Part shown: in pieces, positions 1 to 64,000 of the stretch
Layout: each line of letters starts with the position of its first letter
How positions within the stretch are numbered: position 1 is the stretch's first letter
NCBI RefSeq assembly: GCF_900105395.1
Contig: NZ_LT629775.1
Span: 6,351,501-6,415,500 of the forward strand
From: Streptomyces sp. TLI_053
GTDB taxonomy: Bacteria > Actinomycetota > Actinomycetes > Streptomycetales > Streptomycetaceae
Length of the DNA stretch: 64,000 nucleotides
Direction of reading: 5' to 3'
The notes under the pieces: model-generated
The model's input: the letters and a program-made list of their open reading frames with translations, nothing else
What the model was told of the DNA's origin: nothing
Databases searched by the model: none
Position numbers and translations under genes: made by a program

Positions 1-212
1 TCGACGGCTCCGACCAACGCGTCGAGCGCCTGCTCGGTGATGACCCGCTTGCCGTTCAGCCAGCGTTCCCAGGACGCCCGGCTGTAGTGGGTCCGGGCGG
101 CCAGCTCGGAGAGCGAGAGTCCGGTGGCGTCCTTGACGGCCCGCAGCTCCTCCGTGAGGCGCCTGGCAGGGTCGGACAGGTCGTCGGGCAGCTGCTTCCA
201 GGCGGAACCCAT
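1..212 (-). CDS. XRE-family helix-turn-helix regulator (C-terminus cut by window edge)
   Basis: The first 70 residues of a minus-strand gene can be read from an ATG at 212; the rest lies off the left edge. After a short leader (MGSAWKQLPDDLSDPARR) comes an XRE-type helix-turn-helix: residues about 20-62 contain LSLSELAARTHYSRASWERW and then LNGKRVI. This is the usual start of Streptomyces XRE regulators, which often carry long sensory or membrane C-terminal parts that cannot be seen here. A DNA-binding role is inferred from the HTH only. Several GAGAC/GTCTC palindromes lie upstream and could be its operators. Confidence 0.75.
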   Translation of the reverse strand, partial: MGSAWKQLPDDLSDPARRLTEELRAVKDATGLSLSELAARTHYSRASWERWLNGKRVITEQALDALVGAV

Positions 213-334
213 GCGGTCTCTTCCAAACGTACGAGGCGGGCGGGCGGGCGGTGCTGGAACCGGTCCGGGCCCCGGTGAGGTGTCCGCGTCTCAACCCTCG
301 ACGGCCCGGTGTCCCAAGACCCAGGTCCTGGCTC

Positions 335-356
335 TGAGACGGACGGAAGTGTCTCA
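335..356. promoter_or_regulatory. GAGAC-type inverted repeat upstream of the XRE gene
   Basis: TGAGAC and GTCTCA face each other across 10 nt, 120-145 nt upstream of the XRE regulator start. A second related palindrome, GAGACAGTCTC, lies at 497-507. The recurrence of the same half-site in one intergenic region suggests operator sequence, possibly for the adjacent regulator. The protein that binds is unknown. Confidence 0.35.
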
Positions 357-538
357 CAACACCGGGAGACGCTCGAACATTCATATGGCGGTCGGGCATT
401 GTTCTTTCCGCCGGGACGGTCCGCCACCCCGGTCCCACTGCCCGGGTGCCGTCCCCTACGGCCCTGGTGCCGTCGTTCCCTGACCCCCACCGGTCCGAGA
501 CAGTCTCACGGGGGGATACTGCCCCGGACCGCAGGGAA

Positions 539-590
539 GCACGGTGGGAAGGGCGTCTCCGACTTTCTCGAGCGGCCCTTCCCACCGTGC
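539..590 (-). terminator. Strong hairpin downstream of glutamate decarboxylase
   Basis: Two perfect 16-nt arms (539-554 and 575-590, GCACGGTGGGAAGGGC and its complement) enclose a 20-nt loop. The hairpin lies about 170 nt beyond the decarboxylase stop on the minus strand and probably terminates that transcript. There is no U tract, as is common in high-GC actinobacteria. The rest of the gap 213-758 holds no convincing gene, only a short GGCCCGTCCCACC-type degenerate tandem repeat around 650-720. Confidence 0.55.
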
Positions 591-758
591 CCACGACCCC
601 GAGCGCCCGCTTCCGGCGGTTCCCGCCGGTCCGCCCGCCCTTCCGCCGTCCCGTCGGCCTGTCCCACGGTCGGTCCCACCGGCCCACCGGCCCGTCCCAC
701 CGGCCCGTCCGCCCGCCCCGCCGGGAGACGCCCGCCGGGGAAGCCTCCGCCGCGGGAC

Positions 759-2165
759 TCAGTGGTGGAAGGCCGTCGTGGTGGGAATGCCGAGCTCCTT
801 GAGCGGGACCGGCTGGCTGCGCAGCTCGGGCAGCAGCCGTTCCAGGTCCGCGAGCAGCAGGTCGGCGAGGTCGCGGGAGAACCCGTTGCGGCAGACCACC
901 CGCAGGACCGCGAGGTCCTCCCGGTTAGCCGGGAAGGTGTACGCGGGCACCTGCCAGCCCCGTTCGCGCAGCCGCCGCGAAACGTCGAACACGTCGAACG
1001 GCACCTCGTCCGTGGTGGTGAACGCGAACACCGGCAGCTCGTCGCCCCGGGTGATCAGCCGGAAGCCGTCGAGGCGCTCGATCTCCCCGGACAGGTATCC
1101 GGCCACCTCCCGGCAGACGCCCTGGACGGCCCGGAAGCCGGCCCGGCCCAGCCGCAGGAAGGTGTAGTACTGCGCGACCACCTCGGCCCCGGGCCGGGAG
1201 AAGTTCAGCGCGAAGGTCGGCATCTCGCCGCCCAGGTAGTTGACCCGGAACACCAGTTCCTCGGGCAGCGCCTCGTGGTCCCGCCAGAGCGCCCAGCCGA
1301 CGCCCGGGTAGACCAGTCCGTACTTGTGGCCGGAGGTGTTGATGGAGGCGACCCGGGGCAGCCGGAAGTCCCAGGCCAGGTCCTCGTCCAGGAACGGCGC
1401 GACCATGGCGCCGGAGGCGCCGTCCACGTGCACCGGCACGTCCAGGCCGGTGCGCCGCTGGAGGTCGTCGAGCGCGGCGCAGATCGCCGCCACCGGCTCG
1501 TAGGAGCCGTCGAAGGTCGAGCCGAGCACGGCGACCACGCCGATGGTGTTCTCGTCGCAGAGCCCCACCGCCTGCTCGGGGCCGAGGTGGAAGCGCTCGC
1601 CGTCCATCGGCGCAGTGCGGGCCTCGACCTCCCAGAAGGTGCAGAACTTCTCCCAGCAGACCTGCACATTGACGCCCATCACCAGGTTGGGCCGGGCACC
1701 GGCGGCGTAGCGCTCGGCGTTGCGGGCCATCCAGCGGCGCTTGAGCGCGAGTCCGGCCAGCATGCAGGCCTCGCTGGAGCCGGTGGTGGAGCAGCCGACG
1801 GCGGCGTCCGGGTCCGGGGCGTTCCACAGGTGGGCGAGGATCGACACGCAGCGCCGCTCCAGTTCGGCGGTCTGCGGGTACTCGTCCTTGTCGATCATGT
1901 TCTTGTCGAGGCACTCGGTCATCAGCCGGGTGGCCTGGACCTCCATCGAGGTGGTGACGAAGGTCGCCAGGTTGAGCCGTGCGTTGCCGTCCAGCAGCAG
2001 CTCGTCGTGGATCAGCTGGTAGGCCGTGTCGGCCGGGACCGGGCCGTCGGAGAGCCGGTGCAGCGGGGGCGACAGCGCCATCCCGCCGAGCGGGTCGGCG
2101 GCGGTGCCGACGAACGGTCCGACGGTCAGCCGGCGGTCGTCACCGGCGCCCTTGTGCAGTGCCAT
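759..2165 (-). CDS. gadB: Glutamate decarboxylase (PLP-dependent, group II)
   Basis: The 468-residue protein converts L-glutamate to GABA and CO2 in the cytoplasm, consuming a proton. Its length matches bacterial GadA/GadB (466). Group II decarboxylase motifs are present: the substrate/PLP region GCSTTGSSEA, the PLP-ring Asp in VHVDGASGAM and the Schiff-base lysine in SGHKYG (about residue 280). The final FHH resembles the C-terminal His-containing tail used for pH control in enteric GadB; that parallel is an inference. The ATG at 2165 gives MALHKGAGDD, with a GGAAGGG stretch a little far upstream. No antiporter (gadC) is adjacent, so GABA export or an acid-resistance pair cannot be assumed. 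Confidence 0.93.
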   Translation of the reverse strand: MALHKGAGDDRRLTVGPFVGTAADPLGGMALSPPLHRLSDGPVPADTAYQLIHDELLLDGNARLNLATFVTTSMEVQATRLMTECLDKNMIDKDEYPQTAELERRCVSILAHLWNAPDPDAAVGCSTTGSSEACMLAGLALKRRWMARNAERYAAGARPNLVMGVNVQVCWEKFCTFWEVEARTAPMDGERFHLGPEQAVGLCDENTIGVVAVLGSTFDGSYEPVAAICAALDDLQRRTGLDVPVHVDGASGAMVAPFLDEDLAWDFRLPRVASINTSGHKYGLVYPGVGWALWRDHEALPEELVFRVNYLGGEMPTFALNFSRPGAEVVAQYYTFLRLGRAGFRAVQGVCREVAGYLSGEIERLDGFRLITRGDELPVFAFTTTDEVPFDVFDVSRRLRERGWQVPAYTFPANREDLAVLRVVCRNGFSRDLADLLLADLERLLPELRSQPVPLKELGIPTTTAFHH

Positions 2166-2314
2166 CGCGAATCCGCCGCCCTTCCGTCCGGTGGCCGGGA
2201 TCGCTCTCCACGCTGCCACCGGTCGCCGGGTGCCGCATCCGCTGCGGGGCGGTCCGCGAGGCCGGGACACCCCGCCCCGGTACCCCCGCCCCGGTACCCC
2301 CGGCCCCGGCGCTC

Positions 2315-3748
2315 TCAGCCGGCCGTCTCGGGGTGGATCTGCTCGCGCGCGGCCCGGTACTGCTGGCGGACGGCGGAACCGACCGCCGGGTCGTGGTCGG
2401 CGTCCGGGGCGACGGTGACGGCCCCCGGCAGCTCCCAGCGCGGCGGCTCGGGCGTCCCGGCCAGCGCCCAGGCCGCCTGCCGGGCCGCGCCGCGGGCCGC
2501 GTGCGCGCCCGGCGGCGGGACGACCACCGGGACGCCGAACAGCTGCGGCGCGACGTGCCGCACCGCCGCCAGCCGTCCGGCGGCGCCGAGCAGGAAGACC
2601 CGGTTCACCTCGACGCCGCGGGCGCGCAGCACGTCCAGGGCGTCCGCGCTGTTGCAGAGCATGCCCTCGACGGCGGCCCGGGCCAGGTGCTGCGGGGACA
2701 TCGACTCGGCCCGCAGGCCGGTCAGGGTGCCGGCCGCGTGCGGCAGCGCGGGCGTCCGCTCGCCGTCCAGGTAGGGGAGCAGCACCAGCCCGTACGCGCC
2801 GGGGGAGGACTGCATCGCGAGGTCGCTGAGACCCTCCAGGTCGCGGCCGAGCAGGGCCGCGGTGGACCGCAGCACCTGGGCGGCGTTCAGGGTGGCGACC
2901 ATCGGCAGGTGGCGGCCGGTGGCGTCGGCGAACGAGGAGACCAGCCCGGTGGCGTCCACCACGGCCTGCTCGTGCACCGCGAAGATCGTCCCGGAGCTGC
3001 CGAGCGAGACCACCGCGTCCCCGGGGCCGAGGCCGAGGCCGAGCGCGGCGGCCATGTTGTCCCCGGTGCCGGCCGAGATCAGCAGGCCCTCGGGGGTGTG
3101 GCCGGCGGGTTCGGCGGGGCCGAGCACGTCCGGCAGCTTCAGCTGGTGGCCCAGGGCCAGTTCGACCAGGTCCTGGCGGTACTCGGCGGTGATCGGGGAC
3201 CAGTAGCCGGTGCCGGAGGCGTCGCCCCGGTCGGTGGTGCGGCGCCTGGGGTGGCCGAGCAGCTGCCAGACCAGCCAGTCGTGCGGGAGCAGCACCTCGG
3301 CGACCCGCCGGGCGTTGGCCGGCTCGAACTCGGCGAGCCAGCGCAGCTTGGCGACGGTGTACGTGGGGCCGGGGACGGCGCCGATCGCCGCGGTCCAGGC
3401 CGCGGGGCCGCCCAGCTCGTCCACCAGGGCCGCGGCGGCGCCGCCGGCGCGCGGATCGTGCCACAGGATCGCCGGCCGGACCAGCACGCCGCCGGCGTCC
3501 AGACCGATCATGCCGTGCTGCTGCGCGCTGACGCCGATCGCCCGGACGCCCTCCAGCAGGCCGCCGGCCGCCGCGTCGCCGAGGGAGTGCAGCCAGAGCT
3601 GCGGATCGGCCTCGCCGGGGCGGGTGTCCGGGTCCTCCGGTGCGGGGTGCTCGGCCTTGCCGGAACGCAGGACGGCGCCGGTTGCGGAGTCGCACGCGAC
3701 GATCCTGGTGCGACCGGTGGAGCTGTCTATCCCCGCGACGATGGCCAT
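2315..3748 (-). CDS. xylB: Xylulokinase-like FGGY carbohydrate kinase
   Basis: This 477-residue FGGY-family sugar kinase is predicted to phosphorylate D-xylulose with ATP for entry into the pentose phosphate pathway. Evidence: the N-terminal phosphate-binding GIDSSTGRTRIVACD, the QQHGMIGLDAGG and RPAILWHDPR motifs typical of xylulokinases, the sugar-binding ISAGTGDNMAAALGLG region, and GAAGRLAAVRHVAPQLF near the C-terminus. I chose the ATG at 3748 (MAIVAGIDSS) because family members begin directly with this strand; another in-frame ATG lies four codons upstream. No xylose isomerase or ABC sugar transporter is next to it, so another ketose or polyol is possible. A nested inverted repeat lies just upstream. 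Confidence 0.85.
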   Translation of the reverse strand: MAIVAGIDSSTGRTRIVACDSATGAVLRSGKAEHPAPEDPDTRPGEADPQLWLHSLGDAAAGGLLEGVRAIGVSAQQHGMIGLDAGGVLVRPAILWHDPRAGGAAAALVDELGGPAAWTAAIGAVPGPTYTVAKLRWLAEFEPANARRVAEVLLPHDWLVWQLLGHPRRRTTDRGDASGTGYWSPITAEYRQDLVELALGHQLKLPDVLGPAEPAGHTPEGLLISAGTGDNMAAALGLGLGPGDAVVSLGSSGTIFAVHEQAVVDATGLVSSFADATGRHLPMVATLNAAQVLRSTAALLGRDLEGLSDLAMQSSPGAYGLVLLPYLDGERTPALPHAAGTLTGLRAESMSPQHLARAAVEGMLCNSADALDVLRARGVEVNRVFLLGAAGRLAAVRHVAPQLFGVPVVVPPPGAHAARGAARQAAWALAGTPEPPRWELPGAVTVAPDADHDPAVGSAVRQQYRAAREQIHPETAG

Positions 3749-3766
3749 AGTCGAGATCATGCCTCA

Positions 3767-3832
3767 GCGGGCGTCCGGACGCGGCCCGGCCGGGCAAGTT
3801 TTGCCCGTTCGGTACCGCGTCCGGACGCCCGC
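3767..3832. promoter_or_regulatory. Nested perfect inverted repeat upstream of the FGGY kinase
   Basis: Perfect 18-nt arms at 3767-3784 and 3815-3832 (GCGGGCGTCCGGACGCGG and complement) enclose an inner palindrome CGGGCAAGTTTTGCCCG at 3791-3807. The arms are themselves palindromic around GTCCGGAC. The site lies 19 nt upstream of the kinase start and about 95 nt past the YtxH-like gene, so it could be an operator of the kinase, a terminator of the upstream gene, or both. Confidence 0.5.
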
Positions 3833-3927
3833 TCGCGGCCGGGCGCCACCGGGGTGCCGCCCGGCTCCCCGGACCCGCCCCGGCACGGCGGTCGGGGCGG
3901 GTCCGGGGCGGGTGCCGGGCAGGACGG

Positions 3928-4221
3928 TCAGGGGCGGAAGGTGCCCCAGGCGTCGTCCTCGGCCTTCGGCCGGTTGAAGTACGGCACCCGGTCGGTGACC
4001 GCGTTGGGCAGCCGGTCGCCGACCTTGTCGGCCACGGCCCCGGCGGCCTTCCCGGCGACCGCGCCGGCCTGCTGGCGGGCCTTGTCCGTCGCGCCCTGGA
4101 CCTTGGGGTTCTGGGCGACCTGCCGGGTGACCCTGGCGATCTGCTCGTACCGCTGGCGACCGGCCCGCGTGCCGAGTACGTAGCCCGCTGCGAGTCCGAC
4201 GCCGAACGACAGCTTCCACAT
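3928..4221 (-). CDS. YtxH-like small membrane-associated protein
   Basis: A 97-residue protein begins with a short hydrophobic glycine-rich segment (KLSFGVGLAAGYVLGTRAG) followed by RQRYEQI, a signature of actinobacterial YtxH-like proteins. The remainder is an Ala/Lys-rich amphipathic region (about residues 25-75) and a soluble tail ending DDAWGTFRP. I chose the ATG giving MWKLSFG because the family starts here; AGGAGAGG lies about 13 nt upstream, and an alternative in-frame ATG adds ten residues. Function is unknown; YtxH proteins are loosely linked to general stress. It lies head-on to the tRNA-Asn genes. Confidence 0.7.
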   Translation of the reverse strand: MWKLSFGVGLAAGYVLGTRAGRQRYEQIARVTRQVAQNPKVQGATDKARQQAGAVAGKAAGAVADKVGDRLPNAVTDRVPYFNRPKAEDDAWGTFRP

Positions 4222-4465
4222 GGTCGGATTCCACCCTCTCCTGGCGGCCATTGCCGCGTTGCCCTACCCGTCTGTCGGGACGGTGAACCGTCGGTGACCC
4301 CAGCATCCACGGACGGGGCCCGGAGCGCGCGGGGAGCGCGCCCTGCGGACCGGCCGGTGGCGGCCGGGGAAAGCGATTGGCGGACCACCCCCCGAGTGCG
4401 CTAATGTATGTCCCGCAGCGAGCGCCGAGGAGCCCGGGAGACCGGGGGCCGAAGCGGAAGCTCGA

Positions 4466-4538
4466 TCCCCCATAGCTCAATTGGCAGAGCAGCCGACTGT
4501 TAATCGGCAGGTTATTGGTTCGAGTCCAATTGGGGGAG
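4466..4538 (+). tRNA. tRNA-Asn(GTT), copy 1
   Basis: A 73-nt cloverleaf: acceptor TCCCCCA pairs with TGGGGGA plus discriminator G. The anticodon stem-loop CCGACTGTTAATCGG places GTT at positions 34-36, and the T arm is TTGGTTCGAGTCCAA. CCA is not encoded. A second near-identical gene follows 60 nt downstream. Confidence 0.96.
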
Positions 4539-4598
4539 CCGAGGTGTTGGCCCTCCGGGTCCATCACCCGTACGTGGTACGGCTGTTGCGTACCGCGA

Positions 4599-4671
4599 TC
4601 CCGCATAGCTCAATTGGCAGAGCAGCCGACTGTTAATCGGCAGGTTATTGGTTCGAGTCCAATTGCGGGAG
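4599..4671 (+). tRNA. tRNA-Asn(GTT), copy 2
   Basis: Identical to copy 1 except for one acceptor base pair (TCCCGCA/TGCGGGA instead of TCCCCCA/TGGGGGA), a compensated double change that keeps pairing. The anticodon is GTT. The two genes probably share one transcript ending at the hairpin 33 nt downstream. Confidence 0.96.
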
Positions 4672-4703
4672 CTGCGCCGGGTCCGCCCGGTGACTGCTCA
4701 GAG

Positions 4704-4735
4704 CGAAGGCCCCTCGGTAGACCGGGGGGCCTTCG
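4704..4735 (+). terminator. Terminator of the tRNA-Asn pair
   Basis: The hairpin CGAAGGCCCC...GGGGGGCCTTCG lies 33 nt after the second tRNA-Asn and is followed by TGTTG. It fits a Rho-independent terminator for the tRNA transcript and may also act on the converging protease gene. Confidence 0.7.
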
Positions 4736-4847
4736 TGTTGCCCGGGCCCGCCCGGGTCCCCCGCTCCGCCGGACTCCGGCTCCCCGCCGCGGCCCCGGTT
4801 CCCGGTTCCGGTGCCGGCCCCCGCGGGTCGGCCTTCGGCGGACCTGC

Positions 4848-5594
4848 TCAGGCGAGGGCCTGCTGGTACAGCTCGGAGACCCGCTCGTCGAAGGTGACGC
4901 TGTACGAGGTCTCCGGCGTCGCGCCGCCCTCCTGGTAGCCGCCGATCACCCCGATCACCCGGCCGTTGGTGGTCAGCCACGGGCTGCCGCTGGTGCCGTC
5001 GGTGTAGCCGCCGCAGTCGAACCGCTCCTGGGTCGGGCTCTGCGAGGCGGTCAGGCCCGAGCAGGTGATCGGCTCGTCCCGCTCGTTGGGGTAGCCGGTG
5101 ACCGAGACGGCCAGGCCGAAGCCCTGGTCGGTGCCGAGCGGGTTGCCGCCGACGGCGTCCTCCACCTGGCGGCCGTTCACCGGCCGCACGGTGACGAACG
5201 CCACGTCGTACTCGGGATCGTCGTCGGTCTCCCAGTGCGGATCGACGGTGACCGACTCCACCGGCCAACTCCCGTAGGGTGAATACCCGTTGCGATAGCC
5301 GGGAGTGAACACCAGCCCGTCCAGCAGGCCGATCCGGCGGCTCTGCACGCAGTGCGCGGCGGTGACCAGCAGATTGCGCCGAGGGCTCCTCACCACGCTC
5401 GCCGTGCACGCCCTGGGGCCCTCCGGGGTGTGCACGGACAGGGTGCCGATCCGGTCCCAGGCGGGGTTCGGCGGCGCGACCGAGGCCGTCCGGCCCTCCT
5501 CGCCCCCGCCGCAGGCGATGGCGGCGGCCAGCAGCAGGGCCGACAGGGCGAGCGTCCTGGCCGCGCGCGCGGGTCGAACCGGGCGGGAGGGCAT
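4848..5594 (-). CDS. Secreted trypsin-like serine protease, probable lipoprotein
   Basis: The 248-residue protein starts with an Arg-rich n-region and hydrophobic stretch ending in the lipobox-like LAAAIAC (Cys about 28), so it is probably exported and lipid-anchored. The mature part is a chymotrypsin-fold protease with all three catalytic residues: His in LVTAAHC, Asp in YDVAFV and Ser in GTSGSPW. The V8-like architecture suggests a glutamyl-endopeptidase type, but specificity cannot be read. The ATG at 5594 has GGAG five nt upstream; an earlier in-frame ATG would disrupt the signal peptide. Its 3' end faces the tRNA-Asn terminator. Confidence 0.85.
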   Translation of the reverse strand: MPSRPVRPARAARTLALSALLLAAAIACGGGEEGRTASVAPPNPAWDRIGTLSVHTPEGPRACTASVVRSPRRNLLVTAAHCVQSRRIGLLDGLVFTPGYRNGYSPYGSWPVESVTVDPHWETDDDPEYDVAFVTVRPVNGRQVEDAVGGNPLGTDQGFGLAVSVTGYPNERDEPITCSGLTASQSPTQERFDCGGYTDGTSGSPWLTTNGRVIGVIGGYQEGGATPETSYSVTFDERVSELYQQALA

Positions 5595-5880
5595 CGGTGC
5601 TCCGTCTGGTCCTCGGGGGCGGTCGCCGCCGGTCATGCGTCCGCCGTTCGAGAGCAAGATCTATCAGGCCGGGCCCGGCCGCGCCACTGCCGCCGCCCGA
5701 CTCCCGACCCCCCGTCACCCGGCCCCGCCGGAGCGTCGACCGGGGTCGGCCGCCCCCGGTGCGCACCCGTGTGCGCCCCCGGCGCGCACCACGGGTGATC
5801 GACCGGCTATGCTGCCCGGGACGGCCTTTCGGGGCCGTCTGCTGCTGCCGCGACCGGCCTGCCGTCGCGCGCTGCGAACC

Positions 5881-5954
<74 letters not shown>

Positions 5955-6117
5955 CCTCTCACGCCCGCGCGAGCGGCCCCCGGCTGGGAAAACCCTAGGG
6001 GATCAAGCCCGCCCGCACGCCACGACGCGCCGGAATTCACCCGCTCGTGGGCATCGCCCGGCCGTCCCGCCACCCCCTCCGTCCGAGGCGTGGTTCCCGG
6101 ACGCCCTTCCCCGGTCC

Positions 6118-6178
6118 ACCGATCGGTTGATCCCCCCTCCACCGCGCCCGCCCGCCGCCGGGACCGTTCGGTCGATCC
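6118..6178. promoter_or_regulatory. Two direct 16-bp repeats upstream of the ABC operon
   Basis: ACCGATCGGTTGATCC (6118-6133) and ACCGTTCGGTCGATCC (6163-6178) differ at two positions and are 45 bp apart start to start, about four helical turns. They lie 80-140 nt upstream of the ABC ATPase start and may be paired binding sites for a regulator, plausibly the response regulator encoded in the same operon. Confidence 0.4.
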
Positions 6179-6257
6179 GCCGGCGGGGCCCCGCGCGGGA
6201 GGCTCGGAGCAGGCCGGGAACACGGCCGGCCGAGCGGAACGAGGGGGGAGCGGCACC

Positions 6258-7160
6258 ATGGCCGTGATCGAGGTGGCGGGGCTGAGCAAGGCGTACGGGC
6301 GGAGGCAGGTGCTGGAGGAGGTCTCGTTCCGGGTGGAGCGGGGCGAGGTGTTCGGCCTGATCGGACCCAACGGCGCGGGCAAGACCACCGCCGTGGAGTG
6401 CTGCGAGGGCCTGCGCCGGGCCGACGCCGGAACGGTCCGGGTCCTCGGCCTGGACCCGGTCCGGGACGCCCGCCGGCTGCGGCCCCGGATCGGCGTCCAG
6501 CTCCAGCAGGCCCAGCTGCAGGGGGCGCTGCGGGTCGGTGAGGCGCTGGAGCTGTACGCCGGGCTCTACCCGGCCCCCCGGGACCCGCGGGAGCTGCTGG
6601 ACGAGTGGGGGCTCGCCGACCGGAGCCGGACCCCCTTCGACAAGCTCTCCGGCGGCGAGCGCCAGCGGCTGTTCGTCGCGCTCGCGCTGATCGGCGACCC
6701 CGAGGTGGTGTTCCTGGACGAGCTGACCACCGCGCTCGACCCGCAGGGCCGCCGCGACACCTGGGAGCTGGTCCGCCGGATCCGCGACAACGGCGTGACG
6801 GTGGTGCTGGTCTCGCACTTCATGGACGAGGTCGAGGCGCTGTGCGACCGTGCCGCGGTGCTCGACGGCGGGCGGATCGTCGCCGCCGGCACCCCCGCCG
6901 AGCTGGTCGCCCGTTCCGGGGCCGGCGGCACGCTCGGCTTCCGTCCCTCCGTGCCGCTGGACCCGGCCCGGCTGGCGGCCCTGCCCGGGGTGACCTCGGT
7001 GGAGGAGCGGGGCGGCCGGATCGAGGTCACCGGCACCGGGGACTTCGCCGACCGGGTCACCGGGCTGCTGGCCCGCGAGGGGATCGTCGTCACCGGGCTG
7101 CGGATCCGCGAGCACGGCCTGGACGAGGCCTACCTGGCGCTCACCCGGCACGAGTCCTGA
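6258..7160 (+). CDS. ABC transporter ATP-binding protein (DrrA/CcmA type)
   Basis: A 300-residue cytoplasmic ATPase of an ABC-2 exporter. Motifs: Walker A GPNGAGKTT (about residue 36), signature LSGGERQRLFVAL, Walker B VVFLDE and H-loop SHFMDEVE. The catalytic sequence FLDELTTALDPQ carries ELTTAL where EPTTGL is usual. A C-terminal region of about 80 residues resembles the accessory domain of drug or antibiotic exporters of the DrrA class. The ATG has GGGGGGAG seven nt upstream. It is the first gene of an operon with permease, sensor kinase and regulator, so export is probably induced through that two-component pair. Confidence 0.92.
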   Translation: MAVIEVAGLSKAYGRRQVLEEVSFRVERGEVFGLIGPNGAGKTTAVECCEGLRRADAGTVRVLGLDPVRDARRLRPRIGVQLQQAQLQGALRVGEALELYAGLYPAPRDPRELLDEWGLADRSRTPFDKLSGGERQRLFVALALIGDPEVVFLDELTTALDPQGRRDTWELVRRIRDNGVTVVLVSHFMDEVEALCDRAAVLDGGRIVAAGTPAELVARSGAGGTLGFRPSVPLDPARLAALPGVTSVEERGGRIEVTGTGDFADRVTGLLAREGIVVTGLRIREHGLDEAYLALTRHES

Positions 7161-7276
7161 CCGTACGAGGCCCGCGCCCGACGGCGCCCGCGCCCGACGG
7201 CGTCCGACGGCGTCCGCGCCGCACCGCTCCCGGGCCGGGAGCCGCCACCACCACCGCACCCGAGGGGACCACCACC

Positions 7277-8026
7277 GTGAACCGCACCGCCCACGCCGTC
7301 CGCAGCCTGGCCGTCGCCGAGACCCGGCTGTTCCTGCGCGACCCGATGACCGCCTTCTTCACCCTGCTCTTCCCGGTCGCCCTGTTCGGCGTCCTGGGTT
7401 CCGTCCCGGCCCTGCGCAAGGCCTCGCCGGGCGCACACGGCCTGAGCACGGTCCAGCTGTACGCGCCGATCCTGGCCGTCCTGGCGCTGATGATGCTCGG
7501 CCTCAACGGCCTGCCCTCGCTGCTGGCCACCTACCGCGAGCGCGGCGTGCTGCGCCGGATGTCGGCGAGCCCGGTGCGCCCGGCGCTGCTGTTCGGGGCG
7601 CTGCTGCCGCTGTACCTGGGCATCGCCACCGTCTCGATGCTGCTGGTGACGGCGCTCGCACCGGTGCTCGGGGTGGGGCTGCCGCGGCGGCCGGCGGCCT
7701 TCGCGCTGGCCTTCCTGCTCGCCGCCGCCGCGATGCTCTCGGTCGGCCTGCTGCTCGCCGCGGTCGTCCCGTCCGCGAAGGCCGGCAACGCGGTCGGCGC
7801 GCTGGCGCTCTTCCCGATGATGTTCTTCTCCGGACTCTGGCTGCCCCGCGAGTTCGCGCCCGCGGTGCTGAACCGGATCGGCGACCTCACCCCCGGCGGG
7901 GCCGCCGCGCAGGCCCTGCAGGACTCCTGGGACGGCCGCTTCCCGCACGTCGTGTCCCTGCTCACACTCGCCGCGTACGCCCTGCTCGCCGGTGCCGCGG
8001 CTGCCAGGCTGTTCCGGTGGGAATGA
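7277..8026 (+). CDS. ABC-2 type permease
   Basis: A 249-residue integral membrane protein with six predicted helices (about residues 26-46, 62-84, 104-130, 140-163, 168-190 and 225-245) and the ABC-2 feature of a soluble loop between helices 2 and 3 (YRERGVLRRMSASPV). It should form the channel partner of the preceding ATPase. The GTG start has GAGGGG about nine nt upstream. Its last codons overlap the kinase start (ATGA), indicating translational coupling. The substrate is unknown; a lipophilic antibiotic or peptide is typical of such pairs. Confidence 0.9.
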   Translation: MNRTAHAVRSLAVAETRLFLRDPMTAFFTLLFPVALFGVLGSVPALRKASPGAHGLSTVQLYAPILAVLALMMLGLNGLPSLLATYRERGVLRRMSASPVRPALLFGALLPLYLGIATVSMLLVTALAPVLGVGLPRRPAAFALAFLLAAAAMLSVGLLLAAVVPSAKAGNAVGALALFPMMFFSGLWLPREFAPAVLNRIGDLTPGGAAAQALQDSWDGRFPHVVSLLTLAAYALLAGAAAARLFRWE

Positions 8027-9306
8027 TCAAGGCCGACCCGGCGGGCGGGGGTGCGCTCGGGGCCTGGCAGCGGCGGCTGGACCGCGCTGCCGGGCTGCTC
8101 GGCTACGTCGGGCTGCTGATCGCCACCGGGCTCGTGCTGCTGGTGCCGGTGCCGACCGCGCGGTCCGTCCGGGTCACCCTGCCGGCCGCGGGGCTCGCCC
8201 TGCTCTGGCTGCTGCTGCGCTCGGCGCTGGACCGCCGAACCCGGCCCGACGGCGGGGCGCGGTTCGCCGTCGCCCACTTCCTCGGACTGCTCGCGGTGAC
8301 CACCGTCCTGGTGCTGGACAACCCGCTCTACGGCTTCTTCGCCTTCAGCTGCTACCTGCACGCCGCCCAGTACCTGCGGGGCCCGGCCAGGGTGCTGGGC
8401 ACGGTGGTGGCGGCCGTCCCCACCGCGCTCGCCCAGAGCGGCGGGGCGCTGCCGACGAGTCCGGGGCGGGCCGGCGGCTTCCTGGCCGTCCTCGCCTTCA
8501 ACCTGGTGGTGGTCGGGGTGCTGCTCGCGCTGAGCGAGGTCGCCGACCGGCTGGGCCGCCAGCGCGAACGGGCCAACGCCGAACTCGCCGAGGCCAACCG
8601 GCGGCTGTCCGGGATGCTCGCCGAGAACGCCGGACTGCACGCCCAACTGCTGGTCCAGGCCCGCGAGGCCGGGGCCGCCGACGAGCGCCGCCGGTTCGCC
8701 CAGGAGATGCACGACACCGTGGCCCAGGGCCTGGCCGGCATCGTCACCCAGCTCCAGGCCGCCGAGCAGGTCCGGGAGCGCAGCGCGGCGGACGCCGACC
8801 GGCACCTGGCCAACGCCGTCGGCCTCGCCCGGGAGAGCCTCACTCAGGCCCGCCGGGCCGTGCACGCGCTGCGCCCGCTGGAGCTCGAACGGGCCGCGCT
8901 GCCGGAGGCCGTCGCCGAGCTGGTCGAGCAGTGGCGCGGGCGCAACAGCGCCGCCGCCTCGCTGACCGTCACCGGGGACGCCCGCCCGCTGCACCCCGAG
9001 GTCGAGGTGACGCTGCTGCGGATCGCCCAGGAGTCGCTGGCCAACGCCGGCCGGTACGCCCGGGCCTCGCGGGTCGGGCTGACCCTCTCGTACATGCCGG
9101 GGCTGGTCACCCTGGACGTCCGGGACGACGGCGTCGGCTTCGACCCGAGGGCCGAGCCGGCCTCCCGGGCCACCGGCGGCGGCTACGGGCTGGACGTGAT
9201 GCGCCGCCGGGTCGCACGACTGGCCGGACGGCTGGACCTGGAGACCGAACCGGGCGCCGGGACGACGGTGTCGGCGACCCTGCCGGCGATCAGTGCGGAG
9301 GAGTAG
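8023..9306 (+). CDS. Membrane sensor histidine kinase (NarL-partner, HisKA_3)
   Basis: A 427-residue kinase with several membrane helices in the first 180 residues and a coiled linker (about 185-225). The HisKA_3 phospho-acceptor is EMHDTVAQGLAG (His about 228), and the C-terminal HATPase has VRDDGVGFDP and GYGLDVMRRRVARL. No large extracytoplasmic domain is visible, so it may sense within the membrane, as kinases of antibiotic-export modules do. It is coupled to the permease by ATGA overlap and followed four nt later by its response regulator. A GTG two codons upstream is an alternative start. Confidence 0.92.
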   Translation: MIKADPAGGGALGAWQRRLDRAAGLLGYVGLLIATGLVLLVPVPTARSVRVTLPAAGLALLWLLLRSALDRRTRPDGGARFAVAHFLGLLAVTTVLVLDNPLYGFFAFSCYLHAAQYLRGPARVLGTVVAAVPTALAQSGGALPTSPGRAGGFLAVLAFNLVVVGVLLALSEVADRLGRQRERANAELAEANRRLSGMLAENAGLHAQLLVQAREAGAADERRRFAQEMHDTVAQGLAGIVTQLQAAEQVRERSAADADRHLANAVGLARESLTQARRAVHALRPLELERAALPEAVAELVEQWRGRNSAAASLTVTGDARPLHPEVEVTLLRIAQESLANAGRYARASRVGLTLSYMPGLVTLDVRDDGVGFDPRAEPASRATGGGYGLDVMRRRVARLAGRLDLETEPGAGTTVSATLPAISAEE

Positions 9307-9310
9307 GACC

Positions 9311-9973
9311 GTGGACGACGCGACGACGATCAGGGTGCTGCTGGTGGACGACCACCCGGTGGTCCGGGACGGGCTGCGCGGCATGTTCGCCGCCGCCCCC
9401 GGCTTCGAGGTGGTCGGCGAGGCCGGGGACGGCGCCGAGGCACTGGTGCTGGTCGCCGCGCTGCGGCCGGACGTGGTGCTGATGGACCTGCGGATGCCGC
9501 GGATGGACGGTGTCACGGCGATCCGCGAGCTGGCCGAGCGCGGCCTGCCCGGCCGGGTCCTGGTGCTCACCACCTACGACACCGACGCCGACGTGCTCCC
9601 CGCCGTCCGGGCCGGCGCCACCGGCTACCTGCTGAAGGACGCCGCCAGGGAGGACCTCTTCCACGCCGTCAGGGAGGCCGCCCGCGGTGCCTCGGTGATC
9701 GCGCCCACCGTCGCCGCCAAGCTGCTCGGCCAGGTCCGGGAGCCGGTCCGGGAGCCGGCGCGGGAGCCGCTGAGCCCGCGCGAACTGGAGGTGCTGGAGC
9801 TGGTCGCCGCCGGATCCACCAACCGGGAGGCGGCGGCCCGGCTGTTCGTCAGCGAGGCCACCGTGAAGACCCATCTGATCCACGTCTACGCCAAGCTCGG
9901 CGTCAAGGACCGCGCCTCGGCCGTCGCCGCCGGCTTCAACCTGGGCCTGCTCACCCCCACCGGTCGCCCGTAA
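9311..9973 (+). CDS. NarL/LuxR-type response regulator
   Basis: A 220-residue two-domain regulator. The receiver has the acidic pair in LLVDDHP, phospho-acceptor Asp in VVLMDLRMP and the Lys in YLLKDA; the LuxR HTH is LSPRELEVLELVAAGSTNREA...VSEATVKTHL. The GTG start has GGAGGAG upstream, overlapping the kinase stop region. The inter-domain linker holds a short in-frame repeat (VREPVREPAREP). It is predicted to be phosphorylated by the kinase and to control this ABC operon. Confidence 0.93.
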   Translation: MDDATTIRVLLVDDHPVVRDGLRGMFAAAPGFEVVGEAGDGAEALVLVAALRPDVVLMDLRMPRMDGVTAIRELAERGLPGRVLVLTTYDTDADVLPAVRAGATGYLLKDAAREDLFHAVREAARGASVIAPTVAAKLLGQVREPVREPAREPLSPRELEVLELVAAGSTNREAAARLFVSEATVKTHLIHVYAKLGVKDRASAVAAGFNLGLLTPTGRP

Positions 9974-9982
9974 GCTGGCCGG

Positions 9983-10885
9983 ATGCTCGAACCCGCGCTG
10001 CTGCCGACCCCGCTGGCGGACTGCACCGACGAGACGCTCGCCCGGGCCGGGGTGGAGCTGCGGCTCAAGCGGGACGACCTGGCACACCCGCTGGTGCCGG
10101 GGAACAAGTGGCGCAAGCTCGCGCCGAACCTGGCGGCCGCCGTCGAGGGGGGCCACCGCCGGCTGGTGACCTTCGGCGGGGCGTACTCCACCCATCTGCG
10201 GGCGGTCGCGGTGGCGGCCGCGGCGCTCGGGCTGGAGAGCGTCGGGCTGGTCCGCGGCGAGGAGCTGGCCGGCCGGCCGCGCAACTGGTCGCTGCGGGCC
10301 GCGGAGGCGGCCGGGATGGAGCTGGTGTTCCTGACCCGGGCCGAGTACCGGGAGGCCGCCGGCCGTGCCGGGGAGGGGCCGGGGTGGCGGTGGGGTCCCG
10401 GTCTGGTGCTGCCGGAGGGCGGCTCCAACGGCCTCGCGGTCACCGGCGCGGCGGAGATCGTCGCGGAGCTCGACGACCTGGGCGGGCGCGACGTGGTCTG
10501 CTGCCCGGTCGGCACCGGCGGCACGCTGGCGGGGATCGCGGCCGGGCTGCCGCGGGGGGCGCGGGCGCTGGGCGTGGCGGTGCTGCGCGGCGGCGAGGGG
10601 TACCTGGAGGCCGAGGTGACCCGGCTGCACCGGGAGGCGTACGGGCGGGAGTTCGACGGCTGGCGGATCGACCACGGCCACCACGGCGGCGGGTACGGCC
10701 GGGTGCCGGCCGAGCTGGAGGAGTTCGCGGCCGGCTTCGAGCGGCGGCACGGGATCGCCCTGGAGCGCCGTTACGTGGCCAAGCTGCTGGCCGCCGTGCA
10801 CGACCTGGCCGGGGCCGGCGCCTTCCCGCCCGGCACCCGGCTGACGGCCGTGGTCACCGGGCTGCCCGACCCGGTCGGGCCGTGA
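9983..10885 (+). CDS. PLP enzyme of the ACC deaminase/D-cysteine desulfhydrase family
   Basis: A 300-residue fold-type II PLP enzyme. The Schiff-base Lys is in PGNKWRKL (about residue 39), followed by TFGGAYSTHLRAVA and the phosphate-binding CPVGTGGTLAGI. This pattern fits the D-cysteine desulfhydrase/1-aminocyclopropane-1-carboxylate deaminase family. The precise substrate cannot be told; family proteins often act on D-cysteine or D-serine. It starts nine nt after the response regulator, so it may be co-transcribed with the export/two-component operon. Confidence 0.85.
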   Translation: MLEPALLPTPLADCTDETLARAGVELRLKRDDLAHPLVPGNKWRKLAPNLAAAVEGGHRRLVTFGGAYSTHLRAVAVAAAALGLESVGLVRGEELAGRPRNWSLRAAEAAGMELVFLTRAEYREAAGRAGEGPGWRWGPGLVLPEGGSNGLAVTGAAEIVAELDDLGGRDVVCCPVGTGGTLAGIAAGLPRGARALGVAVLRGGEGYLEAEVTRLHREAYGREFDGWRIDHGHHGGGYGRVPAELEEFAAGFERRHGIALERRYVAKLLAAVHDLAGAGAFPPGTRLTAVVTGLPDPVGP

Positions 10886-10918
10886 CGGCGGCCGGGCCGG
10901 GCCCGGCGCAGCGGCGAG

Positions 10919-10952
10919 GGGCGGGAAGGCCGGTCCCGGGCCTCCCGCCCCC
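10919..10952. terminator. GC-rich hairpin between convergent genes
   Basis: GGGGCGGGAAGGCC is largely complementary to GGGCCTCCCGCCCC eight nt downstream, in the 102-nt gap between the PLP enzyme and the LCP gene, which converge. It is probably a bidirectional terminator. Confidence 0.5.
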
Positions 10953-10987
10953 GGCCTCGTCCCCCGGCCTCGTCCCCGGTGCCGGCC

Positions 10988-12586
10988 TCAGCCGAAGGTG
11001 AGGTTGGCGCAGGGGTCGGCGTCGGCGCTGCGGCTGTTCTCGGCGATGGCGCTGGGCACGCCGGTGGGCAGCGGTCCGGTGACGGCCGGCGGTGCGGTGG
11101 GAGCGCCGGTGGGGGTGTCGGTGGCGGCGGCGATCCCCACGGCGGCGGCCTTGCCGCCGGGCACCGGCCGGTAGGCCGGAGCGGTGGCGGTCGCGGTGGC
11201 GGCCGGGCGGTAATCGCGTCCGAGGGTGACCGTGACGCCCTCGGAGCCCGGTTCCACGGTCGTCCTGGCACCGGGGAAGAGCGTGGCGAGCTGGTCGGCG
11301 ACGGCCTTGAAGGGCGGGTCGTAGGCGATCTCGGTGCGCAGCCGGCCGCCGGTGGTGGCGCCCAGCGAGACGTTGGTGAAGCCCTGGGCGCGGATCGCGG
11401 CGGAGCCCGCGCCGGCGAGTCCGTCGGTGCCGACGCCGTTGACCACGGTGATCGTGGTGGCGAGCTGCTCGGGGCTCAGCGGGGTGGCGGCCGGCGCGGG
11501 GGTCGCGGCGCCGTCGGTGGCGGCGGCCGAGGGGGCGGCGGTGTCGGCCTCCGGGAGCAGGCCGGTGCTCTGGCCGTCCAGGGTGCGGTCCTCGCGGAGC
11601 AGTCGCCACAGGGTGTCCACGTCGGGGCGGACCAGGTCGACCCGGCCCTTCTGCACGACCGAGAACCGCCAGGGGGTGGTGACGAAGGTGATGTCCGACA
11701 GCTTGATCTGCTGCAGCGACTGCGCGAAGTCGACCAGCTTCATCGCGGTGCCGAGGCCCTCGTCGACGGTCAGCGAGCGGGTGGCGGCGTCGGCGAGCGG
11801 GAGCAGGGTCGGCAGCGAGAAGCCCTGGGACTGGATCTTGCGGATCATCGAGGAGAGGAAGGCCTGCTGGCGCTTCATCCGGCCGATGTCGGAGTTGTCG
11901 CCGAAGCCGTAGCGGGCGCGGAGGTAGTCGACGGCCGGCTGGCCGGCGATCTTCTGCAGGCCCTTGCGGAGCTTGATGTTGTGCGAGTTGACGTCGTTCG
12001 GGACGCAGACCTCGACACCGTTGATGGCGTCGGTCATCGCGGCGACGCCCTTGAAGTCGACCACGATGGTGTGGTCGATCCGAAGCCCGGTGAGCGCCTC
12101 GACGGTGTTCTGGGTGCAGGCCGGGTTCCCCTTGGGGGACTCGCCGACGGTGAAGGCCTCGTTGAACATCTGGTTGGTCCGCGGCTTCGTCCAGTCGCCG
12201 CTGGGCAGCCGGCAGGACGGGACGGTGACCAGGGCGTCGCGGGGTATGGAGACGCCGACGGCGTGCTTCCGGTCGGCGTAGACGTGCAGCAGGATCGCGG
12301 TGTCCGAGTGACCCACCCCCACGTCGCCGCCGCCGAGGTCGTCGTTCCCGTCGTTGCGGGTGTCCGAGCCGAGCAGCAGGACGTTGACCGGGACCGAGGC
12401 CCCGGGAGCGGTGGGTACCGGCGCGGGCGGGCGCTCGGTGGCGACGCCGTCGGCGTCGAAGGTGCTGATGTTGGTGTCCAGCCGGTGGTAGAACCAGGCC
12501 CCGGCTCCGGCCACCGTCAGTACCAGGACGGCCGCGAGTCCTATGACGGTCCGTACGACACGCCGACGGCGCGAGCTGCCGCTCAT
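10988..12586 (-). CDS. LytR-CpsA-Psr (LCP) family cell-wall ligase with LytR_C domain
   Basis: This 532-residue type II membrane protein has an Arg-rich start and one helix (about residues 13-32). The extracellular LCP domain follows, with VNVLLLGSDTRND, HSDTAILLHVYADRK and VSIPRDALV carrying the Asp/Arg residues that bind the polyprenyl pyrophosphate substrate. The C-terminal LytR_C-like region contains TITVVNGVGTDGLAGAGSAAI. LCP proteins transfer glycopolymers such as teichoic acids or capsule to peptidoglycan. The ATG at 12586 gives MSGSSRRRRVV. It is followed by a low-complexity Pro/Ala/Thr linker near the C-terminus. Confidence 0.9.
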   Translation of the reverse strand: MSGSSRRRRVVRTVIGLAAVLVLTVAGAGAWFYHRLDTNISTFDADGVATERPPAPVPTAPGASVPVNVLLLGSDTRNDGNDDLGGGDVGVGHSDTAILLHVYADRKHAVGVSIPRDALVTVPSCRLPSGDWTKPRTNQMFNEAFTVGESPKGNPACTQNTVEALTGLRIDHTIVVDFKGVAAMTDAINGVEVCVPNDVNSHNIKLRKGLQKIAGQPAVDYLRARYGFGDNSDIGRMKRQQAFLSSMIRKIQSQGFSLPTLLPLADAATRSLTVDEGLGTAMKLVDFAQSLQQIKLSDITFVTTPWRFSVVQKGRVDLVRPDVDTLWRLLREDRTLDGQSTGLLPEADTAAPSAAATDGAATPAPAATPLSPEQLATTITVVNGVGTDGLAGAGSAAIRAQGFTNVSLGATTGGRLRTEIAYDPPFKAVADQLATLFPGARTTVEPGSEGVTVTLGRDYRPAATATATAPAYRPVPGGKAAAVGIAAATDTPTGAPTAPPAVTGPLPTGVPSAIAENSRSADADPCANLTFG

Positions 12587-12735
12587 CCTTCCCGTCCCCC
12601 CGTTTTCCGTTCTGGGATCCCACCCGGCCGCCGGTCGGCGGGCGGGTGCCTCGTCTTCGAACGTTAGACGTTTCGGGGGAGTGTTCGGTTACCTCCGACC
12701 GGCGGACAAAACGGGGGCCCGAGCTGTGATGCTCC

Positions 12736-13212
12736 TCACGTGCCGGTGGTGGTGGCGCCGGTGAGCATCCGGCGGAGCAGGTCGCGCAGCTGGGTCCGCT
12801 CCTCGGGGCCGAGCGCGGCGAGCGGCTCGCGGGCGAAGTTCAGCGACTCGCGGAGCTCCTCGGAGGCGCCCGCCCCGGTCTCGGTGGCGGCGACCAGCTT
12901 GACCCGGCGGTCCTGGAGGTCGGGCTGGCGGGTGACGAAGCCGCGGGTCTCCAGCCGGTCCACGATGCCGGTGATGTTGGAGGGCTCGCAGCTGAGCGTC
13001 TGGGCGATCTGGCGCATGGGCATCGGGCCGCGCCGCAGCAGTGCGAGGACCTTGGCCTGCGCCCCGGTGAGCGAGCGGGCGGCGGCGGCCTCCTCGTACT
13101 CGCGATGGAAGAGCGCGACCACGTTGGCCATGAGATCGACGACCTCGCGGGTGATCTCGTCGGCCTGCGGTGCGGTTTCCCGGCTGTGCTGGGTGTCCAT
13201 GGTTCCCATCAT
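12736..13212 (-). CDS. MarR-family transcriptional regulator
   Basis: A 158-residue winged-helix regulator. The MarR core is visible as LTGAQAKVLALLRRGPMPM, then IAQTLSCEPSNITGIVDRL and the wing QPDLQDRRVKLVAATE. Three in-frame ATGs crowd the start (13212, 13209, 13200); the last gives MDTQHSRE and has GGGA five nt upstream, so either start is possible. It is divergent from an NADP-dependent oxidoreductase, an arrangement in which MarR proteins usually repress the enzyme gene until an electrophile or phenolic ligand binds. A palindrome between the two genes is a likely operator. Confidence 0.9.
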   Translation of the reverse strand: MMGTMDTQHSRETAPQADEITREVVDLMANVVALFHREYEEAAAARSLTGAQAKVLALLRRGPMPMRQIAQTLSCEPSNITGIVDRLETRGFVTRQPDLQDRRVKLVAATETGAGASEELRESLNFAREPLAALGPEERTQLRDLLRRMLTGATTTGT

Positions 13213-13229
13213 ACCTGAACAGTTGACAA

Positions 13230-13244
13230 CATGAACCTTTCATG
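13230..13244. promoter_or_regulatory. Probable MarR operator, CATGAA-N3-TTCATG
   Basis: The perfect 6-3-6 palindrome CATGAACCTTTCATG lies in the AT-richer gap between the divergent MarR and oxidoreductase genes, directly after a TTGACA hexamer (13223-13228) on the plus strand. Flanking AACA and TGTT extend the symmetry imperfectly. The position suits repression of both promoters. Confidence 0.6.
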
Positions 13245-13290
13245 CCCATTGTTACTTCACCGACTCAACCTTTTATGTGGGGAGATCATC

Positions 13291-14334
13291 ATGGCCGCCG
13301 AGCCCACCGCCGCTCCGGAAGCCCCCGCCACCGCCCGTGAGTGGCACCTCGCCGCCCGCCCCGAGGGCTGGCCCGTCCCGGCCGACTTCGCCCTGGTCGA
13401 GGCGCCGGTCCGGACCCCGGGTCCGGGCGAGATCCTGGTCCGCAACACGGACCTCTCGGTCGACCCCTACATGCGCGGCCGGATGAACGACGCCAAGTCC
13501 TACATCCCGCCGTTCAAGCTCGGCGCGGCCATGGACGGCGGCGCCGTCGGTTACGTCGTGGCCTCGGAGGCCGAGGGCTTCGCCCCGGGCGACGCGGTGC
13601 TGCACGGGCTCGGCTGGCGCGAGTACGCCACCCTGCCGGCCAAGCACGCGGTCAAGGTGCCGGAGATCGAGGGCGTCCCGCTCTCCGCCTACCTCGGCGT
13701 GCTCGGCATGCCCGGCCTGACCGCCTACGCGGGCCTGCTCGCGGTCGGTGCCCTCAAGGAGGGCGACCGGGTCTTCGTGTCCGGCGCGGCCGGCGCGGTC
13801 GGTTCGATCGTCGGCCAGATCGCGAAGCTCAAGGGCGCCTCGCTGGTGGTCGGTTCGGCCGGCTCGGCGGAGAAGGTCGACCGGCTGACCGGGGAGTTCG
13901 GCTTCGACGCCGCCTTCAACTACAAGGACGGCCCGGTCGGCGAGCAGCTCGCCAAGGTCGCCCCCGAGGGCATCGACCTCTACTTCGACAACGTCGGCGG
14001 GGAGCACCTGGAGGCCGCCATCAACGCCCTGGGCGTGCACGGCCGGGCCGTGCTGTGCGGTGCGATCGCCCACTACAACGACACCGCCGCCGCCCCCGGC
14101 CCGCGCAACCTGATGCAGGTCATCGGCAAGCGGCTGCGTCTGGAGGGCATCCTGGTCGGTGACCACGACGCGCTCCGCCCGCAGTTCGTCGCCGAGGTGG
14201 GCGGCTGGCTCCAGGAGGGGAAGCTGCGCTCCGAGGAGACCGCGGTGGACGGCTTCGAGAACGCCGCCCAGGCCTTCCTGGACATGCTGCGCGGTGCCAA
14301 CACCGGCAAGATGGTGGTCCGGCTGAAGGGCTGA
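13291..14334 (+). CDS. NADP-dependent zinc-less MDR oxidoreductase (CurA/YncB/alkenal reductase type)
   Basis: A 347-residue medium-chain dehydrogenase/reductase without the zinc-binding residues of alcohol dehydrogenases. Typical motifs of the alkenal/one reductase group are VDPYMRGRMN near residue 60, GMPGLTAYAGL, the nucleotide fold VSGAAGAVGSIVGQIAKLKG and the NADP-contact IDLYFDNVGGEHLEAA. It is predicted to reduce activated double bonds of reactive aldehydes or ketones with NADPH. The ATG has GGGGAG upstream. Control by the divergent MarR protein is likely from context. Confidence 0.9.
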   Translation: MAAEPTAAPEAPATAREWHLAARPEGWPVPADFALVEAPVRTPGPGEILVRNTDLSVDPYMRGRMNDAKSYIPPFKLGAAMDGGAVGYVVASEAEGFAPGDAVLHGLGWREYATLPAKHAVKVPEIEGVPLSAYLGVLGMPGLTAYAGLLAVGALKEGDRVFVSGAAGAVGSIVGQIAKLKGASLVVGSAGSAEKVDRLTGEFGFDAAFNYKDGPVGEQLAKVAPEGIDLYFDNVGGEHLEAAINALGVHGRAVLCGAIAHYNDTAAAPGPRNLMQVIGKRLRLEGILVGDHDALRPQFVAEVGGWLQEGKLRSEETAVDGFENAAQAFLDMLRGANTGKMVVRLKG

Positions 14335-14370
14335 CTCCCCGTCGGGTTCCGCTCCCGTGCGGTTCCGCCC

Positions 14371-14404
14371 CCGCCTCGTACCGGCTGTCGCCGGTGCGAG
14401 GCGG
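14371..14404 (+). terminator. Terminator of the MDR oxidoreductase
   Basis: The 15-nt arms CCGCCTCGTACCGGC and GCCGGTGCGAGGCGG, with one G-T wobble, around TGTC are followed by TTT. The hairpin lies 37 nt past the oxidoreductase stop. Confidence 0.7.
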
Positions 14405-14573
14405 TTTGCGTACCCGGCGGAGGGGATCAGGCCGCACTACCGCATTCCGGCCGGATCCGAAAGTGCGTCAGCACCGCTGCGGGGAGGCGCGGTACGGTGG
14501 TTCCGCCTGGCGATGGGGCCGTTCGGGGGAGAGATCCCACCGGGGGGTGGACCTCGTTGCGGATTCGACTAGC

Positions 14574-14604
14574 ATTGAGCGAAAGCCTGTCCGTTTTGCT
14601 CAAT
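14574..14604. promoter_or_regulatory. AT-rich inverted repeat in the DUF3145 promoter region
   Basis: ATTGAGCGAAA and TTTTGCTCAAT face each other across nine nt (one mismatch) in a distinctly AT-rich stretch about 105-135 nt upstream of the DUF3145 start. The surrounding 130 nt (GCTTAATGTCGG, GGGTAACTGTGG) look like a promoter region. The remainder of the gap 14405-14708 has no gene I can support. Confidence 0.45.
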
Positions 14605-14708
14605 TTAGTGGCTTAATGTCGGCTAACGTGGGTAACTGTGGATCAACTACGGGCACGAACGCGAGGCAGCTGGGGAAGGCGACCCTCGTCCACAGCCTGG
14701 AGGTCCCG

Positions 14709-15203
14709 GTGACGACACGTGGAGTCCTGTACGTCCACTCCGCGCCCCGCGCGCTGTGCCCGCACGTCGAGTGGGCCGTCGCGGGGGTGCTCGGTGTGCG
14801 GGTGAGCCTGGACTGGATCCGCCAGCCGGCCGCGCCCGGACACTGGCGCGCCGAGCTCTCCTGGCAGGGCGAGCCCGGCACGGCCTCGAAGCTCGCCTCC
14901 GCACTGCGCGGGTGGCAGCTGCTGCGGTACGAGGTCACCAGCGAGCCCTGTGCCACGGCCGAGGGCGAGCGCTACAGCAGCACGCCCTCGCTCGGCATCT
15001 TCCACGCCGTCACCGGCATCCACGGTGACATCCTCATCCCCGAGGACCGGCTGCGGGCCGTCCTGCTGCGCGCCCGCAGCGAGGGGGCGGACCTCGAGGC
15101 CGAGATCGCCATGCTGCTCGGCAAGCCCTGGGACGACGAACTGGAGCCCTTCCGCTACGCCGGCGAGGGCGCCCCGGTGCGCTGGCTGCACCAGGTGGTC
15201 TGA
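14709..15203 (+). CDS. DUF3145 family protein
   Basis: A 164-residue soluble protein of the actinobacterial DUF3145 family, recognised by its start TTRGVLYVHSAPRALCPHVE and the segment HAVTGIHGDILIPEDRLR. Function is unknown. The GTG start at 14709 is supported by GGAGG six nt upstream and by the family's usual N-terminus; longer in-frame extensions upstream are not coding-like. Members sit beside the fatty-acid synthase operon in Streptomyces, as here, where it converges on fabF across a strong shared terminator. Confidence 0.88.
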   Translation: MTTRGVLYVHSAPRALCPHVEWAVAGVLGVRVSLDWIRQPAAPGHWRAELSWQGEPGTASKLASALRGWQLLRYEVTSEPCATAEGERYSSTPSLGIFHAVTGIHGDILIPEDRLRAVLLRARSEGADLEAEIAMLLGKPWDDELEPFRYAGEGAPVRWLHQVV

Positions 15204-15218
15204 CCCGCCGCGGGACGA

Positions 15219-15267
15219 CGACGAGGAGGGGCCGGCGCTCGTACTGAGCGCCGGCCCCTCCTCGTCG
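15219..15267. terminator. Bidirectional terminator between DUF3145 and fabF
   Basis: Perfect 22-nt arms (15219-15240 and 15246-15267) enclose the five-nt loop GTACT, midway between the converging DUF3145 and fabF genes. This very stable hairpin should end both transcripts. Confidence 0.85.
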
Positions 15268-15354
15268 GACGCGGGTCCGGGTGCGGGTCCTGTTCCGGGT
15301 GCGGAGGTCCGGGCGCGGGACCCTGGTGCTGGGCCCGGGCGCGGACCGCCCGGG

Positions 15355-16620
15355 TCAGCGGGAGCGGAAGGCCAGCACCACGTTGTGGCCGCCGAAGCCG
15401 AACGAGTTGTTCAGCGCCGCGATCCGGCCCTCGGGCAGCGGGCGGGCCTCGCCGCGGACGATGTCCGCGTCCACGTCGTCGTCCAGCTCGTCGACGTTGA
15501 TGGTCGGCGGGGCGAGGCGGTGGTAGAGCGCCTGCACGGTGGCGACGGTCTCGATGCCGCCGGCGCCGCCCAGCAGGTGACCGGTCATCGACTTGGTCGC
15601 CGAGATCGCGATGTGGTCGAGCTCCTCGCCCAGCTCCTTGCGGAGCGCCTTCAGCTCGGCGGTGTCACCCTGCGGGGTCGAGGTGGCGTGCGCGTTGACG
15701 TGCACGATCTCGGCCTTGTCGAGCTGGTTGCGCTCGAACAGGTCGGCCAGCGCGCGGGCCACGCCGGCACCGGTCGGCTCGGGCTGGGCGATGTGGTGGG
15801 CGTCCGAGGACAGGCCCTGGCCCACCGCCTCGCAGTAGATGCGGGCACCGCGGGCCTCGGCGTGCTCCACGGACTCCAGCACGACCACGCCGGCGCCCTC
15901 GCCGAGCACGAAGCCGTCCCGGCCCTTGTCGTACGGGCGGGAGGCGCGCTCGGGGTCGTCGTTGTTCTTGGACATCGCCATCATGTTGGCGAACGCGGCG
16001 ATCGGCAGCGGGTGGATCGCCGCCTCGGTGCCGCCGGCCACCACGACGTCGGCGCGGCCGTTGCGGATCATCTCGATCGCGTAGCCGATCGCCTCGGCGC
16101 CGGAGGCGCAGGCGGAGACGGGAGTGTGCACACCCGCGCGGGCGCCGACCTCCAGACCGACGTTGGCCGCCGGGGAGTTGGGCATCAGCATCGGGACGGT
16201 GTGCGGGGAGACCTTGCGGGCGCCCTTCTCCTTCAGCACGTCGTACTGGTCGAGCAGGGTGGTGACGCCACCGATGCCGGAGGCGATCACGGCGCCCAGG
16301 CGCTCAGGGGCCAGCTTGGAGGACTCGTCGGTGGCCGGGGTCTCGAAACCGGCGTCGGCCCAGGCCTCGCGGGCGGCGATCAGCGCGAACTGCGCCGAGC
16401 GGTCCAGCTTGCGGGCCAGCGGACGGGGGAGGATCTCGCCCGGCTCGACGGCGGTGCGCGCGGCGATCCGGACGGGCAGCTCGGCGGCCCACTCCTCGGT
16501 CAGGACAGCCACCCCGGAGCGCCCGGCGAGCAGGTTCTCCCAGGTGGTGGCGGCGTCGCCGCCCAGCGGCGTGAAGGCGCCGATACCCGTGACGACCACG
16601 GTACGGTTTTCAACGGTCAC
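15355..16620 (-). CDS. fabF: 3-oxoacyl-ACP synthase II
   Basis: A 421-residue KAS II condensing enzyme that elongates acyl-ACP with malonyl-ACP in type II fatty-acid synthesis. The Cys-His-His triad is visible: Cys in SACASGAEA, His in VNAHATSTPQGD and His in SMTGHLLGGAGG; the glycine-rich tail is NNSFGFGGHN. I chose the GTG at 16620 (VTVENRTVVVTG) with an AGAAGAAG upstream; a further GTG six codons upstream is possible. It is the last gene of fabD-fabH-acpP-fabF, and the operon structure implies control by the FasR-type activator. Confidence 0.96.
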   Translation of the reverse strand: MTVENRTVVVTGIGAFTPLGGDAATTWENLLAGRSGVAVLTEEWAAELPVRIAARTAVEPGEILPRPLARKLDRSAQFALIAAREAWADAGFETPATDESSKLAPERLGAVIASGIGGVTTLLDQYDVLKEKGARKVSPHTVPMLMPNSPAANVGLEVGARAGVHTPVSACASGAEAIGYAIEMIRNGRADVVVAGGTEAAIHPLPIAAFANMMAMSKNNDDPERASRPYDKGRDGFVLGEGAGVVVLESVEHAEARGARIYCEAVGQGLSSDAHHIAQPEPTGAGVARALADLFERNQLDKAEIVHVNAHATSTPQGDTAELKALRKELGEELDHIAISATKSMTGHLLGGAGGIETVATVQALYHRLAPPTINVDELDDDVDADIVRGEARPLPEGRIAALNNSFGFGGHNVVLAFRSR

Positions 16621-16763
16621 TGGATCTTCTTCTCTCACGTTCGTGCGGGGGGTCGGCGGCGGGCCGAAGGTGGGCCCGGCCGGGCGCCCGGTGGGCGTCC
16701 CGGCCGGCGGGTCGGCCGACCCGGTGGAGTCGGCCGATCTCAGGCATCGACGGAGTCGACGGC

Positions 16764-17006
16764 TCAGGCGTTGGTGAGGATGTAGTTCACCGCGTCGCCG
16801 ACGGTCTTCAGGTTCTTGACCTCGTCGTCCGGGATCTTGACGTCGAAGCGCTCCTCGGCGGCCACGACGACCTCGACCATGGACAGCGAGTCGACGTCCA
16901 GGTCGTCGGTGAAGGACTTGTCGAGCTCGACGTCCTCGGTCGGGATGCCGGCGATCTCGTTGACGATCTCGGCGAGACCTTCCAGAACCTCGTCCTTGGT
17001 AGCCAT
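16764..17006 (-). CDS. acpP: Acyl carrier protein
   Basis: An 80-residue acidic four-helix carrier. The phosphopantetheine attachment serine lies in DDLDVDSLSMVE (about residue 41), and length and charge match fatty-acid ACPs. It shuttles growing acyl chains between FabD, FabH and FabF, whose genes flank it. It is separated from fabF by 143 nt of Pro/Gly-coding-like non-coding DNA and from fabH by 79 nt. Confidence 0.97.
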   Translation of the reverse strand: MATKDEVLEGLAEIVNEIAGIPTEDVELDKSFTDDLDVDSLSMVEVVVAAEERFDVKIPDDEVKNLKTVGDAVNYILTNA

Positions 17007-17085
17007 ACTGGCTGCTCCTCTTCGGTGTTGAATGCGGCCGCCCGGCGGACGGACGCAGGTTTGTGGTGGATCGGGCGGAAAACGC

Positions 17086-18120
17086 CTAGGGGAGCGTAAC
17101 GACCGCCGCGGCGTACACGAGACCCGCCCCGAACCCGATGATCAGAGCGAGGTCCCCGCTGCGAGCCTCGCCGCTCTCCAGCATGCGCTCCATCGCGAGC
17201 GGGATGGACGCCGCCGAGGTGTTGCCGGTCTCCGCGATGTCACGGGCGACCGGCACCGACTCGGGCAGCTTGAGGGCCTTGATCATGGCATCGGTGATCC
17301 GCATGTTGGCCTGGTGCGGGATGAACGCGCCGAGCTGGTCGGCGGTGATCCCGGCGGCGTCCAGCGCCTGCTGGGCCACCTTCGCCATCTCCCAGACCGC
17401 CCAGCGGAAGACCGTCTGACCCTCCATCCGCAGGGCCGGCCACCTGGTCTCCGCGCCGGCGCCGTTGATGGCGTCCTCCTTGGCGAAGGCGGTGTCCCAG
17501 GCCTCGGTCTGCGAGATGACGTCCTTCTGCGAGCCGTCCGAGCCCCAGACGACCTTGCCGATGCCGGGAGTGTCGGACGGGCCGACGATCGCGGCGCCGG
17601 CGCCGTCGCCGAAGATGAACGCGGTCGAGCGGTCCGAGGTGTCGGTCAGGTCGCTGAGCCGCTCCACACCGATCACCAGGACGTACTCGGCGCTGCCGCC
17701 GCGCACCATGCCGTCGGCCAGGCCCAGGCCGTAGCCGAAGCCGGCGCAGGCGGCCGAGATGTCGAAGGCCGGGGCGGTGCCGCAGCCGAGCCGCTCGGCG
17801 ATCTCGGTGGCGACGGCCGGGGTCTGCTTGAGGTGCGAGACGGTCGCGACGATGACGCCGCCGATCCGCGCCGGGTCGATCCCGGCCTGGGCGATCGCCT
17901 TGCCGGCGGCCTGCACCGACATCTCGGCGACGGACTCCTCCGGACCGGCCCAGCGGCGCTCGGCGATCCCGCTGCGGGTGCGGATCCACTCGTCCGAGGA
18001 CTCGATCCAGGTCAGCACCTCGGCGTTCGGGATCACCCGGACCGGCCGGTAGCCGCCCACACCGTGGATGCGCGAGTACTGCGCACCGGTGACGGGGCGG
18101 ATCTGGGGGGTGTTGCTCAT
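17086..18120 (-). CDS. fabH: 3-oxoacyl-ACP synthase III
   Basis: A 344-residue KAS III starting fatty-acid synthesis by condensing acyl-CoA with malonyl-ACP; in Streptomyces it also uses branched primers. The triad is Cys in ISAACAGFG, His in IPHQANMR and Asn in ETGNTSAAS. The ATG overlaps the fabD stop (ATGA), showing translational coupling. An N-terminal extension (MSNTPQIRPVTGAQYSR) precedes the conserved IHGVGGYRP. Confidence 0.96.
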   Translation of the reverse strand: MSNTPQIRPVTGAQYSRIHGVGGYRPVRVIPNAEVLTWIESSDEWIRTRSGIAERRWAGPEESVAEMSVQAAGKAIAQAGIDPARIGGVIVATVSHLKQTPAVATEIAERLGCGTAPAFDISAACAGFGYGLGLADGMVRGGSAEYVLVIGVERLSDLTDTSDRSTAFIFGDGAGAAIVGPSDTPGIGKVVWGSDGSQKDVISQTEAWDTAFAKEDAINGAGAETRWPALRMEGQTVFRWAVWEMAKVAQQALDAAGITADQLGAFIPHQANMRITDAMIKALKLPESVPVARDIAETGNTSAASIPLAMERMLESGEARSGDLALIIGFGAGLVYAAAVVTLP

Positions 18121-19064
18121 GCCTGCTCCTGCTCCTGACCGCCGTGCTCCGCGACCAGGGCGCGTGCCTTGTCCAGGTCGGCGGGGGTCTTGAGGGCAAG
18201 CGTCGCCACACCCTTGAGGTTGCGCTTGACCAGTCCGGTGAGGGTGCCCGCCGGGGCGAGCTCGATGACGGCGGTCGCACCCAGCCGCTGGATCGTCTCC
18301 ATGCAGAGGTCCCAGCGGACCGGGTTGGACACCTGCGACACCAGGCGGCTCAGCACCTCGGCACCGGAGGCGACCACCTGGCCGTCCTGGTTGGAGACGT
18401 AGGCGACCTCGGGGTCGGCGACCGTCAGGGTCGGGGCGAGCTTGGCCAGCCGCTCGACGCCGGGGGCCATGTGGGAGGTGTGGAAGGCACCGGCCACCTT
18501 CAGCGCGACCAGCCGGGAGCCGGCCGGCGGGTCCTCGCGCAGCGCGTCCAGCTGCGGCAGCGTACCGGCCGCGACGATCTGGCCGCCGCCGTTGTTGTTG
18601 GCCGCGGTCAGGCCGTGCTCGGCCAGCTTGGCCGCGACCTCCTCGGCGTCGCCGCCGAGCAGGGCGACCATGCCGGTCTCGGTGGCGGCGGCGGCCTCGG
18701 CCATGGCCAGGCTGCGCTCGCGGACGAAGGTGAGGGCGTCGTGGGCGCTCAGCACCCCGGCGCCGGCGGCGGCGGTGATCTCGCCGACGCTGTGGCCGGC
18801 GACGGCGCCGACCAGCCCGCGGGCGGCCTTCTCGTCCGGGAACAGCGCGCGGGCGGTCACCAGGCCGGCGGCGACCAGCAGCGGCTGCGCGACGGCGGTG
18901 TCCTTGATCTCCTCGGCGTCCGCCTCGGTGCCCGCGCGCACGAGGTCGAGCCCGGCGACCTCCGACCAACCGCGGAGGCGGTCGGCGACGCCGTCGAGCT
19001 CCAGCCAGGGGCTGAGGAAACCGGGGGTCTGGGCACCCTGTCCAGGGGCGACGATTACGAGCAC
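18117..19064 (-). CDS. fabD: Malonyl-CoA:ACP transacylase
   Basis: The 315-residue acyltransferase loads malonyl from CoA onto ACP. It shows the nucleophile Ser in GHSVGE (about residue 91), APGQGAQTPG at the N-terminus, the Arg in TFVRERS and His in AFHTSHM. It starts with GTG and is the first gene of the fatty-acid operon. The 90-nt gap to the regulator contains TACAAT (minus strand, 19137-19132), a possible -10 box for the operon. Confidence 0.96.
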   Translation of the reverse strand: MLVIVAPGQGAQTPGFLSPWLELDGVADRLRGWSEVAGLDLVRAGTEADAEEIKDTAVAQPLLVAAGLVTARALFPDEKAARGLVGAVAGHSVGEITAAAGAGVLSAHDALTFVRERSLAMAEAAAATETGMVALLGGDAEEVAAKLAEHGLTAANNNGGGQIVAAGTLPQLDALREDPPAGSRLVALKVAGAFHTSHMAPGVERLAKLAPTLTVADPEVAYVSNQDGQVVASGAEVLSRLVSQVSNPVRWDLCMETIQRLGATAVIELAPAGTLTGLVKRNLKGVATLALKTPADLDKARALVAEHGGQEQEQA

Positions 19065-19154
19065 GGTTCAACCCTCTCTCGCCAGGCGCCCGGGGGCGGG
19101 TAGGCGACGGTAACGAAGAAAAGCATCCGGGATTGTAAGGTCCCTACAGCGTGG

Positions 19155-20461
19155 TCAGCCCGACTCTCCCGTGGCCGTGAGCCGTCCCAGCGCCAGTGCG
19201 ATACGCAGGGTGAAGGCCGAACGCACGTCGGAGGGAGCGTAGCCCGTGACGTCGGTCACACGTCGGAGCCGGTAGCGCACCGTGTTGGGGTGGACGAAGA
19301 GCATTCGGGCGGCCCCCTCCAGTGAGGAGGCCTGCTCCAGGTAGACACTCAAGGTCTCCAGGAGTGCCGAACCTGCCTCGTCCAGCGGTGTGTAGATCTC
19401 CTCCACCAGCTGCCGCCGGGCCGCCTGGTCACCCGCGAGCGCCCGCTCCGGCAGCAGATCGTCCGCCAGTACCGGCCGCGGGGCGTCCGGCCAGGCCGCG
19501 CAGGCCCGCAGGCCGGCGGCGGCGGCGTGCGCCGAGCGGGTGGCCGAGAGCAGGTCAGGCACGGTCGGGCCGACCACCACCGGACCGGCCGCGAACTGGC
19601 CGATCAGCGCCCGGGCCGCGTGCACCGGCTCCTTGTCGCCGCCCACCACGACCACCAGGCGCTTGCCCAGCACCCCGGTCAGCACGTGCAGCTTGGCGTA
19701 CCTGGCGGCCCGGCGGATCGCCTCCACCACCAGTTCGCTGTCACCGTCCGGGGCGGAGCCCATCACCACCCGGACCTGGCTGGGCTGGCCCCAGCCGAGT
19801 GCGGCGGCCCGGGACAGCACGCCCTCGTCGGCGTCGCCGGAGAGCAGCGAGTTGACCACCAGCGCCTCCAGCCGGGCGTCCCAGGCCCCCGGGCCTCGGC
19901 CGCCTGGGCGTAGACCTGGGCGGTGGCGAAGGCGATCTCCCGGGCGTAGACCAGCACCGACTCGCGCATGTCGGCCTCGTCGCCGGGGGCGGCGACCTCC
20001 TCGATCGCCTCCTCCATCACCTCGATGGTGGTGCGGATCAGCTCGACGGTCTGGCGCAGGGTGATCGCCCGGGTCAGCTCGCGCGGCGCGGTGCCGAAGA
20101 CATCGGTGGAGATCGCCTGCGGGGCGTCCGGCTTGCGGTACCACTCGGTGAAGGCGGCGATACCGGCCTGGGCGACCAGGCCGATCCAGGACCGGTGCTC
20201 CGGCGGCATCCGCCGGTACCAGCCGAGCTGGTCGTCCATCCTGGCGATCGCGGCGGAGGCGAGCTTGCCGGAGGACTTCTCCAGCCGCTTGAGGGTCGCG
20301 GCCCGGCGCTCGGCGCGGTCGGCGGCGAGCCGGCGCTCCTGCGCGGTCAGGCGCGGTGCCGCCCGCCCGGGCCGGTCTCTTCCGGCACCGGACGTCGGGC
20401 TCTTCCCGTTCCTGTCGGGGGCGGTCGGATCGCTCTTGGAGTTCGCGGAGGCGGCTGGCAC
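19155..20461 (-). pseudogene. fasR: FasR-type PucR/CdaR activator of fatty-acid genes, split by an apparent 1-nt frameshift
   Basis: The first ~190 residues (start GTG, MPAASANSKS; containing LTAQERRLAADRAERRAAT and YAREIAFATAQVYAQAAEAR) read in one frame. The C-terminal ~245 residues read in another: AWDARLEALVVNSLLSGDAD through the PucR-type HTH with ARMLFVHPNTVRYRLRRV. The two join at the five-C run 19886-19890. Adding one base there restores the expected AEARGAWDARLEALVV junction. FasR activates fabD-fabH-acpP-fabF in S. coelicolor and is needed for normal growth there, so a sequencing error is at least as likely as real loss. It lies directly upstream of fabD on the same strand. Confidence 0.85.
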
Positions 20462-20565
20462 AGGGACAAGACTGCCTCACCGGAGCGACTGCTCGTGCAC
20501 AGGCCCCGGCGGACGGGCGGGGTGGTGACGGTCACACCCGCCGGACCCGGCACTACGGTGGGGCC

Positions 20566-21342
20566 GTGACCGATGCCCCAGCCCGTCCCAGGGCCGATCT
20601 CCGCCGTACCGCCGAGCGCTACCTCTCGACCCCCGCCGAGGGCGTCGAGACCCGGCACGCGTTCTCCTTCTCCGGGCACTACGACCCGAAGAACACGCAC
20701 TTCGGGGCCCTGCTCGCGTGCAACGAGGAACAGCTCGCCCCCGGCGCCGGGTACGACGAGCACAAGCACCGGGACACCGAGATCCTCACCTGGGTGCTGG
20801 AGGGCGCGCTGGCCCACCGGGACTCGCACGGGCACAGCGGGGTGGTGCGGCCCGGCATGGTCCAGCACCTGGGCGCGGGCTCCGGCGTCAGCCACACCGA
20901 GCGCAATGCCGGCGGCGCCGACGGCCCGGTCCGCTTCGTCCAGATGTGGCTCCAGCCGGACGTCTTCGACGCGCCGCCGGTCTACGGGCTCCGCGGGGTG
21001 GAGCGGGCGGTCGACGGGTTGACGCTGCTCGCCTCCGGGATGGCGCGGGACGCCGGCACGCGGGCGCTGCGGCTGCGTCGCGGGGACGCCGCGCTGTGGC
21101 TGGTGACCGCCGGGCCGTGGCAGCCGCTGCCGGCGCTGCCGGCCGCCGCCTACCGTTACGCCCACCTGACGGCGGGCTCGCTCGGCTACCGGACGGTCCC
21201 CGGGCCGCAGGGCGGCGGCCGGTCGATGGTGCCCGGCGACAGCGTGCGGATCACCGGGGACGCCTTCGCGGCGCCGACGGCCGGCCAGGCCGGCGCGGAG
21301 CTGCTCCTGTGGGAGATGCACTCGCCGGTCTCGTACGGCTGA
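20566..21342 (+). CDS. Pirin family bicupin protein
   Basis: The 258-residue protein has the pirin N-terminal cupin with metal ligands in YDEHKHRDTEILTWVLEG and GVSHTERN, and a C-terminal region (from about residue 165) that is less conserved. Bacterial pirins are linked to quercetinase-like activity or to modulation of metabolic enzymes; which applies here is unknown. The GTG start gives VTDAPARPRADLRR. It is divergent from fasR, with about 100 nt between them. Confidence 0.85.
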   Translation: MTDAPARPRADLRRTAERYLSTPAEGVETRHAFSFSGHYDPKNTHFGALLACNEEQLAPGAGYDEHKHRDTEILTWVLEGALAHRDSHGHSGVVRPGMVQHLGAGSGVSHTERNAGGADGPVRFVQMWLQPDVFDAPPVYGLRGVERAVDGLTLLASGMARDAGTRALRLRRGDAALWLVTAGPWQPLPALPAAAYRYAHLTAGSLGYRTVPGPQGGGRSMVPGDSVRITGDAFAAPTAGQAGAELLLWEMHSPVSYG

Positions 21343-21385
21343 CGGCGCCGCCGCGGTACGGCCGGTGCGGCCGTGAGCGGAGCCG

Positions 21386-22219
21386 TCAGCCCCGGAGTTC
21401 GGCGAGGACGGCGTCGGAGAGCACCGGCCAGACCTCGGCCGCCCACGGGCCGAAGTCGAGGTCGGTGAGCGCGACGCAGGCCACCCCGGCCTCCGGGTCC
21501 ACCCACAGGAAGGTGCCGGACTGGCCGAAGTGGCCGAAGGTCGCCGGGGAGTTGGTGGTGCCGGTCCAGTGCGGGGTCTTGCCGTCGCGGATCTCGAAGC
21601 CGAGGCCCCAGTCGTTCGGCCGGCGGTGGCCGAAGCCGGGCAGCACGCCGCCGGTGCCCGGGAAGGCCACCTCGCGGGTCGCCGTGCGCAGGGTGCCGGG
21701 GTCGAGCAGCTTGGGCGACTGCAGTTCGGCGGCGAAACGGGCGAGGTCGGCGACGGTGGACAGGCCGCCGGCCCCGGCCGGGGTGCGGTGCGCGGTGTTG
21801 ATCAGGGTGGCGTGCATGCCGAGCGGCTGGAACACGGCCTCGGCGGCGTAGCGGCCGAACTCGATGCCCGCCGCCTCCTCCAGGGTCCGCGCCAGCACGT
21901 CGAAGCCGGCGTTGGAGTAGAGCCGGCGGTTGCCGGGCTCGGCCATCACCCGGTGCTCGTCGAAGGCCAGCCCGGAGGTGTGGGCCAGCAGGTGCCGGAC
22001 GGTCGAACCCTCGGGCCCGGCCGGGTCGTCCAGCTCGAAGACGCCCTCCTCGACCGCGACCAGCACGGCGTACGAGGTGAGCAGCTTGGTCACCGACGCC
22101 AGCGGGAACAGGTGCTCCTGGGGCCCGTGCGCACCCAGCAGCGCGCCGTCCGCGCCCCGTACGACGGCCGCCGCCGCGTGCGGCACCGGCCAGGTCTCGA
22201 TCTTCCGCAAGCTCTCCAT
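21386..22219 (-). CDS. Serine hydrolase, beta-lactamase/class C esterase family
   Basis: A 277-residue cytoplasmic-looking protein with the penicillin-recognition fold: nucleophile Ser-Lys in PLASVTKLLT (SxxK), second motif Tyr-Ser-Asn in LYSNAGFDVLA, and the C-terminal HFGQSGTFLWVD in the position of the KTG box. There is no signal peptide, so an esterase or DD-peptidase-like role inside the cell is more likely than beta-lactam resistance. The ATG has no clear ribosome site, and the message may be leaderless. It converges on the pirin gene. Confidence 0.85.
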   Translation of the reverse strand: MESLRKIETWPVPHAAAAVVRGADGALLGAHGPQEHLFPLASVTKLLTSYAVLVAVEEGVFELDDPAGPEGSTVRHLLAHTSGLAFDEHRVMAEPGNRRLYSNAGFDVLARTLEEAAGIEFGRYAAEAVFQPLGMHATLINTAHRTPAGAGGLSTVADLARFAAELQSPKLLDPGTLRTATREVAFPGTGGVLPGFGHRRPNDWGLGFEIRDGKTPHWTGTTNSPATFGHFGQSGTFLWVDPEAGVACVALTDLDFGPWAAEVWPVLSDAVLAELRG

Positions 22220-22331
22220 GGGCCCGACTCTAACGGGACCGGGCCGCCCGCCCCGCCGGGATGGCAGGCTTGGTCCGACCGCACTGCACGGCGCCGGTGG
22301 CGTCGGCACGTTCAGCACCGGGGGGACCGAC

Positions 22332-22781
22332 ATGACCGTACTGGCGGCGATCGAGGCCGGACAGCGCACCTGCGGCGAGGTGTTCCGTGATCCGGTCGGG
22401 GCGCCGGACCGGACGCCGCGGCACACCATCGGCGAGGTGTCGGCGGCCAGCGGGCTGACCGCGCACACCCTGCGCTGGTACGAGCGGATCGGCCTGCTGG
22501 ACCCGGTCGACCGCTCGGCCTCGGGGCAGCGCCGCTACAGCGACGCCGACCTGCACCGGCTGGCCTTCCTGGGGCGGCTGCGGCTGACCGGGATGCCGGT
22601 GGCGGACATGCTGCGGTACGTGGAACTGGCCCGCGAGGGCGACCGGACCTCCGCCGACCGGCGCGATCTGCTGCTCGCCCACCGGGAGGAGGTGCGGCAG
22701 CGGATCGCGGACCTGCACGCGACGCTGGCCGTGCTCGACCACAAGATCGAGCTGTACGACGGCCGGGTCGCGTGCCTGTAG
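22332..22781 (+). CDS. MerR-family regulator
   Basis: A 149-residue regulator. After a 30-residue leader comes the MerR HTH: HTIGEVSAASGLTAHTLRWYERIGLL...GQRRYSDADL, then a dimerisation helix rich in Arg/Glu (REEVRQRIADLHATL). No cysteine pair for metals is evident apart from a single C-terminal Cys, so a metal sensor is unlikely. GGGGGGA lies five nt upstream of the ATG. It is divergent from the serine hydrolase, a candidate target. Confidence 0.9.
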   Translation: MTVLAAIEAGQRTCGEVFRDPVGAPDRTPRHTIGEVSAASGLTAHTLRWYERIGLLDPVDRSASGQRRYSDADLHRLAFLGRLRLTGMPVADMLRYVELAREGDRTSADRRDLLLAHREEVRQRIADLHATLAVLDHKIELYDGRVACL

Positions 22782-22812
22782 CCGTGCGGTGCGCGGGGGT
22801 CGGTCGCCGCCG

Positions 22813-23403
22813 TCAGACCTCCCGGCCGAGGTACGCGGCGAGCCGGGTGTACGCGTCGGCGCCGGCCGGGGCGGGCCGGACCGGGCCGAACGGCACGGCG
22901 CCGCCGCGCGGTTCGGCCGGCAGCACGGCCAGGGCGATCCCCAGCGCGGCCTCGGCCAGCCGTGCGTCCAGCCGCTCGTCCAGCGGGGGGTCGGTGTCGA
23001 GCGCGCGGGCGATGTCCCAGGCGTGGGTGACGGTCTCCAGGACGTAGCCGCCGACCGCGGCCCGGCCGGGCACCTCGCCCCAGGGCGCGAAGGCCGGACG
23101 GTCGAGCTTGGCGTCCTCGGCCCAGGCGGCGGTCACCCGGGCGCGGGCCCGGCCGAGGGCGGCCGGCCAGCCGTCGTCGGGGAGTTCGCCGGTCGCGGCC
23201 ACGACGTCCTCGCAGCGGCCGCCCTCGCCCATGTAGGCGAGCCGGTGGATGCCGCCGACCACATGGCTGAGCAGGGTCCGCAGGTCGTACGCGGTGCACG
23301 GGGTGGGCCGGTCCAGGGTCTCCGGGGCGGCCTCGGCGATCAGCTTCTCGAGCTGGTCGAGGGCGAGCAGGTACAGCGGGCGCGGGTCCTGGGTGGTGTC
23401 CAT
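22813..23403 (-). CDS. TIGR03086 family (mycothiol maleylpyruvate isomerase-like/DinB fold) protein
   Basis: A 196-residue protein of the actinobacterial TIGR03086 group: CTAYDLRTLLSHVVGGIHRL carries a metal-ligand His, and LETVTHAWDIARAL carries another. Such DinB/MDMPI-like four-helix proteins bind a divalent metal and often act with mycothiol, but no specific reaction can be assigned. I took the ATG at 23403; a GTG six codons upstream is also possible. It is divergent from the WYL regulator across a short shared promoter region. Confidence 0.85.
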   Translation of the reverse strand: MDTTQDPRPLYLLALDQLEKLIAEAAPETLDRPTPCTAYDLRTLLSHVVGGIHRLAYMGEGGRCEDVVAATGELPDDGWPAALGRARARVTAAWAEDAKLDRPAFAPWGEVPGRAAVGGYVLETVTHAWDIARALDTDPPLDERLDARLAEAALGIALAVLPAEPRGGAVPFGPVRPAPAGADAYTRLAAYLGREV

Positions 23404-23430
23404 GGGGATGTTCAACTCCACTGGTGCGGA

Positions 23431-23468
23431 AGGTTTTGCGGTACGGAGGCAATCTCCCGGTAAAACCT
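23431..23468. promoter_or_regulatory. AGGTTTT...AAAACCT inverted repeat in a divergent promoter
   Basis: AGGTTTT (23431-23437) and AAAACCT (23462-23468) are 24 nt apart in the 100-nt gap between the TIGR03086 gene and the WYL regulator gene, with an inner GGAG/CTCC symmetry. It is a likely operator for the WYL protein controlling both directions. Confidence 0.5.
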
Positions 23469-23504
23469 GACAAGCGCCGTCATGTTTTCTGGGATCCTCG
23501 GGAC

Positions 23505-24497
23505 ATGAAGGCCGACCGCCTGCTCTCGATCCTGCTGCTGCTCCAGACCCGCGGCCGGGTGCCCGCCACCGAACTGGCCGAACGGCTGGAGGTGTCGGTC
23601 CGCACCATCTACCGCGATGTCGAGGCGCTCTCCACCGCCGGTGTGCCCGTCTACACCGAACGCGGCCGGCACGGCGGGATCAGCCTGCTGCCCGGCTACC
23701 GCACCGATGTCAGCGGCCTGACCGCCGACGAGGCGCGCGCCCTGTTCGTGCTGTCCGCCCAGGGCGCGCACAGCGACCTCGGGCTGGACGGCGCGCTGGG
23801 CTCGGCGCTGCGCAAGGTGATGGCCGCGCTGCCCGCCCCGCACCGGCCCGGCGCCGAGCGGATCAGCGAGCGGATCCTGGTCGACCCGGCGCGCTGGCTC
23901 CAGGCCGGCGCCGCGCCCGGGCCCGACCTCGGCGAACTGCAGTACGCGGTGTTCGCCGACCGGCGGCTGCGGCTGCGCTACCGGCACAGCGGCTCGCCCG
24001 CCCCGGCGGAGTACACGGTGGACCCCTACGGCCTGGTCAGCAAGGCCGCCGTCTGGTACCTGGTGGCCGATCTGCGCGGCGAGCCGAGGCTGTTCCGGGC
24101 CGACCGGGTGCTGTACGCCGAGACCGCCGAGGAGTCGGTGCGGCGACGGCCGGGGGTGGGGCTCGGTGACGTCTGGACGGTGCTGCGCGAGCAGGTCGAG
24201 CGACTGCCCAAGGAGCTGACGGTGAAGGTGCGGGTCCGGCGCGGGCGGCTGGACATGTTCGTCCGGATCCACGGCTCCCGGCTCACCGCGCCGCCGCCGG
24301 AGAGCGGGGGCGGCGCGCCCGAGGAGTGGGTCGAGCTGGCGCTCGGCTTCCAGTCGCTGCCGGCCGTGCGGGCCCTGCTGGCGTTCGGCGCGGACGCCGA
24401 GGTGCTCCACCCGCCCGCCGCCCGCCGGGAGATGGCCCGCACCGCGGCCGACGCCGTCCGGCTCTACCAGGAGCCGCGCCGGCCCGACCCGGTCTGA
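23505..24497 (+). CDS. YafY-type WYL-domain transcriptional regulator
   Basis: A 330-residue regulator: N-terminal winged helix RLLSILLLLQTRGRVPATEL...SVRTIYRDVEAL, then a WYL domain in which the signature is AAVWYLVADLRGEPRLFRAD (about residue 180) and a C-terminal WCX-like part. WYL domains sense small ligands or nucleic acid. Its divergence from the TIGR03086 gene suggests local control of that gene. The ATG is four nt after a GGGA sequence. Confidence 0.92.
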   Translation: MKADRLLSILLLLQTRGRVPATELAERLEVSVRTIYRDVEALSTAGVPVYTERGRHGGISLLPGYRTDVSGLTADEARALFVLSAQGAHSDLGLDGALGSALRKVMAALPAPHRPGAERISERILVDPARWLQAGAAPGPDLGELQYAVFADRRLRLRYRHSGSPAPAEYTVDPYGLVSKAAVWYLVADLRGEPRLFRADRVLYAETAEESVRRRPGVGLGDVWTVLREQVERLPKELTVKVRVRRGRLDMFVRIHGSRLTAPPPESGGGAPEEWVELALGFQSLPAVRALLAFGADAEVLHPPAARREMARTAADAVRLYQEPRRPDPV

Positions 24498-24617
24498 TCG
24501 GGGACGGGCGATGCGGGGCGGCCCGGGGCGGCGCGGAGCCTCGGGGGCCGTGCGGCCGGGGCGGGCGGCCTGCGGCGGGCGGGCAGCCGGTGGTCGGCGG
24601 CCGGAGTGGCGGGGGCC

Positions 24618-25829
24618 TCAGGCCTCGGGGGCCGGGCGGACCACGTCCTGGTCCCGGCCGAGGGCGACGGCGGCGAAGTTGTACAGGCTGTCGGTGCCGG
24701 TCGCGAAGTAGCCGTTGTGGCCGGAGGAGCGGGCCGAGGAGAGCCGTTCGGAGCCGAAGTCCACCGAGGTCGGGTCGGCGCCGTGGCCGAGCCCGCCGAC
24801 CTCCAGGTACGGCACGTTGCCGATCCAGTCGGTCTCGTTGCGGGTCGCCCAAACCCGCACCCCGCCGCCCAGTTCGGAGCGGCTCTCCACGCCCATGCCG
24901 GGGGAGCCGAAGACCACCATGTCGGTCACCCCGTCGGTGTCCGCCGGGGAGGCGGCCGCCCGGGGGATGTCCGGCGCGGCCGTGCCGCAGACCACCGAGC
25001 CGTAGGAGTGGCAGAACAGCGCGGGCGGCGCCTGCGGGCGGGTGGTCTCCTTCAGCCCGGCGAGCAGGCGGCGCAGCCGGGGCGCGCCGACGTCGGCGAG
25101 CCGGGAGGTGACCGCGTCCGGGCCGAGGCCGGAGGGCGTGACGTAGCCGGTCCAGGCGACGACGGCGGTGCGGGAGCCCGGGACCTGCCGGTGCTCCTCC
25201 TCGTACAGCGCGCGGGCCATCCCGGCGGGGGAGCGGAGCGGTTCCACGGCCTGGTCGAAGTGGCCGAGGTCGGCGTCCGAGCCGGGGACGAGCACGGCGA
25301 TCCGGTCGGCGGCCCCGAGGTCGCCCCAGACCTCGGTCAGCAGGCCGCGGCCGCGCGGGTCGAAGGCGAGGATCTGCCGGCCGGGGGCGAGCAGGCTCTG
25401 CACGTCGTTGGCGCGGGAGACGGCCAGTGCGCGCTGGTCCTGGTCGAGCGCCGGGTCGGCGGCGCGGGCCCGGGCGTGGTCGCGCTCGGCGGCCAGAGCC
25501 ACCCGGTTGGCCCGGTAGCGCAGGGCGAGCGGCGCGCCGTCGTAGTTGCCGACGACCAGCGGGTAGGCCGCGACCAGCCGGTCGGTCTCGGCCGGGGAGA
25601 GCCGGTCGAAGAACTCGGCGGCGGCGGCCGGCGCGGTGGTGGCCGGGTCGGGCAGGTCGTGCCCGTAGGAGTGGTCCTCGACCCAGGCGGCGCTGCCGGC
25701 CGGCGGGGTCGAGATGGCCAACTGCTCGGTGGCGGCGGCGGCCTGGGCGGCGGCCGCACCGGCGTCGGCGAGGACGGCGGCGCCCGCGAAGGCGCCGATC
25801 AGGACGTGCTTCCACCGTCGACGGCGCAT
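24618..25829 (-). CDS. Secreted DUF1023 alpha/beta hydrolase, copy 1
   Basis: The 403-residue protein starts with basic MRRRRWKHVL, a hydrophobic segment and an Ala-rich cleavage region (about residue 30-35), so it is probably exported. The hydrolase domain of the DUF1023 family has the nucleophile elbow CHSYGSVVCG, an Asp-containing AVLVPGSDADLGHFDQ motif, and a late His in GLGHGADP or SSGHNGYF. The family's substrates are unknown. It shares architecture and many motifs with the gene at 27396-28532 on the far side of the acyltransferase, so the two are paralogues. Confidence 0.88.
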   Translation of the reverse strand: MRRRRWKHVLIGAFAGAAVLADAGAAAAQAAAATEQLAISTPPAGSAAWVEDHSYGHDLPDPATTAPAAAAEFFDRLSPAETDRLVAAYPLVVGNYDGAPLALRYRANRVALAAERDHARARAADPALDQDQRALAVSRANDVQSLLAPGRQILAFDPRGRGLLTEVWGDLGAADRIAVLVPGSDADLGHFDQAVEPLRSPAGMARALYEEEHRQVPGSRTAVVAWTGYVTPSGLGPDAVTSRLADVGAPRLRRLLAGLKETTRPQAPPALFCHSYGSVVCGTAAPDIPRAAASPADTDGVTDMVVFGSPGMGVESRSELGGGVRVWATRNETDWIGNVPYLEVGGLGHGADPTSVDFGSERLSSARSSGHNGYFATGTDSLYNFAAVALGRDQDVVRPAPEA

Positions 25830-26083
25830 CGTCTCAGCTCCCAGAGAGTCCCGTCACCGATCCCGGACGGGACCCGAGGGTGGTACGACTGCCAACTTTC
25901 AGCGCAAGCCTAGGGGGCCGGAGCGGCACCTGGACCGCCTTAAACTGTGGGATGGATCACATGAACGCGGGGTGTCCCGGAGGGGTTTCGGTCGTTCGCG
26001 CGGAAATCGGCGGCTGCGGACCGGTTCGTCCCCCCGGACCGGTCCGCGGCCGCCGCCCGTCGAACGGCTTCCGGCCCGCGCGT

Positions 26084-27334
26084 TCAGACCACGCCGAGCG
26101 CGTACGCGGCGAAGAACGCCGCCGCCGCGCCGGCCGCCGCCTTGGCCGGCCGGGAGAGCGCCGTCCACGGGCCGTCGAACCGGCGGGTGAACCACCCGAT
26201 CCCGATCAGCGCCGCGCCGAACAGCGGCAGCAGCGCCAGCCGCAGCGCCACCCAGCCGAGCGAGTCCGGCGCCACCGTCAGTCCGGGCACCGCGCCGAAG
26301 GCGGCCGCGCCGGGCACCGCGACGGCGAGCATCGCGCTCTGGTGCCAGCAGAAGATCGTCATCGCGGACAGGTTGACCGCCACCACCGGCAGCCACAGCA
26401 GCGGACGCCCGGCCAGCAGCCGGCCGAGCCGGTCGCGCAGCAGCACCGCCGCGCCGCACTGGACCGAGGCCAGCGCCAGCACCAGCAGGGACGGCGGGTG
26501 CGAGTTGGTCCGGGCGGCGCCCGGGACCCCGACCATCGACGCCGGGTAGTGGAACACCAGCAGCAGCGTCGCGAACAGCGCCGCGCCCCCGCCCAGCAGC
26601 AGTCGCGCCGCCGGACGGCCCAGCCGGCCCCCGGCCCAGAGCACGCCCAGCTGGTAGCCGAACAGCCAGCCCGGCAGGATGTTCAGCAGCCCGACCCAGG
26701 ACGGCACCGCCTCCGCCCACGGCCCGTACCGCAGCAGGTCGACCGCGGCGACCGCGGCCAGCGGCAGGCCGGCGGACCAGCCGCCGAGCCGGCGGGCGGC
26801 GGCCGCGCAGAGCGGGGTGAGGGCGGTCAGCCCCAGGTAGACCGCGATGTACCAGAGCGGCTGCACCACCAGCGTCGATCCGGTCCGGACGGTGTCGGCG
26901 GGCACGCCGAGGCGCGGCAGCAGCGGGACCAGCAGGGCCCAGACGGCGGCCACCCCGAGCACCGGGCGGAGCAGTCGCACCGCCCGGCCGCGCAGCCAGC
27001 CGGCCGGGCCCGTGCCGCGGGCCCGGGCCCGTTCCAGCGAGCGGACCGCGGAGTACCCGCCGACCAGGAAGAACACTCCGAGCAGTTGCAGCCCCCAGCT
27101 GGCCGGGGCGAAGAAGCCGAGTGCGGGGGAGGACAGCGGGCTGGCGTTGTGCAGGGCGCCGTCGGCGGAGCGGGTGAAGCCGCCGAGCAGCCAGTGGCCG
27201 ACCGGGACGGCGAGCAGGGCGAGGGCGCGCAGGCCGTCGAGGGCGCGGTCGCGGCTCTCGGGGGTGCGGGCGTCCACCCGGCGGGCGGCGCGGTGCAGGG
27301 GGGCCAGTACGGGGGCCAGCGGGGAACCGGGCAT
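26084..27334 (-). CDS. Membrane acyltransferase family 3 (OafA/WecH-like)
   Basis: A 416-residue polytopic protein with about ten helices. The family 3 features are the N-terminal LDGLRALALLAVPVGHW containing the conserved His, and an Arg-rich loop RGRAVRLLRPVLG. Such enzymes move acyl groups across the membrane onto sugars or other surface molecules. The ATG is preceded by GGAG with eight-nt spacing. It lies between two secreted DUF1023 hydrolases on the same strand, 61 nt after the upstream one, suggesting an acylation/deacylation pair acting on the envelope (inference). Confidence 0.85.
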   Translation of the reverse strand: MPGSPLAPVLAPLHRAARRVDARTPESRDRALDGLRALALLAVPVGHWLLGGFTRSADGALHNASPLSSPALGFFAPASWGLQLLGVFFLVGGYSAVRSLERARARGTGPAGWLRGRAVRLLRPVLGVAAVWALLVPLLPRLGVPADTVRTGSTLVVQPLWYIAVYLGLTALTPLCAAAARRLGGWSAGLPLAAVAAVDLLRYGPWAEAVPSWVGLLNILPGWLFGYQLGVLWAGGRLGRPAARLLLGGGAALFATLLLVFHYPASMVGVPGAARTNSHPPSLLVLALASVQCGAAVLLRDRLGRLLAGRPLLWLPVVAVNLSAMTIFCWHQSAMLAVAVPGAAAFGAVPGLTVAPDSLGWVALRLALLPLFGAALIGIGWFTRRFDGPWTALSRPAKAAAGAAAAFFAAYALGVV

Positions 27335-27395
27335 GACGAGGTCTCCGTTCGCGGGGTGCGGCGCGGCGGTCGTGGAGCGGAAGGAAGGGGAGGGT

Positions 27396-28532
27396 TCAGC
27401 GGCCGAGGGCGAGCCCGGCGAAGGCGGCCAGCGAGGCCGTGCCCGGGGCGAAGTAGCCGCTGTGGCCGTGCGAGCCGGTGGACGGCAGCGGCCGGGCGCC
27501 GAAGGCCGGGTCGGTCGGGTCGGCGCCGTGGCCGAGGCCGAGCAGCCGGACGAACGGCACCCGGCCGATCCAGTCGGAGTCGTTGCGGGTGGTGGCCCAG
27601 AGCGGGACCCGCGGGTCGAGCTCGGCGGCCGAGTCGACGCCGAGGCCGGGTGAGCCGAGCACCACCACACCGGAGGTGAGGTCCGGGCCCGGCCTGGCCA
27701 GCCCGCAGACCACCGAGCCGTAGCTGTGGCAGAACACCGTGGGCGGGGCGTCCGGGCGGGTGCTGACGGCGAGTCCGTCCAGCAGCCGGGTCAGCCTCCC
27801 GGCGCCGGCCCGGGCCAGCCGCTCGGTGGCGGCGTCCGGGCCCGGCCCGAGCGGGGTGGTGTAGCCGGCCCAGGCGATCACCGCGGTCCGTCCACCGGTC
27901 GCCCCGTACAGGGCGCGGGCCATTCCGGCGGGGGTGCCGTAGGGGGCGCCGGCGCGGTCGAAGGTGCGCAGGTCGATGTCGGAGCCGGGGACCACCACGG
28001 CGACCCGTCCGGCGGTGGCGAGGTCGCCGGACACCTCGGCGACCAGGCCCCGGCCGCGCGGGTCGAAGGCCAGGAACCGGCGCGGACCGCCGGGCGCCGA
28101 TCCGTCGAGCAGGGTGCGGCAGCGCTCCGCGCGCTCCCGGGCGTCGGCGCGGTCCTGCGGGGTGAGTACCGGGTCGACGGCCCGGGCCGCGGCGCGGTCG
28201 CGTTCGGCGGCGATCGCCCGGGTGTTGGCCCGCAGCCGCAGCTCGACGGGCGCGCCGTCCAGGTTGCCGACCACCAGCGGATGGCGGACGGCCAGTTCCT
28301 CCCGGGCGGCGGGCGGCAGTCGGGCGAAGAAGGCGGCCACCTCGGCGGGGCGGGCGGTGGCCGGGTCGGGCAGCGGCAGGCCGAGGGTGGTGTCGGCGAG
28401 CCACTCGGTGCTGCCGGGCGGCGGCCCGGTCACCGCCCGCTCGCCGCCGGCGGCCCAGCCGCCCGCGCCCAGTGCCGCGACCAGTGCCAGCGTGGCGGCC
28501 GCCAGTGCGCGCCGGATCCGCTGCTTCCCCAT
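27396..28532 (-). CDS. Secreted DUF1023 alpha/beta hydrolase, copy 2
   Basis: The 378-residue paralogue of the hydrolase at 24618-25829 has a short signal-like N-terminus (GKQRIRRALAAATLALVAAL), the same FDPRGRGLV motif, VVVPGSDIDLRTFDRAG, the elbow CHSYGSVVCG and the closing GLGHGADPT...GSHGHSGYF. The ATG has GGGAGGG about eight nt upstream. It is the first gene of a probable operon running into the acyltransferase. Confidence 0.88.
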   Translation of the reverse strand: MGKQRIRRALAAATLALVAALGAGGWAAGGERAVTGPPPGSTEWLADTTLGLPLPDPATARPAEVAAFFARLPPAAREELAVRHPLVVGNLDGAPVELRLRANTRAIAAERDRAAARAVDPVLTPQDRADARERAERCRTLLDGSAPGGPRRFLAFDPRGRGLVAEVSGDLATAGRVAVVVPGSDIDLRTFDRAGAPYGTPAGMARALYGATGGRTAVIAWAGYTTPLGPGPDAATERLARAGAGRLTRLLDGLAVSTRPDAPPTVFCHSYGSVVCGLARPGPDLTSGVVVLGSPGLGVDSAAELDPRVPLWATTRNDSDWIGRVPFVRLLGLGHGADPTDPAFGARPLPSTGSHGHSGYFAPGTASLAAFAGLALGR

Positions 28533-28691
28533 GTCCGTTCCCTCCCGGGCCGTTTCGGCTTCGACAGGAGGGGACGGTAGGAGCGGGGCGGCCCCGCGGA
28601 CGTCACACCGCGGGGCCAACTCCCCTGTGCTACCCGGGTATCAGGAGGTTCTCCCCCGGGGGAGAACCCCACCGCGGGCCGGGGGGAGGCG

Positions 28692-29366
28692 TCATTGCCC
28701 GGGGGTCACCAGGCCGGACTCGTAGGCGAGCACCACGGCCTGGGCGCGGTCGCGCAGGTCCAGCTTGGCCAGGATCCGGCCGATGTGGGTCTTCACGGTC
28801 TGCTCGGCGAGGACCAGCCCGGCGGCGATCTCCTGGTTGGAAAGGCCCCGGGCGATCAGCTCCAGCACCTCGGTCTCCCGCGGTGTCAGGCCGTTGAGCC
28901 GCAGCTTCGGGTCCCGGCGCCGGGCCGGCCGGGTGCGGGCGAAGTCCTCGATCAGCCGGCGGGTCACCGAGGGTGCGAGCAACGCCTCGCCGGCCGCCAC
29001 CACCCGGACGGCGGCGATGAGGTCGGCCGGCGGAGCGTCCTTGAGCAGGAAGCCGCTGGCGCCGGCCCGCAGCGCCTCGTAGACGTAGTCGTCGACGTCG
29101 AAGGTGGTGAGCATCAGCACCTTGGGGCGGTGGGCGCCGGGCACCGCCGGGTCCAGCAGTCGCCGGGCGGCCTCCAGGCCGTCCATGACCGGCATCCGGA
29201 CGTCCATCAGCACGACGTCCGGGTGGGTGCGGCCGGTCACCTCCAGGGCCTGGGCGCCGTCCGCCGCGTCCCCCACCACGTCGATGTCGCTCTGCGCGCC
29301 CAGCAGGGCGGCGAATCCGGCCCGTACCATCGCCTGGTCGTCGACGATGATCACGCGGATGGTCAT
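28692..29366 (-). CDS. NarL/LuxR-type response regulator
   Basis: The 224-residue regulator has a receiver domain with IIVDDQAMVR, phospho-acceptor Asp in VVLMDVRMPVMDG and Lys in FLLKDAPP, plus a LuxR HTH with LTPRETEVLELIARGLSNQEI and LAEQTVKTHIGRIL. It follows its kinase with a 22-nt gap. The target is unknown; the nearest candidates are the DUF1023/acyltransferase genes downstream on the same strand. Confidence 0.93.
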   Translation of the reverse strand: MTIRVIIVDDQAMVRAGFAALLGAQSDIDVVGDAADGAQALEVTGRTHPDVVLMDVRMPVMDGLEAARRLLDPAVPGAHRPKVLMLTTFDVDDYVYEALRAGASGFLLKDAPPADLIAAVRVVAAGEALLAPSVTRRLIEDFARTRPARRRDPKLRLNGLTPRETEVLELIARGLSNQEIAAGLVLAEQTVKTHIGRILAKLDLRDRAQAVVLAYESGLVTPGQ

Positions 29367-29388
29367 ACGGTGCTCTCCCCGGGGCGCG

Positions 29389-30753
29389 CTACGGCCCGGC
29401 CGGCGTCCCGTCCGGATCGGGGGACGCGGTGCCGCTCGGCCGGCTGTCCTGCGACCGAGTATCCGTCAGACCGTCGACGGGCAGCACGGCGGCCACCCGG
29501 AACCCGCCGTCGGCCAGCGGGCCGGTGTCCAGCCGCCCGCCCAGCAGCCGGACCCGTTCCCGCATGCCGACCAGCCCGTGGCCGGTGCCCTCGGCCGAAC
29601 CCTCCAGCGACCCGGTGCGCTCGGGCGGGGCCGCGTTGACCACGGTGACCAGCAGGGACCCCTCGTCGACGGTCAGCGAGACCCAGGCCCTGGCGCCCGG
29701 GGCGTGCCGGACCACGTTGGCCAGCGCCTCCTGGACGATCCGGTGGACGGAGAGGCCGACGGCCGGCGGCAGCGCGTCGTCCGTCAGCCCCGGGTCGACG
29801 GCGAGTTCGGCCGCCACCCCGGCCCGGCGCACCGTGTCGACCAGCTGGGCCAGTTGGCCGATGCCCGGCTGGGGCGCCGTCTCGGCGCCGGAGTCCTCGC
29901 TGCGCAGCACGCCGAGCAGCCGCCGCATCTCGGTCAGCGACTCGCGGGCCGTTCCGGCGATCGCGGTGAACTCCTCCGCCGCCTCGTCCGGGACCCCGGC
30001 GATCCGGTACGGCGCGCTGGCCGCCTGCACGGCGATCACCGACATGTGGTGGGCGACCACGTCGTGCAGCTCGCGGGCGATTCGGGCGCGTTCCTCCAGC
30101 AGGGTGCGGCGCTCGCGCTCGGCCTCGCTGATGTGCTCCTGCTCCGCGAGCCGCCGGGCGGCCTCGGCACGTTCGCGCAGTGCCCCGCCGAGGACCAGGA
30201 CGGCGCCGGCCAGGGCGGTGGCGAGCAGGTTGTTGTCGCCGCCGAACCGGTCGGTGAAGCCGAGGAAGGACATCGTCAGGCCGGCCGCCGCGGTGGTGAG
30301 CCAGACCGCGACCAGCGTCCGGCGGGGCTCGCGCAGCGCCAGCGTCAGCATCAGCAGGAGGTAGCCGACCAGGACGGGAGGCGGCCACGGCCAGGGGCCG
30401 GTGGGGCCGGTGCCGACGACGAGGACCGCCAGCGCGGTCAGCAGGTCGGCGCCGCCGATCATCCACCAGGCGGGCAGCGGCCGGGTGACGGCGAGCAGCA
30501 GCGGCACCGACTGGGCGACCGAGAGGGCGGCGGCCAGGCCGCCGGAGATCCCGTAGTCGTTGCTGAGCACGTTGATCCCGCTGGGCAGCAGCGAGGCGAT
30601 CGCGGCCACGGCGGCGAGCTGGGGGAGGCGGCGGACCCAGGGGCGCGCGGCGTGGCCGAGCAGCGGGGTGTGGTCCGCGGAGGGGCGGGTCAGCGGGGCG
30701 AGCAGCGCGCGCACCGGACCGGTCGGGGCGGGCCCGGGGGACGGCTCGATCAT
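29389..30753 (-). CDS. Membrane sensor histidine kinase (HisKA_3)
   Basis: A 454-residue kinase with five or six helices in the first ~180 residues, a coiled-coil linker (EHISEAERERRTLLEE), the HisKA_3 site RIARELHDVVAHHMSV (His about 225) and an HATPase region with RIVQEALANVVRHAPG and GHGLVGMRERVRLLGG. The sequence resembles DesK-like or liaS-like kinases that sense the membrane. It is transcribed with the downstream response regulator. Confidence 0.92.
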   Translation of the reverse strand: MIEPSPGPAPTGPVRALLAPLTRPSADHTPLLGHAARPWVRRLPQLAAVAAIASLLPSGINVLSNDYGISGGLAAALSVAQSVPLLLAVTRPLPAWWMIGGADLLTALAVLVVGTGPTGPWPWPPPVLVGYLLLMLTLALREPRRTLVAVWLTTAAAGLTMSFLGFTDRFGGDNNLLATALAGAVLVLGGALRERAEAARRLAEQEHISEAERERRTLLEERARIARELHDVVAHHMSVIAVQAASAPYRIAGVPDEAAEEFTAIAGTARESLTEMRRLLGVLRSEDSGAETAPQPGIGQLAQLVDTVRRAGVAAELAVDPGLTDDALPPAVGLSVHRIVQEALANVVRHAPGARAWVSLTVDEGSLLVTVVNAAPPERTGSLEGSAEGTGHGLVGMRERVRLLGGRLDTGPLADGGFRVAAVLPVDGLTDTRSQDSRPSGTASPDPDGTPAGP

Positions 30754-30842
30754 CCGGTCAGCCTAGGGCGGGCCGGGGCGCCGGGCGTCCCCCCGAGGTC
30801 CCGGGTCCCGCGTAGTACCCCGGTAGGGGGTGGGCGGGCGGC

Positions 30843-31505
30843 TCAGGAGCGCCAGTCGCCGACCAGGGCCGGGCCGAGCTGGTCCAGGTGGCGGTCGATC
30901 AGCGCGACCATGCCCTCCGGTCCGATGTCCTCCTGGTCGGCGGTCCAGGACAGGTGGGCGGCGCGCAGCACGGCGCCGAACGCGGCCGCGAGGACGGCGG
31001 GCCGGAGGTCCTCGGCCGGGTCGAGGCCCTCGCGCTCGGCGAGCACCCGGATCACCACGCGCTCCTGCTCGGCGACCCGGCGCAGGTGGGCGGCGAGCAG
31101 GGTGGGGGTGTCCTCGATCATCCGGATGAGCTCCAGCGCGGCGGTCACCGAGCACGGTCCGGTGGGGTGGGCGGAGCCGCGCTCGCGCCAGGAGCCGACG
31201 ATCGCGGCCCGCAGCGCCCGGAGCGGGCCCTCCTCGGCGGGGCGGGCCCGCAGCAGTTCGATGAAGTGGTCCTCGGCCTCGGCGAGGACGGCGAGGGCGA
31301 CCTCGTCCTTGTTGGCGAAGTAGCGGAAGAAGGTGCGCTGCGAGACGTCGACCGCGGCGGCGATCTCGTCGACGGTGGTGCTGGCGAAGCCCTGCCCGAG
31401 GAACAGCCGGTGCGCGGCCTCGATGAGGGCGTCCCGGGTGCGCTGCTTCTTCCGCGCGCGGAGCCCGGGCTCCGGGGCGGCGGGAGGAGCGGGCTGAGCG
31501 GCCAT
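30843..31505 (-). CDS. TetR-family repressor
   Basis: A 220-residue regulator with N-terminal TetR HTH (RDALIEAAHRLFLGQGFAST...VDVSQRTFFRYFANKDEV) and a C-terminal ligand domain (TetR_C_17-like, ARPAEEGPLRALRAAI). It is divergent from a DHA2 efflux pump with a palindrome in between, the standard layout for a repressor whose ligand is also the pump's substrate. Confidence 0.92.
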   Translation of the reverse strand: MAAQPAPPAAPEPGLRARKKQRTRDALIEAAHRLFLGQGFASTTVDEIAAAVDVSQRTFFRYFANKDEVALAVLAEAEDHFIELLRARPAEEGPLRALRAAIVGSWRERGSAHPTGPCSVTAALELIRMIEDTPTLLAAHLRRVAEQERVVIRVLAEREGLDPAEDLRPAVLAAAFGAVLRAAHLSWTADQEDIGPEGMVALIDRHLDQLGPALVGDWRS

Positions 31506-31616
31506 GGCGGGCGCCTTCCGGAGGGGTGGTTCGGCTGGGTGATTCGGCTGGTGTTCCGGAGGCTACTGTAGCCCTCTGACAAATGGCAGGCAGTGGCAGA
31601 AGACAGTGTTTGCCGA

Positions 31617-31633
31617 ATGTCAGCTGCTGACAT
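31617..31633. promoter_or_regulatory. Probable TetR operator ATGTCAGC-T-GCTGACAT
   Basis: A perfect 17-bp palindrome (8-nt arms around one T) lies in the gap between the divergent TetR and MFS genes, followed by AATCTG. A further TCTGACAAATGGCAG...GGCAGAAGACAG near 31575-31605 may hold a second, weaker site. Placement and symmetry fit a TetR dimer site. Confidence 0.65.
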
Positions 31634-31733
31634 AATCTGCCGGAGTGGCGCCCGTCGGGCCGGGTACTCGTGGGGACGGGTGGGCCGGGGCGCCACGACC
31701 ACGTCCGTCCGCAGTCAGCCCCGGAGGGCCCAG

Positions 31734-33338
31734 ATGAGTCAGTCCCTCACCAAGAGCGCCGAGGCGGACACGCCGCCGTCCGGCACTTCACCGGGTGGGA
31801 GGAGCCTCCAGGGACACCCCTGGCTGACCCTGCTCACCGTCGCCGTCGGCGTGATGATGGTCGCCCTGGACGGGACGATCGTCGCCATCGCCAACCCGGT
31901 GATCCAGGCCGACCTCAACGCCGCGCCCTCCGAGATCCAGTGGGTGACCAGCGGTTATCTGCTGGCCCTCGCGGTCTTCCTGATCACGGCCGGCAAGATC
32001 GGTGACCGGTTCGGCCACAAGAGCACCTTCCTGGTCGGCGCGGTCGGTTTCGCCGCCACCTCGGCCGCGATCGGCTTCGCCGGCAACATCCAGACCGTGA
32101 TCGCCTGCCGCGTGCTCCAGGGCCTGTTCGGCGCGCTGCTCCAGCCGGCCGCGCTCGGCCTGCTCCGCGGGGCCTTCCCGGCCGAGAAGCTCAACATGGC
32201 GATCGGCATCTGGGGCGGCGTGATCGGCGCCTCGACCGCGGCCGGCCCGATCGTCGGCGGCCTGCTGGTCGAGCACGTCAACTGGGAGTCGGTGTTCTTC
32301 ATCAACATCCCGGTCGGCCTGCTGGCGCTCGGCCTCGGCCTGTGGATCCTCAAGGACGTGCGGGCCGAGAACGCCGCCAGGTCCTTCGACATCCCGGGCA
32401 TCGTGCTGCTCTCGGTGGCGATGTTCGCGCTGGTCTTCGGCATCATCAAGGCCCCCGAGTGGGGCTGGGGCGACGCCTCCACGCTGCTCCTGCTGGGCGG
32501 CGCGGTGGTGCTGATGGTGCTCTTCGCGCTCTGGCAGGGCAAGGCCCGCGAGCCGCTGATCCCGCTCGCGCTGTTCCGCTCGGTGCCGCTGTCGGCGGGC
32601 GTCCTGCTGATGGCCCTGATGGCCTTCGCCTTCTTCGGCGCGATCTTCTTCGTGACTTTCTACCTGCAGAACGTGCACGCCATGACGCCGGTCCAGGCGG
32701 GCGTCCACCTGCTGCCGATGACCGGCATGATGATCATCGGCTCGCCGGTGGCGGGTATCGCGATCGGCAAGCTGGGCCCGCGGATCCCGATCGTGGCCGG
32801 CATGCTGATCACCACCGCCGCGATGTTCGGCATGTCCACCCTGGACTCCGGGTCGGGCAACGGCGTGATGGCGCTCTGGTTCGTGCTGATGGGCCTGGGT
32901 ATCAGCCCGGTCATGGTCGGCGCCACCGAGGTCATCGTCGGAAACGCCCCGCTGGAGCTGTCCGGTGTCGCCGGCGGCCTCCAGCAGGCCGCGATGCAGG
33001 TCGGCGGCAGCCTCGGCACCGCCGTGCTGGGCGCGCTGATGGCCGCCAAGGTCACCGACGTGCTGCCCGGCAACTGGGCGAAGGCCGGGCTGCCCCCGGT
33101 CGAGCCGGCCCAGGCCGAGGGACTCAACCAGGCCGCCCAGCTCGGCTTCGCCCCGCCCGCCCCGGCCGGGACCCCGCAGCAGGTGGTCGACGCGATGGCC
33201 GGCGCCGTCCACGACTCCTTCGTCAGCGGCATGTCACTGGCGTTCGCGGTCGCCTCGGTGGTCGCCTTCGCCGCCGCCGTGCTCGGACTGCTGACCCGCC
33301 GCGGCACCACCGAGGCCGGGCCCGCCGTCCACATCTGA
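31734..33338 (+). CDS. MFS efflux transporter, DHA2 (EmrB/QacA) family
   Basis: A 534-residue transporter with about 14 predicted helices, the length and count of DHA2 drug:H+ antiporters. The motif C region (GIWGGVIGASTAAGPIVGGLL) and motif A-like GKIGDRFGHKSTFL are present, and helix 1 carries the Asp of MMVALDGTIVAIANP. GGAGGG precedes the ATG by seven nt. It is predicted to export a hydrophobic drug and to be repressed by the divergent TetR protein. Confidence 0.92.
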   Translation: MSQSLTKSAEADTPPSGTSPGGRSLQGHPWLTLLTVAVGVMMVALDGTIVAIANPVIQADLNAAPSEIQWVTSGYLLALAVFLITAGKIGDRFGHKSTFLVGAVGFAATSAAIGFAGNIQTVIACRVLQGLFGALLQPAALGLLRGAFPAEKLNMAIGIWGGVIGASTAAGPIVGGLLVEHVNWESVFFINIPVGLLALGLGLWILKDVRAENAARSFDIPGIVLLSVAMFALVFGIIKAPEWGWGDASTLLLLGGAVVLMVLFALWQGKAREPLIPLALFRSVPLSAGVLLMALMAFAFFGAIFFVTFYLQNVHAMTPVQAGVHLLPMTGMMIIGSPVAGIAIGKLGPRIPIVAGMLITTAAMFGMSTLDSGSGNGVMALWFVLMGLGISPVMVGATEVIVGNAPLELSGVAGGLQQAAMQVGGSLGTAVLGALMAAKVTDVLPGNWAKAGLPPVEPAQAEGLNQAAQLGFAPPAPAGTPQQVVDAMAGAVHDSFVSGMSLAFAVASVVAFAAAVLGLLTRRGTTEAGPAVHI

Positions 33339-33360
33339 GCAGCCCCGCCCCCGCCGGGCG

Positions 33361-33394
33361 CCGGCCCCGGACCGTTCCCACGGTCCGGGGCCGG
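33361..33394 (+). terminator. Terminator after the MFS gene
   Basis: Perfect 15-nt arms CCGGCCCCGGACCGT and ACGGTCCGGGGCCGG enclose TCCC, 22 nt past the MFS stop. It is followed by short GGGCCGGTGGC-type repeats (33390-33455). Confidence 0.8.
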
Positions 33395-33467
33395 TGGCGT
33401 TCCGGGGCCGGTGGCCTACCGGGTCGGGGCCCGTGGCCTTCCGGGTCGGGGGAGCGGCCGTGCGGCG

Positions 33468-34247
33468 TCAGGAGGTGGGGCAGTCCAGCGTCGGGTCGGT
33501 CTCGGCGGCGGCCCAGCAGGCCTCGGCCCGCCGCCAGTACTCCTCCTCGGAGAGGGTGGCGGACGGGCTGGGCGCGGGCAGCACCTGGCTGGGGCCGAAA
33601 TGGCCGCCGCCCCCGCCGCTGCCACCGGCCGGCGGGGCGGTCGGCGGCCGGGTCGGGGCGGGGACCGTGGTGGCGGCCCCGGCGTCACCGGTTCCGGCGG
33701 CGGTTCCGGCGGTGCTTCCCGCGGTCGGCGGGGCGGTGGTCGCGGGCGGGCGGGTGGACGGCGCGGACGGCGCGGTGGCCGGGGCGGTCGGCCCGGACCG
33801 GTCCGGGGACTGCGCCGACGGCGGTGCCGACGCGGCCGGGCCGGAGCTTCCCGCCGGGACCTCGGCGGCGACCAGCCCGAGCGCCGGCGGCCCGGCCGGG
33901 GTGCCGGGGGCGGCGGGAGTGCCCGGAGAGCCGGGAGAGGACGCGGCCGGTCCGGCGCCGTCCGGGGCGGTCCGCGGCGCGGCCGGGTCGGTCGCGGTCG
34001 CCTCGGGACCCGCCGGTCCGCCGGGAGCGGCGGACCCGGAGGGCTCGGCCGGTCCGGGCACGGTTCCCGGCGCCGCCGGCACCGGTACCGGCACCAGTTC
34101 GACCACGGCCCGGTCCGAGGCGGCCGGCAGGGCCACCGACGGCCCGCCGATCTCCTCCGGCGCGGGCAGCAGCTGGGACAGCAGTGCGCCGGTCGTCACT
34201 CCGACCAGCAACGCCAGGGGGAAGGCCCCCGTCCTCGGTGCGCGCAC
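33468..34247 (-). CDS. Pro/Ala/Gly-rich membrane-anchored protein of unknown function
   Basis: The 259-residue product begins with a signal anchor (RTGAFPLALLVGVTTGALLSQLL, residues about 5-27), followed by ~190 residues of Pro/Ala/Thr/Ser low complexity. It ends in a short distinct domain of about 30 residues (SEEEYWRRAEACWAAAETDP) with two Cys residues. It may act as a wall-spanning spacer that presents this C-terminal tip; this is inferred from composition. The GTG start at 34247 is the first before the anchor. Third-position GC bias favours this frame over the opposite-strand ORFs. Confidence 0.6.
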   Translation of the reverse strand: MRAPRTGAFPLALLVGVTTGALLSQLLPAPEEIGGPSVALPAASDRAVVELVPVPVPAAPGTVPGPAEPSGSAAPGGPAGPEATATDPAAPRTAPDGAGPAASSPGSPGTPAAPGTPAGPPALGLVAAEVPAGSSGPAASAPPSAQSPDRSGPTAPATAPSAPSTRPPATTAPPTAGSTAGTAAGTGDAGAATTVPAPTRPPTAPPAGGSGGGGGHFGPSQVLPAPSPSATLSEEEYWRRAEACWAAAETDPTLDCPTS

Positions 34248-34340
34248 GGTACCCGGCCCCCTCCCCTCGCCCCCTCGGGGACACCTTAAGGGTGACTCTC
34301 GGGAAGGTTAAGAGGCAGCCGGAGCGCTCCGGGGAACGGC

Positions 34341-34383
34341 GAGGGGCCGGTCCCCCCGCACACGGCGGGGGGACCGGCCCCTC
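34341..34383 (-). terminator. aceE terminator
   Basis: Perfect 18-nt arms (34341-34358 and 34366-34383) enclose a seven-nt loop CACACGG, 19 nt past the aceE stop codon on the minus strand. Highly stable and symmetric, it could act on both strands. Confidence 0.85.
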
Positions 34384-34401
34384 AGGGGATCAGCGGGGCG
34401 C

Positions 34402-37152
34402 TCAGGCCTCGCCGCCCGCGGCGCCCGGGTCGGCCGCCGCCACGTCGAGCAGCTGGTAGCGGTCGATCGCGTCCTTCAGCGCGCTGCGGTCGATCTTGCC
34501 CTCCTTGGCGAGCTCGGTGAGCACACCCAGCACGACCGACTGCGCGTCGATGTGGAAGAAGCGACGGGCCGCGCCGCGGGTGTCGGCGAAGCCGAAACCG
34601 TCGGCACCCAGCGACTGGTACTGCCCCGGCACCCAGCGGGCGATCTGGTCCGGCACCGCGCGCATCCAGTCGGACACGGCGACGAACGGGCCCTCGGCGC
34701 CCTGGAGCTTGCTGGTCACGTACGGGACGCGCTGCTGCTCCTCGGGGTGCAGCAGGTTGAACTCCTCGGCCTCCACCGCGTCGCGGCGCAGCTCGTTCCA
34801 GGAGGTCGCGGACCAGACGTCGGCCTTGACGTTCCACTCCTCGGCCAGGATCCGCTGGGCCTCCAGGGCCCACGGCACGGCCACGCCGGAGGCGAGGATC
34901 TGGGCCGGGATCTGGCCGGCGGTGCCGGGGGCGTACCGGTGCAGACCCTTGAGGATGCCCTCGACGTCCACGTTCTCCGGCTCGGCCGGCATCTTGATCG
35001 GCTCGTTGTAGACGGTCATGTAGTAGAACACGTCCTCGCCGTGCGGGTGCTCGGCGCTGGAGCCGTACATCCGGCGCAGACCGTCCTGCACGATGTGCGC
35101 GATCTCGAAGCCGTACGCCGGGTCGTACGCGACGACACCGGGGTTGGTCGAGGCCAGCAGGTGCGAGTGGCCGTCGGCGTGCTGCAGGCCCTCACCGGTC
35201 AGCGTGGTGCGGCCGGCGGTGGCGCCGATCACGAAGCCGCGGGCCAGCTGGTCGGCCATCTGCCAGAACTGGTCGCCGGTGCGCTGGAACCCGAACATCG
35301 AGTAGAAGACGTAGACCGGGATCAGCGGCTCGCCGTGGGTGGCGTAGGACGAGCCGGCGGCGATCAGCGAGGCGGTGCAGCCCGCCTCGGAGATGCCGTC
35401 GTGCAGCATCTGGCCGGTCGGCGACTCCTTGTAGGCCAGCAGCAGGTCGCGGTCGACCGACTCGTAGGTCTGGCCCAGCGGGTTGTAGATCTTCGCCGAC
35501 GGGAACAGCGAGTCCATGCCGAAGGTGCGGTACTCGTCGGGCGCGATCGGCACGAAGCGGTTGCCGATGCCCTTGTCCCGCATGAGGTCCTTGAGCACCC
35601 GGACGAACGCCATGGTGGTGGCGATGGTCTGGTTGCCGGAGCCCTTCTTGACCGCCTTGTACGCGTCGTCGCCCGGGAGCTCCAGCTGCCGCGGCCGCAC
35701 CTTGCGGGTCGGCACGTAGCCGCCCAGCTCCTTGCGGCGGTCGTGCATGTACTGGATCTCCTCCGAGTCACGGCCCGGGTGGTAGTAGGGCGGGTAGCCC
35801 TCCTCCAGCTGCTTGTCCGTGATCGGGAGGTGCAGGCGGTCGCGGAAGCGCTTCAGGTCCTCGACCGTCAGCTTCTTCATCTGGTGGGTCGCGTTGCGGC
35901 CCTCGAAGTTGGGGCCGAGCGTCCAGCCCTTGACCGTCTGGGCCAGGATGACCGTCGGCTGGCCCTTGTGCTCGCGGGCCGCCTTGAACGCCGCGTAGAC
36001 CTTGGCGTGGTCGTGGCCGCCGCGACCCAGGTGCTGGATCTGCTGGTCGGTCATGTTCTCGACCATCTTGCGCAGCCGCAGGTCGCCGCCGAAGAAGTTC
36101 TCGCGGATGTACGCGCCGGTCTCGGTCGCGTAGGTCTGGAACTGGCCGTCGACCGTGGTGTTCAGCTTGTTCACCAGGACGCCGTCGCGGTCCTGGGCGA
36201 GCAGCGGGTCCCAGCTGCGGTCCCAGACCAGCTTGATGACGTTCCAGCCGGCGCCGCGGAACTGCGACTCCAGCTCCTGGATGATCTTGCCGTTGCCGCG
36301 GACCGGGCCGTCGAGGCGCTGCAGGTTGCAGTTGACCACGAAGGTGAGGTTGTCCAGGCCCTCGCGGGCGGCCAGGGACAGCTGGCCGAGCGACTCGGGC
36401 TCGTCCATCTCGCCGTCGCCGAGGAAGGCGTAGACCTGCGAGTCGGAGGTGTCCTTGATGCCCCGGTGCTCCAGGTAGCGGTTCATCCGGGCCTGGTAGA
36501 TCGCGCCGAGCGGGCCGAGGCCCATCGAGACGGTCGGGAACTCCCAGAAGTCCGGCATCAGCCGCGGGTGCGGGTAGCTGGAGAGGCCGTAGGGGGCCTT
36601 CGACTTCTCCTGGCGGAAGGCGTCGAGCTGCTGCTCGGTGAGCCGGTCCAGCAGGAACGCGCGGGCGTAGATGCCGGGGGAGGCGTGACCCTGGAAGAAG
36701 ATCTGGTCGCCGGACTCGCCCTCGGCGTCCTTGCCCCGGAAGAAGTAGTTGAAGCCGACGTCGTAGAGCGACGCGGAGGAGGCGAAGGTGGCGATGTGGC
36801 CACCCACCCCGATCCCGGGGCGCTGCGCCCGGGAGACCATCACCGCGGCGTTCCAGCGGGTCGCGTTCAGGATCTTGCGCTCGATCTCCTCGTTACCGGG
36901 GAAGAACGGCTCGTCCTTGGTGGCGATGGTGTTGACGTAGTCCGTGCTGCGCATCTCGGGCACGGCGACACGCTTCTCGCGGGCGCGCTCGATCAGCCGC
37001 AGCATCAGGTAACGGGCACGCTCGCGCCCCCGCTCGTCGATGGCCGCATCGAGCGACTCCAGCCATTCCGCGGTCTCCTCGGGATCGAAGTCCGGGACCT
37101 GACTCGGAAGGCCGCCAATGATGATCGGGTTGCGATCGGATCCGGAAGCCAC
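34402..37152 (-). CDS. aceE: Pyruvate dehydrogenase E1 component, homodimeric type
   Basis: The 916-residue thiamine-diphosphate enzyme decarboxylates pyruvate and acetylates the lipoyl E2 of the PDH complex, feeding acetyl-CoA to the TCA cycle and fatty-acid synthesis. The ThDP motif starts at [14 protein letters not shown] and closes with [14 protein letters not shown]. Family segments [37 protein letters not shown] and [14 protein letters not shown]-like sequences are present. GTG is preceded by AAGGA. E2/E3 genes are not adjacent. Control may involve a 12-bp palindrome about 80 nt upstream. Confidence 0.97.
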
Positions 37153-37233
37153 GCTGTTCCTTCACTGTCGGTCGAAACTGAGGTGTGTCGCGCCGCCTCC
37201 ATCGTGCTACCGCGCTCGGAGATCCGTCATCTC

Positions 37234-37245
37234 TACCGATCGGTA
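37234..37245. promoter_or_regulatory. TACCGATCGGTA palindrome upstream of aceE
   Basis: A perfect 12-bp palindrome lies 82-93 nt upstream of the aceE start in a locally AT-richer stretch. TetR-like repressors often bind such TACCG-N-CGGTA sites. The rest of the 516-nt divergent region to the DUF3052 gene (37153-37668) shows only this site and imperfect CCGTCCG...CGGACGG symmetry near 37365-37380; no gene is supported. Confidence 0.4.
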
Positions 37246-37668
37246 ACCGTTCCGCCCAACAGAAGGAACGGTCTGGCGATGTGCGGTTCGGACAGCGTCG
37301 TCCGTGCCGCACACCCCCGGGTGTTACGAACAGAGGTGGTCCGACCTGGTTTCCCGTCCGTCCGATGGCGGACGGGCGGGGTGAGGGCCAACAGGAGACT
37401 CTACGCCCGCGTGCGCGCGGACCCGAATGCTGTTCGCATCTCGGGCGTGCGTACGGCCTGTGGACCGGGACCTCCCGAAGCATCCTTGTCTTGTGCAGAG
37501 AAGGGCAAATCGGTGTGATTCCCGACACGTCGCCCGGCGTGTCCCCCTGCGACACGTCAACCTTTGGAGGGGATCGGGGGTCGGGTACTTGCGCGAACCG
37601 CCGCGCCCGTGTGGACTACGGCCACAGCCCCGGCATGGACGCCGGGCCGAATACTGGAGGTTATTCCC

Positions 37669-38106
37669 GTGAGCGCGACCGCGGACCCCGCGGACAAGTC
37701 CAACCCGGCAGCCCGTCTCGGCTTCGACGAGGGCCAGATCATCCAGGAGCTGGGGTACGACGAAGACAGTGACCAGGACCTCCGCGAGGGCATCGAGGAG
37801 ATCACCGGGACCGATCTTGTCGACGAGGACTACGACGACGTCGCAGACGCCGTCCTGCTGTGGCACCGCGACGACGACGGAGACCTCACCGACTCCCTCG
37901 TCGACGCCCTGGAATACCTGGCGGAGGGCGGCCTGATCTGGCTGCTGACGCCCAAGACCGGCCGTGACGGCCACATCGAGGCCTCGGACATCGCCGATGC
38001 CGCGAAGACCGCGGGCCTCTCCCAGACCAGCTCGATCGCGATCGCCAAGGACTGGGCCGCCACCCGCCTGGCGACCAAGTCGACGGCCAAGCCGGCCAAG
38101 CGCTGA
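37669..38106 (+). CDS. DUF3052 family protein
   Basis: A 145-residue acidic protein of the actinobacterial DUF3052 family: NPAARLGFDEGQIIQELGYD at the start, a D/E-rich centre, LEYLAEGGLIWLLTPKTGR, and a Lys-rich tail (TKSTAKPAKR). The molecular function is unknown. The GTG start at 37669 has TGGAGG nine nt upstream. It is divergent from aceE and precedes the peroxiredoxin and Ter genes, separated from them by a terminator. Confidence 0.88.
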   Translation: MSATADPADKSNPAARLGFDEGQIIQELGYDEDSDQDLREGIEEITGTDLVDEDYDDVADAVLLWHRDDDGDLTDSLVDALEYLAEGGLIWLLTPKTGRDGHIEASDIADAAKTAGLSQTSSIAIAKDWAATRLATKSTAKPAKR

Positions 38107-38127
38107 GTCCTGCCAGGGACGGCCCCA

Positions 38128-38164
38128 CCGGGCCCCGCCGGAGCCTCCCTCCGGCGGGGCCCGG
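38128..38164 (+). terminator. Terminator after DUF3052
   Basis: Perfect 16-nt arms (CCGGGCCCCGCCGGAG and complement) around CCTCC are followed by TCCGTTTTC, 21 nt past the DUF3052 stop. Confidence 0.85.
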
Positions 38165-38355
38165 TCCGTTTTCCCGGACGGCCGTCCGGAGGGCGCCGGA
38201 ACCCGGACGGCCGAACCGTTCGCCCAGGGCGAAAGCGGTGGCCCCGGACGGCGCAGCCCTCACCCGTCCGGCTCAACCGACCTCGGCGAATGCGAGGATG
38301 GCGCTCGCCGCGTCACCCGCGCGGCCCAGTCGCGTCGAGTGGGAAAGGTCACCGC

Positions 38356-38814
38356 ATGGCCATCGAGATCGGCACCGAGGCTCCGGACTTCGAGCTCAAG
38401 AACCAGCACGGCGAGCTGGTCCGGCTCTCCGACTTCCGGGGCGCCAAGAACGTCGTCGTGGTCTTCTACCCGTTCGCGTTCACCGGTGTCTGCACCGGTG
38501 AGGTCTGCGCGATCCAGAAGGAGCTGCCGCGGCTGCAGAACGACGAGGTCCAGGTGCTGGGCGTGTCCAACGACTCGCCGTTCAGCCAGCGGATCTTCGC
38601 CGAGCAGGAGGGCCTGGACTTCCCGCTGCTCTCCGACTTCTGGCCGCACGGCGAGGTCTCCCGCGCCTACGGCGTCTTCGACGCGACCAAGGGCTGCGCC
38701 GTGCGTGGCACCTTCGTGATCGACAAGGCCGGTGTGGTCCGCTGGAGCGTCGTGAACGGCCTGCCGGACGCCCGTGACGAGCAGGAGTACCTGGCGGCCC
38801 TCGGCGCACTCTGA
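38356..38814 (+). CDS. ahpE: AhpE-type peroxiredoxin
   Basis: A 152-residue one-cysteine-type peroxiredoxin of the AhpC/TSA superfamily that reduces hydroperoxides and peroxynitrite. The peroxidatic Cys lies in FYPFAFTGVCTGEVC (first Cys, about residue 45); a nearby second Cys and a Cys in TKGCAVRG are also present. The length and start (IEIGTEAPDFELKNQHGE) match mycobacterial AhpE. AAAGG lies upstream of the ATG. Its placement before the TerD genes fits an oxidative/metal stress island. Confidence 0.9.
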   Translation: MAIEIGTEAPDFELKNQHGELVRLSDFRGAKNVVVVFYPFAFTGVCTGEVCAIQKELPRLQNDEVQVLGVSNDSPFSQRIFAEQEGLDFPLLSDFWPHGEVSRAYGVFDATKGCAVRGTFVIDKAGVVRWSVVNGLPDARDEQEYLAALGAL

Positions 38815-38851
38815 GCCCTGCGGGCACCCGGCCCGCCGGCTTCCCCGGCCT

Positions 38852-38943
38852 GCTCGGGAGCATCGCGGGGCACCGGGACCGCACGGTTCCCCGGCGCGCT
38901 CGGGAGCATCGCGGGGCACCGGGACCGCACGGTTCCCCGGCGC
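38852..38943. repeat. Two perfect tandem copies of a 46-bp unit
   Basis: Units 38852-38897 and 38898-38943 are identical, each starting GCTCGGGAGCATCGCGGGGC and ending GGTTCCCCGGCGC. A third degenerate fragment (GGCTTCCCCGGCCTGCTCGGG) precedes them. They fill much of the 252-nt gap between the peroxiredoxin and the first terD gene. Confidence 0.95.
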
Positions 38944-39066
38944 GGACGGGAACCCCGCACTACGATCGGTCCGTTGGCTGGTCAGAGGCTCGGGACGGTT
39001 CGCCGCCGGAGCTTCGGACCGCACCACGGGGGCACCGAGGAGTGCCTCCCGAATCTTGGAGGACAA

Positions 39067-39642
39067 GTGGGTGTCAGCCTGAGCAAGGGCGGCAATGTCT
39101 CGCTCACCAAGGAGGCCCCCGGCCTGACCGCCGTACTGGTCGGCCTCGGCTGGGACGTCCGCACCACCACGGGCACGGATTTCGACCTGGACGCCAGCGC
39201 TCTGCTCTGCAACGACCAGGGCAAGGTCGGCGCGGACGGCAACTTCGTCTTCTTCAACAACCTGAAGAGCCCCGACGGCTCGGTCGAGCACACCGGTGAC
39301 AACCTCACCGGTGAGGGCGAGGGCGACGACGAGGCGATCAAGGTCAACCTGGCGACCGTGCCGGCCGATGTGCAGAAGATCGTCTTCCCGGTGTCGATCT
39401 ACGACGCCGAGAACCGCTCGCAGAACTTCGGCCAGGTCCGCAACGCGTTCATCCGCGTGGTGAACCAGGCGGACAACAAGGAGCTGGCCCGGTACGACCT
39501 CACCGAGGACGCCTCCACCGAGACGGCGATGGTCTTCGGCGAGCTGTACCGCAACGGCGCCGAGTGGAAGTTCCGCGCGATCGGCCAGGGCTACGCCTCC
39601 GGCCTGCGCGGCATCGCCCAGGACTTCGGCGTCAACGTCTGA
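39067..39642 (+). CDS. terD: TerD family stress protein, copy 1
   Basis: The 191-residue TerD/CABP-fold protein begins [19 protein letters not shown], with conserved [19 protein letters not shown], the Asp/Asn-rich [15 protein letters not shown] calcium-binding motif, and [15 protein letters not shown]. TerD proteins bind Ca2+ and are involved in tellurite, metal and envelope stress and, in Streptomyces, differentiation. The GTG start is set by GGAGG five nt upstream and by family alignment. It is the first of several Ter genes here. Confidence 0.95.
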
Positions 39643-39894
39643 GACGGGGCGGGGCCGGTGACGGCCCGCTGGTGAACCACGGCCGGGGCGGCCGCGGACG
39701 CGAGAGCGTCGGCGGCCGCCCCGGCCGTTCGCCTTGTGTCGGCGCGGGGTTTGCCGTGCCCGGGCTACGACCCGCTCGGCCGCACTGGAAGGATGGGAGT
39801 TCAGGAAAGTTCAGCCGGCCGGAAGGGGCCGGCCGGGGTCGCGGGGGAATAGACCTGAGATGCGCCCCGGGAGGCAAGGGAGGAAGGACCGCCA

Positions 39895-40470
39895 ATGAGT
39901 GTCACGCTCGCCAAGGGTGGCAATGTCTCGCTCACCAAGGCCGCGCCGAATCTGACGCAGGTGCAGATCGGTCTCGGCTGGGACGCCCGGTCGACGACCG
40001 GCGCGCCCTTCGACCTCGACGCGAGCGCGCTGCTGTGCTCCGGCGGCAGGGTGCTGGGCGACGAGTACTTCGTCTTCTACAACAACCTCAAGAGCCCCGA
40101 GGGCTCGGTCGAGCACACCGGCGACAACCTCACCGGTGACGGCGACGGGGACGACGAGGTCGTCCTGGTCAACCTGGACCTGGTGCCGCCGCAGGTCGAC
40201 AAGGTGGTCTTCCCGGTGTCGATCTACGACGCCGAGAACCGGGGGCAGAACTTCGGCCAGGTCCGCAACGCCTACATCCGGGTGGTCAACTCGGTGGACG
40301 GTCAGGAGATCGCCCGCTACGACCTCACCGAGGACGCGTCCAGCGAGACCGCGATGATCTTCGGCGAGCTGTACCGGTACGCCGGTGAGTGGAAGTTCCG
40401 CGCGGTGGGCCAGGGTTATGCCTCGGGCCTGCGGGGCATTGCCCTCGATTTCGGCGTAAACGTACAGTAA
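39895..40470 (+). CDS. terD: TerD family stress protein, copy 2
   Basis: A 191-residue paralogue of the preceding TerD gene, retaining [48 protein letters not shown] and the [16 protein letters not shown] end. The Ca2+-ligand Asp cluster is intact. The ATG has GGGAGGAAGG upstream. The 252-nt gap to the first TerD gene contains a GC-rich stem-loop (GGCGGCCGCGGA...GGCGGCCGCC near 39690-39722), so the two copies may be separately transcribed. Confidence 0.95.
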   Translation: MSVTLAKGGNVSLTKAAPNLTQVQIGLGWDARSTTGAPFDLDASALLCSGGRVLGDEYFVFYNNLKSPEGSVEHTGDNLTGDGDGDDEVVLVNLDLVPPQVDKVVFPVSIYDAENRGQNFGQVRNAYIRVVNSVDGQEIARYDLTEDASSETAMIFGELYRYAGEWKFRAVGQGYASGLRGIALDFGVNVQ

Positions 40471-40579
40471 AGGCCCTCACCGCCGCGATCGTCCCGTTCG
40501 GCGCCCCGGCGCGGCCGGACGCGTCCCGGCGAACGTCGACCCTCGTCGACGCCATGAACCCGAAAGGTAACCAAGTCCC

Positions 40580-41677
40580 GTGTTCCTCCGCACATTCGGC
40601 TGGTCATTCGCGATCACCATTCTCGGGCTGATCGCCGCCGGCCTGCTCTGGGGAGCCGAGGGATTCGGCATCGTGCTGATCCTCTCCATCCTGGAGATCT
40701 CCCTCTCGTTCGACAACGCGGTGGTCAACGCCACGGTGTTGAAGCGGATGAACCCGTACTGGCAGAAGATCTTCCTCACCGTCGGCGTGCTGATCGCCGT
40801 GTTCGGTATGCGGCTGATCTTCCCGCTGCTGGTCGTCGGCCTCACCGCGCACCTCAACCCGGCCACGGTCGTCGACCTCGCGCTGCACAGCGACAAGACC
40901 TACGAGGGCCTCACCTACGGCCAGTACCTGGAAGCGGCCAACCCGGCCATCGCGGCCTTCGGCGGCGTCTTCCTGCTGATGATCTTCCTCGACTTCATCT
41001 TCGAGGAGAAGGACTACAACTGGCTGGCCTGGATCGAGCGCCCGCTGGAGAAGGTCGGCAAGCTGGAGGCCTTCTCCACCGTCGTCGCCCTGGTCACCCT
41101 GCTGCTGGCGGCCAACTTCTTCGCCGGTGACCACGCCGAGACGGTCCTGCTCGCCGGCGTGCTCGGCCTCGTCACCTACCTCTCGGTGAACGGCCTCTCC
41201 TCGGTGTTCGAGGCGGGCCTGGAGGAGGAGGCCGAGAAGGAGGAGGCGCAGGAGAAGTCCGGAAAGTCCATCGTGCAGGTGGGCGGCAAGGCCGCGTTCT
41301 TCCTCTTCATGTACCTCGAGGTGCTCGACGCCTCGTTCTCCTTCGACGGTGTCGTCGGCGCGTTCGCCATCTCCAGCGACATCTTCCAGATCACCCTGGG
41401 CCTCGGCATCGGCGCGATGTACATCCGCTCGCTGACCGTCTTCCTGGTCCGCAAGGGCACCCTGGACGACTACGTCTACCTGGAGCACGGCGCGCACTAC
41501 GCGATCGGCGCGCTCGCGGTGATCCTGCTGGTCGGCATCGAGTACCACATCCCGGAGATCGTCACCGGCCTGATCGGCGTCGCCTTCATCGGCCTCGCGC
41601 TCGGCTCGTCGGTCCTGCGCAACCGCCGGGAGGGTGCCGACGGCGGGGACCGGGAACTGGTGGGCAGCGACAGCTAG
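40580..41677 (+). CDS. DUF475/TerC-superfamily integral membrane protein
   Basis: The 365-residue polytopic protein has about nine helices and two TerC-type acidic motifs within helices: LEISLSFDNAVVNA (about residue 38) and its counterpart LEVLDASFSFDGVVGAFA (about 255). TerC proteins are proposed metal exporters or metal-loading partners at the membrane and couple with TerD proteins. The GTG start has AAAGG about 12 nt upstream. An acidic cytoplasmic loop (EAGLEEEAEKEEAQEKSG) lies near residue 215. It sits 109 nt after the second TerD gene and is closed by a strong terminator. Confidence 0.92.
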   Translation: MFLRTFGWSFAITILGLIAAGLLWGAEGFGIVLILSILEISLSFDNAVVNATVLKRMNPYWQKIFLTVGVLIAVFGMRLIFPLLVVGLTAHLNPATVVDLALHSDKTYEGLTYGQYLEAANPAIAAFGGVFLLMIFLDFIFEEKDYNWLAWIERPLEKVGKLEAFSTVVALVTLLLAANFFAGDHAETVLLAGVLGLVTYLSVNGLSSVFEAGLEEEAEKEEAQEKSGKSIVQVGGKAAFFLFMYLEVLDASFSFDGVVGAFAISSDIFQITLGLGIGAMYIRSLTVFLVRKGTLDDYVYLEHGAHYAIGALAVILLVGIEYHIPEIVTGLIGVAFIGLALGSSVLRNRREGADGGDRELVGSDS

Positions 41678-41728
41678 GGCCCGTCCTGCCGGTTCCGCCC
41701 GTCCTGCCCGTCCCGCCGGTCTCCCGGC

Positions 41729-41778
41729 AAACGCCGAACGGCCGTTCCTCCCGAGTGGGGAACGGCCGTTCGGCGTTT
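41729..41778. terminator. Bidirectional terminator between DUF475 and DUF2637 genes
   Basis: Perfect 20-nt arms (41729-41748 and 41759-41778, beginning AAACGCCGAACGGCCG) enclose a 10-nt loop. The arms have A-rich 5' and T-rich 3' ends, ideal for both converging genes. Confidence 0.92.
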
Positions 41779-41846
41779 CCGGTGTCCGCGTTCCGGTGTC
41801 CGTATTCTTCCGGTGTCCGCGTTCTGCGTGCGGCGGTCGCCGCTGC

Positions 41847-43022
41847 TCAGCCGAGCTGCTGCTCGATGGCGCGCAGCTTGCGCTCCAGGGAGTCGAGCTT
41901 CGGCATCGACAGGGTGTCGTCGTCCGGCGTCAGGTCCACCGTCGAGCGGTAGGCGGACGAGGAGGACGACGAGGACGAGGTCGTCGTCGAGGACGAGAGC
42001 CTCGAGGACGAGCCCGACGAGGAGAACGAGGAGGAGGACGAGCCCGAGGCCGACTCGGAGCCGCGCGAGCGACGGGTCTCCAGGGCGCTCAGCGGGGCGG
42101 AGTCCAGCAGCGAGCCGGTGGTGCGGGAGGAGAAGGCGTCGGCCTCAACGGCTAGGGCAGGCTCCGAAGCGCTCGGGCCGTCTCCGGCAGCGGCGAGGGC
42201 GGGGACCTGGCGGCCGGCGCGGTTGCGCGACAGCATGCCGCCGGACTGGCGGGAGATCGCCTTCAGCTCGGCACGCTCGCGGCGGTCGGCGCTGCGGGCA
42301 CGCACCTTGGCGTCCAGCTTCGCCTGACGCTCCTCGCGCACCTCGTCGACGGCCTCGTCCAGGCTGCGGACGTTCTCCAGCAGCATCAGCGACCAGGCGG
42401 CGTAGGTCTCGCGGGGTGCGCGCAGCCAGCGGACGATGCGGATCTGCGGCAGCGGGCGGGGGACGAGGCCCTGCTCGCGCAGCGCGGCCTTGCGGGTCTG
42501 CTTCAGCGCGCGGTCGAAGAGGATCGCGGCCGAGATCGACATGCCGGAGAAGAACTCGGGGGCGCCGTCGTGGGACATGCCGCGCGGGGCGTGCACCCAG
42601 TTGAACCAGGCCGAGGCGACCGCGAACACCCAGACCAGCAGGCGGGAGCCGAGGGCCGCGTCACCGTGGCTGGCCTCGCGGACGGCGAGCACCGAGCAGA
42701 ACATCGCGGCGCCGTCCAGGCCGAACGGGACGAGGTACTCCCAGCCGTTCGAGAGGCCGAGGTTCTCCTTGCCGAAACCGACCAGGCCGTGGAAGGAGAG
42801 CGCGGCCGCGACGCCGGCGCAGCAGAACAGCAGGACGTAGGAGGAGATCCCGTAGACCATCTCCTTGCGTCGGCGGCGTTCCTCGCTGCGCTCCCAGGAG
42901 TCGCTGGATTCGTCCTTCCGGTTGTTGTTCTTGAAGCGCAGCGTCGCCACCAGGATGGCGGTGAACAGCAGGGCTACACCGCCGATGACGGTCCAGACCA
43001 GCTGTATGGAGGTCAGGTTCAT
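41847..43022 (-). CDS. DUF2637 membrane protein with serine-rich C-terminal tract
   Basis: A 391-residue protein with five helices in the first ~180 residues: one at the N-terminus (LVWTVIGGVALLFTAILVATL), then VYGISSYVLLFCCAGVAAAL and others in the DUF2637 region, with the family segment WVFAVASAWFNWVHAP. A charged helical region (REERQAKLDAKVRARSADRR) follows, then about 60 residues almost entirely of Ser with some Thr, and a short C-terminal coiled coil (SLERKLRAIEQQL). DUF2637 proteins in actinobacteria are often mobile-element or Spd-like. Its location in a Ter island suggests a membrane scaffold (inference). Confidence 0.85.
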   Translation of the reverse strand: MNLTSIQLVWTVIGGVALLFTAILVATLRFKNNNRKDESSDSWERSEERRRRKEMVYGISSYVLLFCCAGVAAALSFHGLVGFGKENLGLSNGWEYLVPFGLDGAAMFCSVLAVREASHGDAALGSRLLVWVFAVASAWFNWVHAPRGMSHDGAPEFFSGMSISAAILFDRALKQTRKAALREQGLVPRPLPQIRIVRWLRAPRETYAAWSLMLLENVRSLDEAVDEVREERQAKLDAKVRARSADRRERAELKAISRQSGGMLSRNRAGRQVPALAAAGDGPSASEPALAVEADAFSSRTTGSLLDSAPLSALETRRSRGSESASGSSSSSFSSSGSSSRLSSSTTTSSSSSSSSAYRSTVDLTPDDDTLSMPKLDSLERKLRAIEQQLG

Positions 43023-43366
43023 TGCGGGTCGGGCCTCGGGTTTCCGCAGGGGACAAAGGTCTCAAGTGCGACACGATGATCAGGATCCGTCCCCGGGACC
43101 GGGCCTGACTAAGCGTCGTCGTCGGACGGGTGCGCCGACGCACCCGGGCGGGCGGGCGGGACACCTGTGCGGCTAGACGATATCGCGTCCGAAGTGGCCG
43201 CATGGTACGGGAGGTGAGCTTCGCCCCGCCAATCGACCCGCCGGTGTCCGGCCGGTGTCCGGAGGGCGGCTGCGGGTAGGGGACTTCGGGTACCCGCGGG
43301 CGGGCTGATGCCCGATCATGGAGCGGCGGACCGTCAGATCGGCTGGCGCGGCTGGGGGAGGACGGC

Positions 43367-44095
43367 ATGGCCTCGATTTGGGAGTACCTGCGCGGAGAGC
43401 GGAACACGCTCGACCCGGGTGGCCAGTTCAAGGTCACCCTGACCAAGTCCTCGCCGCACCACGCGATCACCGGTGCGGCGGCGACCACCGGCTACCTCTA
43501 CGTCAACCTGCACTGGACCACCCGGATAGGAGCCCCGAGGGCGAGCGCCAGGGACTCCCTGCGGCGGGTGTTCAGCCCCCGCATCCTCAGCCCGATGGAG
43601 CCGGACTCCAGCCAGAACGCCCAGGTCAACGTGGACCTCGACCTGGCCTGCATGTACGAGCTGACCGACGGCAAGCGGGGCGTGGTGCAGCCGCTGGGCG
43701 GCTTCTTCGGTGACCTCCGGAACCCGCCGTACATCAAGCTCAGCGGCGACGACCAGTACGGCGCGCCGTCCGGCGAGACGATGTACGTCAACCTGGAGAA
43801 GAAGGACCAGTTCAAGCGGCTGCTGATCTTCGTGTACATCTACGACGGCACGCCGGCCTTCGAGCAGACCAACGCGGTGGTGACGATCGTGCCGCAGTCC
43901 GGGCCGCGGATCGAGGTCCACCTGGAGGAGCGGGCGCCGGCGGCCCGCTCCTGTGCGGTGGTGCTGATCGAGAACACCGGTGACAACACCCTCACGGTGC
44001 GGCGCGAGGTGCGGTACGTGAACGGGTTCCAGGCGGACATCGACCGGCTGTACGGCTTCGGGATGCAGTGGCAGCGCGGGTACAAGTCGGAGTGA
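43367..44095 (+). CDS. TerA-like member of the TerD superfamily
   Basis: A 242-residue protein distantly related to TerD. It has the pattern VNVDLDLACMYELTDGKRGVVQPLG, YIKLSGDDQYGAPSGETMYVNL, LLIFVYIYDGTPAF and a C-terminal YVNGFQADIDRLYGFGMQW. This matches the TerA-like group more than canonical TerD. A bound Ca2+ is plausible from the DD/E residues but not certain. The ATG has GGGGGAGGA upstream. Divergent from the DUF2637 gene across 344 nt that contain a GGGTGCG/CGCACCC hairpin (43128-43145) but no gene. Confidence 0.8.
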   Translation: MASIWEYLRGERNTLDPGGQFKVTLTKSSPHHAITGAAATTGYLYVNLHWTTRIGAPRASARDSLRRVFSPRILSPMEPDSSQNAQVNVDLDLACMYELTDGKRGVVQPLGGFFGDLRNPPYIKLSGDDQYGAPSGETMYVNLEKKDQFKRLLIFVYIYDGTPAFEQTNAVVTIVPQSGPRIEVHLEERAPAARSCAVVLIENTGDNTLTVRREVRYVNGFQADIDRLYGFGMQWQRGYKSE

Positions 44096-44165
44096 GACCG
44101 GGGCGGACGCCTCCGGGGGGGCGTGGTTCTCGCCGTCGCGCGGGGCGGGGCGGGGCGGGGCGGCT

Positions 44166-45338
44166 TCAGCGCGGCTGGAACTGCGGGCCCTGCGGGGGCA
44201 GCGCGAACTCCTCGGCGGGCGGGGCCGGCTGCTGCGGGACGGGAGGCTGGGCGGCCTGCTGGCCCTGGTGGCCCTGCTGCGGCGACTGCGGCGCGGTGTT
44301 CGGCGGCGGGTAGCCGTAGCCCGGCTGCTGCTGGGGCTGCTGCTGGTGCTGCTGTTGGGGGTAGCCGTAGCCGGGGGCGGGTGCCGGTGGCTGCTGCTGG
44401 GGGTAGCCGTAACCCGGGCGCGGGGCCGGCGGCGGGTAGCCGTAGCCGCCCTGCTGCGGTGACTGCGGCGCGGTGCTCGGCGGCGGGTAGCCGTAACCGG
44501 GGCGCCCGGCCGGCGGCGCGGTCGGAGCGGGCGGGAGGTTCGGCGGCACCGTCGGCGGCTTGGGCGGCGGCGGGGGCGTGCCGGCCGGGACGCCGGCCGG
44601 TGCCTGCGCGCCACCGGCCTGCGCGGCGGCCGGGGCGGTCGCCGGTGCCTGCGGGACGGGGGGCTGCGGGACGGCCGGGGCCAGGGTGAAGGTGCCCGGC
44701 TCGGGGCGGCCGGCCGGCCGGGGGTCGGGCACGGCGGCCCGGGGGTCGCCCGCGGGCGGGCCGGCGGCGGCCCCGGCCCGGGTGTCGCCCTCGTCCTCGA
44801 CGGTGATGCCGAAGTCGGTGGCCAGCCCGATCAGCCCGGACGCGTAGCCCTGGCCGACCGCGCGGAACTTCCAGGCGCCGGCCCGGCGGTAGAGCTCGCC
44901 CGCGACGAGCGCGGTCACCTCGTCCCCGTCGGCCATCGCGAACTCGGCCAGCGCGGGCGCGCCGTCCCCGGCCGCGGCGTCGAACAGCAGCAGGCGCAGC
45001 CCGCTCACCGACCGGAACGTGCCGCCCTCGGAGGAGCCGGCCAGCACCACCCGGTCCACCTCGGCCGGCAGCTTCCCGAGCTCGGCCTCGACGGTGTCGG
45101 TGATCTCACCGCCGCCGGAGGTCTGCTGCTTGGGCAGGTGGCGCACCAGGCCGGACGGGTGGCGCGGCTGGTTGTAGAAGACGAAGTCGGCGTCCGAGCG
45201 GACCTTGCCGCCGGTTCCGAGCAGCAGCGCGGAGGCGTCCACGTCCGGCGCACCGGGCGTGGCGCTCCAGCGCAGCACGGCGCGGACAGCCGCCACCGGC
45301 AGTGCGATGTTGGCGCCCTTGGCCATCACGTGCGTCAT
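44166..45338 (-). CDS. TerD domain protein with Pro/Gln/Tyr-rich repeat tail
   Basis: The 390-residue protein has an N-terminal TerD domain (about residues 5-185: MAKGANIALP, DVDASALLLGTGGKV, FVFYNQPRHPSG, GYASGLIGLATDFGI). A ~200-residue disordered tail follows, built from Pro/Ala and at least five PGYGYP/GYGYPPP-type repeats with Gln runs. Unlike the compact TerD copies it lacks the DNLTG Asp cluster. Such tails resemble condensate-forming or wall-spanning linkers (inference). The ATG at 45338 (MTHVMAKG) is chosen over the one four codons later. It is divergent from the CitE-like gene. Confidence 0.82.
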   Translation of the reverse strand: MTHVMAKGANIALPVAAVRAVLRWSATPGAPDVDASALLLGTGGKVRSDADFVFYNQPRHPSGLVRHLPKQQTSGGGEITDTVEAELGKLPAEVDRVVLAGSSEGGTFRSVSGLRLLLFDAAAGDGAPALAEFAMADGDEVTALVAGELYRRAGAWKFRAVGQGYASGLIGLATDFGITVEDEGDTRAGAAAGPPAGDPRAAVPDPRPAGRPEPGTFTLAPAVPQPPVPQAPATAPAAAQAGGAQAPAGVPAGTPPPPPKPPTVPPNLPPAPTAPPAGRPGYGYPPPSTAPQSPQQGGYGYPPPAPRPGYGYPQQQPPAPAPGYGYPQQQHQQQPQQQPGYGYPPPNTAPQSPQQGHQGQQAAQPPVPQQPAPPAEEFALPPQGPQFQPR

Positions 45339-45680
45339 AGCCGACCATCCTGCCTGTTCGCCACCCCTTCGGACAACGTGACCGGAGGAGGCGTTGTGGT
45401 GGGACTTTGCCAATGCTTGCGCTTTGTGAAGTGGACGGTAACCTTCCGAGAATTCGATGTTTCGGAACCCTCCACGGCCCGGCACCGTCCGTACGATGGG
45501 TGGGCGGGGGGCTCCTGGCCGGACGAGGGTGACCGGACGGGGCCGGACCGGGAACCACCACGGCCGTCGAGCGGGTTGAACCGGGGGGCCGGGCCGGGTG
45601 TCGACACCGTCCTTCCCCGTTGTTCCCCGTACTTCCCCGCCTCCGCCGGACCGGCGGCCGAACCTCCTGAGGAGAGCACC

Positions 45681-46940
45681 TTGCGCCACTTCGGCCACCT
45701 CGCGGACGACGTCCGCGACCGGCTCTTTCTCAGCGCTCCCGGGGAGTTCACCGCCGACAGCGCGGCGGCCGTGCTCGCCACCGCGCTGGGTGCCACGCTC
45801 TACAGCCCGGCCACCCGGCCCACCCTGCGCACGGACATCCGCAAGCAGGCCGGGCAGGGCGTCGTCTCGATGGTGCTCTGCCTGGAGGACGCCATCGCGG
45901 ACCACGAGGTCCCGGACGCCGAGGCCAACCTGGTGGCCCGGCTCGGCGAGCTCTGGGCGGAGGTCACGGAGAGTGGCGGGTCCGGCGTCACGGAGGGTGT
46001 CGGGACCACCGTGACGGAGGGTGTCGGCCCGGACGGAATCTCCACCGGTTGCACACAGGATCTTCCCCTTCTCTTCGTCCGGGTGCGGACCCCCGCGCAG
46101 CTGACCGACCTCGCGGGCCGGCTCGGACCCGCGATCGGACTGCTCACCGGCTTCGTCCTGCCGAAGTTCACCGAGGACACCGGCGGCGACTTCCTGGAGG
46201 CGCTCGCCGCCGCCGAGGCCGCCACCGGGCGCCGGCTGTTCGCGATGCCGGTACTGGAATCGCCCGAACTCGCCCACCTGGAGACCCGCCGCGACCAGCT
46301 CTTCGGCATAGCCAGGCTGCTCGACAAGCACCGCGAGCGGGTCCTCGCGGTCCGCCTCGGCGTCACCGACCTCTGCTCCGCGTACGGCCTGCGCCGCTCG
46401 CCCGACCTGACCGCGTACGACGTGGCGCTGGTCGCCTCGGTGATCGGCGACGTGGTGAACGTGCTCGGCCGCGCCGACGGCACCGGGTTCACCGTCACCG
46501 GCCCGGTCTGGGAGTACTTCCCGGTCCAGGAGCGGATGTTCAAGCCGCAGCTGCGCCGCACCCCGTTCGCGGAGGCCGAGCCCTCGCGCGAGGCCGTCCG
46601 CCGGCGGATCATCGAGCACGACCTGGACGGGCTCATCCGCGAGATAGAACTCGACCGCGCCAACGGCCTGTTGGGCAAGACCTGCATCCACCCCAGCCAT
46701 GTGCCGGCCGTCCACGCGCTCTCCGTCGTCACGCACGAGGAGTACAGCGACGCCCACGACATCCTCCAGCAGGAGCGCGGCGGGGGCGGGGTGCTGCGTT
46801 CGGCGTACACCAACAAGATGAACGAGGCGAAGCCCCACCGGGCCTGGGCGGAGCGGGTGTTGCTGCGCGCCGAGGTGTTCGGGGTGGCCCGGGAGGACGT
46901 CAGCTTCGCGGAGCTGCTCTCGGCCTGCCTCTGCCGCTGA
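45681..46940 (+). CDS. CitE/HpcH-like aldolase/lyase of the Ter biosynthetic module
   Basis: A 419-residue TIM-barrel protein of the HpcH/HpaI aldolase/citrate lyase beta family. Features: the PATRPTLRTDI phosphate/CoA region, VSMVLCLEDAIAD with the metal-ligand Glu/Asp, FVLPKF, VLESPELAHL and LGKTCIHPSHV. It is longer than stand-alone CitE (about 290) through an insertion near residue 95 with a TEGVG-repeat and a C-terminal extension. The rare TTG start is supported by GAGGAG upstream and a conserved RHFGHL start. In Ter clusters such lyases accompany PRTase and HAD genes for a predicted metabolite. Confidence 0.85.
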   Translation: MRHFGHLADDVRDRLFLSAPGEFTADSAAAVLATALGATLYSPATRPTLRTDIRKQAGQGVVSMVLCLEDAIADHEVPDAEANLVARLGELWAEVTESGGSGVTEGVGTTVTEGVGPDGISTGCTQDLPLLFVRVRTPAQLTDLAGRLGPAIGLLTGFVLPKFTEDTGGDFLEALAAAEAATGRRLFAMPVLESPELAHLETRRDQLFGIARLLDKHRERVLAVRLGVTDLCSAYGLRRSPDLTAYDVALVASVIGDVVNVLGRADGTGFTVTGPVWEYFPVQERMFKPQLRRTPFAEAEPSREAVRRRIIEHDLDGLIREIELDRANGLLGKTCIHPSHVPAVHALSVVTHEEYSDAHDILQQERGGGGVLRSAYTNKMNEAKPHRAWAERVLLRAEVFGVAREDVSFAELLSACLCR

Positions 46941-47085
46941 GCCGGCCGGCCTGCCTCCGTCGCGGAGTCGGACGGCCTTTGTCGCAGAGTCGGACGGCCC
47001 ACCTCCGTCGCCGAGTCGGACGGCCGGCCCGAAAGCCCGCCCCTCTTACCACCGCACCACCCGAAGACCGAAGGCAGGACCCGTA

Positions 47086-49734
47086 GTGACAGCAGCGCAG
47101 CAGGATCGGACCACTGGAGCCGGCGGGACCCTCGGGGGTGCCGGCTCCTCCGGAGCGAGTGCCGAGGGGCCTGCGGGATCCGGGGAGTGGACCGGGCGCT
47201 GGGTGGCCGAGCGGGCGGGCGTCGCACTGACCGGCTCCGAGCGCCTGCCCGAACTGGTCGGCCTGGCGCTGCGGGAGAACCGCAAGCGGGCCCACCTGCT
47301 GGTCTCCACGGTGCTCGGCAAGCACGTCCCGCAGCGGCCCGAGGTGGTGCACGGCGCCGGACTGGAGCTCGGGCGCCGGGTCCGCGACCTGCTGACGTCG
47401 CTCCCGGGGGAGAGCGTCGACCGCGCCGTCGTCCTCGGCTACGCGGAGACCGCCACCGGCCTCGGCCACAGCGTCGCCGACGGCCTGGACGCCGCCTACC
47501 TGCACTCCACCCGCCGCCCCGTGGCCGGCCTCACCCCGGTCGGCGGCTTCGAGGAGGAGCACTCGCACGCCACCTCCCACCTGCTGCTGCCCGCGGACCC
47601 CGGGCTGCTCACCGGTGACGGCCCGCTGGTGCTGGTGGACGACGAGTTCTCCACCGGTACCACCGTCCTCAACACCATCCGCGAACTGCACGCCAACCAC
47701 CCGCGCGAGCACTACGTGGTGGTCGCACTGGTCGACCTGCGCGGCCCGGCCGACCGGCGGCGGCTCGCCGACACCGCGGCCGAACTCGGCGTCCGGCTGG
47801 ACCTGGTGGCGCTGGCGGACGGCGGCGTCGAGCTGCCCGCCGACGTCCTGGACCGGGCCGAGCGGCTGATCGCCGAGGTCGGTCCCGCGCCCGAGCCGCC
47901 GGCCGCCCCGGCCGCCCCGCTGGTCCGGGTCGGCCTGGACTGGCCGGCCGGGCTGCCCGACGGCGGGCGGCACGGGTTCACCCGGGAGCACCGGGCCCGG
48001 CTGGAGGCGGCGCTGCCCGGCCTGGCCGAGCAGCTGGCGGCGGCGGTCGGTGTCGGTGGTTCCAGTGGTTCTGTCGGTGCCGGTGCCGGTGCCGATGCCG
48101 GTGCCGATGCCGGTGTTGGTGTCGGTGCCGGTGTCGGTTCCGATGCCGATGCCGACCGTTCGCGGGTGCTGGTGCTCGGCTTCGAGGAGCTGATGTACGC
48201 GCCGCTGCGGCTGGCCGGTGCCCTTGCCGAGCGGCTGCCCGGCGGCACCGACCGCGTCCGCTACTCCACCACCACCCGCTCGCCCGTCCTCGCCGTCGAC
48301 GACCCCGGCTACGCCATCCGCACCCGGCTGGCCTTCCCCGCCCACGACGACCCGGCCGACGACTCCTCCCGCGAGCGCTACGCCTACAACGTCGCCCCCG
48401 GAGCCGACCCGGCCCGCCGCTTCGGCACGGTGGTGCTGGTGGTCGACGACACCGCCGACACCCCCGCCCTGCACGAGGGCGAGCGGGCCCTGCTCGCCCA
48501 GCTGCGCCGGGTCACCGACCGGGTGGTGCTCGCCGTCCTGCCGTCCCACCGGCCGACCGCCCCCGTCGGCCCGGCGGCTCCGGCCCGCCCGCTGTACGGC
48601 CCCGAGTTCTCCTCCTACCGCGCCGACGAAGTGGCCTGGCTGCTCAAGGACCTCACCGGCGTCGACCTGGAGGCGCCCACCGAGGAGCGGGAGGAGGCCG
48701 TGCAGAGCGGCGGCGCCCACTACGCCGAGTCGCTGCCGGTCGAGTACCAGCCGAGCCCCGAGTACCAGGAGCTGTTCCACCAGGCGCTGCGGGTCTCGGC
48801 CCGGCGGATCGCGCTCGCCGTCGGCACCGTCGCCGAGACCCTGCTGCGCGAGCGCGGCCCCGGTCTGGTGCTCGCCTCGCTGGCCCGGGCCGGGACGCCG
48901 GTCGGCATCCTGATCCGCCGCTGGCTCGCCGCCGGCCACGGACTCGACGCCCCGCACTACGCCGTCTCGATCGTCCGCGGCCGCGGCATCGACCCGGCCG
49001 CCCTGCGCTACCTCGACGCGCACCACCGGGCCGCCGACGTGGTGTTCGTCGACGGCTGGACCGGCAAGGGCGCGATCACCCGCGAACTCGCCGAGGCCCT
49101 CGCCGGGACCGGCTTCGACCCCGACCTCGCCGTCCTCGCCGACCCCGGCCGCTGCGTGCGCACCTTCGGCACCCGGGACGACTTCCTGATCCCCTCCGCC
49201 TGCCTCAACTCGACCGTCTCCGGCCTGGTCTCGCGCACCGTGCTGCGCGCCGACCTGATCGGCCCCGACGACTTCCACGGCGCCAAGCACTACACCGAGC
49301 TGGCCGGCGCCGACGTCTCCGGCGCCTTCCTGGACACCGTCGCCGACCACTTCGCCGACGTCCGGGCCGAGGCCCTCGCGGCGGCCGAACGGTTCCTCGC
49401 CCCCGAGCACGCCGACGAGCGCGCCCCCGACTGGGCGGGCTGGGCCGCCGTCGAGCGGATCAGCGCCGAGTACGGCATCGACAGCGTCAACCTGGTCAAG
49501 CCCGGCGTCGGGGAGACCACCCGGGTCATGCTGCGCCGCGTCCCCTGGCGGGTGCTCGCCCGCCGCGGCGCGGGCGCCGACCTCGACCACGTCCGGCTGC
49601 TCGCCGCCCAGCGGGGAGTGCCGGTCGAGGAGGTGGACGACCTGCCGTACTCCTGCGTCGGCCTCATCCACCCCCGCTACACCCGTGGGGCGACCGGCGC
49701 CTCCGGGACGGCCGTCCTCAGCAAGGAGTCCTGA
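47086..49734 (+). CDS. Phosphoribosyltransferase-TRSP-StiP-like fusion protein of the Ter module
   Basis: The 882-residue multidomain protein has three parts. The N-terminal PRTase-like domain (residues about 40-270) has the PRPP loop LVLVDDEFSTGTTVLNT. A Gly/Val/Asp repeat linker follows, then a TRSP-type domain with TTTRSPVLAVDD. The C-terminal third (about 550-870) has SLARAGTPVGILIRRW, HYAVSIVRGRGID, FVDGWTGKG and LIPSACLNSTVSGLVSR, which I assign tentatively to the StiP family, predicted cysteine-protease-like. In other bacteria these domains occur in separate adjacent genes. It ends five nt before the HAD gene, so the two are co-translated. Confidence 0.85.
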   Translation: MTAAQQDRTTGAGGTLGGAGSSGASAEGPAGSGEWTGRWVAERAGVALTGSERLPELVGLALRENRKRAHLLVSTVLGKHVPQRPEVVHGAGLELGRRVRDLLTSLPGESVDRAVVLGYAETATGLGHSVADGLDAAYLHSTRRPVAGLTPVGGFEEEHSHATSHLLLPADPGLLTGDGPLVLVDDEFSTGTTVLNTIRELHANHPREHYVVVALVDLRGPADRRRLADTAAELGVRLDLVALADGGVELPADVLDRAERLIAEVGPAPEPPAAPAAPLVRVGLDWPAGLPDGGRHGFTREHRARLEAALPGLAEQLAAAVGVGGSSGSVGAGAGADAGADAGVGVGAGVGSDADADRSRVLVLGFEELMYAPLRLAGALAERLPGGTDRVRYSTTTRSPVLAVDDPGYAIRTRLAFPAHDDPADDSSRERYAYNVAPGADPARRFGTVVLVVDDTADTPALHEGERALLAQLRRVTDRVVLAVLPSHRPTAPVGPAAPARPLYGPEFSSYRADEVAWLLKDLTGVDLEAPTEEREEAVQSGGAHYAESLPVEYQPSPEYQELFHQALRVSARRIALAVGTVAETLLRERGPGLVLASLARAGTPVGILIRRWLAAGHGLDAPHYAVSIVRGRGIDPAALRYLDAHHRAADVVFVDGWTGKGAITRELAEALAGTGFDPDLAVLADPGRCVRTFGTRDDFLIPSACLNSTVSGLVSRTVLRADLIGPDDFHGAKHYTELAGADVSGAFLDTVADHFADVRAEALAAAERFLAPEHADERAPDWAGWAAVERISAEYGIDSVNLVKPGVGETTRVMLRRVPWRVLARRGAGADLDHVRLLAAQRGVPVEEVDDLPYSCVGLIHPRYTRGATGASGTAVLSKES
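48049..48156 (+). repeat. In-frame hexanucleotide-like GGTGCC/GATGCC repeat
   Basis: About 100 nt of GGTGCCGGTGCCGATGCC-type repeats encode a Gly/Val/Ala/Asp linker (GAGAGADAGADAGVGVG) between the PRTase and TRSP domains. Units are six nt, so changes in copy number keep the frame. Confidence 0.85.
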
Positions 49735-49739
49735 GCCCG

Positions 49740-50705
49740 ATGAGTGGTCCCGCACACCCGGACGGCGGCTCCGCCGACGCACCGCGTCCCGTCGAAGCTC
49801 CTCTCGTCGAACCTCGTCCTCGTCCCGACGCACCGGGCCCGGCCGAACCGCGCTTCGTCGTCGCGAGCGACCTCGACCGCACCCTGATCTACTCCAACCG
49901 GGCCCTCGCCCTGGACGTGCCGGACCGGCTCGCGCCGCGCCTGCTCTCGGTCGAGGTGCACGACGGCAAGGCGCTGTCCTTCATGACCGAGCAGGCCGCC
50001 GCACTGCTCGTCGAACTCGCCGCCGAGGCCGTGCTCGTCCCCGCCACCACCCGCACCCGGGCCCAGTACGAGCGGGTCAACCTGCCCGGCCCGACGCCCG
50101 GTTGGGTCCCGCCCTACGCGATCTGCGCCAACGGCGGCCGGTTGCTCGTCGACGGCGTGCCGGACGAGGACTGGCAGACCGAGATGGCCGGCCGGCTGGC
50201 CGAGGGGGCGGCGCCGCTGGCGGAGGTGGTCGAACACCTGGCCCTCTGCGCCGACCCCGAGTGGACCCACAAGCGGCGGGTGGCCGACGAGCTGTTCGCC
50301 TACCTGGTCGTCGAGCGCGCCGAACTGCCGGCGGGCTGGATCGCCGAACTCACCGGCTGGTGCGCCGAACGCGGCTGGAACGTGTCGCTCCAGGGCCGCA
50401 AGGTGTACGCGGTGCCGGCGCCGCTCAGCAAGAGCGCGGCGCTGGCGGAGGTCGTCCGCCGGGTCGGCCCGTCCACCGTGCTGTCGGCCGGCGACTCGCT
50501 GCTCGACGCCGACCTGCTGCTCGCCGCCGACGCCGCCTGGCGCCCCGGCCACGGCGAACTGGCCGACACCGGCTGGACGGCGCCGGGCGTCACCGCCCTC
50601 GACGAGATCGGCGTCGCGGCGGGCGAGGAGATCGCCCGCCGCTTCCTGTCCCGGGTCCGGGGCGGTGCCGGCGTCCCGGCCGCCGGGGCGGCGGTCGTCG
50701 GCTAG
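49740..50705 (+). CDS. HAD-superfamily phosphatase of the Ter module
   Basis: The 321-residue hydrolase has a ~35-residue Pro-rich leader followed by motif I SDLDRTLIYSNR (nucleophile DxD), a Thr-containing VPATTRTRAQYERV (motif II), a Lys in PAPLSKSAAL and motif IV SAGDSLLDADLLL. It is predicted to remove phosphate from a product of the PRTase/lyase steps. It starts five nt after the fusion gene. Its stop overlaps the stop of the opposite-strand FmdB gene in CTAG. Confidence 0.88.
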   Translation: MSGPAHPDGGSADAPRPVEAPLVEPRPRPDAPGPAEPRFVVASDLDRTLIYSNRALALDVPDRLAPRLLSVEVHDGKALSFMTEQAAALLVELAAEAVLVPATTRTRAQYERVNLPGPTPGWVPPYAICANGGRLLVDGVPDEDWQTEMAGRLAEGAAPLAEVVEHLALCADPEWTHKRRVADELFAYLVVERAELPAGWIAELTGWCAERGWNVSLQGRKVYAVPAPLSKSAALAEVVRRVGPSTVLSAGDSLLDADLLLAADAAWRPGHGELADTGWTAPGVTALDEIGVAAGEEIARRFLSRVRGGAGVPAAGAAVVG

Positions 50706-50932
50706 CCGCAGCAGCCGCCCCCGCAGCAACCCCCGCCGCCGCCGGCCGACGGGGCCTGCTGCGGGGCGGCGCCGGCGGAGGCCGCGCCGCCGGTGACGGC
50801 GACGGTCGACAGCAGCTTCACGGTGTCCTGGTGCCCCTGCGGGCAGACGGCGGGGTCGTTGGCCTGCGCCATCGCACGGCGGAGCTCGAACGTGGCGCCG
50901 CAGGAGCGGCAGCGGAAGTCATAACGAGGCAT
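50702..50932 (-). CDS. FmdB-family zinc-ribbon protein with Cys-rich tail
   Basis: A 76-residue protein. MPRYDFRCRSCGATFELRR...DPAVCPQGHQDTV is the FmdB/CxxC_CxxC_SSSS-type zinc ribbon. The second pair is CPQGH, that is Cys-x3-His rather than Cys-x2-Cys. The C-terminus is GGGGGCCGGGCCG, a Gly/Cys tail that could bind metal. Function is unknown; its location fits the metal-stress theme. Its last codon overlaps the HAD gene tail-to-tail by four nt. Confidence 0.88.
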   Translation of the reverse strand: MPRYDFRCRSCGATFELRRAMAQANDPAVCPQGHQDTVKLLSTVAVTGGAASAGAAPQQAPSAGGGGGCCGGGCCG

Positions 50933-51031
50933 ACCGTCAGGGTATCCGCGCCGCCCCGGGCCGAACCCCCTCGGCCGCTGCCCTCCGGGGCCCGCTTCCG
51001 CCCCCTTCCGCCTGCTTCTCCCTACTTCCGC

Positions 51032-52405
51032 TTACTTCTGCCCGCCGAGCTCGCCGCGGATCAGCTCCACCACGTGCGCCGCGGACTCCCGCACCGCCGC
51101 CAGCTCGGTCAGGAACCGCCAGTAGTCCGGGTGCCGCCCGGCCGCCTCCAGCTCGGCCACCGCGCGGTCCAGCCGGGCCACCGCCGCGTCCAGCGGCGCG
51201 GCGTGCCGCGGATCCGGCGCCTGCCGTCCGGCCATCGCCAGCCGCTGGGCGTCCCGCAGCGCGAACCGGGCCCGCTCGACCTCCTTGTTCGGGTCGATCT
51301 GCACCTCGTTCAGCTGCCGCAGCCGCTCGTTCACCGCGACCACCGACCCGTCCGCCGTGTCCAGCAGCGCCCGCACCGTGCCCAGCGCCCCGGTGGCGTC
51401 CGCCCACCGCTGCTCGTCCCGGGCCCGCGCCGCCTCCGCCAGCTTCTCCTCGGCGGCCCGCCCGGCCTCCGCCACCTGGTCCGGCACCCGCTGGAGGTCC
51501 TGCCAGCACGCGGCCGAGAACCGCCGCCGCAACTCGCTCAGCGCCGGCGGCACCGTGCCGGCCTTGGTCTCCAGCGCCTGGATCCTGGTCCGCAGACTGG
51601 CCACCCGCCGGTCGATCTCCCGGGCCCGCTCCGGCAGCTGCCCGACCTCCGTCGCGATCGCCTCCGCGCGCTCCTTCACCCGCTCCGCGCGCTCCAGCGT
51701 GTCCGGCACCCCGTGCCGGCCCACCCCCTCGTTCAGCCGCCCCAGCTCCGGCGCCAGCTCGGCCAGCCGCGCCGCCGGCCCGTCCGCCCGCAGTCCGGCA
51801 CCACGCGCCGAGTCCAGCGCGTTGCTGGCCTCCAGCAGCGCCCGCTTGGCCTGCTCCACCGCCGGCGCCACCCGCATCAGCTGCGACTCGGCCCGCTCCA
51901 GCGTCGGCTGCAGCCGACGCAGGAAGTCGTTCAGCTCCGCCAACGCCGAACCGAGCTGGCCCTTCACGTCGTCCAACTGGTGCTTGGCCCGCGCGGCCGC
52001 GCCGGACTCCAGCTCCTCCGCGTCCAGGTCGTGCGCGTCCAGCGCGGACAGATAGTTCACGGTCACCTGGTCGACCCGGCCCGAGATCGCCTCGAAGTCC
52101 GCGACCGCCCGCCGGGACGTCGCACTGTCCCCGACGGAACGCACCGTCTCCACCGCCAGCCGCACCTCGCGCTGGGTCGAGTCCACGTCGTAGAACGCCT
52201 GTTGCGCCGCGTCCCTGGCCGCCCGCGCGTCCGCCCGCATCCCGTCACCGCCGCGCCGCCCCCACCAGCCGCCACCGGCCCCGAACGACGCCGCCCCCGC
52301 GGCCCCCAACGCCCCGGCGACCACCACCGGCAGCACCAGCGCCTCGGCCACCGCGCTCACCGGCCCCCGCCGTCGCCCCCGCCCGCCTCCGCCGGCCACC
52401 CTCAC
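51032..52405 (-). CDS. Coiled-coil protein with one N-terminal membrane anchor
   Basis: A 457-residue protein of no family I recognise. An Arg-rich N-terminus precedes a hydrophobic Ala/Gly segment (VLPVVVAGALGAAGAASFGAG, about residues 20-42); the rest is almost wholly helical with heptad-like Leu/Ala/Glu/Arg patterns, including ELNDFLRRLQPTLERAESQ and REIDRRVASLRTRIQALETK. I took the GTG at 52405 because GGGAG lies seven nt upstream; an in-frame GTG further upstream would add ~11 residues. It closes the Ter island and may be a membrane-tethered scaffold, like TelA-type coiled-coil partners, but it lacks clear TelA sequence. Confidence 0.7.
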   Translation of the reverse strand: MRVAGGGGRGRRRGPVSAVAEALVLPVVVAGALGAAGAASFGAGGGWWGRRGGDGMRADARAARDAAQQAFYDVDSTQREVRLAVETVRSVGDSATSRRAVADFEAISGRVDQVTVNYLSALDAHDLDAEELESGAAARAKHQLDDVKGQLGSALAELNDFLRRLQPTLERAESQLMRVAPAVEQAKRALLEASNALDSARGAGLRADGPAARLAELAPELGRLNEGVGRHGVPDTLERAERVKERAEAIATEVGQLPERAREIDRRVASLRTRIQALETKAGTVPPALSELRRRFSAACWQDLQRVPDQVAEAGRAAEEKLAEAARARDEQRWADATGALGTVRALLDTADGSVVAVNERLRQLNEVQIDPNKEVERARFALRDAQRLAMAGRQAPDPRHAAPLDAAVARLDRAVAELEAAGRHPDYWRFLTELAAVRESAAHVVELIRGELGGQK

Positions 52406-52574
52406 TGCGCGCTCCCTGGTTCCCGACCGCTGATCCACCACCCATTCTTCCCGATCACCCCCCGGACCCGGCACCCCACCCGCCCCACCGCCCCACCACC
52501 TGCACCACACCACCCCCGGGACCAGGTACCCTAGGCACTCGTCGTGCGCCCCACCCCGGGACCCGCCCGACCGG

Positions 52575-52646
52575 GGGCGCGTAGCTCAGTGGTAGAGCGC
52601 TGCTCTTACAAAGCAGATGTCGGCGGTTCGAAACCGTCCGCGCCCA
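52575..52646 (+). tRNA. tRNA-Val(TAC)
   Basis: A 72-nt cloverleaf: acceptor GGGCGCG/CGCGCCC, discriminator A, anticodon stem-loop CTGCTCTTACAAAGCAG giving TAC, T arm GGCGGTTCGAAACCGTC. It is followed at once by the element described to the right, and its 3' half is partly duplicated near 53774, so it is the probable integration target (attB). Confidence 0.95.
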
Positions 52647-52654
52647 CAGCAGAG

Positions 52655-52695
52655 AAGGGCCAGTTCGGAGGCAGCATCCTCCCGAACTGGCCCTT
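52655..52695 (+). terminator. Terminator of tRNA-Val
   Basis: AAGGGCCAGTTCGG pairs with CCGAACTGGCCCTT, with an inner AGG/CCT extension, directly after the tRNA. The same hairpin followed by GATCGTTCC recurs in altered form beside the integrase. Confidence 0.85.
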
Positions 52696-52920
52696 GATCG
52701 TTCCCGGGGTCCTACTTCTCCCGTGCCACTGGCGTGCCAGAAGCCCCCGGCCGGCTGAGCGCCTCCCTGACCGCGGCCTCATTCGATTGGTGGTCGTTCG
52801 GTCCTGGTCGCTGTGGGTTTGCTGTCGCCCCAAGCGCCGCAGCGGCTGATTCTGAGTATGTGCTCCGGGTCAGCGGCCCGGAGCATAATTGCAGGCTGCG
52901 CTGTACGAGAAGTCGGCTCT

Positions 52921-53427
52921 CTAGAGCTCGTCAGGACGAACGTTTCGCCGCGTCGCCGATATGAATGTGCAGTTCTGCGGTCCGTAGGTGACCTGGCTCG
53001 CGAATCGACTCAGTTTGACGAACTGACTACTGGGGTTCGGGTCAGGGGCAACGTACTGGAGATCGTGTATTGCGCCTGGTTCGTAGCTGGCGAACGTATG
53101 GCAATTGAGGTAGATCATGTATGCCTGCAGGCGGCCGGTGGTGTTGTGGATGCTCGCGGTGCATCCGGTCCACTCCATGAGAATCCCAACGGTGAGCTCA
53201 GCATTGCTTCTGCAGGTCACCCCGACCACGTCGCCGCTCGCGTCGTACTCTCTATGGTCAGAGTCGTCCGAGGTTGCAGAGCCAGTGATGACGGCCGCCA
53301 GCACGAGTAGCGCAGCTATCGCTATCGCAGTGGTCTGCCGCGGGTTGCGCCGTATCCACCGGTGGAGCGGGGCTTCACGCTCTGGCGGGGGAGGCCAGTA
53401 CGGGTACGTGCTGGGGTGATTGGTCAT
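52921..53427 (-). CDS. Single-pass membrane/secreted protein of unknown function
   Basis: A 168-residue protein: a Pro-rich N-terminus (TNHPSTYPYWPPPPERE), one helix (residues about 35-55, TTAIAIAALLVLAAVITGSA) and an extracellular domain of ~110 residues with four Cys residues (VTCRSNAEL, WTGCTAS, YLNCHTF, PQNCTF) that could form two disulfides. GAAGGA precedes the ATG. The base composition is lower in GC and more even at third positions than the chromosome, and it lies between the tRNA and the decayed att copy, so it looks acquired. I recognise no family. Confidence 0.7.
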   Translation of the reverse strand: MTNHPSTYPYWPPPPEREAPLHRWIRRNPRQTTAIAIAALLVLAAVITGSATSDDSDHREYDASGDVVGVTCRSNAELTVGILMEWTGCTASIHNTTGRLQAYMIYLNCHTFASYEPGAIHDLQYVAPDPNPSSQFVKLSRFASQVTYGPQNCTFISATRRNVRPDEL

Positions 53428-53773
53428 CACAGGTCCTTCGATGGCGGCATCGCGTTCAGGTGGTCGAGTGCCGCAGCCGGTGTCATGGCGCCAGGCGCGA
53501 GTGCAGGAGTGCGGTGGCCCGCAGGCATCAGTCTCAGCGCTCTTCGCGTGCTTCGTCATGCTAGCGATGAAATGCCCAGCGGTCAGCGAGATGCAGCAAG
53601 AGATGACGTTGCAACATCGATGCGCCAACTGATCGCAACACCCTGAGTCGTACCCTTGGTAAATCTCGCAGGCTGCCAGCCTTTCGGGGCGAGTCCTGCC
53701 CGCTGAGAACAGGCGGGTGTGCTGCGGTGAATTATGCGGTGGCGGTTCCAGTAGATGAGCACGATGGCAGCCA

Positions 53774-53855
53774 GTCGGCGGTGCGAAGCCGTTCGCTTCT
53801 GCTAACACGAAGGGCCAGCTCGGATGATCATCCCGAGCTGGCCCTTGATCGTTCC
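53774..53855. repeat. Decayed copy of the tRNA-Val 3' end and its terminator (att relic)
   Basis: This segment aligns with 52619-52704. GTCGGCGGTGCGAAGCCG matches the tRNA T arm GTCGGCGGTTCGAAACCG with two changes. Acceptor sequence is scrambled, then GAAGGGCCAG, a variant hairpin and TGGCCCTTGATCGTTCC recur exactly. It lies immediately beyond the 3' end of the integrase gene, where attP/att junctions sit in AICEs. Confidence 0.8.
53810..53845. terminator. Terminator at the 3' end of the integrase operon
   Basis: AAGGGCCAGCTCGG-ATGATCAT-CCCGAGCTGGCCCTT forms a near-perfect hairpin 16 nt from the integrase stop on the minus strand. It is a compensated variant (C/G for T/A) of the tRNA-Val terminator. 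Confidence 0.75.
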
Positions 53856-53861
53856 AGCGTC

Positions 53862-55019
53862 TTACACGTCCCGTAGCGCCCGCGCACCAGGTGACTGTGG
53901 TTGGCCGAGTTCCTGTCGGACAACAGCCCCCATCCGATCGGCGATGGCGCGGTCGCGGTCGCTGGTCATGTGCTGGTAGATGAGCGCGGCCCGGGTGCTG
54001 CTGTGGCCCATCCTGGTCATGAGTTCCCGGGTACTGGCCCCGTTCTGCGAGGCGAGAGTGTTGCCGGTATGCCGCAGGTCGTGGAAGTGGGCATCCTCAC
54101 TCACCCCGGCCGCCGTGCGGGCCCGGATCCAGTCGTCCCGGAAGTTGCTGCGGCGGAGCTTGCCACCGCGGGGCCCGATGAACAGGTGGCCGTCCGGGCC
54201 GGGGCCAGCGTACCGGTCGAGGTGGTGGGCCAGGTCGTCGACGATCTCGGCGGGGAAGGCTACCGGCCGGAATCCCGCACGGCTCTTCGGCGCCTTGTCG
54301 TAGAGCCGCCCGCTGTTCAGCTCCGCCTGGTTGCGCTGTACCCGGACGAGCCGGTTCGCCAGGTCGACGTCCCGCCGGCGGAGCGCGGCCAGCTCGCCGA
54401 AGCGGAGCGTGGTGAAGGCGGTCAGCAGCACCAGGGCCCGCCAGCGCAGCCCGATCGCGTCGGCGACGGCGAACACCTCGGTGACGGAGAGGACGGGCCG
54501 CTCCGGCACGTCGTAGGTGTCGGCGCCCTTGATCCGGCACGGATTGCGCTGGATCAACTCGTCGTCGAGGGCGGTGTTCATGATGGCCCGCAGCAGCTGG
54601 TACGCCTTGACCACCGAGGGCTCGCCGACCCCGTCCTCCAGCAGCGCGGACCGCCAGGACCGTACCCGTGCCGGGGTGATCTCGGCGAGCGTCCGGTGGC
54701 CAAGACCGGGCTGGATGTACTGGCGGAGCGTGATCGCGTACCGCTCCCGGGTGCTCTCCTCCAGCTTGCGGTCCCGCAGCCAGGTGGCAGCGAAGTCGCC
54801 TAGCTTGGCCTTCCCGGCGTCCGGATCGGTCCACTTGTCGCGCTTGATATCCGCCTCGATGAGCGTGAGCGCGATCTCGGCATCGGTCTTGGTCGGGTAG
54901 GTCTCCTCCCCATTGCGCATCAGCCCGGTGGCCGGGTCCGGGTAGCGGATCTGCCAGCGCCCGGAGGGCAGTTGGCGGAGCGACCCGAAGCGCCGGCGGT
55001 TTCCTTTGCTGTTGGCCAT
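53862..55019 (-). CDS. int: Tyrosine recombinase (AICE integrase)
   Basis: The 385-residue phage-type integrase has an Arm/AP2-like N-terminus (RFGSLRQLPSGRWQIRYPDP), a SAM-like core-binding domain (about 70-160), and a catalytic domain with Arg in LLTAFTTLRFGELAAL, His-x-x-Arg in HFHDLRHTGNTLA, a following His in MGHSSTRAA and Tyr nucleophile in LIYQHMT. All catalytic residues are present, so it looks functional. Its ATG overlaps the excisionase stop by one nt. The gene ends beside the att relic and terminator. Confidence 0.95.
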   Translation of the reverse strand: MANSKGNRRRFGSLRQLPSGRWQIRYPDPATGLMRNGEETYPTKTDAEIALTLIEADIKRDKWTDPDAGKAKLGDFAATWLRDRKLEESTRERYAITLRQYIQPGLGHRTLAEITPARVRSWRSALLEDGVGEPSVVKAYQLLRAIMNTALDDELIQRNPCRIKGADTYDVPERPVLSVTEVFAVADAIGLRWRALVLLTAFTTLRFGELAALRRRDVDLANRLVRVQRNQAELNSGRLYDKAPKSRAGFRPVAFPAEIVDDLAHHLDRYAGPGPDGHLFIGPRGGKLRRSNFRDDWIRARTAAGVSEDAHFHDLRHTGNTLASQNGASTRELMTRMGHSSTRAALIYQHMTSDRDRAIADRMGAVVRQELGQPQSPGARALRDV

Positions 55020-55234
55020 CAGGCGGCCCTCCGCAGCTGACGGGTCCGGCTGACCGGCTGGACCGTGCGGGCGGCGATGTACCCGGCGACGGCCGACGCC
55101 GGGATGCGGACGTGGCGTCCGACCTTCACGAAGGCGATGCGCCGTTCGGCGATCAGCCGTCGGGGGAAGCGCTCAGTGGTGCCGAGCAGTTCGGCCGCCT
55201 GCGCGATGGTCAGGAGGGGGTCCGGGGATGTCAT
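55019..55234 (-). CDS. xis: Excisionase, MerR-like HTH DNA-binding protein
   Basis: A 71-residue protein with an excisionase-type winged helix: LLTIAQAAELLGTTERFPRRLIAERRI and VKVGRHVRIPASAVAGYI. Such proteins bend att DNA and direct the integrase to excise. It overlaps rep by four nt (ATGA) and int by one nt (TGATG), implying tight co-translation. Confidence 0.9.
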   Translation of the reverse strand: MTSPDPLLTIAQAAELLGTTERFPRRLIAERRIAFVKVGRHVRIPASAVAGYIAARTVQPVSRTRQLRRAA

Positions 55235-56844
55235 GCTGCCTTCCCTTCGGGTGTGACCGCGGATGCGGGGGAGAGGGGTCCTTCAGCACGGGCCAGGGCT
55301 TCGTTCAGGGCCTCCCGCCAGCGGACGCGTTCGGCGACGGCCCGCAGGAGGCGGGTCGCAAGCGGCGCCATGTCCGGATCGCCGGGCCGGACCGGTTCCC
55401 AGAGGTAGCGGTGGGGCTCGGCGCGGCCGGCGGTGTCGCCGAGGACGTCGAGGACCCAGGCCCGGCGTTCGGCGCGATGGTCTGCGAGGGTCTTGCCGGA
55501 CCACTTGCGCGAGACCAGGACGCGGCGCCCGCCGTAGCCGAGGTGTTCGCGCTTGTGGGCGCGGGAGCGGCAGGCGCCGGGGCGCAGGGCGGGGTGTGCG
55601 TTCTTGGGTTGGACGCCGTGAAGCAACCAGTTCGCGCAGGTCGGCGAGCAGGGTTCGTGGCCGAGTTCGGCGGCGAGGCGGTCGACGTGGTCGCTCTCGG
55701 TCGTGCCGGTCGGGGTGTGGCACTCGGCGACGGACTTGGTGAGGTACTTGGTCAGGTAGCGGACGCAGCGGGCAGCCTGGGGGGAGCCGACGAGGATGCC
55801 CTGGGCGTCGAGTTGGGGGCCGAAGCGGAGCACGTGCGTGGGCTGGGCTTCGGGTTCGTCGTCGAGTTGGTCGAGGGCTTCGTCCCAGGTGGGCAGCGGT
55901 TCGTGGGTGGTCGGGTCGAGGAAGGCGCCAAGTTCGGGCGACCAGTGCGGCGGCGCGTCGGGTGCGTGGACGGGGTGGTCGGCGGGCGGCCACCAGACCT
56001 GGTGGTAGGTGGCGGCGACGACCTGGCGCAGTTCGGCGCGGGAGACGGTGCCGCGCAGGGCGAGGTGCAGGTGCGGGGCGAGGCGGCGCTGGGGTTCGAC
56101 GACGGCGAAGTACTGGACGTCGTGGCCGACGAAGCGGCGCAGGTTCTGGACGAACCGGTCGATGAGCTTGGGGAAGTGGAGGGCGTCGCGTGCGGCCCGG
56201 CGGTAGTCGTAGGTGGTCGGGTCGACGGGGGTGCCGTCGGTGCGGACGCGTCCGTACGAGGGCAGGGTGAGGGTCAGGAACAGCGAGGGGCGGAAGGTTC
56301 GGCCGTCGGGGGTGGTGTATGCCTTGCCGAGGGTGCGGTTCTCGACCGGGCGCCGGGGCAGGTCGCTGGTGTCCTGCCGGCGTCGGGTGGAGCGGACCCG
56401 GCGCGCGGTCGGCGCGGGGGCGAGGGAGCCGCGGACGCCGGTCTCGGCGAGTTCGGTGTCGATCTCCACCAGCAGCGAGGCGAGTTCGTCGGCCTCCGCG
56501 CCGGTGGCCGCGGTCTGGGCCTTGGTCAGGTCGGCCCGCAGTTCGCCGAGGAACTGCTGCGCGGCGGTGGCGGGGTCGGGTTCGAGGACGGGTTCCTCGG
56601 TGAGGTGCCAGCCTTCGCGGCACTGGGCGGCGCGCAGGCGGCGCTTGCGTTCGGCGCAGCTGGGGCACAGGCTCGCGCGGGTGGCGCCGCAGGGGATGTC
56701 GATGATCTCGGTGTGACCGGTGGCGGTGTCGGTGCGACGGACAGCCACCGGCCGGACGCAGACGCCGTGTTCCTCGGCGACCTGGCGGAGCACGGTACGG
56801 GCCAGGGGCATCCGGGCCCGTTCCGCGCGGGTGGTTCCGGTCAT
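55231..56844 (-). CDS. repSA: RepSA-type rolling-circle replication initiator
   Basis: The 537-residue initiator is found in pSAM2-like elements. A zinc-finger-like CGATRASLCPSCAERKRR lies near residue 53. The HUH motif is EPQRRLAPHLHLALRG, with His-Leu-His metal ligands. A downstream Tyr-containing ARCVRYLTKYLTKSVAE carries the likely nicking tyrosine. A second Cys/His cluster follows (CSPTCANWLLHGV). Length and order agree with the family. The element origin probably lies close to or inside this gene, as in pSAM2. Confidence 0.92.
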   Translation of the reverse strand: MTGTTRAERARMPLARTVLRQVAEEHGVCVRPVAVRRTDTATGHTEIIDIPCGATRASLCPSCAERKRRLRAAQCREGWHLTEEPVLEPDPATAAQQFLGELRADLTKAQTAATGAEADELASLLVEIDTELAETGVRGSLAPAPTARRVRSTRRRQDTSDLPRRPVENRTLGKAYTTPDGRTFRPSLFLTLTLPSYGRVRTDGTPVDPTTYDYRRAARDALHFPKLIDRFVQNLRRFVGHDVQYFAVVEPQRRLAPHLHLALRGTVSRAELRQVVAATYHQVWWPPADHPVHAPDAPPHWSPELGAFLDPTTHEPLPTWDEALDQLDDEPEAQPTHVLRFGPQLDAQGILVGSPQAARCVRYLTKYLTKSVAECHTPTGTTESDHVDRLAAELGHEPCSPTCANWLLHGVQPKNAHPALRPGACRSRAHKREHLGYGGRRVLVSRKWSGKTLADHRAERRAWVLDVLGDTAGRAEPHRYLWEPVRPGDPDMAPLATRLLRAVAERVRWREALNEALARAEGPLSPASAVTPEGKAA

Positions 56845-57047
56845 CAGCGGTCTTCCGAGTAGCAGAAGACGTAGATGGTCTCCATCAGGCGGACCAGGTC
56901 GTGGCCGGTGGTGATGGGCGGGAAGCCAGCGTCCTCGATCCGGCGGGCGATGTCGAAGAGCAGGCCGCGGGTGAAGCGCGGGTCCTGGCCGTTCGCCGGC
57001 GTGGGGACGGGGTAGTTGGCGGCGGTGGGCAGGCGGTGGTGGGTCAT
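56844..57047 (-). CDS. Small AICE protein of unknown function
   Basis: A 67-residue polypeptide (THHRLPTAANYPVPTPANGQ start; FDIARRIEDAGFPPITTGHD centre) with a single Cys near the end. The ATG has GGAGG seven nt upstream. Its stop overlaps the rep start by one nt, so it is almost certainly translated. Similar short ORFs lie before repSA in other AICEs; none has a known role. Confidence 0.75.
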   Translation of the reverse strand: MTHHRLPTAANYPVPTPANGQDPRFTRGLLFDIARRIEDAGFPPITTGHDLVRLMETIYVFCYSEDR

Positions 57048-57061
57048 GGCGGTACCTCCGG

Positions 57062-57256
57062 TCAGGGGTGGATGGTGGCGAGGGTCTTGGTGAGCCAGGC
57101 GAGCAGGTGCTTGATCAGGGAGGAGGCGCCGGTCTCGGCGAGGAGGAAGCCGAAGGCACCGCAGAGGATCAGGTGCGTGGCCTTCAGGGCCTGGTGCCGG
57201 AGGAGGACGGCGATCAGGGCGCCGAGGAACAGGACGAGCGAGCCGGTGACGATCAC
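57062..57256 (-). CDS. Small membrane protein, probable Spd-type spread protein
   Basis: A 64-residue product with two hydrophobic helices (IVTGSLVLFLGALIAVLL and HLILCGAFGFLLAETGA). It starts with GTG overlapping the traB stop by four nt (GTGA). Small membrane proteins beside TraB in Streptomyces elements are Spd proteins that aid spread of DNA within recipient mycelium; the assignment rests on size, topology and position. Confidence 0.7.
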   Translation of the reverse strand: MIVTGSLVLFLGALIAVLLRHQALKATHLILCGAFGFLLAETGASSLIKHLLAWLTKTLATIHP

Positions 57257-58839
57257 GGCTGTGCACCACCTTCCGAGGACGTGTCCGAGGGGTTGATGTC
57301 CAGGGGGCTAGACACCCCGTAGACGGAGTCGTTGTCGTACCGGGCGACCAGGGCGTCGATCTCGGCATCGGAGACGTAGGCGGCCCGCACGCGGACCGGG
57401 GTCGGGCTGCCCTCGTTGCGGACGTAGCCGACGCCCGCGCCGGTCGTGGGGTCGGGGGAGATCAGGTCCGCGTACGCGCCCCGGTTGCGGGCGCCGCTGC
57501 CGAGGACCATGTCGACCTGGGCGGCTTCGTCCATGCGCAGGGCGATCCGGTCGGGGAACAGGTTGCGGAGGTTCATGACCTCCTTGCGGGGGTCCTGGAG
57601 CGCCCCGACGAGGCAGAAACCGACCGAACGGCCCTGGCTGGTCAGGGTGGCGATCGCGGCTTCGGCGCGGCGCCGGAGGTCGCGGTCGGGCTGGTAGGCG
57701 GTGAGGAAGGCGAGTTCGTCGACCAGGACGACGACGAACGGCGAGGCAGGGGTGGGAACGTGGGCCCGGAGGCGGCCGGCGAAGGCGAGCGCGCGTTCCT
57801 GCATCCGGTCGACGGCCTGTTCCAGTAGTTCGACCATGGCCTCGGGGTCGCTGGCGTACCTGGTGAACAGCCCGGCACCGAAGGACAGTTCCATGCGCTT
57901 GGGGTCCAGCGCCCAGAGTTCCACCAGGCCGGCGGACACCTCGGGGAGCAGCTCGCGGACCACGCCCCACAGGATCGACCCCTTGCCGGAGCCGGTGACT
58001 CCGGCGACCAGGACGTGGGTGCCGTGCAGTCGCAGGCGCCAGGGCTCGCCGTCCTCCTGGGTGCCGATCTTCACCGAGCGCCACGGGACTTGGCCGAGCG
58101 GTTCGGCCTCAGCTCCCTCTCCGCCGCGACCTCCGCCAGCAGTCGTGCCGTCCGGCGGACCAGCCTCAGGGCGGCCACCAGTGTCCGGAAGCCCAGGTGT
58201 CGAAGCTTCCGACCAGGCGGACGCGGCGGCCTTCCGCGTTCCGACCGCCACGCGGCGAAGGCGAAACCGGCACCTCCCCACCAGCACTCGGGCCCGGCCG
58301 AACCACCCCCTCGCCCGGCTGCGGAACGTTCGCCGTGCAGGCTTGGGAGTCCGGCCGGCCACCGTGAACGGCTTGGCGAGCGGGTCGAAGGTCCACGCGC
58401 GGAGGACCACGGCCCCGCGGCGGGGGCTTGTCACTTCCACCCGGTGGACGCGCCAGGCGTGGGCGATCCCGTGCGCGTGCTGGGCGACCTGTTCGGGGAC
58501 CTGGCCGGGCAGGAGCCCGATCAGGACGTCCAGGCCGCCGGGGTGCTTGCGCATCCGCGCGATGCGCGGCCACACGTACTCGTAGGGAGCGTCGAAGCGG
58601 GGCAGCGGTGCCTGCTGCCACAGTCCCAGGGAGTAGCTCAACTCCGGCCAGCCGCGCCGGATCCGTGAGCGCAAGGACTTCGCCCGGTACACCAGCCGGC
58701 CGACCGGTCCGGCGACGAGGGCCGCGATCACCAGTAGTCCGGCCTTCGGGCCGAGGTGGGCCACGACCCAGGAGTAGCCGATCAAGGCGGCCAGCAGGGC
58801 CAGGAGCACGGACTTGAGGGTGCTGCTCAACTTGAACAT
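57253..58839 (-). CDS. traB: FtsK/SpoIIIE-type conjugative DNA translocase
   Basis: The 528-residue protein has two N-terminal helices (about residues 9-25 and 31-47), an Arg-rich linker (about 170-240) and an FtsK-type motor: Walker A AGVTGSGKGS (about 300) and Walker B VVVLVDELAFL. TraB proteins form hexamers that pump double-stranded plasmid or AICE DNA between Streptomyces hyphae. The short C-terminus, without a clear FtsK gamma domain motif, should recognise the clt repeats; I did not find an obvious clt repeat array in the window. Confidence 0.92.
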   Translation of the reverse strand: MFKLSSTLKSVLLALLAALIGYSWVVAHLGPKAGLLVIAALVAGPVGRLVYRAKSLRSRIRRGWPELSYSLGLWQQAPLPRFDAPYEYVWPRIARMRKHPGGLDVLIGLLPGQVPEQVAQHAHGIAHAWRVHRVEVTSPRRGAVVLRAWTFDPLAKPFTVAGRTPKPARRTFRSRARGWFGRARVLVGRCRFRLRRVAVGTRKAAASAWSEASTPGLPDTGGRPEAGPPDGTTAGGGRGGEGAEAEPLGQVPWRSVKIGTQEDGEPWRLRLHGTHVLVAGVTGSGKGSILWGVVRELLPEVSAGLVELWALDPKRMELSFGAGLFTRYASDPEAMVELLEQAVDRMQERALAFAGRLRAHVPTPASPFVVVLVDELAFLTAYQPDRDLRRRAEAAIATLTSQGRSVGFCLVGALQDPRKEVMNLRNLFPDRIALRMDEAAQVDMVLGSGARNRGAYADLISPDPTTGAGVGYVRNEGSPTPVRVRAAYVSDAEIDALVARYDNDSVYGVSSPLDINPSDTSSEGGAQP

Positions 58840-58939
58840 GTCTGCGTTTCACCTCAGTTCACACCGTGGGGAAGTTGGGTGGCGCCGCCCGGCGCGCGAG
58901 CCGACGTGCAGCCGCGCGCCAGGACGGGCGAAGCCGGGG

Positions 58940-59335
58940 TCAGGCCGCGGACTTCGCGGAGGAGCGGGCCGCGGCGGGCGCCCGGACGCCGGTGGCCTTG
59001 AAGGAGTAGGCGACCCGGCCGCTGTTGTTGACGTAGGCCGTCACGGTCAGGCCGTCGAACTCGACCGGCCGGAAGGGCAGACCCGGCGCCGCGTCCGGCA
59101 GCACCGGAAGGACCGGGGCCACGACCTTGACGCGAGCGGAGGTGTCGCGCGCCTCCGGGTCCGGGTCCACCACCGAGACGACCCAGAGCGGGTGCCCGGT
59201 CGACTTGTCGCGCGCCTGCACCTTCGTACCGCTCTTGCTCGCCTCGAAGTCGGCGACCGGCTCGACCGAGACGGCGAACGCGCCGGCGGGGAAGACGTCC
59301 TCGAAACGGACGGGGATCGCACCACGGATGGCCAT
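58940..59335 (-). CDS. Pra-like replication/integration/excision activator
   Basis: A 131-residue protein beginning AIRGAIPVRFEDVFPAGAFA, with AAPGLPFRPVEFDGLTVTAY toward the C-terminus. It resembles the small AICE proteins named after Pra of pSAM2, which activates rep, xis and int expression. I assign the name from recall of family sequence and position, and no DNA-binding motif is obvious. GGAGAG precedes the ATG. It is the first gene of the minus-strand operon, and its promoter region carries three copies of an 18-bp palindrome. Confidence 0.75.
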   Translation of the reverse strand: MAIRGAIPVRFEDVFPAGAFAVSVEPVADFEASKSGTKVQARDKSTGHPLWVVSVVDPDPEARDTSARVKVVAPVLPVLPDAAPGLPFRPVEFDGLTVTAYVNNSGRVAYSFKATGVRAPAAARSSAKSAA

Positions 59336-59347
59336 GAGGATCTCTCC

Positions 59348-59365
59348 TGTCTACCCCCCTGGACA
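59348..59365. promoter_or_regulatory. 18-bp palindrome, copy 1 (TGTCTA-CCCCCC-TGGACA)
   Basis: Closest copy to the Pra-like start (13 nt upstream), overlapping the leader just before the ribosome site. One half-site differs from the perfect TAGACA. Binding here could block both transcription and translation initiation. Confidence 0.75.
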
Positions 59366-59392
59366 GTCGGAAGCCGACCGCCCCGAGATTGC

Positions 59393-59410
59393 CGTCTAGG
59401 GGGGTAGACA
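59393..59410. promoter_or_regulatory. 18-bp palindrome, copy 2 (CGTCTA-GGGGGG-TAGACA)
   Basis: Perfect GTCTA/TAGAC arms around six Gs, 45 nt from copy 1 start to start and centred about 65 nt upstream of the Pra-like gene. Confidence 0.8.
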
Positions 59411-59436
59411 ACAAGGTAGAGCGTTGCCCGCTCGAC

Positions 59437-59454
59437 TGTCTAGGGGGATATACA
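59437..59454. promoter_or_regulatory. 18-bp palindrome, copy 3 (TGTCTA-GGGGGA-TATACA)
   Basis: Third copy, 44 nt from copy 2, so the three sites lie about four helical turns apart on one DNA face. It lies midway between the GntR stop and the Pra-like promoter. Confidence 0.78.
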
Positions 59455-59500
59455 AAGATCTTGACTGACCGTCAGGTGCATTCGGCCCTGTCGTCCCGGA

Positions 59501-60259
59501 TCAGGCCTGAACGGGCGGGATGTCGATCTCGTACGAGAGTCGGAACCGGTCGGCGGCAAGCACGATGTCCGCCGTCTCGACCGCCAACTCGCCTGCCCAG
59601 TGGGTGCGTTCTATCGCAAGCACGGTCGATCCCAGCGGGATGCCGAGGGGTTCCGCCTCGATTTCCAGGACCGGCCTGGCGGACACGTCCTCAGTCACCC
59701 GCGTGACCACGATGCCGATGGCGGACATCCGCGCCACTACTCCGGAGCCGGCCAGTGGACCGTTCTCGGGCAGGACGACGGCCGTCCCGCCGGTGACCGT
59801 CATCGGCTCCCAGCTGGTCGACAGCTGGGTCGGTTCGCGGTCGGCGCGGAAGACGTACTGGCTCTGCATCACCGGGTCGCCCTCCGGGATGCCGAGCCGG
59901 AGCGCCAGGGCGGCGGTCGCGTAGGTCTTCTGGGAGTCGCACGACCACGACGGCTCGACCCCGCGGGCGCGGCTCTCAGCAGCGAACGGACTGCCGGCCG
60001 CGTGGTAGCGCCCGCGCGCCATCCGTGCTGGCACCGGCCTGATCCGCACATAGGTTCCCGAGCCCGGGCGCCCCTCGATCAATCCCTCGGCGGTCAGCAC
60101 CCGCAGGGCCTGTCGGACCGGCTGTTCCGAGATCGCGTGGTCGCGGCACAGGTCCGCGATGCTCGGCATCCGGGAGCCCGGCGCCCGGTCGCCCGAAACG
60201 ATCTCGGCGCGCAAGGCATCCGCCAGGCGCAGATACGCCGGTCGTCCCAACTCTCGCAC
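59501..60259 (-). CDS. GntR-UTRA transcriptional repressor (KorSA/TraR-like)
   Basis: A 252-residue regulator: GntR winged helix PAYLRLADALRAEIVSGDRAPGS...EQPVRQALRVLTAEGLIEGRPGSGTYV, then a UTRA ligand domain (about residues 95-245). GntR proteins in Streptomyces plasmids and AICEs (KorSA, TraR) repress transfer genes. I chose the GTG at 60259 because AGGGG lies six nt upstream and the family begins near here; an upstream GTG (60286) is possible but lacks a ribosome site. Twin palindromes upstream suggest autoregulation. Confidence 0.88.
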   Translation of the reverse strand: MRELGRPAYLRLADALRAEIVSGDRAPGSRMPSIADLCRDHAISEQPVRQALRVLTAEGLIEGRPGSGTYVRIRPVPARMARGRYHAAGSPFAAESRARGVEPSWSCDSQKTYATAALALRLGIPEGDPVMQSQYVFRADREPTQLSTSWEPMTVTGGTAVVLPENGPLAGSGVVARMSAIGIVVTRVTEDVSARPVLEIEAEPLGIPLGSTVLAIERTHWAGELAVETADIVLAADRFRLSYEIDIPPVQA

Positions 60260-60297
60260 GAGCGCCCCTATCTCACGTTTTCTCACATCAGCTTGAC

Positions 60298-60315
60298 AAG
60301 CTCGGACCCGAGCTT
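60298..60315. promoter_or_regulatory. GntR operator candidate, copy 1 (AAGCTCGG-AC-CCGAGCTT)
   Basis: A perfect 18-bp palindrome in the divergent gap between the GntR gene and the ATPase gene, 39 nt upstream of the GntR start. Confidence 0.7.
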
Positions 60316-60317
60316 TC

Positions 60318-60335
60318 AAGCTCGAATCCGAGCTT
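60318..60335. promoter_or_regulatory. GntR operator candidate, copy 2 (AAGCTCG-AATC-CGAGCTT)
   Basis: A second palindrome exactly 20 bp from the first (two helical turns), so two dimers could bind side by side. A further 17-bp copy (AAGCTCGAACCGAGCTT) lies inside the HTH gene at 61332-61348. Confidence 0.7.
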
Positions 60336-60386
60336 CACGCAAAGTATCCGATTGATCGCGCCACAGAGAAGCAGAGGGGCACCCCC

Positions 60387-60821
60387 ATGCCATGGATCGC
60401 TCGCTTCCCCGGAGTCCCCGAGTCCGCGGGTGCCGCCCGCAAGCTGGTTCGTGACGCGCTCGGCGACCACCCCCGGGTCGCGGACGCCGAGCTGATCGTC
60501 TCCGAGCTGGTGACCAACTCCGTTCTCCACAGCAAGTCCGGTCGCCCCGGCGGGTCGGTGTGGGTCGAGGTCCGACGCTCGGCCGACACGGTCTGGATCG
60601 ACGTCGCCGACGAGGGTGGTCGCGACGGCCTTCCCCTGCATCGAGCGCCCGACGAGGCCGCGGACTTCGGTCGTGGCCTCACCCTGGTGGACGCCCTGGC
60701 CGACTCGTGGGGCGCGCACAACGACGGCGATGATTTCCGCTCGGTGTGGGCGCAGCTAACATCCACCGCAGAGGAAAACGCCTGCACCAAAAATCACTCG
60801 CCCATTTCACAGGGTGTATAG
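60387..60821 (+). CDS. RsbW-like ATP-binding protein (anti-sigma-type HATPase)
   Basis: A 144-residue GHKL ATPase of the serine kinase/anti-sigma family. The N-box is ELIVSELVTNSVLHS, the G1-like motif is VADEGGRDG, and GRGLTLVDALADSWG is the G2 region. Streptomyces has dozens of such proteins; some bind sigma factors or anti-anti-sigma factors. It is divergent from the GntR gene and shares its operator region. Its stop codon overlaps the fourth 18-bp palindrome. Confidence 0.88.
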   Translation: MPWIARFPGVPESAGAARKLVRDALGDHPRVADAELIVSELVTNSVLHSKSGRPGGSVWVEVRRSADTVWIDVADEGGRDGLPLHRAPDEAADFGRGLTLVDALADSWGAHNDGDDFRSVWAQLTSTAEENACTKNHSPISQGV

Positions 60822-60832
60822 CCCCCTATACA
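60815..60832. promoter_or_regulatory. 18-bp palindrome, copy 4 (TGTATA-GCCCCC-TATACA)
   Basis: Perfect TGTATA/TATACA arms, overlapping the ATPase stop codon and 134 nt upstream of the HTH gene. Same spacing and C/G-run core as copies 1-3, in the opposite orientation. Confidence 0.8.
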
Positions 60833-60915
60833 ACGGCGGCCGACGAGGCCGTCAGGAGACCCCGCGATGCCCCACGACTCACAGCGAACCGGCCGACACC
60901 TGCGTTTGCTGATCC

Positions 60916-60933
60916 TGTCTATCCCCCTAGACT
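60916..60933. promoter_or_regulatory. 18-bp palindrome, copy 5 (TGTCTA-TCCCCC-TAGACT)
   Basis: Fifth copy, 33 nt upstream of the HTH gene start and 101 nt from copy 4. One end base departs from symmetry. Confidence 0.75.
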
Positions 60934-60965
60934 CTGCGTTGACTGGGGCAGACACCGGAGGGGAC

Positions 60966-61808
60966 ATGGCGGGAGAAACGCAGCGGATCGCCGCCATCAA
61001 GAATCCGTTCGAGCTGCTTCGAGCAGCCACCGTGCGGCTCGCCGAGGCACAGCAGGAGGTCACCGAGCTGTCGCGACTGCGGCAGCGGGTGATCTCCGAG
61101 CTGCACGAACAGGGCATGTCCTACGCCCAGATCGCCGCCGAGGCCGGACTCACCCGCGGGCGGATCCACCAGCTGAAGCAGTCTGCGCCCGCGCCCGAGG
61201 GGGCGTTCCTGGGCAATGCGCGGCTGATCATCGCGACACCGCTCAAGCAGGAGGCCGGTAACGCCAGGCCGGTCCTGGCCGCCGAGGACTTCGCAGCCGC
61301 TCAGCGGCTCGGCGATCTCGCCCGCTCCTACAAGCTCGAACCGAGCTTCGAGCACGTGCCGATCGGCGGAGAGATCGACCTCAACCGCGAGGACATGATC
61401 GTCATCTGCGGCCCCCGGCTCTCCAGCCACGTCGCCGGGGTGCTCGCCCAGGACCCGTCGATCTGCTTCGAGCGTGCCCCCGACGGACCCTGGACCCTGC
61501 GCGACCGCGAGGCCGGCGTCGCCTATCGCTCCGGCATGGACTCCGAGCCCGCGGCCAACTCCGACGTGGCCTACCTCGGCCGACTCCCGCGGCCCGACGG
61601 CCAGGGCCTGGTCATGGTCCTCACCGGCATCCACCCGCAGGGCACGCTCGGCGTCGTCCACCTGATCGTCAACGACCTCGCCGACCTCTACCAGCAGGCC
61701 GGCACCGACAGGTTCTCCGTCCTGCTGAACGTCGACTACAACCCCCAGGACAACGAACCCGTGCGCGTCCGCCTACTGTCGCCGTTCTACCGGCACGAGG
61801 CAGACTGA
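60966..61808 (+). CDS. HTH protein with an unrecognised C-terminal sensor-like domain
   Basis: A 280-residue protein. Residues about 25-75 hold a sigma-70-region-4-like HTH (VISELHEQGMSYAQIAAEAG, then LTRGRIHQLKQ). The C-terminal ~200 residues form a compact alpha/beta domain with MIVICGPRLSSHVAGVL, SDVAYLGRLPRPDGQGLVMV and TGIHPQGTLGVVHLIVNDLA. I cannot place this domain in a named family; glycine-rich loops suggest ligand or nucleotide binding. The ATG has GGAGGGG upstream, which excludes the longer in-frame start. It is followed four nt later by the PP2C gene, and its promoter carries 18-bp palindromes. Confidence 0.75.
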   Translation: MAGETQRIAAIKNPFELLRAATVRLAEAQQEVTELSRLRQRVISELHEQGMSYAQIAAEAGLTRGRIHQLKQSAPAPEGAFLGNARLIIATPLKQEAGNARPVLAAEDFAAAQRLGDLARSYKLEPSFEHVPIGGEIDLNREDMIVICGPRLSSHVAGVLAQDPSICFERAPDGPWTLRDREAGVAYRSGMDSEPAANSDVAYLGRLPRPDGQGLVMVLTGIHPQGTLGVVHLIVNDLADLYQQAGTDRFSVLLNVDYNPQDNEPVRVRLLSPFYRHEAD

Positions 61809-61812
61809 CCGG

Positions 61813-62637
61813 GTGCATCTGGAGATCGCCACCGAACCCGCCCGCCAGGACCGCCCCAACGAGGACTTCGTGGCGGCCAGCCCGAGCGCCGTCGTCCTGC
61901 TCGACGGCGCCGGCACCCCGCCCGGATCCGACTCCGGCTGCTCCCACGGCGTGGCGTGGTTCGTGGCCCGGCTCGGCGTCAACCTGCTCGCCGCCGCGAC
62001 CAACCGGCCCGACCGGGCACTGACCGACTGCCTCGCGGACGCCATCACCACCACCGCCGCACTGCACACCGAGTGCGATCTCACCCACCCCGGCACCCCG
62101 TCGGCCACTGTCGTCGCGGTCCGCCTCACCGACCAGGACCTCGAATACCTGGTGCTCGCCGACTCCACCCTGATCGTCGAACACGCCGACCCCGCCACCG
62201 GACCGGTCGCCATCACCGACGACCGCGAGGCCCTGGTCGGCGCAACCCTCCGCGGCAGCATGGATGCCGTGCCCACCGGCACTGCCGAACACGGCGACGC
62301 CCTCCGCCGCTACGTCGAGGCCATGCGAGCCCACCGCAACCAGCCCGACGGCTTCTGGGTCGCCGCCGCCGACCCCACCGCCGCCCACGCCTCCCTCACC
62401 GGCACCGTCCCCCGTGCCGAGGTCACCGGCTTCACCATGGTCAGCGATGGCGCCTCCCGCCTGGTCGACCGCTTCCACCTCGCCGACTGGCCCGAGGCCC
62501 TGAAGCTCATCCACGACCAAGGCCCGGCAGCCCTCATCCGCGCCGTCCGCACTGCCGAACTCGGCGACGCCGACGGCAAACGCTGGCCCCGCGGCAAGGC
62601 CCACGACGACACCGCCGTCGCCACCGTCACGCTGTAG
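61813..62637 (+). CDS. PP2C-family protein phosphatase
   Basis: A 274-residue metal-dependent phosphatase. Motifs: RPNEDFV (first Asp), VVLLDGAGTP (Asp-Gly), FTMVSDGASRLVD and the closing Asp-Asp in KAHDDTAVATVTL. All metal-ligand Asp positions appear present, so activity is expected. It starts GTG four nt after the HTH gene. It probably dephosphorylates a Ser/Thr-phosphorylated partner; the HTH protein, or an anti-anti-sigma partner of the RsbW-like ATPase, are contextual candidates only. Confidence 0.85.
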   Translation: MHLEIATEPARQDRPNEDFVAASPSAVVLLDGAGTPPGSDSGCSHGVAWFVARLGVNLLAAATNRPDRALTDCLADAITTTAALHTECDLTHPGTPSATVVAVRLTDQDLEYLVLADSTLIVEHADPATGPVAITDDREALVGATLRGSMDAVPTGTAEHGDALRRYVEAMRAHRNQPDGFWVAAADPTAAHASLTGTVPRAEVTGFTMVSDGASRLVDRFHLADWPEALKLIHDQGPAALIRAVRTAELGDADGKRWPRGKAHDDTAVATVTL

Positions 62638-62685
62638 AGCGCGAACCCCGCAACCACCCGAAGTCACTGCCGAATTCCGCTCTAC
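62634..62685 (+). terminator. Inverted repeat after the PP2C gene
   Basis: GTAGAGCG at the stop codon pairs with CGCTCTAC 36 nt on, and a second GC-only hairpin (GCGCGCGCCCTGCGCGCGC) follows at about 62695-62715. Together they likely end the HTH/PP2C transcript. No gene is supported between here and the NUDIX start. Confidence 0.45.
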
Positions 62686-62887
62686 AAGGTCAAGGGCGCG
62701 CGCCCTGCGCGCGCCGCTGCCCCGCCCGCGGCGGCCGACGCCGGGCGTGCGGGCTGGCGCCCGGTCCCGGCGCGACCGCCCGGACGGGGCAGCGCGGGCA
62801 TATGGACCATTCCGAGCGCAGGTGCGTTGGTCGCCGCTGAGGGCCATGGCGGTACCTGACACAGCCCTGAGCCCTACTCTTCTCTGC

Positions 62888-63355
62888 ATGAGCGACAAGG
62901 CGCGACAGTCTCACACAACGCCGCTCCACTCGGTGTCCGTGGCGGGAGTGGTCGTGCGCGAGGACGGCCGGCTCCGGGCGATCCGCCGCGCCGACAACGG
63001 CACTTGGGAGCCTCCGGGCGGAGTGCTGGAGTTGACTGAGACTGTCGAGGACGGCGTGCGCCGGGAGATCTTCGAGGAGACCGGCATCAAGGTGAGCGTC
63101 GAACGGCTCACCGGCGTCTACAAGAACGTGACGCGCGGCATCGTCGCCTTGGTCTTCCGGTGCCACCCCGAAGGCGGCGCCGAGCAGTTGTCCGACGAGT
63201 CCACGGCGGTCGAGTGGCTCACCCCGGCCGAGGTCGACGACCGCATGGGCGAGGTCTTCGCCGTGCGCATGCTGGACGCCCTCCAGGGTGACGCGGTCCC
63301 GAGAATCCGGACCCATGACGGTCGGCAGTTGCTTGGTAAACGGGCTGCTGGCTGA
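62888..63355 (+). CDS. NUDIX hydrolase
   Basis: The 155-residue hydrolase has an intact Nudix box: GGVLELTETVEDGVRREIFE followed by ETGI, with Gly, Glu and REUxEE residues in place (about residues 45-68). It should cleave a nucleoside-diphosphate-linked substrate, which is unknown. The ATG at 62888 has no ribosome site but has TACTCT seven nt upstream, suggesting a leaderless message. NUDIX genes are frequent AICE cargo. Confidence 0.88.
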   Translation: MSDKARQSHTTPLHSVSVAGVVVREDGRLRAIRRADNGTWEPPGGVLELTETVEDGVRREIFEETGIKVSVERLTGVYKNVTRGIVALVFRCHPEGGAEQLSDESTAVEWLTPAEVDDRMGEVFAVRMLDALQGDAVPRIRTHDGRQLLGKRAAG

Positions 63356-63884
63356 GGCTGGCGTCGTTAAAAGTCTTAACGAAAGGTGGAGTGCAGGAGG
63401 GAGTTGTTACGACTTCGCTACTTCATCAAGCCGCGCACAGCGCGCCAGCGCGCGGCCCTGGCCGCTCGCCGACGCTCCTGTCTCCGCCCCGCTCCGGCGG
63501 CGCCCCGGCCACGCCGGCGGACGGATGGCAGAAGAGGGCTGAGCCCAGAACCGCGCCGTGGCTGGGGCGGGTGGCTACACGGTTTTACCCACCTGCCAGG
63601 ACCGGGACCCGCACCGAGCAAGACCGGGGGGCCACTCGGCCAAATTGCGGTCAGGCCCAACAGCCCTGACCGAGTCGCAACAGCTTACGGCCCCCCGATC
63701 ATGCTCGGACCCAGACCAGACAGGACACCGGCCAAAACCGCTCCACCACCCGCGAGTTGCCTCCTCCTCTCGCTTCATGCGGTGGCTGATTACGCTTCAC
63801 TATCGAGCTTGATCAATCCGCTCTTGCCCGGACAAGCCGACTGAAGATCCCCTATCCTGGTCACCCGAGATCTTGGAGGCCGAT
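63356..63884. other. Non-coding, structure-rich stretch
   Basis: No reading frame here has convincing codon bias. Visible structure: CGTTAA-AAGTC-TTAACG (63365-63381) just after the NUDIX gene, and a set of nested complementary segments at about 63628-63700 (ACTCGG/CCGAGT, CGGTCAGG/CCTGACCG, GGGGGGCC/GGCCCCCC). It could hold a regulatory RNA, a transfer locus or the promoter of the next gene. I found no copy of the tRNA-Val end here. Confidence 0.4.
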
Positions 63885-64000
63885 GTGACCAGCCAGAGCC
63901 CAGAGGGAATGCTTCCTGTCGACCCCGAATCAGGCGAGAGCGAAGAAGACGTAATCGAACGCCTCACGGCTGCTCGTGCCAGCGTTTCGGCAACCGACTG
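63885..64000 (+). CDS. Start of an acidic protein of unknown function (cut by window edge)
   Basis: A GTG start with GGAGG five nt upstream opens a frame that stays open for 38 residues to the window end (VTSQSPEGMLPVDPESGESE, then DVIERLTAARASVS). It is rich in Glu/Ser. No family can be named from this much sequence. Confidence 0.6.
   Translation, partial: MTSQSPEGMLPVDPESGESEEDVIERLTAARASVSATD

Follow-up and report, generated by a model that had tools for sequence, protein, structure and literature searches.

Six copies of an 18-bp palindrome in a pSAM2-type AICE of Streptomyces as candidate operators of an element-encoded helix-turn-helix repressor

An AICE in the 64,000-nucleotide stretch of Streptomyces sp. 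TLI_053 DNA that was analyzed (contig NZ_LT629775.1, positions 6,351,501 to 6,415,500; this whole stretch is referred to as the window, and coordinates are those of the window) carries six copies of an 18-bp palindrome, at or close to the promoters of its transfer, replication and regulator genes. We consider it likely that the six sites are the operators of an autoregulated repressor of transfer and replication, namely the HTH protein encoded at 60966-61808. That the protein binds the sites, that its effect is repressing and not activating, and whatever part the HATPase and PP2C proteins encoded beside it may play are inferred from the arrangement and comparison of the sequences.

The window carries a pSAM2-type element with a tyrosine integrase, Xis, a RepSA-type initiator and an FtsK-type transfer protein in one module. 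The attachment repeat, 43 bp from the 3' end of tRNA-Val, lies at 52605-52647, with its second copy at window-equivalent 68248-68290 (L167:6749-6791); these direct repeats are 15.6 kb apart and the element runs 4.3 kb past the window end. Its right part, beyond the window, holds a gene of unassigned kind for a 335-aa protein (window-equivalent 67013-68020). On the minus strand, the transfer operon opens with the gene for a 131-aa Pra-like protein (p131, 58940-59335), and the same strand encodes the FtsK/SpoIIIE-type transfer ATPase (57253-58839, profile match), the RepSA replication initiator (55231-56844; PF20199, E 1.2e-102), the excisionase (55019-55234, TIGR01764), the tyrosine integrase (53862-55019, profile match) and a GntR/UTRA (KorSA-like) regulator (59501-60286, profile match). 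On the plus strand, a HATPase_c_2 protein resembling RsbW/SpoIIAB/RsbA (60387-60821) is encoded upstream of the gene (hth) for the HTH protein of 280 aa, which combines a Sigma70_r4-like HTH at residues 35-74 with a C-terminal alpha/beta domain, and the gene for a PP2C-family phosphatase (PF13672, 61813-62637) directly follows hth here and in all relatives. The closest named relatives are mostly from Kitasatospora.

Five copies of the palindrome had been reported in the original prediction, and they lie where it placed them, at 59348-59365, 59393-59410, 59437-59454, 60815-60832 and 60916-60933, with the spacing of 44-45 bp that it gave for the first cluster (45 and 44 bp). The motif had been said to occur nowhere else in the window, which is incorrect, since a sixth copy, TGTCTAGCCCCCTGGACA, is present on the minus strand at 57297-57314, within the 3' end of the FtsK/Tra gene, ahead of the small-ORF/rep/xis/int part and about 40 bp before the next small ORF; the equivalent position is occupied in most related elements. 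The consensus first proposed, TGTMTA-N6-TAKACA, is exact at 59437 and 60815 only, with one mismatch in each of the other three noted copies. A better description is TGTMTA-N-CCCCC-TAGACA, in which the right half, CCCCCTAGACA, is nearly invariant and the left arm is loose. Allowing two mismatches, the window holds six matches against 0.14 expected, and none of 100 shuffles reached six, so the repeats are not a product of chance. When a weight matrix trained only on the array sites of other elements was run on the window, exactly these six sites ranked first (21.4-32.7 bits), the next match scored 12.4, and the best score over 10 shuffled windows was 10.4. The original prediction had also raised the possibility that the motif is common across the chromosome; a scan of the 9.9-Mb chromosome found it to be almost exclusive to the element, with seven sites at up to one mismatch, being the six and TGTCTACGTGCGTAGAAA, which is without the C-run. 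The same genome has five matches to RepSA-type replication genes, so the other related elements in the same cell are without the site.

Three of the sites form an array in front of the p131-tra operon. The right arm of site 1 (TGTATATCCCCCTAGACA, 59437-59454, minus strand), TAGACA at 59437-59442, is predicted to supply the -35 box of the operon promoter, TAGACA being one base off the -35 consensus TTGACA. A predicted -10 box, TACCTT (59413-59418, minus strand), follows 18 bp after this arm. Among 35 arrays, a TAnnnT box, mostly TACCTT, was found 17-18 bp after the right arm of site 1 in every one; as a control, a box at that distance after site 2 was found in 1 of 35, and shuffled gaps gave a mean of 1.5. 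Transcription is predicted to start at site 2 (59393-59410, minus strand) and site 3 would then fall in the leader. Site 3 (59348-59365) is on the plus strand, that is, inverted, as it is in all arrays, and ends 12 bp before the ATG, just ahead of the ribosome-binding site of the first transfer gene.

The promoter of hth is predicted as TTGCTG-N16-TAGACT in nine window-type elements, with the -35 box at 60906-60911 of the plus strand and the -10 box, TAGACT (60928-60933), formed by the right arm of the conserved site at 60916-60933 (plus strand). This double use of the arm as a -10 box accounts for the T, instead of A, that is conserved at its last position. The site at 60815-60832 (plus strand), also kept in the nine window-type elements, overlaps the HATPase stop codon, lies about 100 bp ahead of the following site and has perfect palindrome arms; like the site at 57297 it is not on an obvious promoter. 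In Actinomadura-type elements the site upstream of the HATPase gene is immediately preceded by a -10-like box, and in some of them a further site lies over the -35. Judged against these predicted promoters, the layout of the sites at the tra and hth promoters is the anatomy expected of a repressor, though at site 1 the overlap with the -35 would suit an activator too.

The same array, with the third copy inverted, precedes the Pra-like/tra operon in elements of Streptomyces, Actinomadura, Thermomonospora and Nocardiopsidaceae. The gene order around it varies. Elements of the window type have the array on the side of the Pra-like/tra operon, with gntR separating it from the HATPase, HTH and PP2C genes, which run divergently. 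In type-2 elements everything points in one direction, beginning with a site and continuing with the HATPase, HTH and PP2C genes, the array, the Pra-like/tra genes, another site and then rep, xis and int; the sequence identity of rep is only 26-28%. A separate search with the HTH protein alone retrieved 20 loci besides the window-type relatives, mostly from Actinomadura, Thermomonospora and Nocardiopsidaceae. A site precedes the HATPase gene at every one of the 20, a weaker site lies 44 bp before hth at most of them, and 18 have the array, complete with three copies in 15 of these; at the two loci lacking it (L144 and L152) no tra or rep match was found within the DNA stretch fetched. In Nocardiopsidaceae the array precedes the window-type Pra/Tra/Rep cassette and in Actinomadura it precedes the other cassette. 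Since the array stays while the cassette changes, it belongs with the HTH module and not with the cassette. Two further features were seen in type-2 elements. A conserved palindrome, AGAGGAATAATTCCTC, precedes the site upstream of the HATPase gene by about 60 bp (L027, L029-L040, L155, L156), which suggests another regulator of the HATPase-HTH-PP2C operon. In several elements (L027-L039) a longer inverted repeat, rich in G+C and 40-60 bp before rep, has the sixth site at its center and could be a terminator or an origin feature.

A motif scan of related AICEs had been proposed with the original prediction, and the site was indeed found in related elements, where it tracks the hth gene. The strict site pattern occurs, in clusters, in 25 of 298 family genomes. 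Of the 298, 24 have a close relative of the HTH protein (E <= 1e-85), and the site is present in 23 of these 24 (Fisher p 5e-31, an overstated value because the test treats related genomes as independent). In the sole exception, G001, the match covers residues 93-280 only, so that this hth looks truncated. Two genomes have the site without hth: G131, an 11-kb contig with rep and tra and no hth match, and G115, whose lone match, a single site without a module, looks like chance and was rejected as a true operator. RepSA was found in 244 of the 298 genomes and the SCO3933/Pra-like family in 224, and with the site in 25, neither predicts it. The hth and PP2C genes were inseparable among all HTH relatives found, so co-occurrence alone cannot tell which product matters; only the presence of an HTH and the covariation of its recognition helix do.

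More distant HTH relatives (37-43% identity) are likewise always followed by PP2C, lack TAGACA sites and have other palindromes upstream. The clade that includes the window element has TAGACA arms and the recognition helix RGRIHQ, which is invariant although overall identity between its subgroups is only about 50%. Type-3 AICEs have TGNTAA-GCCCCCC-TTANCA (arm TTAGCA) with the helix RARVAQ, type 4 has CCCCC-TA(A/G)GC (arm TAGGCA), in two copies at 13 of 13 loci, with RGRVGQ, and type 5 has GGTTTA-N6-TAAACC (arm TAAACC), in two copies and also on a Streptomyces plasmid, with KGRVSQ. Each of the four HTH clades has 100% bootstrap support and one arm type, and as arm type and clade are fully confounded, this covariation amounts to a few events and not to 63. 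Conservation is 0.89 in the HTH region versus 0.73 in the rest of the protein. FtsK-type genes lie near the two type-4 loci that were examined, no HATPase match was found in types 3-5, and the DNA upstream of a Nocardia HTH relative (42% identity) has no repeated palindrome. On a Streptomyces anulatus plasmid, NZ_CP109263.1 (L168:8905-10693), hth is annotated as a sigma-70 factor and its neighbor in the PP2C position as an 'integrase'; both look misnamed.

That one regulator controls both operons, as the original prediction proposed, is well supported by these comparisons: the site follows hth across element types and families, and arms and recognition helix change together. Of the two binders then put forward, co-inheritance and helix covariation strongly favor the HTH protein, and the Pra-like protein, with its family so much more widespread than the site, is disfavored.

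The AlphaFold model of the HTH protein (pLDDT 90.8) has an HTH region with a long first helix at residues 14-81 and an alpha/beta domain at residues 86-270. A sequence search of solved structures with the protein gave weak HTH matches only. For the C-terminal domain, comparison with PDB folds returned no match at E <= 0.001; weak fold matches to BcsB and glucuronidases were not used to identify it, and it is possibly a new sensor domain. The sigma-70 region 4 profile PF04545 matched 25 of 25 family members, and relatives are named 'sigma-70 family RNA polymerase sigma factor' in RefSeq. However, neither the protein nor the other members gave a profile match to sigma region 2, which is responsible for core binding and -10 recognition, and the HTH proteins are therefore unlikely to be true sigma factors. 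We also considered that the HTH-PP2C pair might be a defense system, a reading that was dropped when no PADLOC profile matched HTH, PP2C or HATPase. The HATPase and PP2C genes suggest that the HTH protein may be controlled by phosphorylation.

If the HTH protein is the reader, then within the array site 1 would place it over the -35 box, site 2 over the start and site 3 over the leader as far as the ribosome-binding site, and occupation of the array would prevent expression of the transfer genes while the element is integrated. The site at 60916, which overlies the -10 box, and that at 60815 would let it limit its own synthesis, and from 57297 it would act ahead of the replication and excision genes. 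The repressor would probably be switched on or off by the co-transcribed PP2C and, in elements of this type, by the HATPase encoded upstream. In window-type elements the GntR protein would add a control of its own at the gntR/HATPase promoter, where the tandem palindromes AAGCTCG-N4-CGAGCTT (60298-60315 and 60318-60335) probably represent a second layer. The combination of a strongly conserved half-site with a loose left arm would be unusual for a simple symmetric dimer.

A first alternative retains the sites and their reader and differs in the sign of the control: the HTH protein would activate the transfer operon by contacting RNA polymerase at the -35, with the array as an activation platform, in the manner of Pra on rep-xis-int in pSAM2. 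Site 1 does overlap the -35, its distance to the -10 is constant at 17-18 bp, the HTH belongs to the sigma-70 region 4 kind, and Pra, the downstream regulator known from pSAM2, works by activation (PMC8584621, PMC3218068). Nevertheless, sites 2 and 3 are at and downstream of the predicted start, with site 3 adjoining the ribosome-binding site, and at the hth promoter it is the -10 that coincides with the site, and we regard activation as unlikely.

It is more improbable still that the sites are read by another protein, whether the Pra-like protein, the GntR protein or a host regulator. The Pra-like gene follows the array in most complete elements, but SCO3933-family genes occur widely without tracking the motif, and type-3 elements pair them with a different palindrome. 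The model of the Pra-like protein, moreover, is a beta-barrel without a helix-turn-helix, with a likeness to SSB proteins that is weak and below significance (E about 0.2), so that the barrel may fit single-stranded DNA better than an operator. For p131 (58940-59335) and its SCO3933-family relatives alike, the best fold matches, not significant, are single-strand DNA-binding proteins. Comparable GntR proteins of pSAM2 and S. coelicolor do bind the pra promoters as well as those of their own genes (PMC8584621). The one encoded here, however, has its own palindromes at 60298 and 60318, from which the TAGACA site differs as originally predicted, and no gntR match was found in type-2 elements or in the elements of other families that keep the array. 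Against a host factor, the host genome is nearly free of sites. Finally, the repeats could be cis-elements for DNA processing (a rolling-circle origin or iterons, TraB recognition/clt) or RNA hairpins, as they adjoin rep and tra, the type-2 copy before rep sits inside a longer inverted repeat, and Streptomyces plasmids are known to carry short palindromes, sps among them (PMC4170104), but this was rejected as highly improbable because the sites persist when rep and tra cassettes are swapped and coincide with predicted promoter boxes, and because site 1, upstream of the predicted start, cannot act in RNA.

With the HTH protein as autoregulated repressor, a wider proposal can be made, which we put forward tentatively and with more doubt than confidence: HTH-PP2C(-HATPase) modules may be an undescribed family of phosphorylation-controlled conjugative-element repressors in Actinomycetota that silence transfer, replication and themselves via clade-specific C-run palindromes, with HATPase and PP2C setting the phosphorylation and rapidly changing arm/helix pairs keeping related elements in one cell independently controlled. 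In a paper library that covered only a minority of subscription journals, no microbiological paper had CCCCCTAGACA or TGTCTAGGGGG in a relevant context, a result that supports novelty only weakly. What is known about the control of these elements comes mainly from the KorSA-Pra pair of pSAM2; the HTH regulator, named a sigma factor in databases, is likely the main switch for many elements and some plasmids in several actinobacterial families. The array, its promoter and the four arm/helix pairs make a testable recognition code that allows regulon prediction in any genome, and the PP2C and HATPase partners are a candidate link between host signaling and conjugation.

Several known systems are comparable in part. 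KorA/TrfB of RK2, an HTH repressor encoded on a plasmid, uses a single palindrome to silence the promoters for replication and transfer. The likeness of the HTH region to it is weak (PF16509 in 12 of 25 members, best E 0.002), and RK2 KorA has neither a C-terminal alpha/beta domain nor a PP2C partner. As in RsbW/SpoIIAB partner switching, a HATPase_c_2 protein and a PP2C-family phosphatase are found beside a sigma-like DNA-binding protein, although, unlike in those modules, neither a sigma region 2 nor a STAS protein was recognized among the profiled genes, and the PP2C is of the PP2C_2 kind. SpdA2 of pIJ101 and relatives is likewise a DNA-binding protein of conjugative plasmids that reads a conserved repeated palindrome, sps (PMC4170104); sps, however, is 12 bp long, lies for the most part inside spdA and has to do with stability, whereas the sites of this element are 18 bp long and on promoters. 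In pSAM2-type control KorSA represses pra, and Pra activates rep-xis-int (PMC8584621, PMC3218068). Features of that system are present here, namely the GntR/UTRA protein and the 131-aa Pra-like protein, with 21-29% identity to SCO3933-family members. No GntR operator was found at the p131 promoter, the exact AAGCTCG-N4-CGAGCTT occurring only between gntR and the HATPase gene, and the p131 promoter bears TAGACA sites instead. The SCO3932 motif, AC[TC]T[AG]TT[GC][TG][GT]ACG (PMC8584621), differs from both palindromes of this element, the TAGACA site and the GntR type. Like KorSA-Pra (pSAM2; SCO3932/SCO3933 of S. coelicolor), the control proposed here would be exerted by an element-encoded, autoregulated repressor of a central step of transfer and replication, but the proposed reader is a sigma-region-4-like HTH protein in place of a GntR protein, and the operator is a C-run palindrome.
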